Assembly: GCA_028707255.1 (NCBI GenBank)
Contig: JAQTUQ010000012.1
Coordinates: forward strand, 1 to 46,213
Direction: 5' to 3'
Source: Dehalococcoidales bacterium
Lineage (GTDB): Bacteria > Chloroflexota > Dehalococcoidia > Dehalococcoidales > UBA5627
DNA length: 46,213 nucleotides
Shown here piece by piece: positions 1 through 46,213 of this stretch; position 1 is the stretch's first letter; each line of letters opens with the position of its first letter. The translations under genes and the position numbers were made by a program. A model generated the notes under the pieces. That model made no database searches. It worked only from the letters and a program-made list of their open reading frames with translations, and was not told the DNA's origin.

Positions 1-916
1 CAGTTTCATGAAGGGGTTTGATGCGCATCGAGCTGATGGAAATTCCCGCTCCCATATTGCGAATTTCGGTTACTATCTCTTCGATTTGCGGATGGTCGGA
101 CACCACCGCCCCCACCAGCCCGATTCTCTTCCTGTATTCCAGCCCTCGCCTTGCTTGCTCGATAATGCTTTCCTTTGAGTGGAAACGTATCGGGCAGAAG
201 GCGCTGCCGACCATGCAGAAACGGCATCCCCACCCGCATCCCCGCTCCACCTCTATCAGGTATAAATCCCCCAGCTCGGTTTCGGTAGTTAGCACCGCTG
301 AACTGACAGGAATATTATCCAGGTTCGGTAAATACTGCCGCCTGATTTTCCCGCCGTTATAATATTGCGGGACGTACATCCCCGGCAATTTTGCCAGCGC
401 TTCCAGCTTTTCATCCCTTGAAAGACTGCTATCGGTCAGTACAGCAAGCATCGGGGGGATAAGAGCTTCGGCTTCCCCGATACACATACAATCCAGAAAT
501 GGAGATAAAGGAACCGGGTTAGAGATAATGCAGGGTCCGCCGGCGATTACAATCGGGTGATTATCGCTGCGTTCGCTTGCATAAAGAGGAATCCCGCTTT
601 GTTTTAGAAGAGCGACTACGTTGAAATAATCCAGTTCATAGGAAATTGAAAAAGCCAGAACCGGGAATTCGTTTACCTCGTGCAGGTTTTCGAGGCTGTA
701 GAGCATACCTTCTTCGTAAAAGATGCGCTCGCAGACGACTTCGCCATAGCTGTTCAGCATACTGTAGATGGATTGCATTCCAAGGTTGGACATGCCGAGA
801 TAGTAGGAATTGGGGTAAATCAAAGCTATGGGGAGCCCGCCCCCCCAGTCCTTGACGACTGTCCCCTGCTCTTTCTTAACTAAATCGTCGCCCTTGCTGA
901 ATTTATCTCTTCCCAT
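1..916 (-). CDS. Radical SAM protein, B12-binding-type N-terminus (3' end outside window)
   Basis: The frame reads from an ATG at 916 through the left edge of the window (305 codons, no stop), so the C-terminus is missing. An in-frame TGA lies six codons upstream, which fixes the ATG as the only usual start; the ribosome site is poor. The N-terminal half resembles the domain of uncharacterised B12-binding-type radical SAM proteins (segments YPNSYYLGMSNLGMQSIY and HPIVIAGGPC). A CxxxCxxC cluster, CGWGCRFC, at residues 227-234 would bind the 4Fe-4S cluster that cleaves S-adenosylmethionine. The cobalamin-binding DxHxxG motif is not obvious, so B12 use is uncertain. It stands about 310 bp downstream of nrdJ on the same strand, but a terminator and repeats separate them. 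The substrate cannot be told from sequence. Confidence 0.85.
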   Translation of the reverse strand, partial: MGRDKFSKGDDLVKKEQGTVVKDWGGGLPIALIYPNSYYLGMSNLGMQSIYSMLNSYGEVVCERIFYEEGMLYSLENLHEVNEFPVLAFSISYELDYFNVVALLKQSGIPLYASERSDNHPIVIAGGPCIISNPVPLSPFLDCMCIGEAEALIPPMLAVLTDSSLSRDEKLEALAKLPGMYVPQYYNGGKIRRQYLPNLDNIPVSSAVLTTETELGDLYLIEVERGCGWGCRFCMVGSAFCPIRFHSKESIIEQARRGLEYRKRIGLVGAVVSDHPQIEEIVTEIRNMGAGISISSMRIKPLHET

Positions 917-1010
917 AAAAAATCCGTCGAGTCATAGCGTTTTAATTATGACTATAACCCGACGGAAAATATTATGCAAATGAATTGATGATGGCTTCTT
1001 CCGTCATCAG

Positions 1011-1160
1011 ACCCTTCGACAAGCTCAGGGCGAGCGTAAGAGAAATATTTATAACCATTCGTGGTAATATTGACCAAGCCGTTCGTGGTGAACCTGTCGA
1101 ACCATAACGGCGGCGCGTATCGAATCGCATTTAGATACTTCGCTACGCTCAGCATGACAA
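1011..1160. repeat. Composite of three short palindromic repeats in the nrdJ / radical SAM gap
   Basis: This gap (917-1227) holds no gene. Three short interspersed motifs follow each other: CCCTTCGACAAGCTCAGGG at 1012-1030, GTTCGTGGTGAACCTGTCGA at 1081-1100 continuing to ACGGCGGCG at 1115, and CTTCGCTACGCTCAGCATGA at 1139-1158. Relatives of all three recur elsewhere in the window (7.2, 31.86, 41.8, 43.2 kb). They look like REP/MITE debris, not regulatory sites. Confidence 0.75.
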
Positions 1161-1162
1161 AT

Positions 1163-1196
1163 AAAAAATTACCCACCCTGCTGACAGAGTGGGCAA
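1163..1196 (-). terminator. Rho-independent terminator of nrdR-nrdJ
   Basis: On the minus strand, 30 nt after the nrdJ stop, an 11-bp stem (TTGCCCACTCT / AGGGTGGGTAA, two G-U pairs) closes a 6-nt loop and is followed by six U residues. It is well placed to end the nrdR-nrdJ transcript before the radical SAM gene. Confidence 0.85.
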
Positions 1197-1227
1197 CAAC
1201 TTCATATTGAAAGGACTTTGACTCGAC

Positions 1228-3885
1228 CTAGCACTTGGTATAACCGCAGCCGGGGCATTTGAAGCAGCCTTCTTCGTAAACAAGGATGCTGCCGCAATCG
1301 GGGCACTGGCCGGCAATATTCTTGACCAACCCATAGTCCTGCATCGGTTTTTCAACGGATTCTTCGCCGTCTTTCTCACCGCCGTTAAAGTGGCGTTCCA
1401 GCACGCCTGCAATAGCATCAGCGCAAGAAAGAGTAGATTTACCACCCTCCCAAGCAATTGATGGACATCGAATACCTTTCAATTGCTTGACAACAGAATC
1501 GATTTCAATTCCCGACCTCAATGCCAGCGATATCAAACGGCAAATGGCTTCAAGCTGCGCCGAAGCGCAACCGCCCGACTTGCCCAGACTGGAAAACACC
1601 TCGCAAACACCGTGTTCATCGGAGTTGACGGTAACATAAAGGTGTCCGCAGCCGGTATTAACTTTCTCGGTAAAGCCGGTGGTAACCTTGGCTCTGCGGC
1701 GCGGAGTATGTTCGACTACGGCTGCTTTTTCTTCCTTTTTCTCGGTGCCGGTAGATAAAACCTGTCCATCGCGGCTGCCGTCGCGGTAGATGGTAATACC
1801 CTTCAATCCCTCTTCGTATGCCATCATATAGACACGGGCGATGTCCTCTTTGGTGGCGCTTTTGGCGAAGTTGACAGTCTTGGAAACAGCATTATTGGTA
1901 TATTTCTGAAAAGCCGATTGCATCAGGATATGCCACCTGGTATCGATTTCATGCGCCGTAACGAATACTTTCTTTATCTTATCGGGAATGCCCTCGATAT
2001 CGGCAAGATGAGCACCGCTTGCCAGCTTTTTCATCAAATCTTCCGAGTAGAAACCGCCATCTTTTGCCACCTGCTCGAAATATGGATTCACCTCTATCAT
2101 CTTGGTGCCGTCAAGGATATTCCTGATATAACTTAAGGCAAACAGCGGTTCGATGCCGCTGGAGCAACCGGCGATAATACTCAACGTGCCGGTAGGTGCT
2201 ATGGTAGTCCTGGAAGCGTTCCTGATTTTTGTCCCACCGGGGACGTCGTAAATACTGCCCTCGAAAGCCGGAAAGACGCCGCGTTCCCCGGCCAGCTCTA
2301 CGGAATAATCGAAAGCTTCCTTATCCACAAAGCCCATCACGTCGGTCGCCAGCTTTAAAGCCTCCTCCGAATTGTAAGGGACACCCAGCCTTAAAAGCAT
2401 ATCGGCAAAGCCCATTATCCCCAATCCGATTTTGCGCGTTTTGCGCGTCATTTCTCCGATTTCCGGAATCGGAAACTTGTTGACATCGATAACGTTATCC
2501 AGAAAACGCACTGCTGCTCTTGTAGTCTCTGCCAGCTTGTTATAGTCGATTTCATATGTACTGCCGTTTGTAACCAGCATTTTCGTCAGATTGATGGAGC
2601 CCAGATTGCACGATTCATAAGGCAGTAAAGGCTGTTCGCCGCACGGATTGGTACTTTCGATCTGCCCCAGGTGCGGGGTCGGATTGTCCTTATTGATACG
2701 TTCGATAAAAATAATCCCCGGGTCGCCCGTCTTCCATGCCAGCTCGACCATCTTTTCGAAAACCTCTTTGGCGTTGAGCTTTCCGGCAATCTCTCTCGTA
2801 CGCGGATTGATTAAATTATAATCCGCCCCGCTCTTTACCGCCTGCATAAACTCGGCGGTTACAGCTACCGAGATATTGAAATTGGTCAGCGAAACCATAT
2901 CCTCTTTCGAGGTAATGAATCTCATAATATCAGGATGGTCGACGCTGAGGATTGCCATATTGGCGCCGCGGCGCGTGCCCCCCTGTTTGATTACATCAGT
3001 TGCCACATCGAAAGCCCTCATGAAAGAGACCGGCCCGCTGGCAACGCCGCCGGTGGAACCGACCCTGTCCCTCTCCTGTCGCAACCTGGAGAAAGAAAAA
3101 CCGGTGCCGCCGCCGCTCTTGTGAATCAGGGCGGTATTCTTAACGGTTTCGAAGATGGATTCCATGGAATCCTCGATGGGAAGCACGAAACAGGCGGAAA
3201 GCTGCCCAAGCTCCCTGCCGGCGTTCATCAGCGTAGGCGAATTGGGAAGAAATTCAAGGTTTATCATTAATTGATAAAAGGTTTCTTCCCACTTTTTAAC
3301 ATCCGTTTTACTGCCGTATTCGGTCTCCGCTGCGGCAATCGTATGGGCAACACGGCGGAATAATTCTTCAGGGGTTTCGATGACCTTCCCCTGCTTATCT
3401 TTCTTTAAATATCTTCTTTCCAGTACCTGGAGGGCGTTATCCGTCAGGCTAACCCCGTTAGAAGCTTGTGAAGTAACTACCATGGCTTCTTTCTCCTTTG
3501 TTATAGTTTTTTCTTGATGTATCAGGGTTTCTTGCGGAGCAGATGGCGCTACTTTCCCGTTATCACCCGCTTTTTCTGTTTCTAATTTGGTTTCTTCTGC
3601 TATCTTTTCTATTTCCTGTTCCGTTTTTTCGTCTGCCAAAAATTCCTTTACCACGCTCAATATTTCCGATTCGGTAGCCGAAAGCTGTGTGCGGTAACTT
3701 TTTGGCACCAGGTCTTCCATACCGGGCAGTGTCTGTGGGCGTTCCAGCCTCTCGATGACCTGATTTGTTAAAAGTTCTATGCGCTTCCTGTCGGATATGC
3801 CCATCGAATCGGCTGCTGAAAAAATAATCCTGGCAACCTGTGTACGGTCGATTATTTTCCCTTTTGAATCACTGGTCTTGCCCAT
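1228..3885 (-). CDS. nrdJ: Adenosylcobalamin-dependent (class II) ribonucleotide reductase
   Basis: Reduces ribonucleotides to deoxyribonucleotides using a radical formed from adenosylcobalamin, so it works with or without oxygen. The 885-aa protein starts with a divergent ATP-cone-like region (about 10-90) and a charged linker, then the catalytic barrel: first redox Cys in SACF (C232), the KSGGGTGF loop (256-263), the radical site NPCGE (413-417, Cys415 and Glu417), the second redox Cys in SCNLGS (C426), and the APTGT loop. A TSCPD-type domain (TGCGHLYVTV) follows. The C-terminus is a zinc-ribbon-like CPDCG...CPGCGYTKC tail that should carry the re-reducing cysteine pair. The start is preceded by an AGGGA site and lies 5 bp after nrdR, so the two are co-transcribed and NrdR should control both. 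Confidence 0.97.
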   Translation of the reverse strand: MGKTSDSKGKIIDRTQVARIIFSAADSMGISDRKRIELLTNQVIERLERPQTLPGMEDLVPKSYRTQLSATESEILSVVKEFLADEKTEQEIEKIAEETKLETEKAGDNGKVAPSAPQETLIHQEKTITKEKEAMVVTSQASNGVSLTDNALQVLERRYLKKDKQGKVIETPEELFRRVAHTIAAAETEYGSKTDVKKWEETFYQLMINLEFLPNSPTLMNAGRELGQLSACFVLPIEDSMESIFETVKNTALIHKSGGGTGFSFSRLRQERDRVGSTGGVASGPVSFMRAFDVATDVIKQGGTRRGANMAILSVDHPDIMRFITSKEDMVSLTNFNISVAVTAEFMQAVKSGADYNLINPRTREIAGKLNAKEVFEKMVELAWKTGDPGIIFIERINKDNPTPHLGQIESTNPCGEQPLLPYESCNLGSINLTKMLVTNGSTYEIDYNKLAETTRAAVRFLDNVIDVNKFPIPEIGEMTRKTRKIGLGIMGFADMLLRLGVPYNSEEALKLATDVMGFVDKEAFDYSVELAGERGVFPAFEGSIYDVPGGTKIRNASRTTIAPTGTLSIIAGCSSGIEPLFALSYIRNILDGTKMIEVNPYFEQVAKDGGFYSEDLMKKLASGAHLADIEGIPDKIKKVFVTAHEIDTRWHILMQSAFQKYTNNAVSKTVNFAKSATKEDIARVYMMAYEEGLKGITIYRDGSRDGQVLSTGTEKKEEKAAVVEHTPRRRAKVTTGFTEKVNTGCGHLYVTVNSDEHGVCEVFSSLGKSGGCASAQLEAICRLISLALRSGIEIDSVVKQLKGIRCPSIAWEGGKSTLSCADAIAGVLERHFNGGEKDGEESVEKPMQDYGLVKNIAGQCPDCGSILVYEEGCFKCPGCGYTKC

Positions 3886-3890
3886 GATAG

Positions 3891-4424
3891 TTATTTCCCT
3901 GCCTTCCGGTTAGTTATTTCTGTTGTTTCATCAGGCAAAAGGGTTAATTGCCCGCTGGACCTGTTCTTTTTTATGATTCCGGCATTTATCAATGTATCCA
4001 CTTCCTGCTTTAAATCGGTGATATCGCTGAAATCGCGGTAGACACTGGCAAACCTGATATAGGCGATATAATCCAGTTCACGCAAACCTTCCATTACCAT
4101 ATCCCCGATTTTATAGCTGTCTATCTCGCTTTTTCCCATATTATACAACTCAGATTCGATATCATCCGCCAGTTTCTCGATAGCGCCGATCGGTAACGGC
4201 CGTTTACCGCACGCTTTCTGTATCCCTAAAAGCAATTTTTCCTTGCTGAATTCCTCGCGCCGCATGTCTTTTTTAATCACAAAGAGACTGCTGGGCAGTA
4301 TTCTCTCATATGTGGTAAATCTCGAATTGCAGCTTAGACATTGTCTGCGTCGCCTGACGCCGTCGTTGACATCGCGGGAATCGATAACTTTTAAATCTTC
4401 GCTCTTACAGTAGGGGCATTTCAT
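3891..4424 (-). CDS. nrdR: Transcriptional repressor NrdR
   Basis: Nucleotide-sensing repressor of ribonucleotide reductase genes. The N-terminus is the family zinc ribbon (MKCPYCKSEDLKVIDSR then RRRRQCLSCNSRFTTYERI; CxxC...CxxC), followed by an ATP-cone domain (about 45-140) that reads ATP/dATP. The start at 4424 is chosen because it gives the invariant MKCPYC beginning and has GAGGTGG five bases upstream; a longer frame to 4487 would run across the promoter and operator. At 177 aa it is slightly longer than the usual 150-160 aa, from a basic C-terminal tail. First gene of the nrdR-nrdJ operon and probably autoregulated through the paired boxes just upstream. Confidence 0.97.
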   Translation of the reverse strand: MKCPYCKSEDLKVIDSRDVNDGVRRRRQCLSCNSRFTTYERILPSSLFVIKKDMRREEFSKEKLLLGIQKACGKRPLPIGAIEKLADDIESELYNMGKSEIDSYKIGDMVMEGLRELDYIAYIRFASVYRDFSDITDLKQEVDTLINAGIIKKNRSSGQLTLLPDETTEITNRKAGK

Positions 4425-4435
4425 AACCGCCACCT

Positions 4436-4487
4436 CGCTATATTGTGTTAGCGTTGTAAGATTACCACAATATATAGTACCCGTCAA
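4436..4487 (-). promoter_or_regulatory. nrdR-nrdJ promoter with tandem NrdR boxes
   Basis: On the coding strand a -35 TTGACG (4482-4487) and a -10-like TAATCT (4459-4464) are 17 bp apart. Two NrdR-box-like palindromes share CACAATATA: one at 4464-4478 inside the promoter spacer and one at 4436-4450 just after the -10. Their centres are about 31 bp apart, close to three helical turns, which is the arrangement known for NrdR operators. The proximal box ends about 11 bp before the nrdR ATG. Confidence 0.8.
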
Positions 4488-4624
4488 CCCCTACGATAGT
4501 TATTTTGGCACTATTTTTTTAAATTTTCCCCGAGGCATTTTAAGAGCGAGGGATGTTAATAATAACAGGTTTTTTCAAGAAAAGAAAGAAGCACCGGTAT
4601 TATATAAAAATGGCTTCCCTCGAT

Positions 4625-4749
4625 ATTGTCATCCTGAATTCGTGAGGGACGAATGAAGGATCCGGCGGGTGGGGAGAAACAGCAAACAGGTTTCCTCGGC
4701 ATAAATTACAAAGGGCACTTAAATACTTCGCTTTGCCCAGGATGACAAT
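4625..4749. mobile_element. MITE-like element, 125 bp, perfect 12-bp terminal inverted repeats
   Basis: The element begins ATTGTCATCCTG (4625-4636) and ends CAGGATGACAAT (4738-4749), exact inverted repeats. It contains no open frame of note. Internal parts (GTGAGGGACGAATGAAGGAT; ACTTCGCTTTGCCCAGGAT) resemble repeat fragments at 1134-1160, 25682-25725 and 43085-43165, so several decayed copies exist in this window. No transposase is present; movement would need one acting in trans. Confidence 0.75.
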
Positions 4750-4759
4750 AACCACAAAC

Positions 4760-4832
4760 TCGTAGGGACGACCAATGGTCGTCCGCATTTATGGTTCCGT
4801 ATTTAGCGGACGGGCAATGCCCGTCCCTACGA
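4760..4832. repeat. Palindromic repeat, 73 bp, two hairpins within 11-bp inverted ends
   Basis: Ends are TCGTAGGGACG (4760-4770) and CGTCCCTACGA (4822-4832), exact inverted repeats. Inside are two further palindromes, GACGACC-aat-GGTCGTC and GGACGGGC-aat-GCCCGTCC, joined by an AT-rich spacer. It lies 10 bp from the 125-bp MITE-like element. The rest of the gap 4488-4860 shows nothing else. Confidence 0.75.
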
Positions 4833-4860
4833 ATCTACTAATTAAAAAAGTTGCAGCTTG

Positions 4861-4926
4861 TTATTCCAGATTCCTCTTTATCTCCTCCAGTTCGTCCTTG
4901 GTGATTTCGCCCCTTGGTATAGCGTT
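4861..4926 (-). pseudogene. Out-of-frame SHOCT-domain remnant after the membrane protein
   Basis: Directly after the stop of the four-helix membrane gene, another minus-strand frame reads PRG-GEITKDELEEIKRNLE and then a stop at 4861-4863 (the run overlaps by one G: PRGEITKDELEEIKRNLE). This matches the core of the SHOCT domain (RGEIT-x-EEFE-x-K), which commonly ends small membrane proteins. The frame is closed by a TGA just upstream and has no start, so it cannot be expressed alone. The simplest reading is a frameshift that cut a SHOCT tail off the upstream gene. Confidence 0.55.
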
Positions 4927-5326
4927 AATCTCTATTTGTCATGCTTTTACTCTCTAATCTTTTCAGCCATATCCCTTCGACAATTGCTATTAATCCTGGC
5001 AAGACTGATATTCCAATGGTTTGTAATAGAGATCCAATGCGACTATAGTTTTGAAACTCTATATAAAATGGAAAAAAAGAAATGATGTAAAATAAACCGG
5101 TGATTATACAACCAATCCAGAAATATTTAGGTTTCGAGATTTCCCCTCCTATTATCATTAGAACGAGCCCTGTAATGCTGAATACAAAGGCAAACCAATA
5201 CCCGAAAGCTACGCCGACTTGTGCTGAAGTAAATGTTATTGTCCATGATTCAGAAAATGCAATTATTGCGCCAACTGTGAAAAGAACAATGCCCGCCCAA
5301 GCAGAAAATTTAAGAAGTAGTTTCAT
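4925..5326 (-). CDS. Small membrane protein, four predicted helices (possibly frameshifted)
   Basis: A 133-aa hydrophobic protein with four likely membrane helices (about 6-25, 36-60, 67-88, 100-122). The start at 5326 (MKLLLKFSAWAG) has AGGAG ten bases upstream; earlier in-frame ATGs lack a site and fall in the 5359-5396 hairpin region. I do not recognise a named family. The C-terminus LKRLESKSMTNRD ends where an out-of-frame SHOCT remnant begins, so the annotated end may be the product of a frameshift. It follows the C39-like gene on the same strand, separated by a strong hairpin. Confidence 0.6.
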   Translation of the reverse strand: MKLLLKFSAWAGIVLFTVGAIIAFSESWTITFTSAQVGVAFGYWFAFVFSITGLVLMIIGGEISKPKYFWIGCIITGLFYIISFFPFYIEFQNYSRIGSLLQTIGISVLPGLIAIVEGIWLKRLESKSMTNRD

Positions 5327-5358
5327 TTTATTAATGCTCCTATTTGCAGACATGAGGT

Positions 5359-5396
5359 AGAGAGGCGGTATATAGAAAACCATATACCGCCTCTCT
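5359..5396. terminator. Perfect 15-bp hairpin between the C39-like gene and the membrane gene
   Basis: AGAGAGGCGGTATAT (5359-5373), 8-nt loop, exact complement at 5382-5396. On the plus strand the stem ends in TTTT. On the minus strand, the direction of both neighbouring genes, there is an A-rich lead-in but no U tract after the stem. It may act as a terminator, an mRNA 3'-end stabiliser, or an attenuator for the membrane gene. Confidence 0.55.
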
Positions 5397-5406
5397 TTTG
5401 ATATCC

Positions 5407-6591
5407 CTAAGATTCTTCTACTTTCGTCATCTGGCATATATCCCAGTCGCCATAAGCTAAATAATGGGTACTGGTATCCCATGTGTTGTGAAGTATAACA
5501 GAATTCCCCAAATATGCTGTTTGGTAACCGACCAGTGTAGTGGAATGTGAATTATTTGAAAAAGACATAACAGCAGGGTTATTTGCATTTACCTGCGTTG
5601 TTATATCGTTCCAGTTAGTTCCTGTTGTGTTATTTACATCAAAATCGTATCCACATAAGTCAAAGATATCTCTTATACCATTATCTATTAGCCACCAAGC
5701 AGTTGATCCGCCATACGTAGTTGTCATATAATGATGATTGTAATCTATAAGCGTGTCTTCCCCGTCTGGCAAGTTTGAGTAGCCGTGACTATCCCAATAC
5801 CCGTGAATCATGGCTCCTGCAATGCAGGAACATCCATCCCATGCATCCCAGGGATCTATAGTCGAACCGGCACAAGCGGGAAAACTTACAGCTCCATCCC
5901 CGTCATCTCCATATCCTTCATCAGCACCACTTTGATAATATGCAGGAACTCCTGATATTATTACATCTCCTTTACTTGATTTAATATTACTATTGTTAAT
6001 TAACTCATCCCATGAGGCTCTGGCTTGGTCAGCATCAATTTGGAGTTTCATACTATCAGGTACATTCTGTAATCTTCCGGTTGGCAGATGAATGGCAACT
6101 CCTTTTTCTTTCATCTGGTCTCCGTATTGAACGGCGTAAGTAAGCCCACCCCAATATAGTATTAACGGGGAGGTTTTATCGGTAACAAACCCTTCTTTAT
6201 TGGCGAATTCCTCAGCGTTATCCAGATAACTGCTGGGGGCTTTCCCATCGCTGAACTCCAGCACTGGAGAAAGGCTTTTTAGTGCTGATACAATCATAAA
6301 TCCAACAGATTTTCCTTCGTTTAGTACAGTGTATTCGTATGCTACAGGGATACTTGTATCTTCGACTGAATAATAGGTAACAGGCGCGCTTAATTTAGCT
6401 CCATCCCATGTAGAGAAAGTTGAAGATGATTCTTTTAACCAATATGTGGCTACATTGTCAGCTTCGCTTTGGCTGACAGCATCATCGGTAGTAGGAACAA
6501 TATCGTCATTGGCTGCAAAAGCTGTATTTGCTATAACTAAGGTACACAATAAAGATACTATTAATAATATGGAAAATATTCTTTTTTTCAC
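5407..6591 (-). CDS. Exported C39/papain-like cysteine peptidase family protein
   Basis: A 394-aa protein from a GTG start at 6591, chosen because AAGGAG lies six bases upstream and it directly precedes a signal peptide (VKKRIFSILLIVSLLCTLV, likely cut after AFA). The C-terminal third has the layout of a C39-like papain-fold peptidase: WDGCSCIAGAMIHGYWDSHG with Cys254 in the nucleophile position, SHSTTLVGY with His349, and HNTWD with Asn369/Asp372. The middle region (about 60-180) resembles a propeptide-like domain. Substrate unknown; cutting of extracellular peptides is an inference. No ABC transporter or bacteriocin gene is adjacent, so a C39 export peptidase role is unlikely. A hairpin follows the stop. 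Confidence 0.75.
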   Translation of the reverse strand: MKKRIFSILLIVSLLCTLVIANTAFAANDDIVPTTDDAVSQSEADNVATYWLKESSSTFSTWDGAKLSAPVTYYSVEDTSIPVAYEYTVLNEGKSVGFMIVSALKSLSPVLEFSDGKAPSSYLDNAEEFANKEGFVTDKTSPLILYWGGLTYAVQYGDQMKEKGVAIHLPTGRLQNVPDSMKLQIDADQARASWDELINNSNIKSSKGDVIISGVPAYYQSGADEGYGDDGDGAVSFPACAGSTIDPWDAWDGCSCIAGAMIHGYWDSHGYSNLPDGEDTLIDYNHHYMTTTYGGSTAWWLIDNGIRDIFDLCGYDFDVNNTTGTNWNDITTQVNANNPAVMSFSNNSHSTTLVGYQTAYLGNSVILHNTWDTSTHYLAYGDWDICQMTKVEES

Positions 6592-7273
6592 TTTTTTCTC
6601 CTTATAATAATTTTTGTTTGTTAACCGTGTATATACGCCCCCGCCCAATCCCTGTGCCAGAAGGGCAGGATATTATACAATCGACCTGCCATACTCCATA
6701 CGCTTTTTGCAATGCTATATAAAACATAATGCCAACAACCTTTGTTTATCGTGTATGATTTTTGTATATGATATATTATATCATACAATACTGAACAAAT
6801 TATGAATTTTATATAAAAATAACCCCGTTTTTAACTATTTTTTGCGCAAACAGTACTAAATTACCATTCTTTTTCCCGTTTTTTATACTCTATCACCCCA
6901 ACCTTAACACAACCTGAACAACCCCCTGTTTTTCTAAAAATATTTTTACCCCCCTATAAGGTAAACCAGGTTTCTTTAAAAAGGTTGCATATTTTTTCAC
7001 TTTTTCTCCAATTCTACAACGAAATAATTAACAAATAATTGCAGCAAATTGTGGCATTTGAACGTAATTGGCGTACTTTAGTAGTATAAAATGAGAATAT
7101 AATACTATGCAGTGCGAATTTTAATAATTGAGGGCGATAAAGAGCTTCCCCGAGTGGAGCCCCGACCAGTCGGGACGAGACTGATGGAATACTAACATCA
7201 TCGACACCGCTATGGATTCGACAGGCTCACCACGAGCGGCGTCTAATTATATAGAGGAATGCAATAAGAACAC
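6592..7273. other. AT-rich intergenic region between the C39-like gene and ftsZ
   Basis: No gene is supported. For the C39-like gene a possible -10 TATAAT lies at 6672-6677 (minus strand) inside a GGCAGG/CCTGCC inverted repeat, with no good -35. A perfect 8+1+8 palindrome, ATGATATA-T-TATATCAT, at 6768-6784 could be an operator. The stretch 6790-7130 is very AT-rich without recognised structure. Repeat fragments occupy 7150-7241. Confidence 0.45.
7160..7241. repeat. Interspersed palindromic repeat fragments near the ftsZ 3' end
   Basis: CCCCGACCAGTCGGGAC (7160-7176) is almost the same as a 17-mer at 41891-41907. The motif at 7208-7241 (CCGCTATGGATTCGACAGG continuing to CACGAGCGGCG) is the reverse-complement type of the repeat at 31857-31891. 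Both belong to the short repeats scattered through the window. Confidence 0.7.
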
Positions 7274-7305
7274 AAAAGCCGCAGGCTTTAGAGCCTGCGG
7301 CTTTT
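7274..7305 (-). terminator. Terminator downstream of ftsZ
   Basis: AAAAGCCGCAGGCT - ttag - AGCCTGCGGCTTTT: a perfect 14-bp stem with a 4-nt loop, A-tract before and T-tract after on both strands, so it can work in either direction. It lies 38 nt past the ftsZ stop and should end the mraZ-rsmH-ftsA-ftsZ transcript. Confidence 0.9.
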
Positions 7306-7343
7306 CATCTTGACTATTTTGTCAATCGACTTTTAAAATCGAC

Positions 7344-8480
7344 TTATTGAAACCACATCCTGGTTTTCTTTTCATTGTGGACAACCCTGTCGACCGGGGT
7401 AACCACCTGGCGCTGCCTGCTGTAAAGCGGCTGCCTGATAAATGACGGGATATCCAGCTCGTCTTCGGTCTTGATTTTCTTAAGCTGCTTGGTGATTTCG
7501 TCCTCTTCGGTCGAATCCGAGAACTCGGTCTTGGAAACGAAGCCGGTGGTGATGAGTGTAATCCTGACATCGCTGCCCATGCTCGGATCGGTAGCTACGC
7601 CGAAGATGATGTTGGCATCGGGGTCGACTGCCTGCTTGATTACTTCCGCAGCTTCGTTAACTTCATAGAGCGAGAGGTCGCTGCCGCCGACCACGTTGAA
7701 GAGAACACCCTTCGAGCCGTCGATGGTAACATCCAAAAGCGGGCTGGCGAGAGCTTCTTTAGCTGCATCTACCGCACGATTCTTGCCGGTACCGCGCCCG
7801 ATGGACATCCAAGCCGGGCCGGCATCCTTCATAACCGCCTTGACATCGGCAAAGTCCAGGTTGATGACACCCGGGACGGTGATAACTTCGGAAATAGCCT
7901 GTACGCCGTGGCGCAGAACATCGTCAGCCATCTTGAAGGCGCTGTCGACGCCGGTCTTCTGGTCGCAGAGGTCAAGCAATCTGTCGTTGGGGATGATGAT
8001 AAGGGTATCGACTTTCGGCAGCAATTTTGATATGCCGTCTTTAGCGACATCAGTGCGGTGCGTTCCTTCAAATGTGAACGGCTTGGTAACAACCGCGATT
8101 GTAAGGGCGCCGCTCTCCTTGGCAACTTCGGCAACTACAGAGGCAGAACCGGTTCCGGTGCCGCCGCCCATACCTGCCGTAATGAAAACCATGTCGGCCC
8201 CCGAAATAAGCTCCCTGAGTTCGTCCCTGTTCTCTTCAGCCGCTTTCTGGCCTTTCAGATGATCGCCGCCGACACCCAGCCCGCGGGTTAATTTCTCTCC
8301 GAGCTGGATTCTGGTGGGAGCCTCTGTTATAGCCAGCGCCTGGGCATCGGTGTTCATTGCAATGAATTCAACACCCTGAATTTCTTCCCTGACCATGCGG
8401 GTAACAGCATTGCAACCGCCGCCGCCAAGGCCGATAACCTTAATCTTTGCCGGGTTTGGTACAAAACTTGTCTTAGCCAT
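7344..8480 (-). CDS. ftsZ: Cell division protein FtsZ
   Basis: Tubulin-like GTPase that forms the division ring. The 378-aa protein has the nucleotide loop GLGGGGCNAV (17-26), the tubulin signature GGGTGTG (105-111) and the T7 loop NLDFADV (207-213) that completes the active site of the next subunit. The conserved C-terminal tail that binds FtsA is DIPSFIRQP (from 343). After it come about 28 further, basic residues ending in MWFQ, longer than the usual few residues. The start has AGGAGG upstream. The gene lies 32 bp after ftsA and is last in the division operon. No peptidoglycan synthesis gene accompanies it. Confidence 0.98.
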   Translation of the reverse strand: MAKTSFVPNPAKIKVIGLGGGGCNAVTRMVREEIQGVEFIAMNTDAQALAITEAPTRIQLGEKLTRGLGVGGDHLKGQKAAEENRDELRELISGADMVFITAGMGGGTGTGSASVVAEVAKESGALTIAVVTKPFTFEGTHRTDVAKDGISKLLPKVDTLIIIPNDRLLDLCDQKTGVDSAFKMADDVLRHGVQAISEVITVPGVINLDFADVKAVMKDAGPAWMSIGRGTGKNRAVDAAKEALASPLLDVTIDGSKGVLFNVVGGSDLSLYEVNEAAEVIKQAVDPDANIIFGVATDPSMGSDVRITLITTGFVSKTEFSDSTEEDEITKQLKKIKTEDELDIPSFIRQPLYSRQRQVVTPVDRVVHNEKKTRMWFQ

Positions 8481-8512
8481 TTTTATCCTCCTACCCTTCT
8501 ATATAGTTAAAT

Positions 8513-9730
8513 TTATTTGAATATTTGTACCAGCTTGCTGGTAACCTGTTTCATCCTGTCTGAGAACCAGTTGCCCTTCCACTTCTTTGTGTTCTGGTTT
8601 TTGGCACCCCATAAAAGCAGGCCGACACTGGTTGCATATGCAGGATCTTTCAGTGAATCGGTAATACCGGATACGCGATTGGGGAAACCGACCCTGACGG
8701 GCAGTTTGAGGATATCGCGCCCGAGAACCTCTATACCTGAAAGGTTAGAGCTGCCGCCGGTAAGCACCAGCCCTGCCGGTACTAACGACTCATAATCCGA
8801 GCCAGGCATTTCAAGGAGGATAAGCCTCAGGATTTCTTCAACTCTGGCCCTGATGATATCACACAGGTCGTTATAAGATACGCCGTGACCATCTTCCGAT
8901 ATCGGGCTGTTGGTATCGATCTTGCTCTCGTATACCGGCATGACGCTGCCGTAGCGCCTCTTCATTTCTTCGGCCACCTCGAACGGTAACCCGAGACCGA
9001 TGGCGATATCGCGTGTCAGCTGATAACCGGCAACCGGCAGGATTGCGCTGTGCCAGATGCTGCCATCCTTAAAGATACAGATATCAGTGGTGCCTCCGCC
9101 GATATCGGCAAGTACCACACCGACCTGTTTTTCATCCTCTGTCAGGACAGCTTCGCCGGATGCTAGGGGTTCAAGTACCAGGTCATCGATATCGAGACCG
9201 ATACCCCTGATGCATTTGACCAGGTTCTGGATCGATGTCGCCGCCGCAGTAATGATGTGCGTTTCAACATCCAATCTGAAACCGTACATGCCGACCGGGT
9301 TCTTGACTCCCACCTGTCCGTCGACGGAGTAACCGCGGGGAATAACATGTAAAAGTTTTCTGTCATTGGGCACCTTAATGCTCTGGGCGCTGGAAAGCAC
9401 CCTCTTCAAATCGTCGGGCCTGACCAATCTGTCATTACGGGTTATCGCCACCACCCCCCTGTTGTTTACCGAATCCACATGCCTTCCCGTAACACCCACA
9501 TACGCCGACTCAATCTTGTAATTACAGGACTGTTCCGCCTTCCTAACCGAGTTTCGAATCGCTTCCTTGGCTTCGTTTATATTGACAACCAAACCTTTAT
9601 GCAAACCGTTTGATGGAGTAATACCAACACCGACAACATAAGCATCACCGTTGCCGGTTGTTTCGGCAATTGTGGTGCAGATCTTGGTAGTGCCAACGTC
9701 AATCGAAGCTATTATAGACCGCTTATTCAT
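8513..9730 (-). CDS. ftsA: Cell division protein FtsA
   Basis: Actin-like ATPase that anchors FtsZ filaments to the membrane. The 405-aa protein shows the phosphate loops DVGTTKICTT (near 11) and DIGGGTTDICIF, the adenosine motif LTGGSSNLSG, and a C-terminal amphipathic helix (KGNWFSDRMKQVTSKLVQIF) typical of the membrane-targeting end. The start MNKRSIIASIDVGTTK has AGGAGG a few bases upstream. It sits between rsmH (about 96 bp upstream) and ftsZ (32 bp downstream), without ftsQ or mur genes, so its usual septal wall partners are not encoded nearby. Confidence 0.97.
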   Translation of the reverse strand: MNKRSIIASIDVGTTKICTTIAETTGNGDAYVVGVGITPSNGLHKGLVVNINEAKEAIRNSVRKAEQSCNYKIESAYVGVTGRHVDSVNNRGVVAITRNDRLVRPDDLKRVLSSAQSIKVPNDRKLLHVIPRGYSVDGQVGVKNPVGMYGFRLDVETHIITAAATSIQNLVKCIRGIGLDIDDLVLEPLASGEAVLTEDEKQVGVVLADIGGGTTDICIFKDGSIWHSAILPVAGYQLTRDIAIGLGLPFEVAEEMKRRYGSVMPVYESKIDTNSPISEDGHGVSYNDLCDIIRARVEEILRLILLEMPGSDYESLVPAGLVLTGGSSNLSGIEVLGRDILKLPVRVGFPNRVSGITDSLKDPAYATSVGLLLWGAKNQNTKKWKGNWFSDRMKQVTSKLVQIFK

Positions 9731-9826
9731 CTGGTTCCTCCTCTCCTTATTTTTGTTCCCATATAATTATTTTTATTTTTCACATATTTGAGACCTCCAT
9801 ACATGAGAGATCGTCGCAATATCAAT

Positions 9827-10873
9827 TTAAAGGGTTAAAGACGTACCGTATACCTCTTTCAACATAGAAGGCCTTTGCCAGGAGCTGCCGTTATCTTCAC
9901 CGGGATTGTACGTCTTTTCCGCTATTCCACCCCATTCCAGATGAGCCGCCGTACGCTCGGCGATTCTCAGCTTGGCGCTGCGGCTGCGCGGGTTTTGACT
10001 GATTTCTTCAACAGAAGGGGTAATTACTTTCCTGTTAATCAGTTTCAGGCTAGCCGAATGATGGCAGTTGCAAATCATGGCTTCAGGCGGACAGATACAG
10101 TCTTTCGCTTCATGCTGCATGAACTGCTTCACTATGCGGTCTTCGAGGGAATGATATGTAATAACCACCAATCTACCCTCATAACCTAAAAGATCTACAG
10201 CCTGCCTCAGCGTCGATTGGAGGTGTTCTAATTCATTATTTACGGCTATTCTCAAAGCCTGGAAGGTCCTGGTTGCCGGATGAATCCTCCCCCTCTTGAA
10301 ACCGACGGCCTGTTCTACAACTTTTGCCAGTTCGATGGTAGTGCTTATCGGACGTTCGTTTATAATAAATCTGGCGATACGGTTACTGCCGGGTTCTTCA
10401 CCGTAATCCCTGATAATGCGCGCCAGTTCTGTTTCGGAATATTTGTTAACGATATCGGCTGCCGTAATTTTCTGTTCTGGATCGAAACGCATATCCAGCG
10501 GAGCGGCATATTGAAAGCTGAAACCGCGGCCATTATCGTTAAGCTGCAAGGATGAGAGACCAAGGTCTAACAGTATGCCGTGAACCGGCCTGAAATCGTA
10601 TTTGGCGCATACCTTTTCCAGGTTTACGAAATTGTCGTTTTCTATCACGACCGAACTACCGTATCCGGCAAGCCGCTTGCGCGCTGTTTCCACCGCCGAC
10701 GGGTCGGCATCGATACCGAGAAGCTGACCACCGGGAGAACTGTGTTTTAATATGGCGCCGGCATGACCGCCGGTTCCTGCCGTACAATCTATATAACGCC
10801 CGCCGGGTTGCACCGCCAGACCTTCGATAACCTCTTTCTGCATTACAGGAATATGTACTTTGTATGACCTCAT
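9827..10873 (-). CDS. rsmH: 16S rRNA m4C1402 methyltransferase RsmH (MraW)
   Basis: SAM-dependent N4-methyltransferase acting on cytidine 1402 of 16S rRNA. Motif I is [16 protein letters not shown] (27-42), followed by [22 protein letters not shown] and [16 protein letters not shown], all family hallmarks. Length 348 aa against about 310 usual; the extra is a C-terminal tail of some 35 residues after the conserved AKLRIAER. The start lies 5 bp after mraZ, so the two are coupled. In most bacteria ftsL, ftsI and mur genes follow; here ftsA follows directly. Confidence 0.97.
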
Positions 10874-10878
10874 ATCAA

Positions 10879-11316
10879 CTAAGCCTCTTTATTCTCTTCC
10901 ATGTTCTCGATTATTTCCCACACCTTTTCACGGCTGCTGGCTTTTTCATTTTCCCATGCTGTTTTGTTCCATAACTCAAGGTAGTTATTGGCGCCCACCA
11001 CAATTACTTCCTCATCTATCCCTGCATGCTCCCTTAACTGCACCGGTAAGCTTATTCTGCCCTGCCCGTCAACATTGATGTGGAAAGCCGTAGAGAATAA
11101 AGCCCTGTTCAACTGCCTGAGCTTACTATGGGTGACACCGCTTTTACTGTTGAGCGATTCGGCTATCCTGGCCCACTCGGTCATGGTATACGCTGTGATA
11201 CAGTTTTCCACACCGGGTATTAAAACCAGCCCGTCTTTCAACTGGGTCCTGAAACGCGGCGGCAGAGGTATCCTGCCCTTTTCATCCATCCTGTAACCGA
11301 ATTCACCGAAAAACAT
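10879..11316 (-). CDS. mraZ: Transcriptional regulator MraZ
   Basis: AbrB-fold DNA-binding regulator of the division cluster, working as a ring-shaped oligomer. Both family DxxxR repeats are visible: [14 protein letters not shown] near the N-terminus and [16 protein letters not shown] in the second half. I chose the second ATG (11316; [15 protein letters not shown]), which gives the family-typical beginning and a nine-base distance from AAAGGA; an ATG six bases upstream (11322) is only three bases from that site. First gene of mraZ-rsmH-ftsA-ftsZ, likely autorepressed through the box array upstream. Confidence 0.95.
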
Positions 11317-11396
11317 TTCCATAAATCCTTTATGCTGACCAGCTTATCATTATTTTTCCCACCGCCCCGAAAAAAGGCTTATTGCCATCCCTTTTT

Positions 11397-11452
11397 CTCC
11401 CACTTTCTACCACTTTCTACCATTCTACTACATTTAGCCCTGCGTTTGTCAA
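11397..11452 (-). promoter_or_regulatory. mraZ promoter with a 10-bp-periodic MraZ box array
   Basis: On the coding strand TTGACA (11447-11452) is followed, 19 bp later, by TAGAAT (11422-11427). Four imperfect 10-bp repeats (11397-11436) run through and past this -10; the two best are AAAGTGGTAG and AAAGTGGGAG. AAAGTGG-N3 direct repeats with a 10-bp period are the published MraZ operator pattern, and TGGG repeats with the same spacing serve in E. coli. Bound MraZ would cover the -10 and start site. The remaining gap to 11719 shows nothing else clear. Confidence 0.75.
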
Positions 11453-11719
11453 TACTTTATAGCTCTTTTTTTAATATTTAGTAGATAATTCTTTTTACCA
11501 CGCTTGTTTATGGTAATAAAGTACTCATCCGGAACCCCCCGCGGAAATATTCTGTAATGCCGGAATTGATAATATAATTAAGAATTATCTGGTGGAGCTG
11601 GGGCTATTTTTTTTACCCTGATATGCCGTTCACAGCGCGTATGTATACCTTTGCCTTTGAAGAGATGTTATAATCTAAACACAACTATGGATTACAAGAA
11701 CTAAATATCGGAGGTAAGC

Positions 11720-13156
11720 ATGAGAAAAGCCGGAATAGCTTTAAGCGTTATTGCCGCGCTGTTGTTACTTTTTGTTTCCGGCTGTCAGCCTGAAGAAGTA
11801 ACAACGACAGTCATTTCTACTAAATCTACCACTATTACACAGACTCTTCCTGCATCTACGATCATACAGACATTGCCCGTACTGACAACCGTAACCAGTA
11901 CAGTAACGTTTACTCCTGCGACAACCAGTGCTTCGGCCACCGCTACGAACACAACAACTCCGGTTGAAACAACCGAGACTGAGTCTACGCAGAGGCCTTA
12001 TAGGCCAATGGACATATTCAGCGGTAAGTTCAATCCCTATGCCGATATGGACGATATTTTTACCGTTTTTGCAGCTTCCTTCAATAAAGGCTCGCCAAAG
12101 CTGGAGGGCAGGAATCCATTTGTCCTTTCCATGACAGCCGAGGGCAATATGTATGCGGCCGTGGCCTATCTCGCGGACATGGCGGGGCTTTCGGAGGAAG
12201 AAAAAAATAACCGCTTCAATGACTATTCGGAGTACGGTTTCTGCGAGTTTACCGGCACGGACGGCCGCGTGGTCACGATAAGTCAGACACAGCCCCACGA
12301 CGAGCAGCACGAAAACGGAGCCTGCCTCATCAAATTGACTTACGATGTACCTGCCATGGACATGGAGAAATATATTGATCTGATACGGGATAACTACAAC
12401 ATGAATGCTTTGTCCTCTTTCGCAGAATATATGGATATCGAGACAGACTTTGCCGAATGCAGCATAGACGTGGATATACAAAGAAACGAAACCACCGTTG
12501 CTGTGCAATACTATGTTGACGATTCCGAGGCGTTACAACAGAGCATCGCTGCTGGCCTGCAAAGCGAATGGGGAGAATGGTACGGGCATCCGTCGACCAA
12601 TATCACCTACGGACTGATAAGAAACACTCTCGTATTCGACAGCAGGTTTGGGGATGCTGTACTAATCATACAAACAAGCAATGAAGTCAATTCCCCGCTG
12701 AGTGAATACGTTGAGCCGGAGTTCTCTTTAGTAAAATTCGGCTTCGGCTTCGACGATGCCGGGACGTGCGGCGTATATGAGGAGCGCGAACCGCATTATA
12801 AGTCGGTCGCTATACACAGGCCGGAATGGGGTGAGCATCCCGACGGCTGGAACATCGAGCTTTGTGACACCAACATAAATGGTTATAGCTTGATAATGTG
12901 GTATTACGCAGACGAAGATAAATATCTAATACAGATAGACAGGGATAATGTGAGCGCAAGATTCGATTATTTTCCGTTAACGGGCGAATACAGCGAAGGT
13001 TACCCCGACCCTGATTCAGTGCAACAGATGTTCAACGATGCTTTTGGTACGCAAGGCGATGGTTTTCAGGATAAGCCATTGGCTCATATGGAACAGCTTG
13101 TCCAAGAGTTATTTGGCATGAGTATCGACGAACTGTACTTGTTGCCAAAGCAATAA
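11720..13156 (+). CDS. Lipoprotein with Thr/Ser-rich linker, unknown function
   Basis: A 478-aa protein with a lipoprotein signal peptide (hydrophobic 5-19, lipobox VSGC, Cys22). Residues 24-85 are a Thr/Ser-rich, low-complexity linker that would hold the rest away from the membrane. The remaining 390 residues are acidic and rich in aromatic residues, with no motif I recognise. GGAGGT lies five bases before the ATG. It is transcribed away from mraZ and ends before a good terminator, so it is a single-gene unit. A surface role is inferred only from the signal and linker. Confidence 0.8.
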   Translation: MRKAGIALSVIAALLLLFVSGCQPEEVTTTVISTKSTTITQTLPASTIIQTLPVLTTVTSTVTFTPATTSASATATNTTTPVETTETESTQRPYRPMDIFSGKFNPYADMDDIFTVFAASFNKGSPKLEGRNPFVLSMTAEGNMYAAVAYLADMAGLSEEEKNNRFNDYSEYGFCEFTGTDGRVVTISQTQPHDEQHENGACLIKLTYDVPAMDMEKYIDLIRDNYNMNALSSFAEYMDIETDFAECSIDVDIQRNETTVAVQYYVDDSEALQQSIAAGLQSEWGEWYGHPSTNITYGLIRNTLVFDSRFGDAVLIIQTSNEVNSPLSEYVEPEFSLVKFGFGFDDAGTCGVYEEREPHYKSVAIHRPEWGEHPDGWNIELCDTNINGYSLIMWYYADEDKYLIQIDRDNVSARFDYFPLTGEYSEGYPDPDSVQQMFNDAFGTQGDGFQDKPLAHMEQLVQELFGMSIDELYLLPKQ

Positions 13157-13225
13157 AAGCGTCGCGAGCTATATACTATTCACATTAATTAAGCTGATCA
13201 TCATATGAAATTGAAGATTTTTTCC

Positions 13226-13259
13226 AGAGCAGCCGATTTTCTCGGCTGCTCTATTTTTA
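13226..13259 (+). terminator. Terminator after the Thr-rich lipoprotein gene
   Basis: AGAGCAGCCGA - ttttc - TCGGCTGCTCT followed by ATTTTTA: an 11-bp perfect stem with a U-rich tail, 70 nt after the stop. The following 190 bp up to the DUF3795 gene hold no supported gene; a 31-codon frame from 13287 has no ribosome site. Confidence 0.88.
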
Positions 13260-13449
13260 TACCACCTGTCAGAAAAAGCGTCAGCTATGACGAAGCCGGA
13301 AGAGAAAGGCCGCTTCGAACTGTCCACCGGAATAGAGGAAACAGGAAGAAAACCTGACAGCATCATTACAAAGAAAAGATAATCAAGCAGAAGCTATCCG
13401 GCGAGGAACACAGGGAACAAAACCGTACCATTTATGATAAAATAACCAT

Positions 13450-13869
13450 GTGTTAAAACTTGCTTATTGCGGAAACGATTGCAACCAGTGTCTCAGACAT
13501 GTAGCCACACAGCAGGGAAGCGAACAATTGAAACAGGTGGCTATCCTGTGGAAAAACCTGGGGTACAGGGATGAACTGGAAGCCCCGGAAAAAATAGCCT
13601 GTTACGGTTGTTCATCGTCTGCCTGGTGCAGACACGGCATCAAGGAATGCGCGTTGGAGGGTAAAGTCGATAATTGCAGACGTTGCAGTAAGTATCCATG
13701 CGATAAAATCGATACCATGTTCCAATGGGCTTATAAACATGTCGAGCGTATGAAAGAAAAATGTTCCACAGAAGGATACGAGTTTATTTTAAATGCCATA
13801 AACGATAAAAAACACAACCTTGATAAAGAGCATGCTTATTACGCAATTACTGAATATCATGAAGGATAA
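13450..13869 (+). CDS. DUF3795-type cysteine-rich protein
   Basis: A 139-aa protein with paired cysteines: YCGNDCNQCLRH near the N-terminus, CYGCSSSAWC in the middle and CRRCSKYPCDK after it. This is the pattern of the DUF3795 family, small cytoplasmic proteins presumed to bind zinc or an Fe-S cluster; no activity is known. The start must be the GTG at 13450 because a TAA lies four codons upstream and the overlapping ATG at 13448 stops at once. The ribosome site is weak. It precedes trmD by 33 bp on the same strand. Confidence 0.8.
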   Translation: MLKLAYCGNDCNQCLRHVATQQGSEQLKQVAILWKNLGYRDELEAPEKIACYGCSSSAWCRHGIKECALEGKVDNCRRCSKYPCDKIDTMFQWAYKHVERMKEKCSTEGYEFILNAINDKKHNLDKEHAYYAITEYHEG

Positions 13870-13902
13870 AATAATTTATGACTTTTTAACAGGAGCAACC
13901 GA

Positions 13903-14655
13903 TTGAGAATCGATATTCTGACACTGTTTCCTAAAATGTTCGAGGATTTTTCCAGCACCGGTATTTTCCAGCGGGCGATTGAAAACAAACTGGTAGAATT
14001 AAATGTGTATAATATCCGTGATTATACCCACGACAAGCACCACGTAGTGGACGATTACCCATATGGCGGCGGCGCGGGGATGGTGATGAAACCGGAGCCG
14101 ATTTTCGAAGCGGTGGAGAGCATCCTACAACCCAATGATAAGGATGAAAAGGTGTCCGTTATTTTAACAACACCACGAGGAAGGCTGTTTACGCAAAAAA
14201 TTGCCGATGAGCTTACACAATATGACCGTCTTGTTATCATTTGCGGGCACTATGAGGGCGTCGATGAGCGCATACACCGCTATCTGGCGAACGATGAAAT
14301 AAGTATCGGGGATTACGTACTAAGCGGCGGTGAACCGGCTGCAACGGTCATTGTGGACGCAGTGACACGACTCATACCCGGAGTACTGGGTTCCGAAGAA
14401 TCAGCCAAAGACGATTCCCATTCAGGGGGATTGCTGGAATACCCTCAATATACCAGACCTCCGGTTTTCAGGGATTGGGAAGTACCCGAAATCCTGCTTT
14501 CCGGCAATCACGGAGAAATCGCCAGGTGGCGCCGTGAGCAATCGCTAATAAGAACTGCCGAGCGCCGCCCGGAGCTCTTGGATAAGGTTGAACTGAGCAG
14601 TAAGGAAATCAGGCTGGTAAATGAAAAACGCAAAAATCTTTCAGAAGAAGAATAA
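13903..14655 (+). CDS. trmD: tRNA (guanine-37-N1)-methyltransferase TrmD
   Basis: Methylates G37 next to the anticodon, which prevents +1 frameshifting. The SPOUT trefoil-knot hallmarks are present: [32 protein letters not shown] and [14 protein letters not shown], with a C-terminal tRNA-binding domain. The start is TTG (13903), eight bases after AGGAG. Length 250 aa is normal. It is followed 83 bp later by rplS, the usual partner in bacteria; rpsP and rimM, often upstream, are absent here. Confidence 0.97.
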
Positions 14656-14738
14656 AGTAATCGAAACTTCAGCTTGGGTAAACTTGAAAAATTTTGCCGA
14701 TAATGCTTTAATAAACAGATTAAGGAGTTCAATCAATA

Positions 14739-15086
14739 ATGAATGTCAAAACACTAATAGAAGAAGTAAAATCCAATCCGGATATTCCCGAACTTGCATC
14801 CGGTGATACCGTTAAAGTACACAGCCTTATCAAGGAAGGCGATAAGGAACGTATCCAGGTATTCCAAGGGCTGGTAATCAGGATATGCCGCAGAGCCGAT
14901 GGAGGCAACTTCACCGTCAGGCGTATATCGCACGGCGTGGGCGTAGAAAGAACCTTCCAGTTTATGTCGCCGCTGGTCGCCAAAGTTGAAGTGACCCGTC
15001 ACGGAAAGGTGCGCCGGGCAAAATTATTCTACCTGCGCAAATTAAGCGGTAAAGCCGCCCGTATCAAAGAAAAACGCGATTTATAG
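14739..15086 (+). CDS. rplS: 50S ribosomal protein L19
   Basis: L19 lies at the interface of the 50S and 30S subunits. The 115-aa protein shows the conserved start [20 protein letters not shown], the [14 protein letters not shown] strand and the C-terminal [20 protein letters not shown] signature. It starts 83 bp after trmD behind AAGGAG and is followed by a terminator, so trmD-rplS forms one unit. Confidence 0.98.
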
Positions 15087-15098
15087 AAGTAACGACAG

Positions 15099-15135
15099 CA
15101 GCAGGTTTTCTATCTTTAGAGAAGCCTGCTGTTTT
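15099..15135 (+). terminator. Terminator after rplS
   Basis: CAGCAGG (15099-15105) pairs with CCTGCTG (15125-15131), followed by TTTT; a short UCU/AGA helix can form within the 19-nt loop. It stands 13 nt after the rplS stop. Confidence 0.75.
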
Positions 15136-15178
15136 AGTTAGCATAGATTAACTCCATTTAAATTAAGGAGTGCGCGTT

Positions 15179-17602
15179 TTGTCCTACGCTGAAGTCAGTG
15201 TAAACTCTGCGGTTTCTCATAACCGTACTTTCAGTTATTCTATTCCCGACGGGATGGATATTGCTTCGGGACAGGCTGTCTGGGTCCCTTTCGGCAACAA
15301 GACACTGCAGGGAATTGTAACCGCCATTAATGAAATTCCGGCAATCGAAGAGACCAGGGACATCAGCGCAATTATCGACCCTCCGCTGATACTTTCATCG
15401 CAACAACTGGAAATTGCCCGCTGGATAAGCGATTACTATATGTGCCCCCTCTTCGATGCTTTATCTACCATGCTGCCGCCCGGATTCGAACGCAGGACAA
15501 TCGCGTATATTTCCCCTGTAAAAGATATCGAACAACGCAGTTTGTCTAATCTGACAGCACAACAAATAAAAATCATCAACCTCCTGAGACAGAAGGATAA
15601 ATTAGCGGTTAAAGAACTGGAAAAATCACTGGGGATTAAAACAGCGCAATCGGCCGTTTCACAATTACTGTCGCGCAACCTGATTATAAGAAACTATGAA
15701 ACAGGGCCGGTAAGGGTAAAACCGAAGAAAGAGACCTGTATCGAATTGGCTGTAGATAGTGATACAGCCGGAGAAGAAATTCTGCGCTTATATGCCAAAA
15801 GGGCAGCCAAACAGGCAGAAGTAGTCGAGTTTTTAATACAATCGGGACCAGTTTCATTGTCGGAAGCCCGTAACAAGACCGGCTGCCAAACGGAAACAAT
15901 AAAAGCACTGGTAAAAAAGGGCTTAATAAGTATTAAAGAGATTGATGTCAAACGCCAGCCGCTCTCTTATGATGATATAAAACAAAGCTCTCATTTAAAA
16001 CTGGCACCTCAGCAGGAAGTTGCCTTTAACGAAATCAGGAAAAGTTTAACGGATAATAAAGGGGATACTTTCCTGCTTCATGGGATTACCGGCAGCGGTA
16101 AGACGGAGGTCTATCTGCAGGCGCTTGCCGAAGCCGTTCAACTGGGTAAGCGCGCCATCGTGCTGGTGCCCGAAATAGCCCTTACCCCGCAAACAATTGA
16201 CAGATTTGCCTCGCGTTTTCCCCACCGGGTTGCCGTTATCCACAGCAAGCTTTCACTGGGAGAGCAGTTCGACCAGTGGCACCAGATAAAAAACGGCGAT
16301 TACGATGTTGTAATCGGGGCGCGCAGCGCAATATTCGCTCCGCAACTGCAGCTTGGACTGATTGTAATAGATGAAGAACACGAATGGACGTACAAACAGG
16401 ATAACTCCCCCAGGTATCATACAAGGGATGTGGCTCTGAAAATAGCCGAACTCAACAAGGCAACGGTAATTCTCGGCAGTGCCACCCCCGATGTAACTAC
16501 ATATTACCATGCACAAAAAGGTGACTACAGGCTTTTGGGAATGCCTGGGCGTGTTACCCCCAACGAGGGTTCCCCCCTGCCGCAAGTCGAAATCGTAGAC
16601 TTGAGAAAAGAGTTGAAAACAGGGAACACCGGCATCTTCAGCCGTTTGCTGGAATCCGAAATAAACAAGGCGCTGAAAAAAAGGGGACAGGTGATTCTGT
16701 TTTTCAACCGGCGCGGCACGGCTACTTTCGTTCAATGCCGCAATTGCGGAAAAGTATTGCAATGCCCCAACTGTTATGTCAGCCTGAACTACCATTCAAT
16801 TGGTGATTTTTTGCTCTGCCACCAGTGCAATTATAAAAAACGTACCCCTAAAAACTGCCCTGCTTGCGGCAGTACGCGCATCAAATACCTGGGGCTGGGA
16901 ACACAAAAACTGGAGCAGGAAACGGCTGCCGCCTTTCCCAAAGCAAGATTGCTGCGATGGGACAGCGACAGCACAAAAGGGAAAGATTCTCACAGGGACA
17001 TACTGGATGCCTTCAAAAACCATAAAGCCGATATACTCATCGGGACGCAAATGGTAGCCAAGGGGTTGGATTTGCCCAACGTGACGCTGGTAGGCGTGGT
17101 AATAGCGGATAGTGGTTTGAACTTGCCGGATTTCAGAGCCGGGGAAAGAACCTTTCAGCTTATTTCGCAGGTGGCAGGGCGTGCCGGGCGCGGGGAGGCG
17201 GGGGGCAAAGTGATTATTCAAACCTATATGCCCGACCACTATGCCATACAGGCTACAATAAATCACGATTACGCCGCTTTTTACAGGCAGGAAATCGATT
17301 TCAGAAAGCGATTGAAAAATCCTCCTTTTTCGAAGTTGATAAAGATGACCTTTATCCATGCCAACGATGCAGCCTGCCGGAACGAAGCCGAGCGCATGAA
17401 AAAACAGTTATCTCTTGAAATCGAATCCGCCGGATTATTCGGTATTGATGTACTGGGCCCGTCCCCTGACTTCATCCAGAGGCTGCGCGGCAGATTTCGC
17501 TGGCAAATCATTCTGCGAGGTATTAATCCGCATGCTTTACTTTCAACAATCGGTATTCCGCAGGGCTGGATTATCGATGTAGACCCGATCGGGCTCTCGT
17601 AA
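15179..17602 (+). CDS. priA: Primosomal replication protein N' (PriA helicase)
   Basis: 3'-5' helicase that reloads the replication machinery at stalled forks. The N-terminal part (about 1-270) is the DNA-binding domain; Walker A GITGSGKT is at 302-309, then VIDEEHEWTYK (DEEH box) and LGSATPD. The zinc clusters QCRNCGKVLQCPNC and CHQCNYKK...CPACGS follow, and then VAKGLDLPNVTLVGVV and QVAGRAGRGE of the second helicase lobe. I place the start at TTG 15179 (SYAEVSVN), eight bases after AAGGAG. An in-frame GTG nine bases earlier overlaps that site. Length 807 aa is normal. Confidence 0.96.
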   Translation: MSYAEVSVNSAVSHNRTFSYSIPDGMDIASGQAVWVPFGNKTLQGIVTAINEIPAIEETRDISAIIDPPLILSSQQLEIARWISDYYMCPLFDALSTMLPPGFERRTIAYISPVKDIEQRSLSNLTAQQIKIINLLRQKDKLAVKELEKSLGIKTAQSAVSQLLSRNLIIRNYETGPVRVKPKKETCIELAVDSDTAGEEILRLYAKRAAKQAEVVEFLIQSGPVSLSEARNKTGCQTETIKALVKKGLISIKEIDVKRQPLSYDDIKQSSHLKLAPQQEVAFNEIRKSLTDNKGDTFLLHGITGSGKTEVYLQALAEAVQLGKRAIVLVPEIALTPQTIDRFASRFPHRVAVIHSKLSLGEQFDQWHQIKNGDYDVVIGARSAIFAPQLQLGLIVIDEEHEWTYKQDNSPRYHTRDVALKIAELNKATVILGSATPDVTTYYHAQKGDYRLLGMPGRVTPNEGSPLPQVEIVDLRKELKTGNTGIFSRLLESEINKALKKRGQVILFFNRRGTATFVQCRNCGKVLQCPNCYVSLNYHSIGDFLLCHQCNYKKRTPKNCPACGSTRIKYLGLGTQKLEQETAAAFPKARLLRWDSDSTKGKDSHRDILDAFKNHKADILIGTQMVAKGLDLPNVTLVGVVIADSGLNLPDFRAGERTFQLISQVAGRAGRGEAGGKVIIQTYMPDHYAIQATINHDYAAFYRQEIDFRKRLKNPPFSKLIKMTFIHANDAACRNEAERMKKQLSLEIESAGLFGIDVLGPSPDFIQRLRGRFRWQIILRGINPHALLSTIGIPQGWIIDVDPIGLS

Positions 17603-17758
17603 ATAATATTAACCTTTTCAATTCTCATTTTAAATTGCATAAATTAAACGTAAATATTATAATTAATAATGCTTTTGACGCGCTTGTTATTTGAATGTTT
17701 TTTACTACTTTTATCATTTACTTCGTCTATAAAAATGCCATAAATAAAGAGGTGAATT

Positions 17759-18607
17759 ATTAACAGGAAATTTCTGTTTGTTTTCATAGTATTTTTTATT
17801 GTTTTTACAATAGGAATTGTTTACTCCTATTTGTATGATTCGGTTTTATTTGATACAGCCCCCTGGGTTATTTTAGTCTCTATTTTCACCGGTATTGTGC
17901 TTGGTATCTTCAGGAGCAAAGCCATACAAAATAAAATAATCGGCGATGGACGGGTTATAAGACACAACGGGAGCGGATTTTTTCAGCATTGGGGAACGGC
18001 ACTGGGTATATTCGCATTAATAGCATCGGGAATAATAATGGGTTTCCTCTTTTTCCCCACTATTATCAAATCACCCTCGGGATTTATATTTCCCATGAAT
18101 ATGCACTTCGTTGGTTTGATAGTTACTCTTTTTGGCGGTTTCTATTTCTTAACAAGTTATTTACTATCTAAAAAAATCGGAACTTTAATCCCTGACTCTA
18201 AAGACATCATACATGGCACCTTCGGTAAGTATATCTTAAGAAAGACGTGGACACCGGAAGATAAATATCTCTCATCTCAGAAAGCGTCTTTTCTATTGTT
18301 TGCGATATTAGGTTTGGGGCAATTAGTCACCGGCGGCATAAAAGTAGCTGCACATATATGGAGTTTAAGCCCGTCTTTAATGTCAATTTCAACAGTTCTT
18401 CATGATATATTCTCCCTGTTATTCATTTTACTGTTGTTGGAGCACATATTATTTGTTGTGCTGATAAAAAAACACCGCATTTTGCTTGCTTCCTGGTTCA
18501 AGGGAACGGTAGCCGAAGAATATACCAGAAAGGAACATACCTTCTGGTATTCTGAACTACAAAAACAGCAATTAGAAGTGGCGGACTCAGAGGAAATAAA
18601 TAAATAA
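17759..18607 (+). CDS. Membrane cytochrome b-type subunit, probable AUU start
   Basis: Integral membrane protein with five to six helices. RHNGSGFFQHWGTALGIFAL, NMHFVGLIVTLFGGFYFLT and LHDIFSLLFILLLLEHILF supply four histidines in the layout of di-heme cytochromes b of the formate dehydrogenase gamma / Ni-Fe hydrogenase type. The first standard start (TTG, 17831) would cut off an open in-frame stretch of 24 codons that encodes a perfect first helix (NRKFLFVFIVFFIVFTIG). GAGGTG lies just upstream of an ATT at 17759, so AUU is the likely start; CTG at 17774, behind AGGA, is the alternative. Its stop overlaps the start of the tri-heme lipoprotein, so the two should form one quinol-linked electron-transfer unit. 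Confidence 0.75.
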   Translation: MNRKFLFVFIVFFIVFTIGIVYSYLYDSVLFDTAPWVILVSIFTGIVLGIFRSKAIQNKIIGDGRVIRHNGSGFFQHWGTALGIFALIASGIIMGFLFFPTIIKSPSGFIFPMNMHFVGLIVTLFGGFYFLTSYLLSKKIGTLIPDSKDIIHGTFGKYILRKTWTPEDKYLSSQKASFLLFAILGLGQLVTGGIKVAAHIWSLSPSLMSISTVLHDIFSLLFILLLLEHILFVVLIKKHRILLASWFKGTVAEEYTRKEHTFWYSELQKQQLEVADSEEINK

Positions 18608-18942
18608 TGAATACTTTTATAGAATCAAAGCATAAAAAACTTTTATTATTAGGCATAGCTATCTTAGCGGTAATAATTGTAATGACAGCCTGTAACAGGG
18701 AAACTGAAGAAGGCACATCGTTATCTATAGGAGATTCTATGCTTGATATGGGATATGAAAATTGCCTTATATGCCATGTCGGCGGACAGAATCCTATGGC
18801 CGTTCATTGCGATGAAACAATGCAAGACGACGCATCTCTTGATATTTGCTTGGTATGCCATGTAGATATGCGCAATATAATATCCGGTGAAAAACCCCTT
18901 ATTAACTGTACGGATTGCCATTATCCATATACCGATGATTAA
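18607..18942 (+). CDS. Tri-heme c-type cytochrome lipoprotein
   Basis: A 111-aa lipoprotein: hydrophobic segment 11-26, lipobox MTAC with Cys29. Three CxxCH heme-attachment motifs follow: CLICH (53-57), CLVCH (81-85) and CTDCH (101-105). His67 and other residues could be second axial ligands. The ATG overlaps the stop of the cytochrome b gene (TAATG), which means translational coupling. By analogy with NrfH/NapC-type or similar quinol dehydrogenases, electrons would pass from the membrane cytochrome b to this outward-facing protein; the terminal acceptor is not encoded nearby. Cytochrome c maturation genes must lie elsewhere. Confidence 0.88.
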   Translation: MNTFIESKHKKLLLLGIAILAVIIVMTACNRETEEGTSLSIGDSMLDMGYENCLICHVGGQNPMAVHCDETMQDDASLDICLVCHVDMRNIISGEKPLINCTDCHYPYTDD

Positions 18943-19116
18943 AAGACCAAGAGATAAAGTTAAGCATTATTATTTTTCTGATGTGATTTATTGGCAGGTT
19001 CAAATGAGGAGCAGCAGTGTTTCACAGCCTCGAGATTCTTCTTGACGAATAGTTGCAGCAAGTATTAATTCTTACATACTATTGACATTCGTCGAGCCGC
19101 TAACTACAATAAATTT

Positions 19117-19503
19117 ATGACTAATAGTAAAATGGGATTGGGTGAAGTAATCAGGCAGCAAAGGGTTTCTATCCCTCTGACGCTTCAGGAGCTTGCCAGG
19201 ATGGGTAAAGTATCTCCGTCTCACCTCGGTCGTATCGAAAGAGGTGAAAGATATCCTTCGGCCCGTATCCTGCGCAAGATAGCCAAACCGCTGGGATTCG
19301 AAGAGGATGAGCTTTTCACACTGGCCGGTTACCTGTCCTCTCCGCAAACCGGTTGCGCCTCGGAAGCAAGCACCAATTATAACAACGGAAGATTAGACCC
19401 CTATGTAGCCAAGGTACTGGCACAGGAACCTCTTGATGTCCAATATGCGGTTATCGGCATACTGACCATGCTTAAAAACATTGCCAAGAACATCGACAAA
19501 TAA
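19117..19503 (+). CDS. XRE-family helix-turn-helix regulator
   Basis: A 128-aa protein whose N-terminal 65 residues are a Cro/CI-type helix-turn-helix: GEVIRQQRVSIPLTLQELAR, then VSPSHLGRIERGERYPSARI and the closing helix LRKIAKPLGF. The C-terminal half (about 75-128) is unclassified and ends in a helix that may dimerise. No ribosome site is evident before the ATG. It stands alone, 174 bp after the cytochrome genes and 69 bp before cca; its targets are unknown. Confidence 0.85.
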   Translation: MTNSKMGLGEVIRQQRVSIPLTLQELARMGKVSPSHLGRIERGERYPSARILRKIAKPLGFEEDELFTLAGYLSSPQTGCASEASTNYNNGRLDPYVAKVLAQEPLDVQYAVIGILTMLKNIAKNIDK

Positions 19504-19572
19504 ACTTAACGGGCAATTGTTTCCCTATTTTCCCCTTGATAAGCTGTGCATTCATAGGGTATAGTTTGGTTT

Positions 19573-21072
19573 ATGACAGCATTAAATGATAAACAGCCCG
19601 ATATCACAACCGGTAAGCCGCTGTTCCACCTGCTGAAAATAATCGAATCCTGCCTGAAAGAATCCGGTATCGAGGGGTATCTTGTCGGCGGATTCATACG
19701 TGACAGCATTTTAAAAAGGGGAATCGATGATATCGATATCTCAATTGCAACAGATGCGCTTGATTTCTCACCCAAACTGGCGCAATTTTTAAACGGCAAG
19801 TTTATCCCGATGGATAAAGCTAATAAAGTGGTGCGGATTATTTTAAAGGATGCCGATATTTCCAGTCCGCAACATATAGATGTATCTACGATTATTAATA
19901 ATATAGAAGACGACCTGTCGAGACGTGATTTCACTATTAATGCCATGGCAATTCCGCTTGGGGATATAAGTGCCGCGATAAGCAGTCCGGAAATTATAGA
20001 CCCGTTTTGCGGACTGCGGGATATGGAGCAAAAAATCCTGAGAAGCGTCAGTGATAAATCCTTCGAAGCCGACCCGTTGAGACTGCTTAGGGCTATAAGA
20101 TTAGCAGCGGAAACGGGGTTTTCTATCGAAAGCGGTACGGAAGAACTGATAAAAAAACAATGCGGACTGATAAATAAAGTATCGGGAGAAAGAATAAGGG
20201 AAGAGCTGCTAAAATTGCTGGCAATACCAAGGACGGGAAACCTCTTCCTCTATATGGAAGAATTGGGGTTGATAAGCGCCATGATGCCGGAGTTGATACC
20301 CTCCAAAGGTCTGGAGCAACCGAGCGAGCACTACTGGGATGTATTTACACATTCGCTTAAGACCATCGATGCCGTCGGATATATACTCAGAAGCGGCCAG
20401 TGGGAATACAACAGCGAAGCTATCCGAGCGGTACCGTGGTCTTGCGAACTGGAAGCATATTTTAACGAAAAAATCAGCGCCGGAAGCACGCGCCTGTTGC
20501 TGCTGAAACTGACCGCTATATTACACGATATTGCCAAGCCGAAAATGAAATTCATCGATGAGGACGGAAAAATCCGTTTTTACGGGCATCCCAGGGAGGG
20601 AGCTCCCATGGTCGCGCTTATCATGGAAAGACTGCGCTTCAGCAACAAAGAGATTAGAATAGTTGAAGAAATTACCAGGCATCACCTGCGTCCCACACAG
20701 ATGACACAGATGGGAATGGTTAGCGACCATGCCATTTATCGCTATTTTCGCGACGTAGGAGAGGTAGCTATCGATACCCTTTTCTTTACACTGGCAGACC
20801 ACCTGGCGGCACGTGGTCCCGCCCTCGATATAAAAAATTGGCAGCAACATACCGCAACCGTGAATTACATTCTCGAAAAACATAAGGAACAGAAAAATAA
20901 AATTGTTTTCCCCCGTTTGATCAGCGGTAAAGATATTATGACGGAGTTCAAGTTGGAGGCGGGTCCCAAAATAGGAGAACTGCTGGAAGCCGTACGAGAA
21001 GCACAGGCGTCGGGCGGCTTGGCAGATAAGGAAGGGGCGCTTGATTATATCAGGGAATTATTGGCTGATTGA
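19573..21072 (+). CDS. cca: tRNA nucleotidyltransferase / poly(A) polymerase family with HD domain
   Basis: Adds or repairs the 3' CCA of tRNAs. The class II nucleotidyltransferase motifs are GYLVGGFIRD (35-44), DIDIS with Asp53 and Asp55 as metal ligands, RRDFTINAMA (117-126) and EADPLRLLRAIRLAAETGF. An HD domain follows (ILHDIAKP, His318-Asp319), as in many bacterial enzymes, giving possible phosphohydrolase activity. Length is 499 aa. The tRNA-Ala gene in this window does not encode CCA, in keeping with a need for this enzyme. The ribosome site is weak. Full CCA-adding versus A-adding activity cannot be decided here. Confidence 0.93.
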   Translation: MTALNDKQPDITTGKPLFHLLKIIESCLKESGIEGYLVGGFIRDSILKRGIDDIDISIATDALDFSPKLAQFLNGKFIPMDKANKVVRIILKDADISSPQHIDVSTIINNIEDDLSRRDFTINAMAIPLGDISAAISSPEIIDPFCGLRDMEQKILRSVSDKSFEADPLRLLRAIRLAAETGFSIESGTEELIKKQCGLINKVSGERIREELLKLLAIPRTGNLFLYMEELGLISAMMPELIPSKGLEQPSEHYWDVFTHSLKTIDAVGYILRSGQWEYNSEAIRAVPWSCELEAYFNEKISAGSTRLLLLKLTAILHDIAKPKMKFIDEDGKIRFYGHPREGAPMVALIMERLRFSNKEIRIVEEITRHHLRPTQMTQMGMVSDHAIYRYFRDVGEVAIDTLFFTLADHLAARGPALDIKNWQQHTATVNYILEKHKEQKNKIVFPRLISGKDIMTEFKLEAGPKIGELLEAVREAQASGGLADKEGALDYIRELLAD

Positions 21073-21167
21073 ACTCGCAACAGTTTATTTTTTATCAAAA
21101 TAGTGTATAATCTAGGGAATTTATAAAAAATTATTTCTGCACAATATTTATTTTACAGGTTGAATAA

Positions 21168-22514
21168 ATGACAAAAAACAAATCTCTTTATATCGTTTTA
21201 TCCATCTTGCTGGCTATTTTTCTACTGGCATCATTCATAGTATTCCCACTTGATAAAGGACTTCTGGGTAATCTCGGCATTTCACTGGGACGGGACTTGC
21301 AGGGAGGCACATATCTGGTTTACAAAGCCGACCTCTCTTCGGTTGAAGAGGGAATGGAATCCGAGATTATGAAAGGCGTAGCCAACGTTATCTCCAACCG
21401 TATTAATCCCCTTGGTGTAACCGAATCATCGGTTGAAATACAGGGAGAAAATCAGATAGTGGTGGAAATCCCGGGCGTCAGCCTGACCGATGCCCAGAAA
21501 ACCAGCCTTGGCAGCACTGCACTGCTGGAATTCCGTGAACTGGCTACCGTGGACGGAGAGGAAAAATGGATTCCGGCAACCGGAACGATAGACGGGGAAA
21601 CACTTGCACTTACCAGCGCCTATTTTAAAAGCAATACCTCGGTTCAAAAAGATCAATTCGGAAAGATTTACCTCGTTTTTGAGTGGGATGAAACCGGAAG
21701 CGAACTCTCGAAACAAATTACTACCCGTCTGATTGGGAAAAATCTGGCTATATTTGAAAACAACGAGCCTCTGCTGACCGAAGACGGACATATGATTGCC
21801 CCTACAATACAGGCAGTGATAACCGATAAGGGACAGATAGAAGGTTTGGGGCTGGATGTAGCCATGACGCTGTCCAAGCAACTGAACGCCGGGCGTCTGC
21901 CGGTATCACTGGAAGTAGTCTATGAAGAAACAGTTACTCCGACACTGGGTTCAGACTTCGTTCAATTGAGTTTGACAGCAGGTATAGTAGGTTTATTGCT
22001 CATAATGTTATTCATGTGCCTCTACTATCGTATGCCCGGCATCGTTGCCTCGCTGGCCCTGATATTTTATGCCGTCCTGGTGCTTGCCATATTCAAACTG
22101 ATTCCGGTAACGCTGACACTGGCAGGTATCGGCGGTTTCGTGCTGTCGATAGGTATGGCAATCGATGCCAACATACTGATATTCGAACGTATGAAAGAGG
22201 AATTGCAGATGGGGCGCACACTCGGCGCTGCTACAGAATCGGGATTTAAGCGCGCTTGGTCTGCCATCCGGGATTCCAACATTACCACTATGCTGGTATG
22301 CGTTATCCTGTTCTGGGTTGGCAGTAGCACAGTCGAGGGAGCACAGGTGAGGGGGTTTTCTTTAACCCTGTTTATCGGTATCTGTGTCAGCATGTTTACA
22401 GCAATTACAGTATCCCGTTCATTATTGAGAACATTCGCCGGTACCAAATTTTCAAAAAAGACTCATCTGTTCACTCCTTATATCGAAAGGAAATTAAAAG
22501 CAAACAATGATTAA
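21168..22514 (+). CDS. secD: Protein translocase subunit SecD
   Basis: Membrane subunit that uses the proton gradient to help pull preproteins through SecYEG. The 448-aa protein has an N-terminal helix, the conserved LGRDLQGGTYLVY segment, a periplasmic-type P1 domain with NPLGVTESSVEIQGENQIVV, and a block of five C-terminal helices containing LSIGMAIDANILIFERMKEE. The reading frame overlaps secF by 8 bp. YajC is not adjacent. Confidence 0.97.
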   Translation: MTKNKSLYIVLSILLAIFLLASFIVFPLDKGLLGNLGISLGRDLQGGTYLVYKADLSSVEEGMESEIMKGVANVISNRINPLGVTESSVEIQGENQIVVEIPGVSLTDAQKTSLGSTALLEFRELATVDGEEKWIPATGTIDGETLALTSAYFKSNTSVQKDQFGKIYLVFEWDETGSELSKQITTRLIGKNLAIFENNEPLLTEDGHMIAPTIQAVITDKGQIEGLGLDVAMTLSKQLNAGRLPVSLEVVYEETVTPTLGSDFVQLSLTAGIVGLLLIMLFMCLYYRMPGIVASLALIFYAVLVLAIFKLIPVTLTLAGIGGFVLSIGMAIDANILIFERMKEELQMGRTLGAATESGFKRAWSAIRDSNITTMLVCVILFWVGSSTVEGAQVRGFSLTLFIGICVSMFTAITVSRSLLRTFAGTKFSKKTHLFTPYIERKLKANND

Positions 22515-23439
22515 TATAATTAAAAAACGATTCCTGTTTTTTGCGATTTCCATATCGGCGCTTTTAATAAGTATAATCTTCCTGCTGGCAGCAGGATTGA
22601 ATATAGGCATGGATTTCTCCGGCGGCTCTCGTCTGACGCTTAATTTCGAGCAGCAGATTGCCATAGGAGACCTGGAAGCGGAACTTTCCTCTATAGGTTA
22701 CGGCACGGCGGTTGTACAGAGCGCCTCCAGCGGTGATTATATTATCCGTACCGCAAAATTAAGCGCCGAAGAGAAAGAAACCATTAAAACGGATTTAGCC
22801 GCTGCATTCGGCGAGTTTATCGAAAAGGGATTCGAGGATATTCCGCCTGAAACCGCTATCGGAACCGCCAGGGTGGCAGTTATCGGCCTGGTACTGGCAG
22901 CAGCAGTCGTTATGGCTTATATTACCTGGGCATTCCGCGCCATGCCGAAACCCTTCCGTTACGGCGTCTGCGCCGTTATTGCCCTGTTGCATGATGCGCT
23001 GATTGTTTTAGGCATTTTCGCCATACTCGGGATTACGGCGCACTTGGAGGTTAACCTGATGTTCATTACAGGCATACTGGCCGTCATCGGTTACAGTGTC
23101 AATAATATCGTCGTTATCTTCGACAGGATACGCGAAAACGTCAAGGCGAATCCGGGAGCCAGTTTCGAAGTGATAGTAAGCAACAGCATCACTCAAACAT
23201 TCTCGCGCTCTATCAATACCAGCCTGACTACCCTGATTACCGTACTGGCATTGATTCTCTTCATCGGCACTAACATCCAGAGCTTTGCCTGGGCACTGTT
23301 TATCGGCATCATCGCCGGCACTTTCGACTCCCTGTTCATCGCCACTTCGCTGCTGGTGGTATGGGAGAAAAAGGAGTGGCGCCGCTTTATAGACTGGATG
23401 CCGATGTTCAGAGCCAAACAGCAGAATATTAATACATAA
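22507..23439 (+). CDS. secF: Protein translocase subunit SecF
   Basis: Partner of SecD in the export motor. The 310-aa protein has the SecF signature GMDFSGGSRLTLNF after the first helix, GTARVAVIGLVLAAAVVMAY at the start of the membrane block, and GYSVNNIVVIFDRIRENV with SRSINTSLTTLITVLAL. Start overlaps the secD stop by 8 bp, so translation is coupled. Length is normal. Confidence 0.97.
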   Translation: MINIIKKRFLFFAISISALLISIIFLLAAGLNIGMDFSGGSRLTLNFEQQIAIGDLEAELSSIGYGTAVVQSASSGDYIIRTAKLSAEEKETIKTDLAAAFGEFIEKGFEDIPPETAIGTARVAVIGLVLAAAVVMAYITWAFRAMPKPFRYGVCAVIALLHDALIVLGIFAILGITAHLEVNLMFITGILAVIGYSVNNIVVIFDRIRENVKANPGASFEVIVSNSITQTFSRSINTSLTTLITVLALILFIGTNIQSFAWALFIGIIAGTFDSLFIATSLLVVWEKKEWRRFIDWMPMFRAKQQNINT

Positions 23440-23486
23440 GCCATCCTTAACCTTACAGCGCTCCCTATAAAAAAGGATTTCCGGCG

Positions 23487-24389
23487 ATGTTATCGACAAA
23501 GGAAAACGTTTCCCGTTTAGCCATCATTTCTATCAGCGCATTGATTATTATGAAGCTGATAACCAGTTTTGTCACCGGAAGCATCGGCATTCGCGCCGAT
23601 GCCTTTCACAGTCTGATAGATCTGGCCGGAGCCGTAATCGGTTACATCGGTATTAAAATCTCCTCAAAACCTCCCGATAAACAGCATGCTTTCGGGCATG
23701 GCAAGGCTGAAAATATCTCGGGTACCGCTATTTCTCTCTTTATATTCGCCGCGGCAATCCTGATTGCTTACCAGGCTATAGACAGAATTGTTTCGGGCGG
23801 AGAGGTGGAACTGGTCACCATCGGCATCTATGTGACCGCCGTCGCCATTGTCATCAACCTGATATTTGCCAGGTATGCGCTCAAGGTGGCGCGCAAAACG
23901 GATTCCGTTGCACTGGAAGCTACTGCCCGTGATATGCTGGCCGACGTTTACAGTTCGATAGCCGTGCTGGTCGGATTGGTACTGGTGCTTATTACCGGTC
24001 TGACTTTAATGGATTCAATTGTAGCACTTCTGGTAGCGCTGCTTATATTCCGAACCGCCGTCATTACCTTCAAGAAATCCTTTTCCGGAATAATGGATAC
24101 CGCCCTGCCCAAAGAAGAAGTGGATATTATCAAATCGGTACTGGTAGAGCACAAGGCGCAAATCGTTGACTTTCATGCCCTGCGCACCCGTAAAGCGGGC
24201 AGTCAGCGCTTTGTAGACCTGCATCTGATAATGCACCGCACAAGCAGTGTCGAAGAGGCTCACAACATGACCGACCATCTCGAAGAAGACCTGAAAGAAA
24301 GACTTCCCAACATGAATATCACCATTCATATCGAACCTTGCAATTCGGATTGCCGGTGGTGCACGGACTCCGTAAAAAAGAGCGCTTAG
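23487..24389 (+). CDS. Cation diffusion facilitator family metal exporter
   Basis: Proton-coupled exporter of divalent metal ions such as zinc, iron or manganese. Six helices; the metal site is marked by RADAFHSLID (36-45) and the helix V motif; KQHAFGHGKAE (65-75) follows helix II as in the whole family. The cytoplasmic C-terminal domain (about 205-300) has a cysteine-rich end, CNSDCRWC, which may sense metal. The ribosome site is AAGGA. The 3' end overlaps the convergent LysE-type gene by 4 bp. The exact metal cannot be assigned. Confidence 0.9.
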   Translation: MLSTKENVSRLAIISISALIIMKLITSFVTGSIGIRADAFHSLIDLAGAVIGYIGIKISSKPPDKQHAFGHGKAENISGTAISLFIFAAAILIAYQAIDRIVSGGEVELVTIGIYVTAVAIVINLIFARYALKVARKTDSVALEATARDMLADVYSSIAVLVGLVLVLITGLTLMDSIVALLVALLIFRTAVITFKKSFSGIMDTALPKEEVDIIKSVLVEHKAQIVDFHALRTRKAGSQRFVDLHLIMHRTSSVEEAHNMTDHLEEDLKERLPNMNITIHIEPCNSDCRWCTDSVKKSA

Positions 24390-25006
24390 ACTACAAGTTG
24401 TATCCCGGATACGATGAACCAAGCCCCGAAGCCACACATCAGCAGCCCGGCAGCGATAAAGACCAGCGCCTGAACGGTAGCCCCCCACATATTATGCGTT
24501 TTATAGACTACCGCCGAAACAAAGGAAAGCCAGATCAGGTCGCACAGCCAGTGAACCATGATGAATACCGCCAACCCAACCGCAACAACTTCCCAGAAAG
24601 CCATAAACTTCATCAGCAGTAAAACACCTACGGTAGCCCACCACATTAAAAAGAAGGGATTAAGCCCGGTCATGATAACCCCGGCTGTAAAAGAGTTATA
24701 TCGTATATCTCTGCCGCCCGCCGCCATCTCTCTGGGTGAACGGAACATTCCGATTGCCAGCCATATCAGCACTACCCCGCCGATAATACTGAAAACGAAC
24801 TGCACCATAATATTTTCAAAAAAGTGAGAGAGCCCGAAATACAGCAGTATGATTAACGGAACCTCCACTACCGCATGCCCCAGTGACATCAGCGTGCCCG
24901 CCCAGGGCGATTTAAAGCTCTTGGTAACGGTAACGGCAAACATCGGTCCCGGAGCTATAACCCCGGAAAGCGAAGTCCCGACGACAGTCATCAGCATGGC
25001 AAACAT
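24386..25006 (-). CDS. LysE/RhtB-type exporter
   Basis: A 206-aa membrane protein with five to six helices. The family N-terminal motif GVIAPGPMFAVTVTKSFKSP (about 15-34) followed by GHAVVEVPLIILLYF identifies the LysE/RhtB superfamily, which exports amino acids and related small molecules. FTAGVIMTGLNPFFLMWW is the second conserved block. GAGGT precedes the ATG. It converges with the CDF gene and shares 4 bp with it, with no terminator between. Substrate unknown. Confidence 0.88.
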   Translation of the reverse strand: MFAMLMTVVGTSLSGVIAPGPMFAVTVTKSFKSPWAGTLMSLGHAVVEVPLIILLYFGLSHFFENIMVQFVFSIIGGVVLIWLAIGMFRSPREMAAGGRDIRYNSFTAGVIMTGLNPFFLMWWATVGVLLLMKFMAFWEVVAVGLAVFIMVHWLCDLIWLSFVSAVVYKTHNMWGATVQALVFIAAGLLMCGFGAWFIVSGIQLVV

Positions 25007-25127
25007 TCGTTAAACCTCAAAAACATGTTAATTCTTTATTATAGCATTTATAAGTTTACATCTCTTGCCGATAATCAATTTGTATTATAATATTAGCTGT
25101 CCGATTGATTTCTTAAGGAAGGTGAAT

Positions 25128-25637
25128 ATGGAGTTTACAGAAGTTATTAAAAACAGATACAGCGTACGGGCTTACAAATCCGTTCCCATAGAAGATGAAA
25201 AACTGAACGAGGTTTTGGAAGCGGCGCGACTGGCTCCTACCGCCTGCAACCTGCAGCCCTTTCAGTTCATTGTTATTCATACCAAAGGCAAAGAAGAGGA
25301 TTTAAAGCACATCTGCAGGGTCCCATGGTTTTCACAAGCCCCTATTATCATCTGCGCTTGTGCTATAGAATCTGAGGGCTGGGTGCGCAAAGACGGTACC
25401 AATTATTCTTTTATCGACTTAGCCATTGCCGTCGACCACCTTATACTGGCAGCCACCAACCTGGGTTTGGGAACCTGCTGGGTCGGAGCATTCGATGTCA
25501 AAGCCGCCAGAGAGGTATTAAAAATTCCGGCTGGAGTGGAACCCCTGATTTTTATACCGCTCGGCTACTCCAATGACCAGGCGGGAGCGAAATACCGCAA
25601 ACCTATTGAGGAACTTGTAAGATATGAACAATATTGA
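25128..25637 (+). CDS. Nitroreductase-family flavoprotein
   Basis: A 169-aa FMN-binding oxidoreductase of the nitroreductase superfamily. The N-terminal NRYSVRAYKSVPIEDEKL and ARLAPTACNLQPFQFIVI segments bind FMN; FIDLAIAVDHLILAATNLGL and GLGTCWVGAFD form the core and dimer face; GYSNDQAGAKYRKPIEELV closes it. The start at 25128 is chosen for the site AAGGAAGGTGAAT and the family-typical MEFTEVIKNRYSVR; a frame to 25065 has no site. Electron acceptor unknown. Confidence 0.92.
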   Translation: MEFTEVIKNRYSVRAYKSVPIEDEKLNEVLEAARLAPTACNLQPFQFIVIHTKGKEEDLKHICRVPWFSQAPIIICACAIESEGWVRKDGTNYSFIDLAIAVDHLILAATNLGLGTCWVGAFDVKAAREVLKIPAGVEPLIFIPLGYSNDQAGAKYRKPIEELVRYEQY

Positions 25638-25681
25638 TGTTTAGCGTTGTGCCTTAATCAAGATAGAGGATGTTTACACAA

Positions 25682-25725
25682 TGGTCATCCTGAATCCAGA
25701 TAAGTCGAGATGAAACATCCGAGGC
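25682..25725. repeat. Decayed copy of the TCATCCTGAAT repeat
   Basis: GGTCATCCTGAATCCAGAT (25683-25701) matches the left end of the 125-bp element at 4625 (TGTCATCCTGAATTCG). The right half is eroded and no partner end is seen. Confidence 0.55.
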
Positions 25726-25754
25726 GTTTTAATAACGAATTACCACTTTGCAGT

Positions 25755-25880
25755 TCTCTCTCTTTAGCAAAGGGAGATTAAGAGGGATTTTGGCTATAAA
25801 TCCGTCTGCCATTTTATAAAGCAAAACCTATACATATCAGGTGCAAATCTCCCTCAATCCCTCTTTTCCAAAGAGGGAAA
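25755..25880. mobile_element. MITE-like element, 126 bp, long imperfect inverted repeats
   Basis: The arms at 25755-25791 and 25845-25880 are roughly 75% inverted matches; each arm carries its own mini-hairpin (CTCTTT...AAAGAG type) and then AGAGGGATTT or its complement. The 53-bp middle is AT-rich and non-coding. It fills most of the gap between the nitroreductase gene and nurA. No other gene is seen in 25638-25990. Confidence 0.72.
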
Positions 25881-25990
25881 TGACTACAGACCGGGCACAT
25901 AGGTAACATTTTTACTTATTTTTTAAACTTGAGTCGCCAATCTCAATAATCTATACTAAGGTATAATCCGATGATTTAAGAGGAGCGCAG

Positions 25991-27199
25991 ATGTCGCTGG
26001 ATTTAGACCGTATTGCCTCACAGGTAGAGAAGATGACCGACCACATCGATGCCGGCAATGAAGAGCGGCAAAAGCACCTGGCCAGAGCGATGTCGGTGCT
26101 CTGCGATAACTCCTTGAACATCGATGATTTAAAAAATAAAATCGTATCCGGAAAAATCAGCTGGATGCCTGCCGAACCGGTAGAAAACTTATCCAACCGT
26201 TATCGACCCGAGCAGCCTCCCGAAAATTTCGCAGTTGTTGCCACCGACGGTTCGCAGATAGATGTCGACCGCCACCACTCGACACGCTATTACCTTATCA
26301 ATATCGGCAGCGTTCACCTCGAATACGGTGACAGCGCCGATGCCCGGCTCGAAAGTGCTCCGCAATTGTATTTCGATAAAACAGACCTGGTTATGACATC
26401 CCCCGACGGCAGCAATCGCGAGGTTGCAATAGAAGGTACATTGCTTGGTATCAAGCGAGATATAGAAGAGTTCAAACACCTGGCACAAATGGCCGCCTCG
26501 CTCAAAGAAGAAATCCCTGCCCTGCTACTTGCCGACGGAACGCTGATTCGCTGGAATCTCATGAGCAAGGACATCCCCGAATTTATAGTGAGTGAATTTT
26601 TGGGAAAGGGCTTCTTGAAATGTCTCGATGACATTAAAGAAATCAGTGAGGGGAAAAACATTGCCCTGGCGAGCTATATCAGTTTCCCGCGCTCTTCGGA
26701 CGTTGTGGGAAGCATTCGCATCTCCATCTGCCCATACAATCCGGTAAACTGTGACAAATGCCGCCGGGATAATCCGAACGGAAATTACGCCTGCGGTGCG
26801 GTGGATGGAGTACAGGATAAAGACCTGTTTTTAACGCTTTTGGACAGTGGAGAGAGGTCGGGTATATTTATCAGCCGTTCTTCGATACAGGAGCGTTACG
26901 GGATTCACCGTATTTATTTTTATTATGTCAAGATAGAAGATGAAATCGCCCGCATAGAAATACCGGAATGGATTGCCCGGAACGATACTTTGTTAAATAT
27001 GTCGCATACTTTAATACTCGACCAGTGCCGCAGGGGGCAGGGCTACCCGGTTGCCCTGTCGGAAGCCCACGAACAGGCAGTGGTAACCGCAGCCGACCGC
27101 GAAAACCTGCAAAAACTGGTGGAAGCATCACTTTCCGAGAAGAATATGGAGATAAATACATCGGCAAAAAGTTTCAGCAAGAGGACAAGATGGATATAG
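25991..27199 (+). CDS. nurA: NurA-domain nuclease
   Basis: NurA is a 5'-3' nuclease (RNase H-like fold) that works with the HerA translocase in DNA-end processing. In this 402-aa protein the first acidic motif is VVATDGSQIDVDRH (Asp86), the second LLLADGTLIRW, and the C-terminal RGQGYPVALSEAHEQAVVT carries the conserved His. A coiled N-terminus (1-60) precedes the domain. The ATG follows AGGAG. Its stop overlaps the next gene by 10 bp. herA is 2.1 kb downstream on the same strand, with two envelope-type genes and a short peptide between, which is unusual for this pair. Confidence 0.9.
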   Translation: MSLDLDRIASQVEKMTDHIDAGNEERQKHLARAMSVLCDNSLNIDDLKNKIVSGKISWMPAEPVENLSNRYRPEQPPENFAVVATDGSQIDVDRHHSTRYYLINIGSVHLEYGDSADARLESAPQLYFDKTDLVMTSPDGSNREVAIEGTLLGIKRDIEEFKHLAQMAASLKEEIPALLLADGTLIRWNLMSKDIPEFIVSEFLGKGFLKCLDDIKEISEGKNIALASYISFPRSSDVVGSIRISICPYNPVNCDKCRRDNPNGNYACGAVDGVQDKDLFLTLLDSGERSGIFISRSSIQERYGIHRIYFYYVKIEDEIARIEIPEWIARNDTLLNMSHTLILDQCRRGQGYPVALSEAHEQAVVTAADRENLQKLVEASLSEKNMEINTSAKSFSKRTRWI

Positions 27200-27588
27200 A
27201 AAATAACAGCGATGACAAAAAATCTGCCGGCAAGAGTAAAACTGGGGGCATACTGATTCGCATCGGCAGAACCATTGCATTCATTGCCGCGGTCTTTTTG
27301 ATTGTTATGCTTTTAAGCGAAGGGGCGCTCAGGGGCATTACGACATCCGATACAGCGGGAATACTGCTTATCGTATTCGCCGTTATCGCCCTTGCCGCAT
27401 ATGTTCTTTCGATTTGGAGGGTAAACTACGCCGGCATACTGCTCATCATTGTCTCCCTGGCATTTGCCGTACACTCTTTTTATTATCTTAATAACGGACA
27501 GATTACCGCCTGGTTATTGACAGGACTGCCGCACCTTATCGCCGGAGGATTGCTGCTTTTCGGCTGGCGGATGAAGAAAACCGTATAG
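27190..27588 (+). CDS. Small membrane protein overlapping nurA
   Basis: A 132-aa protein with a charged N-terminus (1-22) and four likely helices (about 30-48, 57-74, 80-100, 107-125). The start at 27190 lies inside the end of nurA, with AAGAGGA just upstream; a longer frame would overlap nurA by more than 200 bp and is not credible. I do not recognise a family. The overlap suggests translational coupling to nurA, but a functional link is not shown. Confidence 0.75.
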   Translation: MDIENNSDDKKSAGKSKTGGILIRIGRTIAFIAAVFLIVMLLSEGALRGITTSDTAGILLIVFAVIALAAYVLSIWRVNYAGILLIIVSLAFAVHSFYYLNNGQITAWLLTGLPHLIAGGLLLFGWRMKKTV

Positions 27589-27662
27589 AAGTATTTTTAT
27601 ATTCGTTAATTTATGCGCAGACTTCCTTATCGGATTCGAAAACGTTAGAATATTGGTACGCT

Positions 27663-28484
27663 ATGAAAAAACTATTATTATCGATAATTATCAGCCTGGT
27701 ACTGCTCTTCACATCCTGTGACCTTCTGTTCGGACAGAAAGAAGGATATTTATACTCGGAGAGCGGGGCGGTCATAGTCGGCGGCGATAACGAACCCATC
27801 CAACTGATAAACAACGAGGACGCAGTCAATCCCACGTACGACGAACTGGTAATTTTTATATATACCGATGACACCAATACCCTGCCCTATGTCAAGGACG
27901 GCCCCGAAGCCTTCGTCTGCAGCGATTTTGCCGAAAGGCTGCACAACAACGCCGAAGTTGCCGGTATAAAGGCCGGATGGGTCAGCATTGATTATGCCGA
28001 CGGCAGCGTCGGCCATGCCGCCAATGTCTTCGAGACGAGCGATATGGGGCTGGTGTTTATCGACTGCACCGGCGGACTGATAAAGACATGGGATGGTGAA
28101 AGTTATGTTTACGAAAGTGACGTAGACCCCTCTCCCGACCCGGATAAATGGGATACCGTAGCTTATCTGGTTATCGGTGAAGTCTACGGGCATATTGCCA
28201 TAGATGAAGCGGAATCTCTTGATTATGCCTTTTTCGAAGACTATATCGAAAGCTGGGAGAACTATAGAACACTTCTTTCAGAGTATAACGATGAAGTACG
28301 TCGATATAACAATGCTCTAAAGGGAAAAACATTCATCATAGGTTCGGAAGAATACGAAAACATGAAAGCATGGGAAGCGGAGATTATAGCGATGGGGCAG
28401 ATGATTGACGATTTGGAAAAAGAGCTGGGGGATTATTATTATCTGCCGTCCGGCGTGGTTTCCGATTACACGATATACTGGTGA
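27663..28484 (+). CDS. Lipoprotein with transglutaminase-like Cys-His-Asp core
   Basis: A 273-aa lipoprotein: hydrophobic 4-16, lipobox FTSC (Cys19). Residues 80-140 resemble the core of transglutaminase-like proteins: FVCSDFAERLHNNAEVAGIK (candidate nucleophile Cys86), VGHAANVFE (His118) and VFIDCTGG (Asp134). The C-terminal 90 residues form an acidic, likely coiled-coil region rich in Tyr. It would face outwards from the membrane; a peptidase or cross-linking activity is possible but unproven. It sits between nurA and herA on the same strand, 74 bp after the membrane gene. Confidence 0.72.
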   Translation: MKKLLLSIIISLVLLFTSCDLLFGQKEGYLYSESGAVIVGGDNEPIQLINNEDAVNPTYDELVIFIYTDDTNTLPYVKDGPEAFVCSDFAERLHNNAEVAGIKAGWVSIDYADGSVGHAANVFETSDMGLVFIDCTGGLIKTWDGESYVYESDVDPSPDPDKWDTVAYLVIGEVYGHIAIDEAESLDYAFFEDYIESWENYRTLLSEYNDEVRRYNNALKGKTFIIGSEEYENMKAWEAEIIAMGQMIDDLEKELGDYYYLPSGVVSDYTIYW

Positions 28485-28601
28485 TAAACAGGCATTATCA
28501 TTGGCGGCATTAATTATTCCGAATATACTTGGCATTACCTGCCTCATTAGTAATATAATATATGAAATCTTATCAACTCATCGAATAAAGGAGAGTAAAA
28601 T

Positions 28602-28694
28602 ATGCCTATCTGGTTTCTCATCGCACTGCTTGTCGAGTTTGTCTGGTTTCTGTTGGAAAGCAAATGGATGACCGTCAGACTGCCCAGGATATAA
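28602..28694 (+). CDS. 30-residue single-helix membrane peptide
   Basis: ATG at 28602 preceded by AAAGGAGAG with a five-base spacing, a better ribosome site than most in this window. The product begins MPIWFLIALLVEFVWFLLES: one membrane helix followed by a basic tail ending in RLPRI. It lies 18 bp before the HAS-barrel gene. Short peptides of this sort often associate with a larger membrane protein, but nothing identifies the partner here. Confidence 0.6.
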   Translation: MPIWFLIALLVEFVWFLLESKWMTVRLPRI

Positions 28695-28712
28695 GCTAAA
28701 AAGGTATTTTTC

Positions 28713-29312
28713 GTGGACACAGAAGAAATACAAAGAGTCGGAGAGGTAATCCGCTCGGCAACGTCAGGTTTTACCGCCCAGTGCTATGAGCTCGACCGTT
28801 TTCCACATCTGGGCGGTCTGGTAAAAACCAAAAACATCGGTGCCCAAATCTACGGCATCGTGTTCAATGCGACCACCGGCGGAATCGACCCGGGCAGAAA
28901 GCCACTGGCAAGAGGGAAAGATGAAGTCAGCGAGGAAGCGCTTTATAAATCCAGCCCCCAGATTTCAAAACTTTTAAAAAGCGAATTCGAGGCGCTGGTA
29001 GTCGGATACAAAGAAGATAACAAGGTCTTCCAATATCTGCCCCCCCAACCGGCACCAATTCATAGTTTCGTCTATCTCTGCCCCACACAGGAAGTAATAG
29101 AGTTCAGCCGTTCTTTCGAATTTCTGTATACCCTATTGAACAGCGCCGTTACCCTGCCGCATGAAGAACTGATTGCCGCCGTCCTGCGCAATATGAGCCT
29201 GGTGCAGGAGGATAAGCACGCTTTCCTGGTATCGGCAGGCAAGCACCTTGCAACTATCCTTAGCGGCGATTTCAACCGGCTCAGAACCATCCTCGAAAGG
29301 ATAAGGCAATGA
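28713..29312 (+). CDS. HAS-barrel domain protein, HerA partner
   Basis: A 199-aa protein from a GTG start (AAGG eight bases upstream). VGEVIRSATSGFTAQCYEL followed by LGGLVKTKNIGAQIYGIV is an N-terminal HAS (HerA/ATP-synthase) barrel. ATTGGIDPGRKPLARGKDEV and IHSFVYLC match, from memory, conserved segments of cyanobacterial proteins encoded next to HerA. The stop overlaps the herA start (ATGA), so the two are translationally coupled and probably interact. A separate barrel protein beside a HerA that already has its own barrel suggests an accessory or adaptor role. Confidence 0.75.
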   Translation: MDTEEIQRVGEVIRSATSGFTAQCYELDRFPHLGGLVKTKNIGAQIYGIVFNATTGGIDPGRKPLARGKDEVSEEALYKSSPQISKLLKSEFEALVVGYKEDNKVFQYLPPQPAPIHSFVYLCPTQEVIEFSRSFEFLYTLLNSAVTLPHEELIAAVLRNMSLVQEDKHAFLVSAGKHLATILSGDFNRLRTILERIRQ

Positions 29313-30919
29313 CCGCAGAAAATAAGAGAATGGGCATCGTCGTCTCCGGTTCTTCCAATAAAGGCGTTGAAGTGCGGCTTGACGCTGATACCTCGGTAGA
29401 AGATATGGTGGTCGGGCGTTATGTAACCATAGAAGGACAGAAACGCCGCTTTTTCGGTATGATAACCGAGGTGCTGCTGGGAGTGACCGATTTAAACCTG
29501 ACCCAGACGCCGCCTGATACCAACGACCCCTTTATCGCCGAGGTTCTTGCGGGAACCGGAACCTTCGGCACCCTACAGGTGATGCCCTACCTGACCATCG
29601 GCGGAGATATTGACAGCGCGGTGGAAGGGCCGCAACCGGTTAAGACCGTTCCCAGCCATTATTCGGCGGTGAAACTGGCTGATGACCGGGATATAGAACT
29701 TGTTTTCGGGAAAGAGGACAAGGAAAGATTCTGGATAGGTAATCCGCTGGACATGGAAACCAAGCTCTGCCTCAATCTTCCCGAACTGGTTAAACGCTCC
29801 AACGGCATCTTCGGCAAAAGCGGCACCGGCAAGACATTTTTGACAAGAATGCTGCTGATTGGCATGCTGCAAAAAAGCGCCTGCGTCAATTTGGTTTTCG
29901 ATATGCACAGCGAATACGGCTGGGCAGGCACCAGTGAAAAGGGGCGCAGTGTCAAGGCGTTAAAACAGTTGTTCCCTTCTAAGGTAGCTGTTTTTACACT
30001 CGATGAGGAAAACTCGCGTAACCGCGGCGTCAGCACCGATTTCGTAGTTAAAATCGGCTATAACGAAATCGAACCGGAGGATATGTCGCTGCTGCGGCAG
30101 ACACTCAACCTGACCGACGCGGCTGTCGAGGCCATCTACCAGATGCGCCGCAAGTTCGGTAACGAGTGGTTCATACGCACATCGGAGCTCGATGACTCGG
30201 AGGAGACCAAGAAGCTTCTAAACCGCTTAAACATACATGAAAGCACCTTCCAGAACCTGCAAAGAGGATTGAATACCATCAAGAGACTGCCTTTTATACA
30301 GCAAAAAACGGAGCAAAATGCCGTTCACAGGGTTATAGAGTACCTCAACCGCGGCATGAATGTAGTTTTGGAGTTCGGCAGGTATACCGATATTACCGCC
30401 TATATACTGGTTGCCAATTTGCTGACGCGCCGTATTTATTCCCAGTACCGCGATAAAACTGAGAAAGCGATGAGCGGCGCAGGCGAATCCCCTGTTCCCC
30501 TGGTAATTACTATCGAGGAAGCTCACAAGTTCCTCAATCACGATATTGCCGAGAAGACCATTTTCGGGACGATTGCCCGCGAGATGAGAAAATACAATGT
30601 TACATTACTGGTTATCGACCAGCGCCCCAGCGGCATCGATGAGGAAATCATGTCGCAGATGGGCACCAAAATCAGCTGCCTTTTAGATAATGAGCGCGAT
30701 ATGGACAGCGTATTATCGGGAGTATCGGGTAAAAGCGAATTGAAATCGGTGCTGGCAAAGCTTTCCGCCAAGCAGCAGGCTCTCATCTTCGGGCACGCTG
30801 TTCCCATGCCGGTGGCTTTCCAGCCGCGTGAATACGGCAGCGCAGAATCATACAAAAGTTTTTCGGATACGGTAAACGATTCAGAGCAGGCTAAAAAAGA
30901 TATCGAAGACCTGTGGTAA
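29309..30919 (+). CDS. herA: HerA-type hexameric DNA-translocating ATPase
   Basis: HerA is a ring ATPase of the FtsK/HerA class that moves double-stranded DNA to NurA. The 536-aa protein has an N-terminal HAS barrel (about 5-110), Walker A GKSGTGKT (169-176), Walker B VPLVITIEEAH (396-406, with Glu403/Glu404) and a later arginine-rich segment (LLVIDQRPSGIDEEIMSQMG). The helical insert 260-345 is typical. Its start overlaps the HAS-barrel gene by 4 bp and a patatin gene follows after 19 bp. Repair function is known for archaeal HerA-NurA; some bacterial HerA proteins act in phage defence, so the role here is open. Confidence 0.93.
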   Translation: MTAENKRMGIVVSGSSNKGVEVRLDADTSVEDMVVGRYVTIEGQKRRFFGMITEVLLGVTDLNLTQTPPDTNDPFIAEVLAGTGTFGTLQVMPYLTIGGDIDSAVEGPQPVKTVPSHYSAVKLADDRDIELVFGKEDKERFWIGNPLDMETKLCLNLPELVKRSNGIFGKSGTGKTFLTRMLLIGMLQKSACVNLVFDMHSEYGWAGTSEKGRSVKALKQLFPSKVAVFTLDEENSRNRGVSTDFVVKIGYNEIEPEDMSLLRQTLNLTDAAVEAIYQMRRKFGNEWFIRTSELDDSEETKKLLNRLNIHESTFQNLQRGLNTIKRLPFIQQKTEQNAVHRVIEYLNRGMNVVLEFGRYTDITAYILVANLLTRRIYSQYRDKTEKAMSGAGESPVPLVITIEEAHKFLNHDIAEKTIFGTIAREMRKYNVTLLVIDQRPSGIDEEIMSQMGTKISCLLDNERDMDSVLSGVSGKSELKSVLAKLSAKQQALIFGHAVPMPVAFQPREYGSAESYKSFSDTVNDSEQAKKDIEDLW

Positions 30920-30938
30920 AAAGCGCGGGGTTTAATCT

Positions 30939-31769
30939 ATGAGCAGGAAAAAAGTAGGCATTGCGCTGGGAGGAGGAGCAGCGCGGGGACTCGCTCACAT
31001 CGGGGTACTGGAAATACTCGAGAAAGAACATATCCCCATCGATATGATTGCCGGCACCAGCGCCGGCGCCATTGTGGGCGCCCTTTTCGCCACTGGAAAA
31101 AGCGCTGCCGAAATCAAAAAAGAAGTACTGGAAATAGACCTGATGAAAAGATGGCAGCTAATCGATATCGCACTGCCAAAAACCGGCTTCATCGGCGGGA
31201 AAAAGTTAATCGAGCTTTTAAAAAGCTATATCGGAGATGTCGATTTCTCGGATTTAAAAATACCTTTTGCCTGCACCTCCACCGATATCATGAGCGGTGA
31301 AGAAGTCATCATAAATAAAGGCTCGTTACTGGAAGGAGTCAGAGCCAGCATTTCCGTTCCTATAGCCTTTTCCGCCTGCGAACATAAAGGCAGATTTCTG
31401 GTTGACGGCGGAGTTGTCGACCAGGTTCCAGTAGATGTCGTAAAGAACATGGGAGCCGATATCGTTATTGCCGTCAACGTCTCGCCGCGCATGCCCAATA
31501 TAGGACAGCGTATCTATATCGACGAAGCCAAACTGGATGCAGACTCCGTATTAAAAGACCCCAACATATTTACCGTCATCATGAAGTTCATCAACATAAT
31601 CAACTCTCAATCGACCGACAACAGTCTCAGAAAAGCGGATGTGGTAATTGAGCCGCGCCTTGCCGGCATCAGTTTCACCGATTTCAAAAAAGCAGATAAA
31701 TGTATCCTCGAAGGCGAATTTGCCGGTATCGACGCCCTGCTGGATATAAAAAGGCTATTGGCCGGCTAG
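30939..31769 (+). CDS. Patatin-like phospholipase (RssA type)
   Basis: A 276-aa lipid acyl hydrolase with the full patatin set: oxyanion loop GGGAARGLAH (11-20), nucleophile GTSAG (Ser41) and the dyad Asp in DGG (Asp156). No signal peptide is present, so it is cytoplasmic or membrane-peripheral. It begins 19 bp after herA, so co-transcription is likely. RssA-type proteins are common housekeeping genes, but patatins are also effectors in some anti-phage systems; adjacency alone cannot separate these. Confidence 0.9.
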   Translation: MSRKKVGIALGGGAARGLAHIGVLEILEKEHIPIDMIAGTSAGAIVGALFATGKSAAEIKKEVLEIDLMKRWQLIDIALPKTGFIGGKKLIELLKSYIGDVDFSDLKIPFACTSTDIMSGEEVIINKGSLLEGVRASISVPIAFSACEHKGRFLVDGGVVDQVPVDVVKNMGADIVIAVNVSPRMPNIGQRIYIDEAKLDADSVLKDPNIFTVIMKFINIINSQSTDNSLRKADVVIEPRLAGISFTDFKKADKCILEGEFAGIDALLDIKRLLAG

Positions 31770-31856
31770 AAGCTGATATTTCTAACGCATTTTAAGCAAT
31801 ACAGGTTACTGCATCTTTATCCCTTCGACAGTGTCAAGATAAATGGGACAAAATAG

Positions 31857-31891
31857 CCGCTCGTGGTGAGCTTGTCGAATCCATAGCGGCG
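31857..31891. repeat. Short interspersed palindromic repeat
   Basis: CCGCTCGTGGTGAGCTTGTC continues to ATAGCGGCG at 31891, the same family as 1081-1115, 7208-7241 and 43176-43212. A worn CCCTTCGACA motif is at 31821-31830. The gap 31770-31997 contains no gene. Confidence 0.7.
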
Positions 31892-31997
31892 TTGACTTGT
31901 TGTTTATTAATGCCATGACTGATAACATCATCCATCTTAAATTGCTAAAAAACCTCTTTCATTGATATAATAATGTGTTAATAACAAGCCGTAACAG

Positions 31998-32070
31998 GGG
32001 CCCGTAGTTCAGTTGGGAGAACGCCTGATTTGCATTCAGGAGGTAAGGGGTTCGAACCCCCTCGGGTCCA
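31998..32070 (+). tRNA. tRNA-Ala (anticodon UGC)
   Basis: A full cloverleaf: acceptor GGGCCCG / CGGGTCC (one G-U pair), D stem GTTC/GAAC, anticodon stem CCTGA/TCAGG with loop TTTGCAT (anticodon TGC), T stem AGGGG/CCCCT with loop TTCGAAC, discriminator A. The 3' CCA is not encoded. Confidence 0.97.
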
Positions 32071-32083
32071 CTTAGGGTATATC

Positions 32084-32425
32084 TTGAAAGTTTGTATAAT
32101 AGATGATACTGCGTTTTTATTAGAAATGAACAATGATTGCTATATTCAGCTTTTTAGGAATAGTAATAAAAGTAATGGTAAATTACATATAGAAACGACA
32201 CCCTCTGTCGAATGTCTTGCAGCGACATATATAAAAAATAGAAAGTATCTTGATATTTTGGTTTCTGTTGATATAAAAGAGACAATAGCTTCCCAATATT
32301 CAAGGCTGTATACACAATTAGCAGGAGAGAATATTGTTTGGAATTATGACGAAATTTGTGGAACTTGTAAAAAAACACTACTAAAAAATATAAAATTAGG
32401 CCTTTGGCCATATAAAGAAAAATAA
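32084..32425 (+). CDS. Hypothetical AT-rich ORF directly after tRNA-Ala
   Basis: The frame is open from inside the tRNA to 32425. A start inside the tRNA is not credible; the nearest choices are TTG at 32084 (113 aa) or ATG at 32126 (99 aa), neither with a good ribosome site. The product contains a CGTCKKTLLK segment and many Ile, Asn and Lys residues, unlike its neighbours. AT-rich single ORFs right behind a tRNA are often relics of integrated elements; no integrase or repeated tRNA end is visible. It may be non-coding. Confidence 0.4.
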   Translation: MKVCIIDDTAFLLEMNNDCYIQLFRNSNKSNGKLHIETTPSVECLAATYIKNRKYLDILVSVDIKETIASQYSRLYTQLAGENIVWNYDEICGTCKKTLLKNIKLGLWPYKEK

Positions 32426-32640
32426 GAATCGTAATAATAATTTAGTTCTTAATCTATTGACTCCTTATCTTCACCAAATCTCATCACCGGCAGAGCTTAT
32501 ATTTTTTCCCCTTCAAGTTGGCCTCCCTACCATTTATCAAACTACTGGGAATGGAAATTTTTATCATAATCCTTTTTGACTATCCGGACTTTTATCGTGT
32601 AGAATAATGGCGTTCACTTACCGGTCAGAAAGGAGAGCAA

Positions 32641-33105
32641 ATGTATCACAAAATTTTAGTCCCGCTGGACGGTTCCAAGCTGGCAGAGTGTGTGCTTCCT
32701 CACGTTGAATCGATTGCCAAAGGGTGTGGTGCAGACGAGGTTATTTTTTTCCGCGTGTGGGAACCTCTCCAGGTATGGAGTGGTGAGAATACCTTTAAGA
32801 GCGATGCGGAAGTCTCTCAGTGGAATGCTGACAAAAAGGCTGAGGCAGAGAATTATCTCAAGACGCTGGTCGCAAAAACCAAGTATGACGGGATACAAAT
32901 CAGCAGTGATATTATGAGCGGCAGACCGGCACAAACCATCACCGAATATGCTACAAAAAATAAAGTTGATATGATAATAATTGCCAACCATGGCTGCTCA
33001 GGTCCATCTCAAATGTTTACCGGAAATGTAGCCAGCCGGCTTATTCAAAATCCTAAAGCCCCGATATTGATGGTCAACACACCTGATGTTTTTATGGGTG
33101 TTTAG
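32641..33105 (+). CDS. Universal stress protein (UspA family)
   Basis: A 154-aa single-domain USP. The start MYHKILVPLDGSKLAECVLP is family-typical; the ATP-binding motif GxxG-9x-GS/T is represented by NHGCSGPSQMFTGNVASRLI near the end, followed by PILMVN. It would bind ATP and help in stress survival. AAAGGAGAG lies five bases before the ATG. It stands alone between the tRNA-linked ORF and the long non-coding stretch at 33.1-33.7 kb. Confidence 0.92.
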   Translation: MYHKILVPLDGSKLAECVLPHVESIAKGCGADEVIFFRVWEPLQVWSGENTFKSDAEVSQWNADKKAEAENYLKTLVAKTKYDGIQISSDIMSGRPAQTITEYATKNKVDMIIIANHGCSGPSQMFTGNVASRLIQNPKAPILMVNTPDVFMGV

Positions 33106-33187
33106 AAGTTTCTTAAAACTGCTAAAAAGGTAATTTTAATTTGATAACCAGTCGATTAGCTATAAATTAGCTAATTAATACATTTAT

Positions 33188-33468
33188 TGGTATAATATCA
33201 AAGGTTTTTATTAAATTATATTTTTAACATTATCAGGCTATAATCCCGGCGCTGCGAAAGCATCACACTGAATACAGATAACACTCCGGCTACGCTCACG
33301 CGACAGGTTATCAGTACAAGCATCACCCGCTTTTACAACTACTACAGGTAGCGGTTACCTCCAGATAACTGATAATGGTAACTTTTTAGCAATGAATTCG
33401 TTTCATATATTATAAAACCTGAAATAACCGGAGTCTTGCTTCTGATTTTATGCATGCGCCGGTTTTTT
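33188..33468 (+). ncRNA. Candidate structured transcript in a 600-bp gene-free stretch
   Basis: No credible gene lies in 33106-33710. An extended -10 TGGTATAAT is at 33188-33196 and another TATAAT at 33240-33245 region. Between 33250 and 33385 many segments can pair: GATAAC 33277 with GTTATC 33307; TTATCAGT 33308 with ACTGATAA 33368; AGGTA 33346 with TACCT 33356; GTTACC 33354 with GGTAAC 33377. Some pairings exclude others, as in a switch. A weak AACCGG/CCGGTT hairpin with six T (33426-33468) may end it. No known RNA family is recognised. Confidence 0.35.
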
Positions 33469-33583
33469 AAAATAAGATTATAAAATTGAATACGGGAATA
33501 CAATTCTGTAATAAGGATAAAAGTCACAGACAGCTAATTGTCATCAGGTTTATTATAGAGTTATAAACTTAAATTGGGTTTTC

Positions 33584-33660
33584 AGTTCTTGCAACGTCAC
33601 CGGAGCGATAAGCATCATACCTGTTCGCAGAACTCCATATTTTGCTTATCGCCCTTTTTT
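33584..33660 (+). promoter_or_regulatory. Terminator with an interleaved competing helix (attenuator candidate)
   Basis: GCGATAAGCA (33605-33614) pairs with TGCTTATCGC (33643-33652) and is followed by CCTTTTTT, a good terminator. AGTTCTTGC (33584-33592) can pair with GCAGAACT (33627-33634), whose 3' arm lies in the terminator loop and which encloses the terminator's 5' arm. The two helices are interleaved, so they form a pseudoknot or exclude each other. The DUF998 gene starts 51 nt later, so it may be controlled by read-through, or this may be the end of an upstream non-coding RNA. Confidence 0.5.
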
Positions 33661-33710
33661 ATATAAACAGGTATTAAATAATTTTAAACAGGGAAGAGGT
33701 ATTTCACTAA

Positions 33711-34415
33711 TTGGATAAAATCGAACAGACATCCGGGGGAAAGCAATCATCATCGATATGGAATAAAATAAAACACTGTCGTTTATTAAGTCTGGCCGGA
33801 ATTATCGGGCCGTTCGCATTTCTGGCGATACTTTTGGCGCTGGATATCATTCAGTGGCAATCTTTGCCCGTTTTATCTAAAATAAGCGACCTGGTTCACG
33901 GCGCATTCGGCTGGCTGCAAACGGTTGCCTTTGTTCTAATCGGAGTGTTCTTAATTATTTTTGTTATGAAACTATACTCCATCACCCATAAGAAAATCAG
34001 TTCATTGACAGGCACATCCTTCTTCGGAATCACCAGCGTCGGCTTCCTGGCAATAGCTGCATTTCCTTCTGAAATCGGCAATATCGGGCTGAGCATACAG
34101 GGGCTGATTCATAATTCCATTGCCGGGGTAATTAGCGCAACCTTCATCCTCGGTTGTATTGCATTTGCTCACCACTTCAGAAAAGACCCACACTGGAAGC
34201 CTTACTGGATTTATACTGTTTTAACCGTTATACTGTGTCTTGCATTTGCTATTTCATGGGGGGTAGCCACCGAATCTCACCTGCAAGCTATCAGCGAAAG
34301 ATTGCTGTTGATTAGCGGTTTTATCTGGATGCTGGTTATATCGATTAAACTGATAAGGTCTCACGGAAAACAACAGCCGGTTCCGGTAAACGTAGAAGAA
34401 GACGATAATTACTGA
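33711..34415 (+). CDS. DUF998-type membrane protein
   Basis: A 234-aa protein with six likely helices. The layout LAGIIGPFAFLAILLALDII, ISDLVHGAFGWLQTVAFVL, AFPSE, LIHNSIAGVISATFI and HFRKDPHWKPYWIYTV fits the DUF998 family of unknown function. Start is TTG at 33711 with AGAGGT about twelve bases upstream. A candidate attenuator lies just before it. It converges with the antiporter gene, 34 bp apart. Confidence 0.78.
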   Translation: MDKIEQTSGGKQSSSIWNKIKHCRLLSLAGIIGPFAFLAILLALDIIQWQSLPVLSKISDLVHGAFGWLQTVAFVLIGVFLIIFVMKLYSITHKKISSLTGTSFFGITSVGFLAIAAFPSEIGNIGLSIQGLIHNSIAGVISATFILGCIAFAHHFRKDPHWKPYWIYTVLTVILCLAFAISWGVATESHLQAISERLLLISGFIWMLVISIKLIRSHGKQQPVPVNVEEDDNY

Positions 34416-34449
34416 TGTAAATGTGTATCGAATCGGATTGATTTTAAGT

Positions 34450-36240
34450 CTATTCCGTTTGATTTAGGAGCAACACAACCAACTCTGTCCCGCTTTTAAA
34501 ATCGAGTTTATTTTCGGTTGTTATTACCGTTACGCCTCCATTGGGACCAATGGCAAGTAAAGGTAAGCTATCTTTCCCGAATTTGTCCGTAAACTTTGTG
34601 CTGTCGATATCATTTTCAACTGCTATAAGCTTAATCTTCCCTTTATCATAAAGCTCTGCTATCCTGTCATATGTCGCCCCGCTATCGAAAAGCAATCTTC
34701 CGGGCAGGTGCTGTAATTGCGTCTGCTCCCGAGACGCACTGTCGGGAGTGGGCAGTATAAAAACCCCGGAACGGCCGAACAATTTGCTCAATCTTAAAGC
34801 CACCAGTATATTATAATTATCATCGGCAGTCATTGCCGTAAAATACCCATATTCGCTGAAATCCGTATTATCCAGAAAACTTCCTGCCAGAGCATCCGCA
34901 TAAACGGCATTCAATCCCTTGCGCTTTGCATAGGCGACATTTGCCTTGTTTCCATCGATGATAAGAGTTTTAATTTCCTTCTCAGCCAGTATAGCAGCAA
35001 TATCCCGAATCCACATTTGTCCACCCAGAAACACGATACCCTGCGGATTCATCTGGCTTATTTTCAATCCTTTTATCAGTAATGGAGCAATAACACTGGA
35101 GGCAAGAATAGTTCCGAATATTACGGCAAATATAATCGGCGTCAACAATTCACCACCGGCATAACCGTCAGCCATTAAACGAAAAGCAAATACCGAGGCA
35201 ATGGAAGCGGACACTATTCCCCGCGGAGCGATTGATGATAAAAGTAATTTTTCTTTTATTTTAAGTTTTGAATTACGTGCTGAGATAAAGACTGCCAATG
35301 GCCTGGCTACAATTATCAGTATCACCACAAATACCACCAGTTCCCAGGCAATACCGGAATAAGAAGACAAATCCAACTGGGCGGAAAGAATAATGAACAA
35401 AAACGAAACCAGCAATATGGTTAGATTCTCTTTAAATTCGAAAATATGGCTGATATCGGCTTTACATTGGTTAGCCATTATGGCACCCATTACGATTGCG
35501 GAAACTAGCCCGGCATTAGTTTGGATAAGTTCCGAAGCTAAAAAGACCCCCGCCAGAATACCTAACGTGGCTGCAATATGTAAATGGTCGGGTAATATAT
35601 GACGCCGCAGTAGTTGCATCATAACCCATGCCCCCAGGGCACCCAGAGCGCCCCCGAATACTATAGATTTGAAAAGAATTACTGCCGTTTGAAGCGCCGC
35701 ACCACCCGTAGAATTCCCCGCCAGAATAATTTCGAGCACTATTAGAGCCAGAATAGCACCGATAGGGTCAATCAAAATCCCTTCCCATTTCAATACCGCG
35801 GAAACATTCTGCCCTGGGCGAAGGTAACGCAACAGCGGCATGATAACAGTCGGCCCGCTGATAACCAGTATCGCTCCCAGTAACACAGCCAGGCGGGTAT
35901 CCATATCCAGTATGAATATTGCACCGACAGTAGCGATTATCCATGTTATAAGTACACCGCCGGTTATCAGGCGCAGCACTACCGGAGTGGTATGTTTGAT
36001 ATCGCTGATTTTTAGATTTAAACCACCCTCGAACAGTATCACCGCAACCGATAGCGACACCACCGGTTCCATTAACTCACCCAGCAAAGCATGCGGTTCA
36101 AATAACCCGAATATCGGTCCTGCCAATATACCGGCAATTATCAAAAGCAATATCGATGGCAACCTGGTAAGCCAGGCTATCAACTGAGATAAGATGGCAA
36201 GACCGATAATAACAACGATACTGATAATAATAGTGTCCAT
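34450..36240 (-). CDS. Cation:proton antiporter (CPA family) with C-terminal nucleotide-binding domain
   Basis: A 596-aa transporter. The first 400 residues carry about twelve helices with ILFEGGLNLKISDIKHT, LVISGPTVIMPLLRYLRP and LKWEGILIDPIGAILALIVL, typical of NhaP-like Na+(K+)/H+ antiporters; Asp in ILIDP is the likely ion-binding residue. The C-terminal part (about 405-596) starts with GIVFLGGQMWIRDIAAILAE, a TrkA-N/RCK-like Rossmann domain that reads a nucleotide. Function: exchange of cations for protons, control of pH and salt. Single-gene unit facing away from the MerR gene. Confidence 0.9.
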   Translation of the reverse strand: MDTIIISIVVIIGLAILSQLIAWLTRLPSILLLIIAGILAGPIFGLFEPHALLGELMEPVVSLSVAVILFEGGLNLKISDIKHTTPVVLRLITGGVLITWIIATVGAIFILDMDTRLAVLLGAILVISGPTVIMPLLRYLRPGQNVSAVLKWEGILIDPIGAILALIVLEIILAGNSTGGAALQTAVILFKSIVFGGALGALGAWVMMQLLRRHILPDHLHIAATLGILAGVFLASELIQTNAGLVSAIVMGAIMANQCKADISHIFEFKENLTILLVSFLFIILSAQLDLSSYSGIAWELVVFVVILIIVARPLAVFISARNSKLKIKEKLLLSSIAPRGIVSASIASVFAFRLMADGYAGGELLTPIIFAVIFGTILASSVIAPLLIKGLKISQMNPQGIVFLGGQMWIRDIAAILAEKEIKTLIIDGNKANVAYAKRKGLNAVYADALAGSFLDNTDFSEYGYFTAMTADDNYNILVALRLSKLFGRSGVFILPTPDSASREQTQLQHLPGRLLFDSGATYDRIAELYDKGKIKLIAVENDIDSTKFTDKFGKDSLPLLAIGPNGGVTVITTENKLDFKSGTELVVLLLNQTE

Positions 36241-36388
36241 CTGATATAAAACTCCGGATAATCAGCGATACAAAACCATTAGTCTATATTAATATTATTA
36301 CCGACTATTTACAATGGATTATTTGAGGCTTCATCAAAAATGTTTCAAGTGTTATCTCAAAGATAGCGTTAATTATTCAATTTATAGC

Positions 36389-36419
36389 TTGACTATGACG
36401 TAACGTCATAGTTTATTAT
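36389..36419 (+). promoter_or_regulatory. MerR-type promoter: 19-bp spacer filled by a palindromic operator
   Basis: TTGACT (36389-36394) and TATTAT (36414-36419) are 19 bp apart, the overlong spacing typical for MerR-activated promoters. A perfect inverted repeat with arms ACTATGACGT and ACGTCATAGT (36392-36401, 36403-36412, one base between) fills the spacer. A start about seven bases after the -10 would fall on the ATG at 36426. Confidence 0.85.
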
Positions 36420-36425
36420 TTATGT

Positions 36426-37175
36426 ATGATGGTTTACACGGTTAAAAAGCTGGCCGACGTTGCCGGAATCAGCGTACGTACACTACACTACTATGATGAG
36501 CGGGGGCTTTTAAAACCGAAGTCCCGTACCGCAAACGGATACAGATATTATGACGACGAAGCAGTTGTGCGCCTGCAGCAAATCATGTTCTTCCGCGAGC
36601 TGGGCTTCGGGCTGGATGAAATCAGTAAGATACTGGCAGACCCGGATTTCGACGTGATTGAAGCGCTGCAATCCCAAAAGATGCTTCTTTCTAAAAAAGC
36701 AGACCGTATCAACGAGCTTATAAAGACTATTGAAAAAACCATTAAAAACTTAAAAGAGGAGACTGAGATGCCGATTAAAGAATACTACGAAGGATTCAGC
36801 GACGAGCAAATCGAAAAATGCCGGCAGGAAGTGCGGGAACGCTGGGGAGAGAAAACTCTTAAAGAGAGCGAAGAGCGCATTTTGAATATGGGAAAGGAGA
36901 AATTCAAGGCATTGCAGGAAGAAGGCGGAGCCATTTTTAAAGCTATCTGCGACAATATGCCGAAAGGTTATGACAGCAAAGAAGTACAGGAACTGGTAGG
37001 TAAATGGAGAAACTGGCTGGAGAATTTCTCGCATTATTCCGATGAAGCGGTTCTTGGTTTGGGACAGACCTATAGCCGACATCCCGATTTTGCCAAATTC
37101 TTTGAAAAATACGATGCGGATTTTCCCGAATTTTTTACAAAAGCGATTGAATATTATTGCTATTCAAAAGAGTAA
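36426..37175 (+). CDS. MerR-family regulator with TipAS ligand-binding domain
   Basis: A 249-aa regulator. Residues 1-75 are the MerR helix-turn-helix and wing (YTVKKLADVAGISVRTLHYY, LLKPKSRTANGYRYYDD), then a dimerisation coiled coil (about 80-115), then a TipAS domain (about 120-249; PIKEYYEGFSDEQIEKCRQE and TYSRHPDFAKFFEKYDADFP). TipAS domains bind thiopeptide antibiotics and other hydrophobic drugs. No ribosome site exists and the promoter leaves almost no leader, so the mRNA is probably leaderless. It should activate its own promoter; no exporter gene follows, and mgtE converges 4 bp away. Confidence 0.93.
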   Translation: MMVYTVKKLADVAGISVRTLHYYDERGLLKPKSRTANGYRYYDDEAVVRLQQIMFFRELGFGLDEISKILADPDFDVIEALQSQKMLLSKKADRINELIKTIEKTIKNLKEETEMPIKEYYEGFSDEQIEKCRQEVRERWGEKTLKESEERILNMGKEKFKALQEEGGAIFKAICDNMPKGYDSKEVQELVGKWRNWLENFSHYSDEAVLGLGQTYSRHPDFAKFFEKYDADFPEFFTKAIEYYCYSKE

Positions 37176-37179
37176 ATCT

Positions 37180-38523
37180 TCAGATAGTAAGCATAATATT
37201 GGCAACCACAAAATAAAGGAAAACCCCGAATATATCCATCACGGTGCTGATAAAGGGAGCGGACACCAGTGCGGGGTCGAGTTTTACCAGTCGGAAAGCA
37301 AAAGGCAAGGCCCCGCCGATAATGGTTGCTATCAGCGAGATAACTATCAAAGTAAAGGTAACTATACCGGCTACCATCAAATCACGCCCTAAAATATAGG
37401 CTAAAACCAATACCGCCACGCCAAGCGCTAAACCGAGAACAATACCCACCAGCGATTCCCTGCCGATTACAGCCATCGCTTTCTTGGGGTTCACTTCTCC
37501 GGTTGCCAGACCGCGGATTACAACAGTAGCGGATTGAGCGCCGACATTACCGCCGGTACCGATAAGCAAGGGGATAAAGGCTGCCAGTATAACCATCTCT
37601 CCCAGCAGTGCTTCCTGACCGGCAATAATGGAGCCGGTAAGCATATTTACCAGTATCAGCAGGAACAACCACACGGCACGGCTTTTTACCACATCCAGTA
37701 TACGGCTGGTAAAATAACTCCTTTCGGTACCCTGCACAGCGCCGAATCGATAAATGTCTTCGGTAGTTTCTTCTTCAATAATATCAACAACATCATCATA
37801 AGTGATAATACCTACCAGCCGCTCTTCCGCATCGACCACGGGAACGGCAATCAATTCACGCTCGCGCAGTATTTTAGCTACTTCTTCACGATCGGTATTG
37901 GTATATACAAAAAGCGGGTCCGGTGTCATAATATCGGACACTCTGGCTTTGGGGTCGGCAGTGACCAAATCCCGCAAAGACACGGTACCAATTAAATGGC
38001 GTCCGCGGTCCATCACGTAGCATACATAGATTGTCTCCCTGTTTATGGCAAGTTCGCGTATCCTTTCCAACGCCTGTCCCACTGTCATAAAACCATGCAG
38101 ATCGACAAAATAAGGTGTCATTTCACGGCCGGCAGTATCTTCCTCGTAGCCCAGTAAATGGACTGTCAGACGCCGCTGTTCGGGAGATAATATCTGCAGA
38201 AGCCTGCGGGCAACATTTGCCGGGACTTCCTCCAACAATTCGATACGGTCATCGGGAGGCAAAGCTTCAAGGAAAGTACGCGCTGCTTGATCGGAGAAAC
38301 ATTCCAGCAGGCGATTCTGCAACGCCCCGTCCATAAAATCGAATACATCAACAGCCAGGCTCTTTGGAAGCAGACGAAAGACTGTCAGTGCCTTGTCGGA
38401 AGGGATACTGTCAAGGAGTTCGGCGATATTAGACGGCTCGGTTTCCAGCAGTTTCTGGCGTAAAACCTTATAATTTTTTTCTGCCAGCAATTCTCTGAAG
38501 GCTTCAATATTCATCTCTTCCAT
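37180..38523 (-). CDS. mgtE: Magnesium transporter MgtE
   Basis: Mg2+ channel gated by intracellular Mg2+. The 447-aa protein has the superhelical N domain (1-130), two CBS domains (about 135-255; VSDIMTPDPLFVYT and AVPVVDAEERLVGIITYDDV), a plug helix, and five membrane helices with GTGGNVGAQSATVVIRGLAT and DPALVSAPFISTVMDIFGVF lining the pore. I place the start at 38523 (MEEMNIEAFRELL), six bases after AGGAAGAGG. Longer in-frame starts at 38583 and 38622 lie in the leader and lack sites. It converges with the MerR gene. Confidence 0.95.
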   Translation of the reverse strand: MEEMNIEAFRELLAEKNYKVLRQKLLETEPSNIAELLDSIPSDKALTVFRLLPKSLAVDVFDFMDGALQNRLLECFSDQAARTFLEALPPDDRIELLEEVPANVARRLLQILSPEQRRLTVHLLGYEEDTAGREMTPYFVDLHGFMTVGQALERIRELAINRETIYVCYVMDRGRHLIGTVSLRDLVTADPKARVSDIMTPDPLFVYTNTDREEVAKILRERELIAVPVVDAEERLVGIITYDDVVDIIEEETTEDIYRFGAVQGTERSYFTSRILDVVKSRAVWLFLLILVNMLTGSIIAGQEALLGEMVILAAFIPLLIGTGGNVGAQSATVVIRGLATGEVNPKKAMAVIGRESLVGIVLGLALGVAVLVLAYILGRDLMVAGIVTFTLIVISLIATIIGGALPFAFRLVKLDPALVSAPFISTVMDIFGVFLYFVVANIMLTI

Positions 38524-38750
38524 CGGCAGCCTCTTCCTGACTATTGGGATAAAAAAACCCACGTCCGATGGGGCGCGGGGCATACAAACACCACTAAGCC
38601 GAATTAGCCTATTCCAAGGCAACTCCCGGCATTACCCATTGAACGCAAATAATCTTCTTCTGTCGTTTATCGGGTTCTCTGTCAGATTTTGTTTCCATTT
38701 TTATTTCCAATTCCTTAAGGATTATAAATGCAATATTAAACTCTTGTCAA
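38524..38750 (-). promoter_or_regulatory. mgtE promoter and 200-nt leader
   Basis: TTGACA (38745-38750) and TATAAT (38721-38726) with an 18-bp spacer form a consensus promoter on the coding strand. The mRNA would have a leader of about 190 nt. It contains a GCCG...CGGC hairpin near 38598-38630, an 11-codon upstream frame (ATG at 38639), and CCCCATCGGACGTGGG followed by seven T at about 38541-38563, a weak terminator-like element 20 nt before the gene. It does not match the M-box consensus I know. Mg2+ control is inferred only from the gene. Confidence 0.6.
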
Positions 38751-38932
38751 TTATTTGCTACGATATAGTTGAACATTGAGCGCAATTTAATAAAGAAAAA
38801 TCCAGATATTAAATAGTAACGAACTATGGATTCCGCTTTAATAAACCCGGGCAGTTTTGCCTAAAAATTTCTCTTCTTTCACTCAAGACTTGAATTATTC
38901 TATGCCGATGATGAATAGGTCGGAAATTAAGG

Positions 38933-38958
38933 CTTGCTGATTTATACATCTCAGCAAG
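38933..38958. other. Hairpin downstream of the DUF1538/PII operon
   Basis: CTTGCTGA / TCAGCAAG, an 8-bp perfect stem with a 10-nt loop; an outer GTCGGA/TCCGAC pairing can extend it with a bulge. It may end the minus-strand PII-like transcript, but it lacks a strong U tract. The remainder of 38751-39046 shows nothing else. Confidence 0.4.
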
Positions 38959-39046
38959 TCCGACAGATGGAATACAAGAACAAAAAACAACCATATGACC
39001 GCACGCTTATTGTACAGCCACCGTTCTTGATAGTGTCGTGTTATTT

Positions 39047-39493
39047 CTATTCTTTTTTATCGGGGGCAGTATCAGTTTTTACATCATCGCTTTGCGCGAG
39101 TTCCATAGCGGGATTCTCTGTTTCTGATGATTTCTGAGCATTTTTCGATTCTGTGAATTCATCACCCGTATCCTTTGGAAAATGATGAGAAATACCGAAG
39201 ATTTTATCAATGGGAAGCGTAAAGGCGATACCGGCGCCCGGTTTTTCAAGCTCGGTAGCAGCAACGATTTCTTTTAAAATCGCCTCCCTTTCATCGGAGC
39301 GCACTGCCGACAATACGATTTCTTTTTCGGGTTCGAGGCTGATTCCCAGCAGAGTTCTTTGTTCATGAATGCCCATTCCCCTGCCGAGTACTATGGTTCC
39401 GCCGGTTGCCCCGGCTTTCATCGACGTCTCCAAAACTTTTTCGCCCCATCCCTTGTTAACTACCGTAACGATAAGATATATGCCTGATTCCAT
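39047..39493 (-). CDS. PII-like regulatory protein of the DUF1538 operon
   Basis: A 148-aa protein. The N-terminal 105 residues have a PII-like (GlnB-type ferredoxin) fold pattern: YLIVTVVNKGWGEKVLETSM, GATGGTIVLGRGMG, and AGIAFTLPIDKIFGI. The T-loop region lacks the usual Tyr51 setting. The last 40 residues are an acidic, disordered tail. It follows the two DUF1538 genes by 4 bp, in the way GlnK follows AmtB, so it probably gates that transporter in reply to a nucleotide or ion signal (inference). Confidence 0.8.
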   Translation of the reverse strand: MESGIYLIVTVVNKGWGEKVLETSMKAGATGGTIVLGRGMGIHEQRTLLGISLEPEKEIVLSAVRSDEREAILKEIVAATELEKPGAGIAFTLPIDKIFGISHHFPKDTGDEFTESKNAQKSSETENPAMELAQSDDVKTDTAPDKKE

Positions 39494-39497
39494 TTAT

Positions 39498-40232
39498 TTA
39501 TAACTCCTTTTTATGCTTTCTTAAACGTACCAGGAAGCCCAAAGTCATAACCGAAAGAATCGGTGCCAGCGCAATCAGCGCTATCAACCCGAAACCATGA
39601 AGAATAGGGTCGCGACCTTCCATCGCTGAAGAGATACCGACAGCTATCGCCAGCAGAAATGTAACCGCCATTGGCCCGGTAGCCACACCGCCGGCGTCGA
39701 AAGCGATAGACAAAAACGACTTGTCGCTAAACCACATCATTAACAGGGCAATTATATAACCGGGTATCACAATATACAACAAAGGAATACCGTAAACAAT
39801 TTTTGCCATCCCGAGAGCGACAAACGTTGCAACACCGATGCAAATGGCATAAAGGACGGTGGATTTACGGATAGTGGAAGCCGAAGCTTTCTCTACCTGT
39901 TCACAGAGGACTCGCACCGCCGGCTCTGTCCAGGCAGTTAATAACCCGATGAAGAATCCGAATGGGATTAAGAGCCAGAAGGATTTGATATTTCCCAGAT
40001 ATTCCCCGATTGCCTCTCCGGCAGGCAGGAATCCGATATGTACACCCTGTAAAAAAAGCAGTAAGCCTAAACCGGCAATAGCCGTCCCCACCATCAGGTT
40101 ATAAATATACTTCTTTGGCAGTTTCAGGAAAAATATCTGGAATATGACAAAAAGCAAAAGTATAGGCAACAAAGCCTTTATAACACCTATAAAGGTATCC
40201 CCGAAACCGCCGAAAATCGCTGCCCAGTTCAA
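39498..40232 (-). CDS. DUF1538 membrane protein, second subunit
   Basis: A 244-aa protein with six to seven helices. LLPILLLFVIFQIFFLKLPK, GLLLFLQGVHIGFLPAGEAI, LTAWTEPAVRVLCEQVEKAS and FDAGGVATGPMAVTFLLAIA match the DUF1538 family; the GVATGPM motif recurs in the partner. It overlaps the partner by 4 bp. Family members also occur as one fused protein with two such halves. Recent work, as I recall, links the family (UmpA/UmpB) to cation/proton exchange; treat this as unconfirmed. Confidence 0.85.
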   Translation of the reverse strand: MNWAAIFGGFGDTFIGVIKALLPILLLFVIFQIFFLKLPKKYIYNLMVGTAIAGLGLLLFLQGVHIGFLPAGEAIGEYLGNIKSFWLLIPFGFFIGLLTAWTEPAVRVLCEQVEKASASTIRKSTVLYAICIGVATFVALGMAKIVYGIPLLYIVIPGYIIALLMMWFSDKSFLSIAFDAGGVATGPMAVTFLLAIAVGISSAMEGRDPILHGFGLIALIALAPILSVMTLGFLVRLRKHKKEL

Positions 40233-40924
40233 TACAGTATTATCCCCATTATCATTATTGCAATTACAGGCCCGACAGAAGCCAGTCCGATTAAACCGAA
40301 ACCGTCGGATATGGCCGACCTCCCGGCAAGAGCCGAACTGAAACCCAGCCCCAGCGCCAGTATTATCGGTACCGTCATAGGGCCGGTAGTCACACCGCCG
40401 GCATCGAAAGCAACCGGCACGAACTGCGCCGGCGTGAAAAACGAAAGAATGATGATAATCAGATAACTAGCCGCCATCAGGTAAGCCATACGAAAACCGA
40501 AAACGATTCGGAGCATTGCCATAGCCACGAAGAAAGCGATACCTATGGCGATAATAACAGTCAGCACATTTGCGGCAATTTCACCGTCGGTAACCTGCGC
40601 GATTTGTCCGGTAAGTACGATAACATCCGGTTCCGCTATCGTTGCCACAAAACCCAGCAGGAAAGCCACAATTATCAAAAGGGAGAAAGAACGCCTCTTG
40701 GGAAGCTCGGCTCCTATTGCTTGACCCATCGGCAGAATACCTATCTCAAGACCGACCAGGAAAAGAATCATACCGGAAACAGCCATGATAACGCCCGCCA
40801 GAAATTGCCAGAACTGTTCGAGCGGCATTTTTATCAGGGTAAACTGCATGATGATAATTACGACAACAAGAGGGAGCATTGCCTTGAGGACTTCCAGTGA
40901 TTTGCTTTTTAAATAAGATAGCAT
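40229..40924 (-). CDS. DUF1538 membrane protein, first subunit
   Basis: A 231-aa protein homologous to its downstream neighbour: LKAMLPLVVVIIIMQFTLIK, MILFLVGLEIGILPMGQAIG, FVATIAEPDVIVLTGQIAQV and FDAGGVTTGPMTVPIILALG. The parallel EP...V and GGVxTGPM blocks show an old duplication, and the two proteins probably pair in inverted or pseudo-symmetric fashion. GGAG lies eight bases before the ATG. It is the first gene of a three-gene operon ending in the PII-like gene. Confidence 0.85.
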   Translation of the reverse strand: MLSYLKSKSLEVLKAMLPLVVVIIIMQFTLIKMPLEQFWQFLAGVIMAVSGMILFLVGLEIGILPMGQAIGAELPKRRSFSLLIIVAFLLGFVATIAEPDVIVLTGQIAQVTDGEIAANVLTVIIAIGIAFFVAMAMLRIVFGFRMAYLMAASYLIIIILSFFTPAQFVPVAFDAGGVTTGPMTVPIILALGLGFSSALAGRSAISDGFGLIGLASVGPVIAIMIMGIILY

Positions 40925-41079
40925 TCAGGCAGCTCCGTAAACGAAAATCATAAAGGGGAAAAGACGATATATAATTGTAACAGCAGCGGATGATATCAGT
41001 CAAAGCTTGTCTACTAAATTATATGTAAATAGTGCTTATCGCCGTTGTTCCCACAGATAAAAGACAGCCACTCGTATGC

Positions 41080-41670
41080 TTAGGGGAAATATGTTCGAAC
41101 TGTCTCCCCTGCTTCTGCAAGCCATTGCTGTCTCTGTTCCAATGTGCTGGTTACGATGACTTCGAAATTCCTGCGGTAGCAATTATCGACGCCGCACAAG
41201 CGGAAGATACAGTTTTTCCACAACGTTTCGAGCGGGTCTCCGAATACATCCCTTTCCCTTGACGGAGGAGTGTTGGATGTGTTGAAAACGATAGCCGAGC
41301 GAGCTTTCAGTAAACCATTGGGAACTCCTTCCCCGCTATCCCCTTCTAAAAATTCATAAGCCACTCCCGAACGCAGTACCCTGTCGATCCATCCCTTCAA
41401 AATAGCAGGCGGCTGCCCCCACCAGTTAGGATGAACGATTACTATTCCATCCGCCTCAGTAATTTCATCACAATGAGTCTTGATTATCGCCGGTAAAGAA
41501 GCATTTCTCGGAATCTCGTATGCAGGAATGACAGGCGGAAAATCTTCCCTGTACAGGTCGTGGAAAAAGACGGAATGACCATTTTTATGTAAAGTTTTTA
41601 CTGCTGCCTGTGCGATAGCGTAATTAAAACTCTTCGTATCGGGATGCGCCAGTATAACAGATATTTTCAT
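41080..41670 (-). CDS. NAD(P)H oxidoreductase, flavodoxin-fold (MdaB/KefF-like)
   Basis: A 196-aa FMN- or FAD-binding quinone reductase-type protein. KISVILAHPDTKSFNYAIAQ is the N-terminal phosphate-binding loop; ADGIVIVHPNWWGQPPAILK is the isoalloxazine-binding segment with the GWIDRVL helix. Likely substrates are quinones or other electrophiles. It begins 155 bp from the DUF1538 operon on the same strand, with no shared function evident. The C-terminal half is less conserved. Confidence 0.88.
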   Translation of the reverse strand: MKISVILAHPDTKSFNYAIAQAAVKTLHKNGHSVFFHDLYREDFPPVIPAYEIPRNASLPAIIKTHCDEITEADGIVIVHPNWWGQPPAILKGWIDRVLRSGVAYEFLEGDSGEGVPNGLLKARSAIVFNTSNTPPSRERDVFGDPLETLWKNCIFRLCGVDNCYRRNFEVIVTSTLEQRQQWLAEAGETVRTYFP

Positions 41671-41775
41671 TCGTTATCCCCTAATGCTAACAAAACCAAA
41701 CGATTATCTATATTGTGTCTACTCATATTATACAAAGTCGGCAGGGATTTGCGATAAATCTAAACTCCCCTGCAC

Positions 41776-41919
41776 TGTCTTTGCGAGGAGTCCTGATAAA
41801 TCCGTTCATGGTGAGCCTGTCGAACCACGCGGCAATCTCTACCGGTTATTTTAATACCGCCATGCAGTCTATTCGAGAAAGATTGCTTCGCCCCGACAGG
41901 TCGGGACTCGCAATGACAG
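41776..41919. mobile_element. MITE-like element, about 144 bp, CTGTCATTGCGAG-type ends
   Basis: The left end CTGTCTTTGCGAGGAGTCC (41776-41794) and right end GGGACTCGCAATGACAG (41903-41919) are inverted repeats with one mismatch in the outer 13 bp. Inner segments GGCAATCT and AGATTGC also pair. A copy of the CCGTTCATGGTGAGCCTGTC repeat (41802-41821) sits inside, as if nested. No coding capacity. It fills the gap between the reductase gene and rsgA. Confidence 0.72.
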
Positions 41920-41930
41920 TTTTGTTCTCC

Positions 41931-43019
41931 CTACTGCCCGGCTTTCCTCTTCGCCTCTTTGGCGAACAGGTTCTTCCACTTTTCCTTTTCCATGCGCCGC
42001 ACGCTGTTATCCTCTCTGGCAGCCAGATAGACCAGTTCGTTTTGCAGTTTTTTATAGCTCTCGAAACGGGATAATTCCAGGTCGCCTGATTCAATGGCAT
42101 CCCTGACGGCACAACCGGGTTCCCTGTCATGCGTGCAATCGTTGTAATAACACCTTTCAGCCAGAGTTACTATATCGGGGAAAGCCCCTTCGAGGTCGTC
42201 TTCCCCGCCCCACATCTGTATTTCGCGCATTCCCGGGGTATCAATTACCAGCCCGCCCTCAGGCAGAAGAATCAGTTCCCTCTTTGTAGTGGTATGCCTG
42301 CCCATTTTATCGTCGTCACGCACTTCGCCGGTATCCTGCCTTTCTTCGCCGATGATGGCATTGATAATGGACGACTTTCCCACCCCCGAAGACCCCAAAA
42401 AAGCGGCCGTTCTTCCGCTTTCAAGATATTGCCCCAACTCGTTCAATCCCGACCTTTCTCTGGCGCTGAGGGCGTGCACAGGCACTCCCATTGCAACAGA
42501 CTCGACGCTCTCGATGCTGACCTTCAAGTCCGGGCAGAGGTCGGTTTTATTGAGAACGATTACCGGAGACGCCCCGCTGTTCCATGCCAGCGTCAGGTAG
42601 CGCTCGATTCTACGCAGGTTGAGGTTCCTGCCGCCGTCCAGACCGCTGACGATGAAGACGGTATCCACATTGGCAGCCACTACCTGCTCTTTCGTAAGCT
42701 CTCCGGCGACTTTACGTGAAAACCTGCTTTTACGCGGAATCATGGCGTGAATAATAGCAGACTTTTCGTTCACTTGCGGTACGATTACCACCCAGTCGCC
42801 CACGGCAGGCAACTGCCCTTCTTCCCCTGCTAGATAACGCATCTTGCCGGAAATTTTAGCCGCCAGTTCTCCGCACTCACTGTAAACCTTATATAACTCG
42901 CGGGATTCGGAGGCGATTCTTGCCGGAATCGAACCGGGGATTTTTACCTGTTTGAATTGCTCCTCGAAGAATGAGTCCCAACCCAGTTGAGATAGTGAGT
43001 ATCTAGTATTATCGTTCAT
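41931..43019 (-). CDS. rsgA: Ribosome small subunit-dependent GTPase RsgA
   Basis: GTPase that checks late 30S maturation. The domains are circularly permuted as in the family: OB fold (about 35-110), NKTD (157-160), then GSSGVGKSS P-loop (209-217), DTPGMRE, and a C-terminal zinc site (CYYNDCTHDREPGC). I place the start at ATG 43019 (MNDNTRYSLSQLGWD). An ATG at 43052 is possible, but a TATAAT at 43029-43034 lies between the two and would make the downstream start nearly leaderless; neither start has a ribosome site. Length is 362 aa. Confidence 0.93.
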   Translation of the reverse strand: MNDNTRYSLSQLGWDSFFEEQFKQVKIPGSIPARIASESRELYKVYSECGELAAKISGKMRYLAGEEGQLPAVGDWVVIVPQVNEKSAIIHAMIPRKSRFSRKVAGELTKEQVVAANVDTVFIVSGLDGGRNLNLRRIERYLTLAWNSGASPVIVLNKTDLCPDLKVSIESVESVAMGVPVHALSARERSGLNELGQYLESGRTAAFLGSSGVGKSSIINAIIGEERQDTGEVRDDDKMGRHTTTKRELILLPEGGLVIDTPGMREIQMWGGEDDLEGAFPDIVTLAERCYYNDCTHDREPGCAVRDAIESGDLELSRFESYKKLQNELVYLAAREDNSVRRMEKEKWKNLFAKEAKRKAGQ

Positions 43020-43175
43020 AATATCAGTATTATATAACTTTTTTATTTCCATATGGAAAATTATTGCATCTTAAATAAATACGATGGAGTACGTTCGCTT
43101 TGCTCAGAGTAATAGTCCTCTGTATGTCTTCCTGGAGCGAAGATTTATCGAAGCGAAGGATCTTGGGGGGTATAG

Positions 43176-43274
43176 CCGTTCGTGGTGAGCTTGTCGAACC
43201 ATAACGGCGGCGGAGTAGTTAAACATTCCTTTCCCGTTCGTTTAACCCTTCGACACGTTCAGGGCGAACGGGAA
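43176..43274. repeat. Cluster of interspersed palindromic repeats
   Basis: CCGTTCGTGGTGAGCTTGTC... to 43212 is a near-perfect copy of the repeat at 1081-1115. At 43231-43274 TTCCCGTTCG and CGAACGGGAA are exact inverted ends enclosing CCCTTCGACACGTTCAGGG. The stretch 43085-43165 holds eroded relatives of the 4625 element. No gene is seen in 43053-43378. Confidence 0.72.
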
Positions 43275-43378
43275 ATCAAAATCCCAACTCAAGGTGCTTC
43301 GTACCGATAAAGCGGGACTCCATCATAACAATATTTATTGGTGAGCCAGTATAATCCATAGACGAGAAAGATAAATCC

Positions 43379-43552
43379 CTACTCTTCCCCACCTTCAGCT
43401 TCATCAACAGGTTTCTCTTCCTCAGACTTTAACGCCTTACGCGAAGCCTTGACCGCCTTTACTTTAAAAAACACCAGCGATACCCCGGCAGCTATCGATG
43501 GCAGCGCCATATCGACCACTCCGCCGCAGGCTCCACCGCAAAAAATACACAT
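43379..43552 (-). CDS. 57-residue CxxC membrane protein
   Basis: The start at 43552 has GGAG seven bases upstream, inside the end of the previous gene. The product begins MCIFCGGACGGVVDMALPS: three cysteines, then one hydrophobic helix (about 13-33) and a charged, Lys/Glu-rich tail. The cysteines could bind a metal or be a lipid or thiol site; no family is recognised. It is 1 bp from the acetolactate decarboxylase gene, so they are coupled. Confidence 0.65.
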   Translation of the reverse strand: MCIFCGGACGGVVDMALPSIAAGVSLVFFKVKAVKASRKALKSEEEKPVDEAEGGEE

Positions 43553-43553
43553 T

Positions 43554-44369
43554 TTATTTCTCCGCCTCCTCGATATCATCGGTATAATCAGGACTGAAAT
43601 CGGTATTATAGAAATCGCTGCCCTCGCCCGGCAGAATCAGGTAAAATTCATTGGTGTAATCTATATAAATTGTAGCTTCATCTACCGTAAAGTTCAAAAT
43701 ATGCCCGCCGGCATCCAGTTCATCAGTTATAAAATGCAGATGATATCCGGCAACCCCCACCCCCGCCACGTATTCGGGGCAATAGAAACCGACTATCGTG
43801 CCTTTGACGTTATTAAAATCGAAAACCACCTGGTCTGCCGTAACCTCTGTCAGCGGAGGATATGGCTTTACCTGCCCGGCAACGCTCCTTGTTTGCATAT
43901 AGATAAAAGTGCCCTCGATTTTTATGGCATAAAAGATATTTTCCGTCGGCAGTATACCGGTTATCTGTGTTTTAAGCTGTTCGAAAGTAGTTCCCGAAGC
44001 AATTGCTTCCTCATAATCCTTATCGAAAAAGGTTACATCGGCAAAGGGAACGCCTGCGCTATCTTCCTTGAGATAAGCCACTCCATCGCTTTTAATTTGA
44101 TAACATTTGCCGTCGAGGACAATCATTTCTCCGTCGAGACCTTCGAAAGTGCCAATACCGAAATCGCCGTATTGAAGTAAATCTCCGACCGTAATGACGC
44201 TGTCGTAAATACCCTCCATCAGGGCATTGATTGTCGATATCTGAAAGAGTGTTTCCCTCTCTTTGATGGGATTGGAGGCATAACCCGAATTGCACCCAAT
44301 TAGACTGAATATAAGAGCGCAGATAAGGATTACAGGAGATAGTTTACGAAGGCTTTTTATAAACATCAA
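43554..44369 (-). CDS. Alpha-acetolactate decarboxylase, lipoprotein form
   Basis: Converts acetolactate to acetoin. LFQISTINALMEGIYDSVIT, VGDLLQYGDFGIGTFEGLDG and EMIVLDGKCYQIKSDG are near-perfect family blocks; the zinc ligands are GYHLHF (His210, His212) and GGHIL (His223). Before this lies a lipoprotein signal (LIGC, Cys26), so the enzyme should be outside the membrane, while its substrate arises inside. A C-terminal acidic tail (about 25 residues) is additional. No acetolactate synthase gene is nearby. It may act on another secreted compound. Confidence 0.88.
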   Translation of the reverse strand: MMFIKSLRKLSPVILICALIFSLIGCNSGYASNPIKERETLFQISTINALMEGIYDSVITVGDLLQYGDFGIGTFEGLDGEMIVLDGKCYQIKSDGVAYLKEDSAGVPFADVTFFDKDYEEAIASGTTFEQLKTQITGILPTENIFYAIKIEGTFIYMQTRSVAGQVKPYPPLTEVTADQVVFDFNNVKGTIVGFYCPEYVAGVGVAGYHLHFITDELDAGGHILNFTVDEATIYIDYTNEFYLILPGEGSDFYNTDFSPDYTDDIEEAEK

Positions 44370-44400
44370 TCACCCCCGAAAAACATATAAATATATTTAT

Positions 44401-44976
44401 TTAATAGTAATAAGTCTGTTTTTGTTGATTCTTAATAATGAAACCGGCCCCTAACCCGAAAAGCAAGCCCCCGAGATGGGCTTCCCAGGCGACATTCGGC
44501 ATAAAAGACATTATCAATCCGCCGCCAATCACGGCAATCCATAACGGGACCGGAACCGGTATGAACATGATATAGACCTTCATCTTGGGCATCAGCACCG
44601 CCAAAGTGCCGCCCAGCGCGAATATGGCGCCCGAAGCGCCGATAGCCAGCCCGGGTATATCCGGACTGATAAGCGTGCTTAGCAGTACATAGAATATGCT
44701 GCCAAGCAAGCCGCCGCCTATATAAATTATCAGGAATTTTTTCAATCCGGTTATTTTCAATAAATAACTGCCGAAAAAGTAGAGCGCCAGCATATTGAAG
44801 AGTATGTGAGTAAAACTCACATGGGTAAACATGCTGGTAAAAACCCCCCACGGCTGCTGTAAAGTCAACTGCAGCGGAGCCCATAAGGCAAGGTCATAGA
44901 CAAGCGTACTGGATATGTTTGCGGCAATAAAAATAAATACATTTATGCCTATTATTATGAAAATTGGATTTAACAT
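44401..44976 (-). CDS. Rhomboid-family intramembrane serine protease
   Basis: A 191-aa protein with six helices that cleaves membrane proteins within the bilayer. The L1 loop is followed by HVSFTHILFNMLALYFFG; the catalytic Ser is in GASGAIFALGG (Ser115) and the catalytic His in WEAHLGGLLFGLGAG (His167). Both residues of the dyad are present, so it is probably active. The preceding gene is in the opposite direction (leuS), and it lies 31 bp upstream of the decarboxylase gene on the same strand, probably in one transcript. Confidence 0.93.
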   Translation of the reverse strand: MLNPIFIIIGINVFIFIAANISSTLVYDLALWAPLQLTLQQPWGVFTSMFTHVSFTHILFNMLALYFFGSYLLKITGLKKFLIIYIGGGLLGSIFYVLLSTLISPDIPGLAIGASGAIFALGGTLAVLMPKMKVYIMFIPVPVPLWIAVIGGGLIMSFMPNVAWEAHLGGLLFGLGAGFIIKNQQKQTYYY

Positions 44977-45101
44977 CGTTTCTCATAATAGCAGTTAAAC
45001 GCCGGCTGTGGCAAATCTATAAAATTCACGAATTCATCTCTATTGCAAAGTAAACGGCCTTGTTGCTACAATGAGAGCTAATCTGAAAGGAAAACTGAAT
45101 A

Positions 45102-46213
45102 TGGAAAACGTTTACAACCCGGTTGAAATCGAAAAGAAATGGCAAAACAGGTGGGCCGAAGATAACCTCTACAGGGTAGATGAGCACAGTGACAAACCCA
45201 AGTGGTATGCGCTTACCATGTTCCCTTATACCTCGGGAGACCTGCACATCGGACACTGGTATGCCATGGCGCCTTCGGATGTACATGCCCGTTTCAAGAG
45301 AATGCAGGGCTTTAACGTATTGCATCCCATCGGTTTCGATGCCTTCGGTTTGCCGGCTGAAAACGCCGCCATCAAACACGGCATACACCCTTACAAGTGG
45401 ACAATGAAAAACGTCGAAAACATGCGCAAGCAGTTAAAAACCATTGGCGCTATTTACGATTGGGACAGGGAAGTGATTACCTGCCAGCCGGAATACTATA
45501 AGTGGACGCAGTGGTTCTTTTTAAAGCTTTACGAACACGGACTGGCTTATCGCAACAAAGCTCCCGTCAACTGGTGCCCCAAGTGCCAGACGGTGCTTGC
45601 CAACGAGCAGGTACTGGCCAACGGTACCTGCGAAAGATGCGATGAGCCGGTTATTCGCAAAGACCTCGAACAATGGTTTTTCCGCATCACCAAATATGCC
45701 GATGAACTGATGCAGCACGAGGGGCTGGACTGGCCTGAGCGTATCAAAACAATGCAGCATAACTGGGTCGGTAAGAGTATCGGAACCGAGATTGCCTTCG
45801 AGCTGAATATCCCGGGTATCTCCGAAAAAGAGGTGAGGGTTTTTACCACCCGTGCCGATACCGTTTACGGGGTTACCTTCATGGTGCTGGCACCCGAAAA
45901 TCCCCTGGTAGCCAAAATTACCACCCCAGACAGAAAAGCCGAGGTTGAGGCATATATAGCCAAAACACGCCGTTTTACCGAAATCGAGCGGCTTTCCACC
46001 GAAAAGGAGAAGGACGGCGTCTTTACCGGAGCCTATGTCACAAACACACTCAACGGAGACAAAGTGCCGGTTTGGATTGCCGATTATGTGCTTGCCGGAT
46101 ACGGAACCGGCGCCGTAATGGCAGTTCCTGCGCATGACGAGAGAGACTTCGCTTTCGCTAAAAAATATAACCTGCCAGTGAAAGTTGTTATCTCACCGCC
46201 TGACTGGGACAAC
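45102..46213 (+). CDS. leuS: Leucyl-tRNA synthetase (3' end outside window)
   Basis: Charges tRNA-Leu. Only the first 370 codons are in the window. The protein begins [20 protein letters not shown]; the ATP-binding HIGH motif is at 49-52 ([12 protein letters not shown]), followed by [21 protein letters not shown]...CERC pair (about 154-178) may bind zinc, and the CP1 editing domain starts near 220 ([36 protein letters not shown] is its active-site block). AAAGGA precedes the ATG. No T-box leader is seen; a possible promoter is TTGCAA (45043) with TACAAT (45068). Confidence 0.98.

Follow-up and report, generated by a model that had tools for sequence, protein, structure and literature searches.

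In the draft genome of a Dehalococcoidales bacterium (69 contigs, 1.64 Mb), a gene for a membrane cytochrome b probably initiates translation at an AUU codon, positions 17759-17761 of the analysed stretch of 46,213 nucleotides (the window, contig 20 of the assembly). Initiation here would be weak, supported by a Shine-Dalgarno (SD) sequence and limited by initiation factor IF3, and would have followed a one-base change from ATG to ATT. We infer that the AUU is real in the cell and that initiation takes place there, and the same holds for the low output, the dependence on IF3, the coupling to a partner gene and the order of events described below. The features of the locus are:

17695-17763, plus strand: hydrophobic upstream open reading frame (ORF) of 22 codons, its TAA overlapping the AUU by one base (ATTAA); read from the sequence, within chance expectation
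17749-17755, plus strand: SD sequence GAGGTGA, the final G of GAGG lying 6 nt 5′ of ATT 17759; read from the sequence, with spacing as in relatives L002, L003 and L018
17753-17755, plus strand: in-frame TGA within the SD, which with the TAA at 17741-17743 rules out an upstream in-frame start
17759-17761, plus strand: putative AUU start codon, where homologues have ATG; from the alignment with 23 relatives
17759-18607, plus strand: membrane cytochrome b of 282 aa, with a PF01292 Ni_hydr_CYTB core and extra N-terminal helices; from Pfam and homologues
17768-17836, plus strand: first membrane helix, which a start at TTG 17831 would remove; a hydrophobic helix in 23/23 aligned relatives
17831-17833, plus strand: TTG, the earliest canonical in-frame start, rejected on homologues and sequence, without a well-placed SD
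18607-18942, plus strand: partner gene for a multihaem cytochrome c lipoprotein (lipoprotein-like) of 111 aa with three CxxCH motifs; from the sequence and homologous loci

The cytochrome b and cytochrome c genes occupy the interval between the end of priA (17602) and an HTH gene at 19117, and the stop of the former shares one base with the start of the latter (TAATG). Against the Pfam family PF01292 (prokaryotic cytochrome b561 / Ni-hydrogenase cytochrome b) the cytochrome b scores 44.3 bits, above the gathering cut-off of 30.1, and against the formate dehydrogenase subunit gamma model TIGR01583 it scores 40.1 bits, below the curated cut-off of 115.85. The order from which the relatives were drawn apparently belongs to the Dehalococcoidia, and in most of its homologous loci a CxxCH lipoprotein gene directly follows cytochrome b. 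Across the order (L002-L032), cytochrome b and a small cytochrome c lipoprotein, in which the motif 'ENCxxCH' recurs, are kept together as a two-gene module. Among the genomes compared (G004, G005 and G001), only the genome of the window (G000) has the pair between priA and the HTH gene; in G004 these two genes are adjacent, and in G005 and G001 priA is followed by the next gene in line, with neither the cytochrome pair nor the HTH gene there. The pair has probably reached its place in the interval 17603-19116 by insertion or relocation, and its leader is rich in AT (22% GC).

Read in frame, the start region runs ATG (17735) CCA TAA ATA AAG AGG TGA (17753) ATT (17756) ATT (17759) AAC AGG AAA TTT CTG and so on to TAT TTG (17831), and the frame stays open down to the TAA at 18605-18607. 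Between the TGA at 17753 and the TTG at 17831 there is no in-frame ATG, GTG or TTG. An earlier reading of this DNA, made from its sequence only, had described an ATT after GAGGTG, in frame with the gene and followed by 23 open codons before the TTG, with a TGA two codons ahead of it and with the intervening codons encoding a first membrane helix. This description holds once the ATT is taken to be the second of the two, at 17759: GAGGTG spans 17749-17754, the TGA at 17753-17755 lies two codons upstream, and every aligned relative has the helix. The SD motif is not unusual by itself, as GAGGTGA occurs six times in the window versus 3.3 expected, and an SD followed by ATT arises in 38 of 100 window shuffles. 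The case for the start rests on the homologues and not on the SD motif.

The homologues were obtained by searches of the order, at about 31-51% identity, and the protein alignment holds 24 sequences, the cytochrome b of the window and 23 relatives (one homologue is common to contig L019 and to L004 of G059). At the residue of ATT 17759, 22 of the 23 relatives have ATG and one (L031) has GTG; none has AUU. The offsets at the N-terminus are small, with one relative starting one residue later and two extending slightly further ahead of the same helix. The same-genus homologue L002 begins ATG AAC AGA and a paralogue in the same genome (L018, contig 41, 51% identity) begins ATG AAT AGA, versus ATT AAC AGG in the window. 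The leaders are likewise comparable: GAGG-ttatta-ATG in L002, GAGG-atataa-ATG in L003, GGGG-ttattt-ATG in L018 and GAGG-tgaatt-ATT in the window, so that the spacing from GAGG or GGGG to the start is 6 nt in the window and its three closest homologues, with a longer SD in the window. The sequence-only reading had named such an alignment beforehand as the comparison that could overturn it, and the relatives start with ATG or GTG at the ATT and not at the TTG. On the strength of the homologous start codons and the common leader geometry, the start position at 17759 is settled, and the difference comes down to one base of the codon. As the AUU is not shared by the relatives, the alignment gives no sign of selection for the AUU codon itself.

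All invariant alignment columns are retained in the cytochrome b of the window, including H69, H77, H116, H215 and H229, putative haem ligands that are invariant in 24/24 sequences, and among the 44 columns with at least 90% conservation only 2 differ. The partner cytochrome c gene is also intact. The window protein sits on a long branch, and the path to its closest relatives is long as well. Judged by the alignment and the open frame, the cytochrome b coding sequence is intact.

The proposed course of initiation would be the following. AUU 17759 would be read by initiator fMet-tRNA, and the strong, well-spaced SD GAGGUGA would hold the 30S subunit in place at the weak codon, offsetting its weakness in part. 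IF3 would render the AUU inefficient, so that cytochrome b output may be a fraction of the AUG level, and coupling may hold down the overlapping gene for the cytochrome c lipoprotein as well. The state most likely arose by a single base change from ATG to ATT in one lineage, the one in which the pair was also brought to its place between priA and the HTH gene. On any codon but AUG, GUG or UUG, IF3 makes the initiation complex less stable, and infC is autoregulated in this way (PMC5472188); the AUU start is presumably sensitive to IF3 likewise. Low output is expected by analogy, because AUU and AUA starts in Staphylococcus aureus and Listeria are weakly translated: in poor medium, reporters with the starts of the S. 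aureus genes cvfC1 (AUU) and ccpN (AUA), which have extended SD motifs, yielded some 10% of what AUG gave (PMC13009471), and a Listeria rsbW change from ATG to ATT arose spontaneously under selection and strongly cut translation (PMC13068326). Weak AUU translation of cytochrome b may represent adaptive tuning, drift after relocation or a first step of loss.

Several other accounts of the locus were weighed. The ATT may be a mistake of sequencing or assembly, or may come from a minor strain variant in the consensus, in an organism that really has ATG; this is unlikely. In its favour, the assembly is a draft of 69 contigs in which one wrong base would look identical, each of the 23 relatives has ATG or GTG at the site, and the searches of other genome contigs and plasmids found no independent copy of the locus DNA. 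Against this, the error would have to be a substitution falling exactly in the start codon. Typical consensus error rates are 1e-5 per base or less. At such rates about 0.05 wrong start codons are expected in a genome of 1,600 genes, and true non-canonical starts, usually one to a few per genome, are a priori commoner; in Listeria, rare or flexible starts occur in <0.3% of core genes (PMC13068326). Loss of the start codon in a fresh pseudogene, open by chance and with the paralogue on contig 41 as a backup, is very unlikely. Such a paralogue does exist at 51% identity, a Listeria AUU reporter gave very little expression (PMC13068326), and a very recent loss would look identical to an intact gene, but 282 codons are open, every invariant residue is kept, the partner gene is intact and the SD is still strong.

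The remaining accounts place initiation differently. Translational coupling, wherein ribosomes ending the 22-codon ORF at 17695-17763 would restart at the overlapped AUU, has a very slight probability: the one-base overlap is present and passing ribosomes would melt a weak hairpin over the SD, but the ORF lacks an SD of its own, has no equivalent in any of 11 homologous leaders and resembles ORFs that appear in 11-19% of shuffles, and the z-score of the hairpin is only -0.72, within chance. Translation solely from TTG 17831 or from CTG 17774, giving a shorter protein with the preceding stretch as a leader, is hardly to be believed. TTG belongs to the standard start codons, and mechanical ORF calling picks it, but starting there would drop the first helix common to all relatives, whose own starts match the ATT, and no SD stands at a fitting distance. 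The sequence-only reading had allowed for CUG besides AUU, and here the two part: AUU 17759 is favoured by homologues and SD spacing, and CTG 17774 lies 21 nt from the SD and disagrees with the homologues. The first ATT, at 17756, is only 3 nt from GAGG, and the homologues align one codon further on. Any in-frame start further upstream is blocked by TAA 17741 and TGA 17753. GTG 17752 lies in a different frame, which closes three codons on. Through an indel error it could be joined to the gene, but its distance from the SD would be about zero.

Initiation at AUU 17759 can be set beside known systems with rare start codons. As in Escherichia coli infC and pcnB, AUU replaces AUG, the conserved site offers no canonical start and low initiation is expected. 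E. coli infC differs in that it encodes IF3 itself, is autoregulated and has a non-AUG start that is widely kept, whereas the cytochrome b AUU occurs in one genome only and its product is a respiratory membrane protein. S. aureus cvfC1 and ccpN similarly combine a non-canonical start with a strong SD, and cvfC1 is the first gene of an operon (PMC13009471); their codons, unlike the cytochrome b AUU, are conserved in staphylococci (that of ccpN also in Bacillus subtilis) and backed by ribosome profiling. In the L. monocytogenes rsbW mutants with ATG changed to ATT or ATA, a one-base change from AUG to AUU also lowers translation while the gene survives, but these mutants came from laboratory selection under acid stress (PMC13068326). 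Streptomyces sigR, with its GTC start, is a further gene besides infC whose rare start codon IF3 discriminates against; there repression by IF3 was shown experimentally, whereas for cytochrome b it is inferred (PMC5472188).

Few natural AUU starts are known outside infC. The cytochrome b AUU seems to be a modest new example of the translational throttling known from infC, pcnB and S. aureus cvfC1, and if it is the real start, AUU in place of AUG should reduce cytochrome b production by the cell. Genes with AUU starts are overlooked or shortened by annotation, and in this case the entire first membrane helix would go. The locus is also good material for comparison, as the genome holds an ATG paralogue and ATG homologues have equal SD geometry.

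Non-canonical starts were also sought elsewhere in the lineage by scanning 255 kb (the window and stretches of the same genome) for such codons at SD spacing. The exceptions among the matches were infC and rsfS; the remaining ones looked like antisense or chance ORFs, and an ORF on the minus strand at position 598 of L068 was set aside, as it has an ATG ATG start further inside. The infC gene (L037:1225-1815, contig C45; relatives L101-L123) has no canonical start in the genus, which thereby has the usual IF3-type context. The use of such codons in infC and rsfS speaks for the AUU start of cytochrome b. In two genus members its start reads GAGGAGGGATATAAAGAC ATA ATT AAA, with close variants in other members, and ATA at this position is kept in nearly all relatives of the order tested, usually followed by ATT AAA. 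It is doubtful that the non-canonical starts of the order (infC AUA, rsfS CUG and, here, cytochrome b AUU) form a small IF3-responsive set, which if true would make the output of the respiratory chain and of ribosome silencing depend on growth state or on the levels of initiation factors.

The gene rsfS, for the ribosomal silencing factor (L061:4799-5140, contig C7, plus strand), reads GGAGGCATCAA CTG GAA GGT in the 255-kb sample and appears to start with CUG. Across the order (relatives L075-L100) the start codon is CTG in 23 of 26 genomes, with ATG, TTG and GTG in one each, and 16 genomes have no ATG, GTG or TTG in the eight codons ahead of the CTG at the start position. No paper describing a CUG start for rsfS turned up in a text search of the available literature, which is not proof of novelty. 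This start, kept across an order and better supported than the cytochrome b AUU, may be the better lead of the two and is probably mis-annotated in many genomes. In many genomes of the order the CTG stands behind an SD of the GGAGG type, and rsfS has CTG again in some of the phylum beyond the order.
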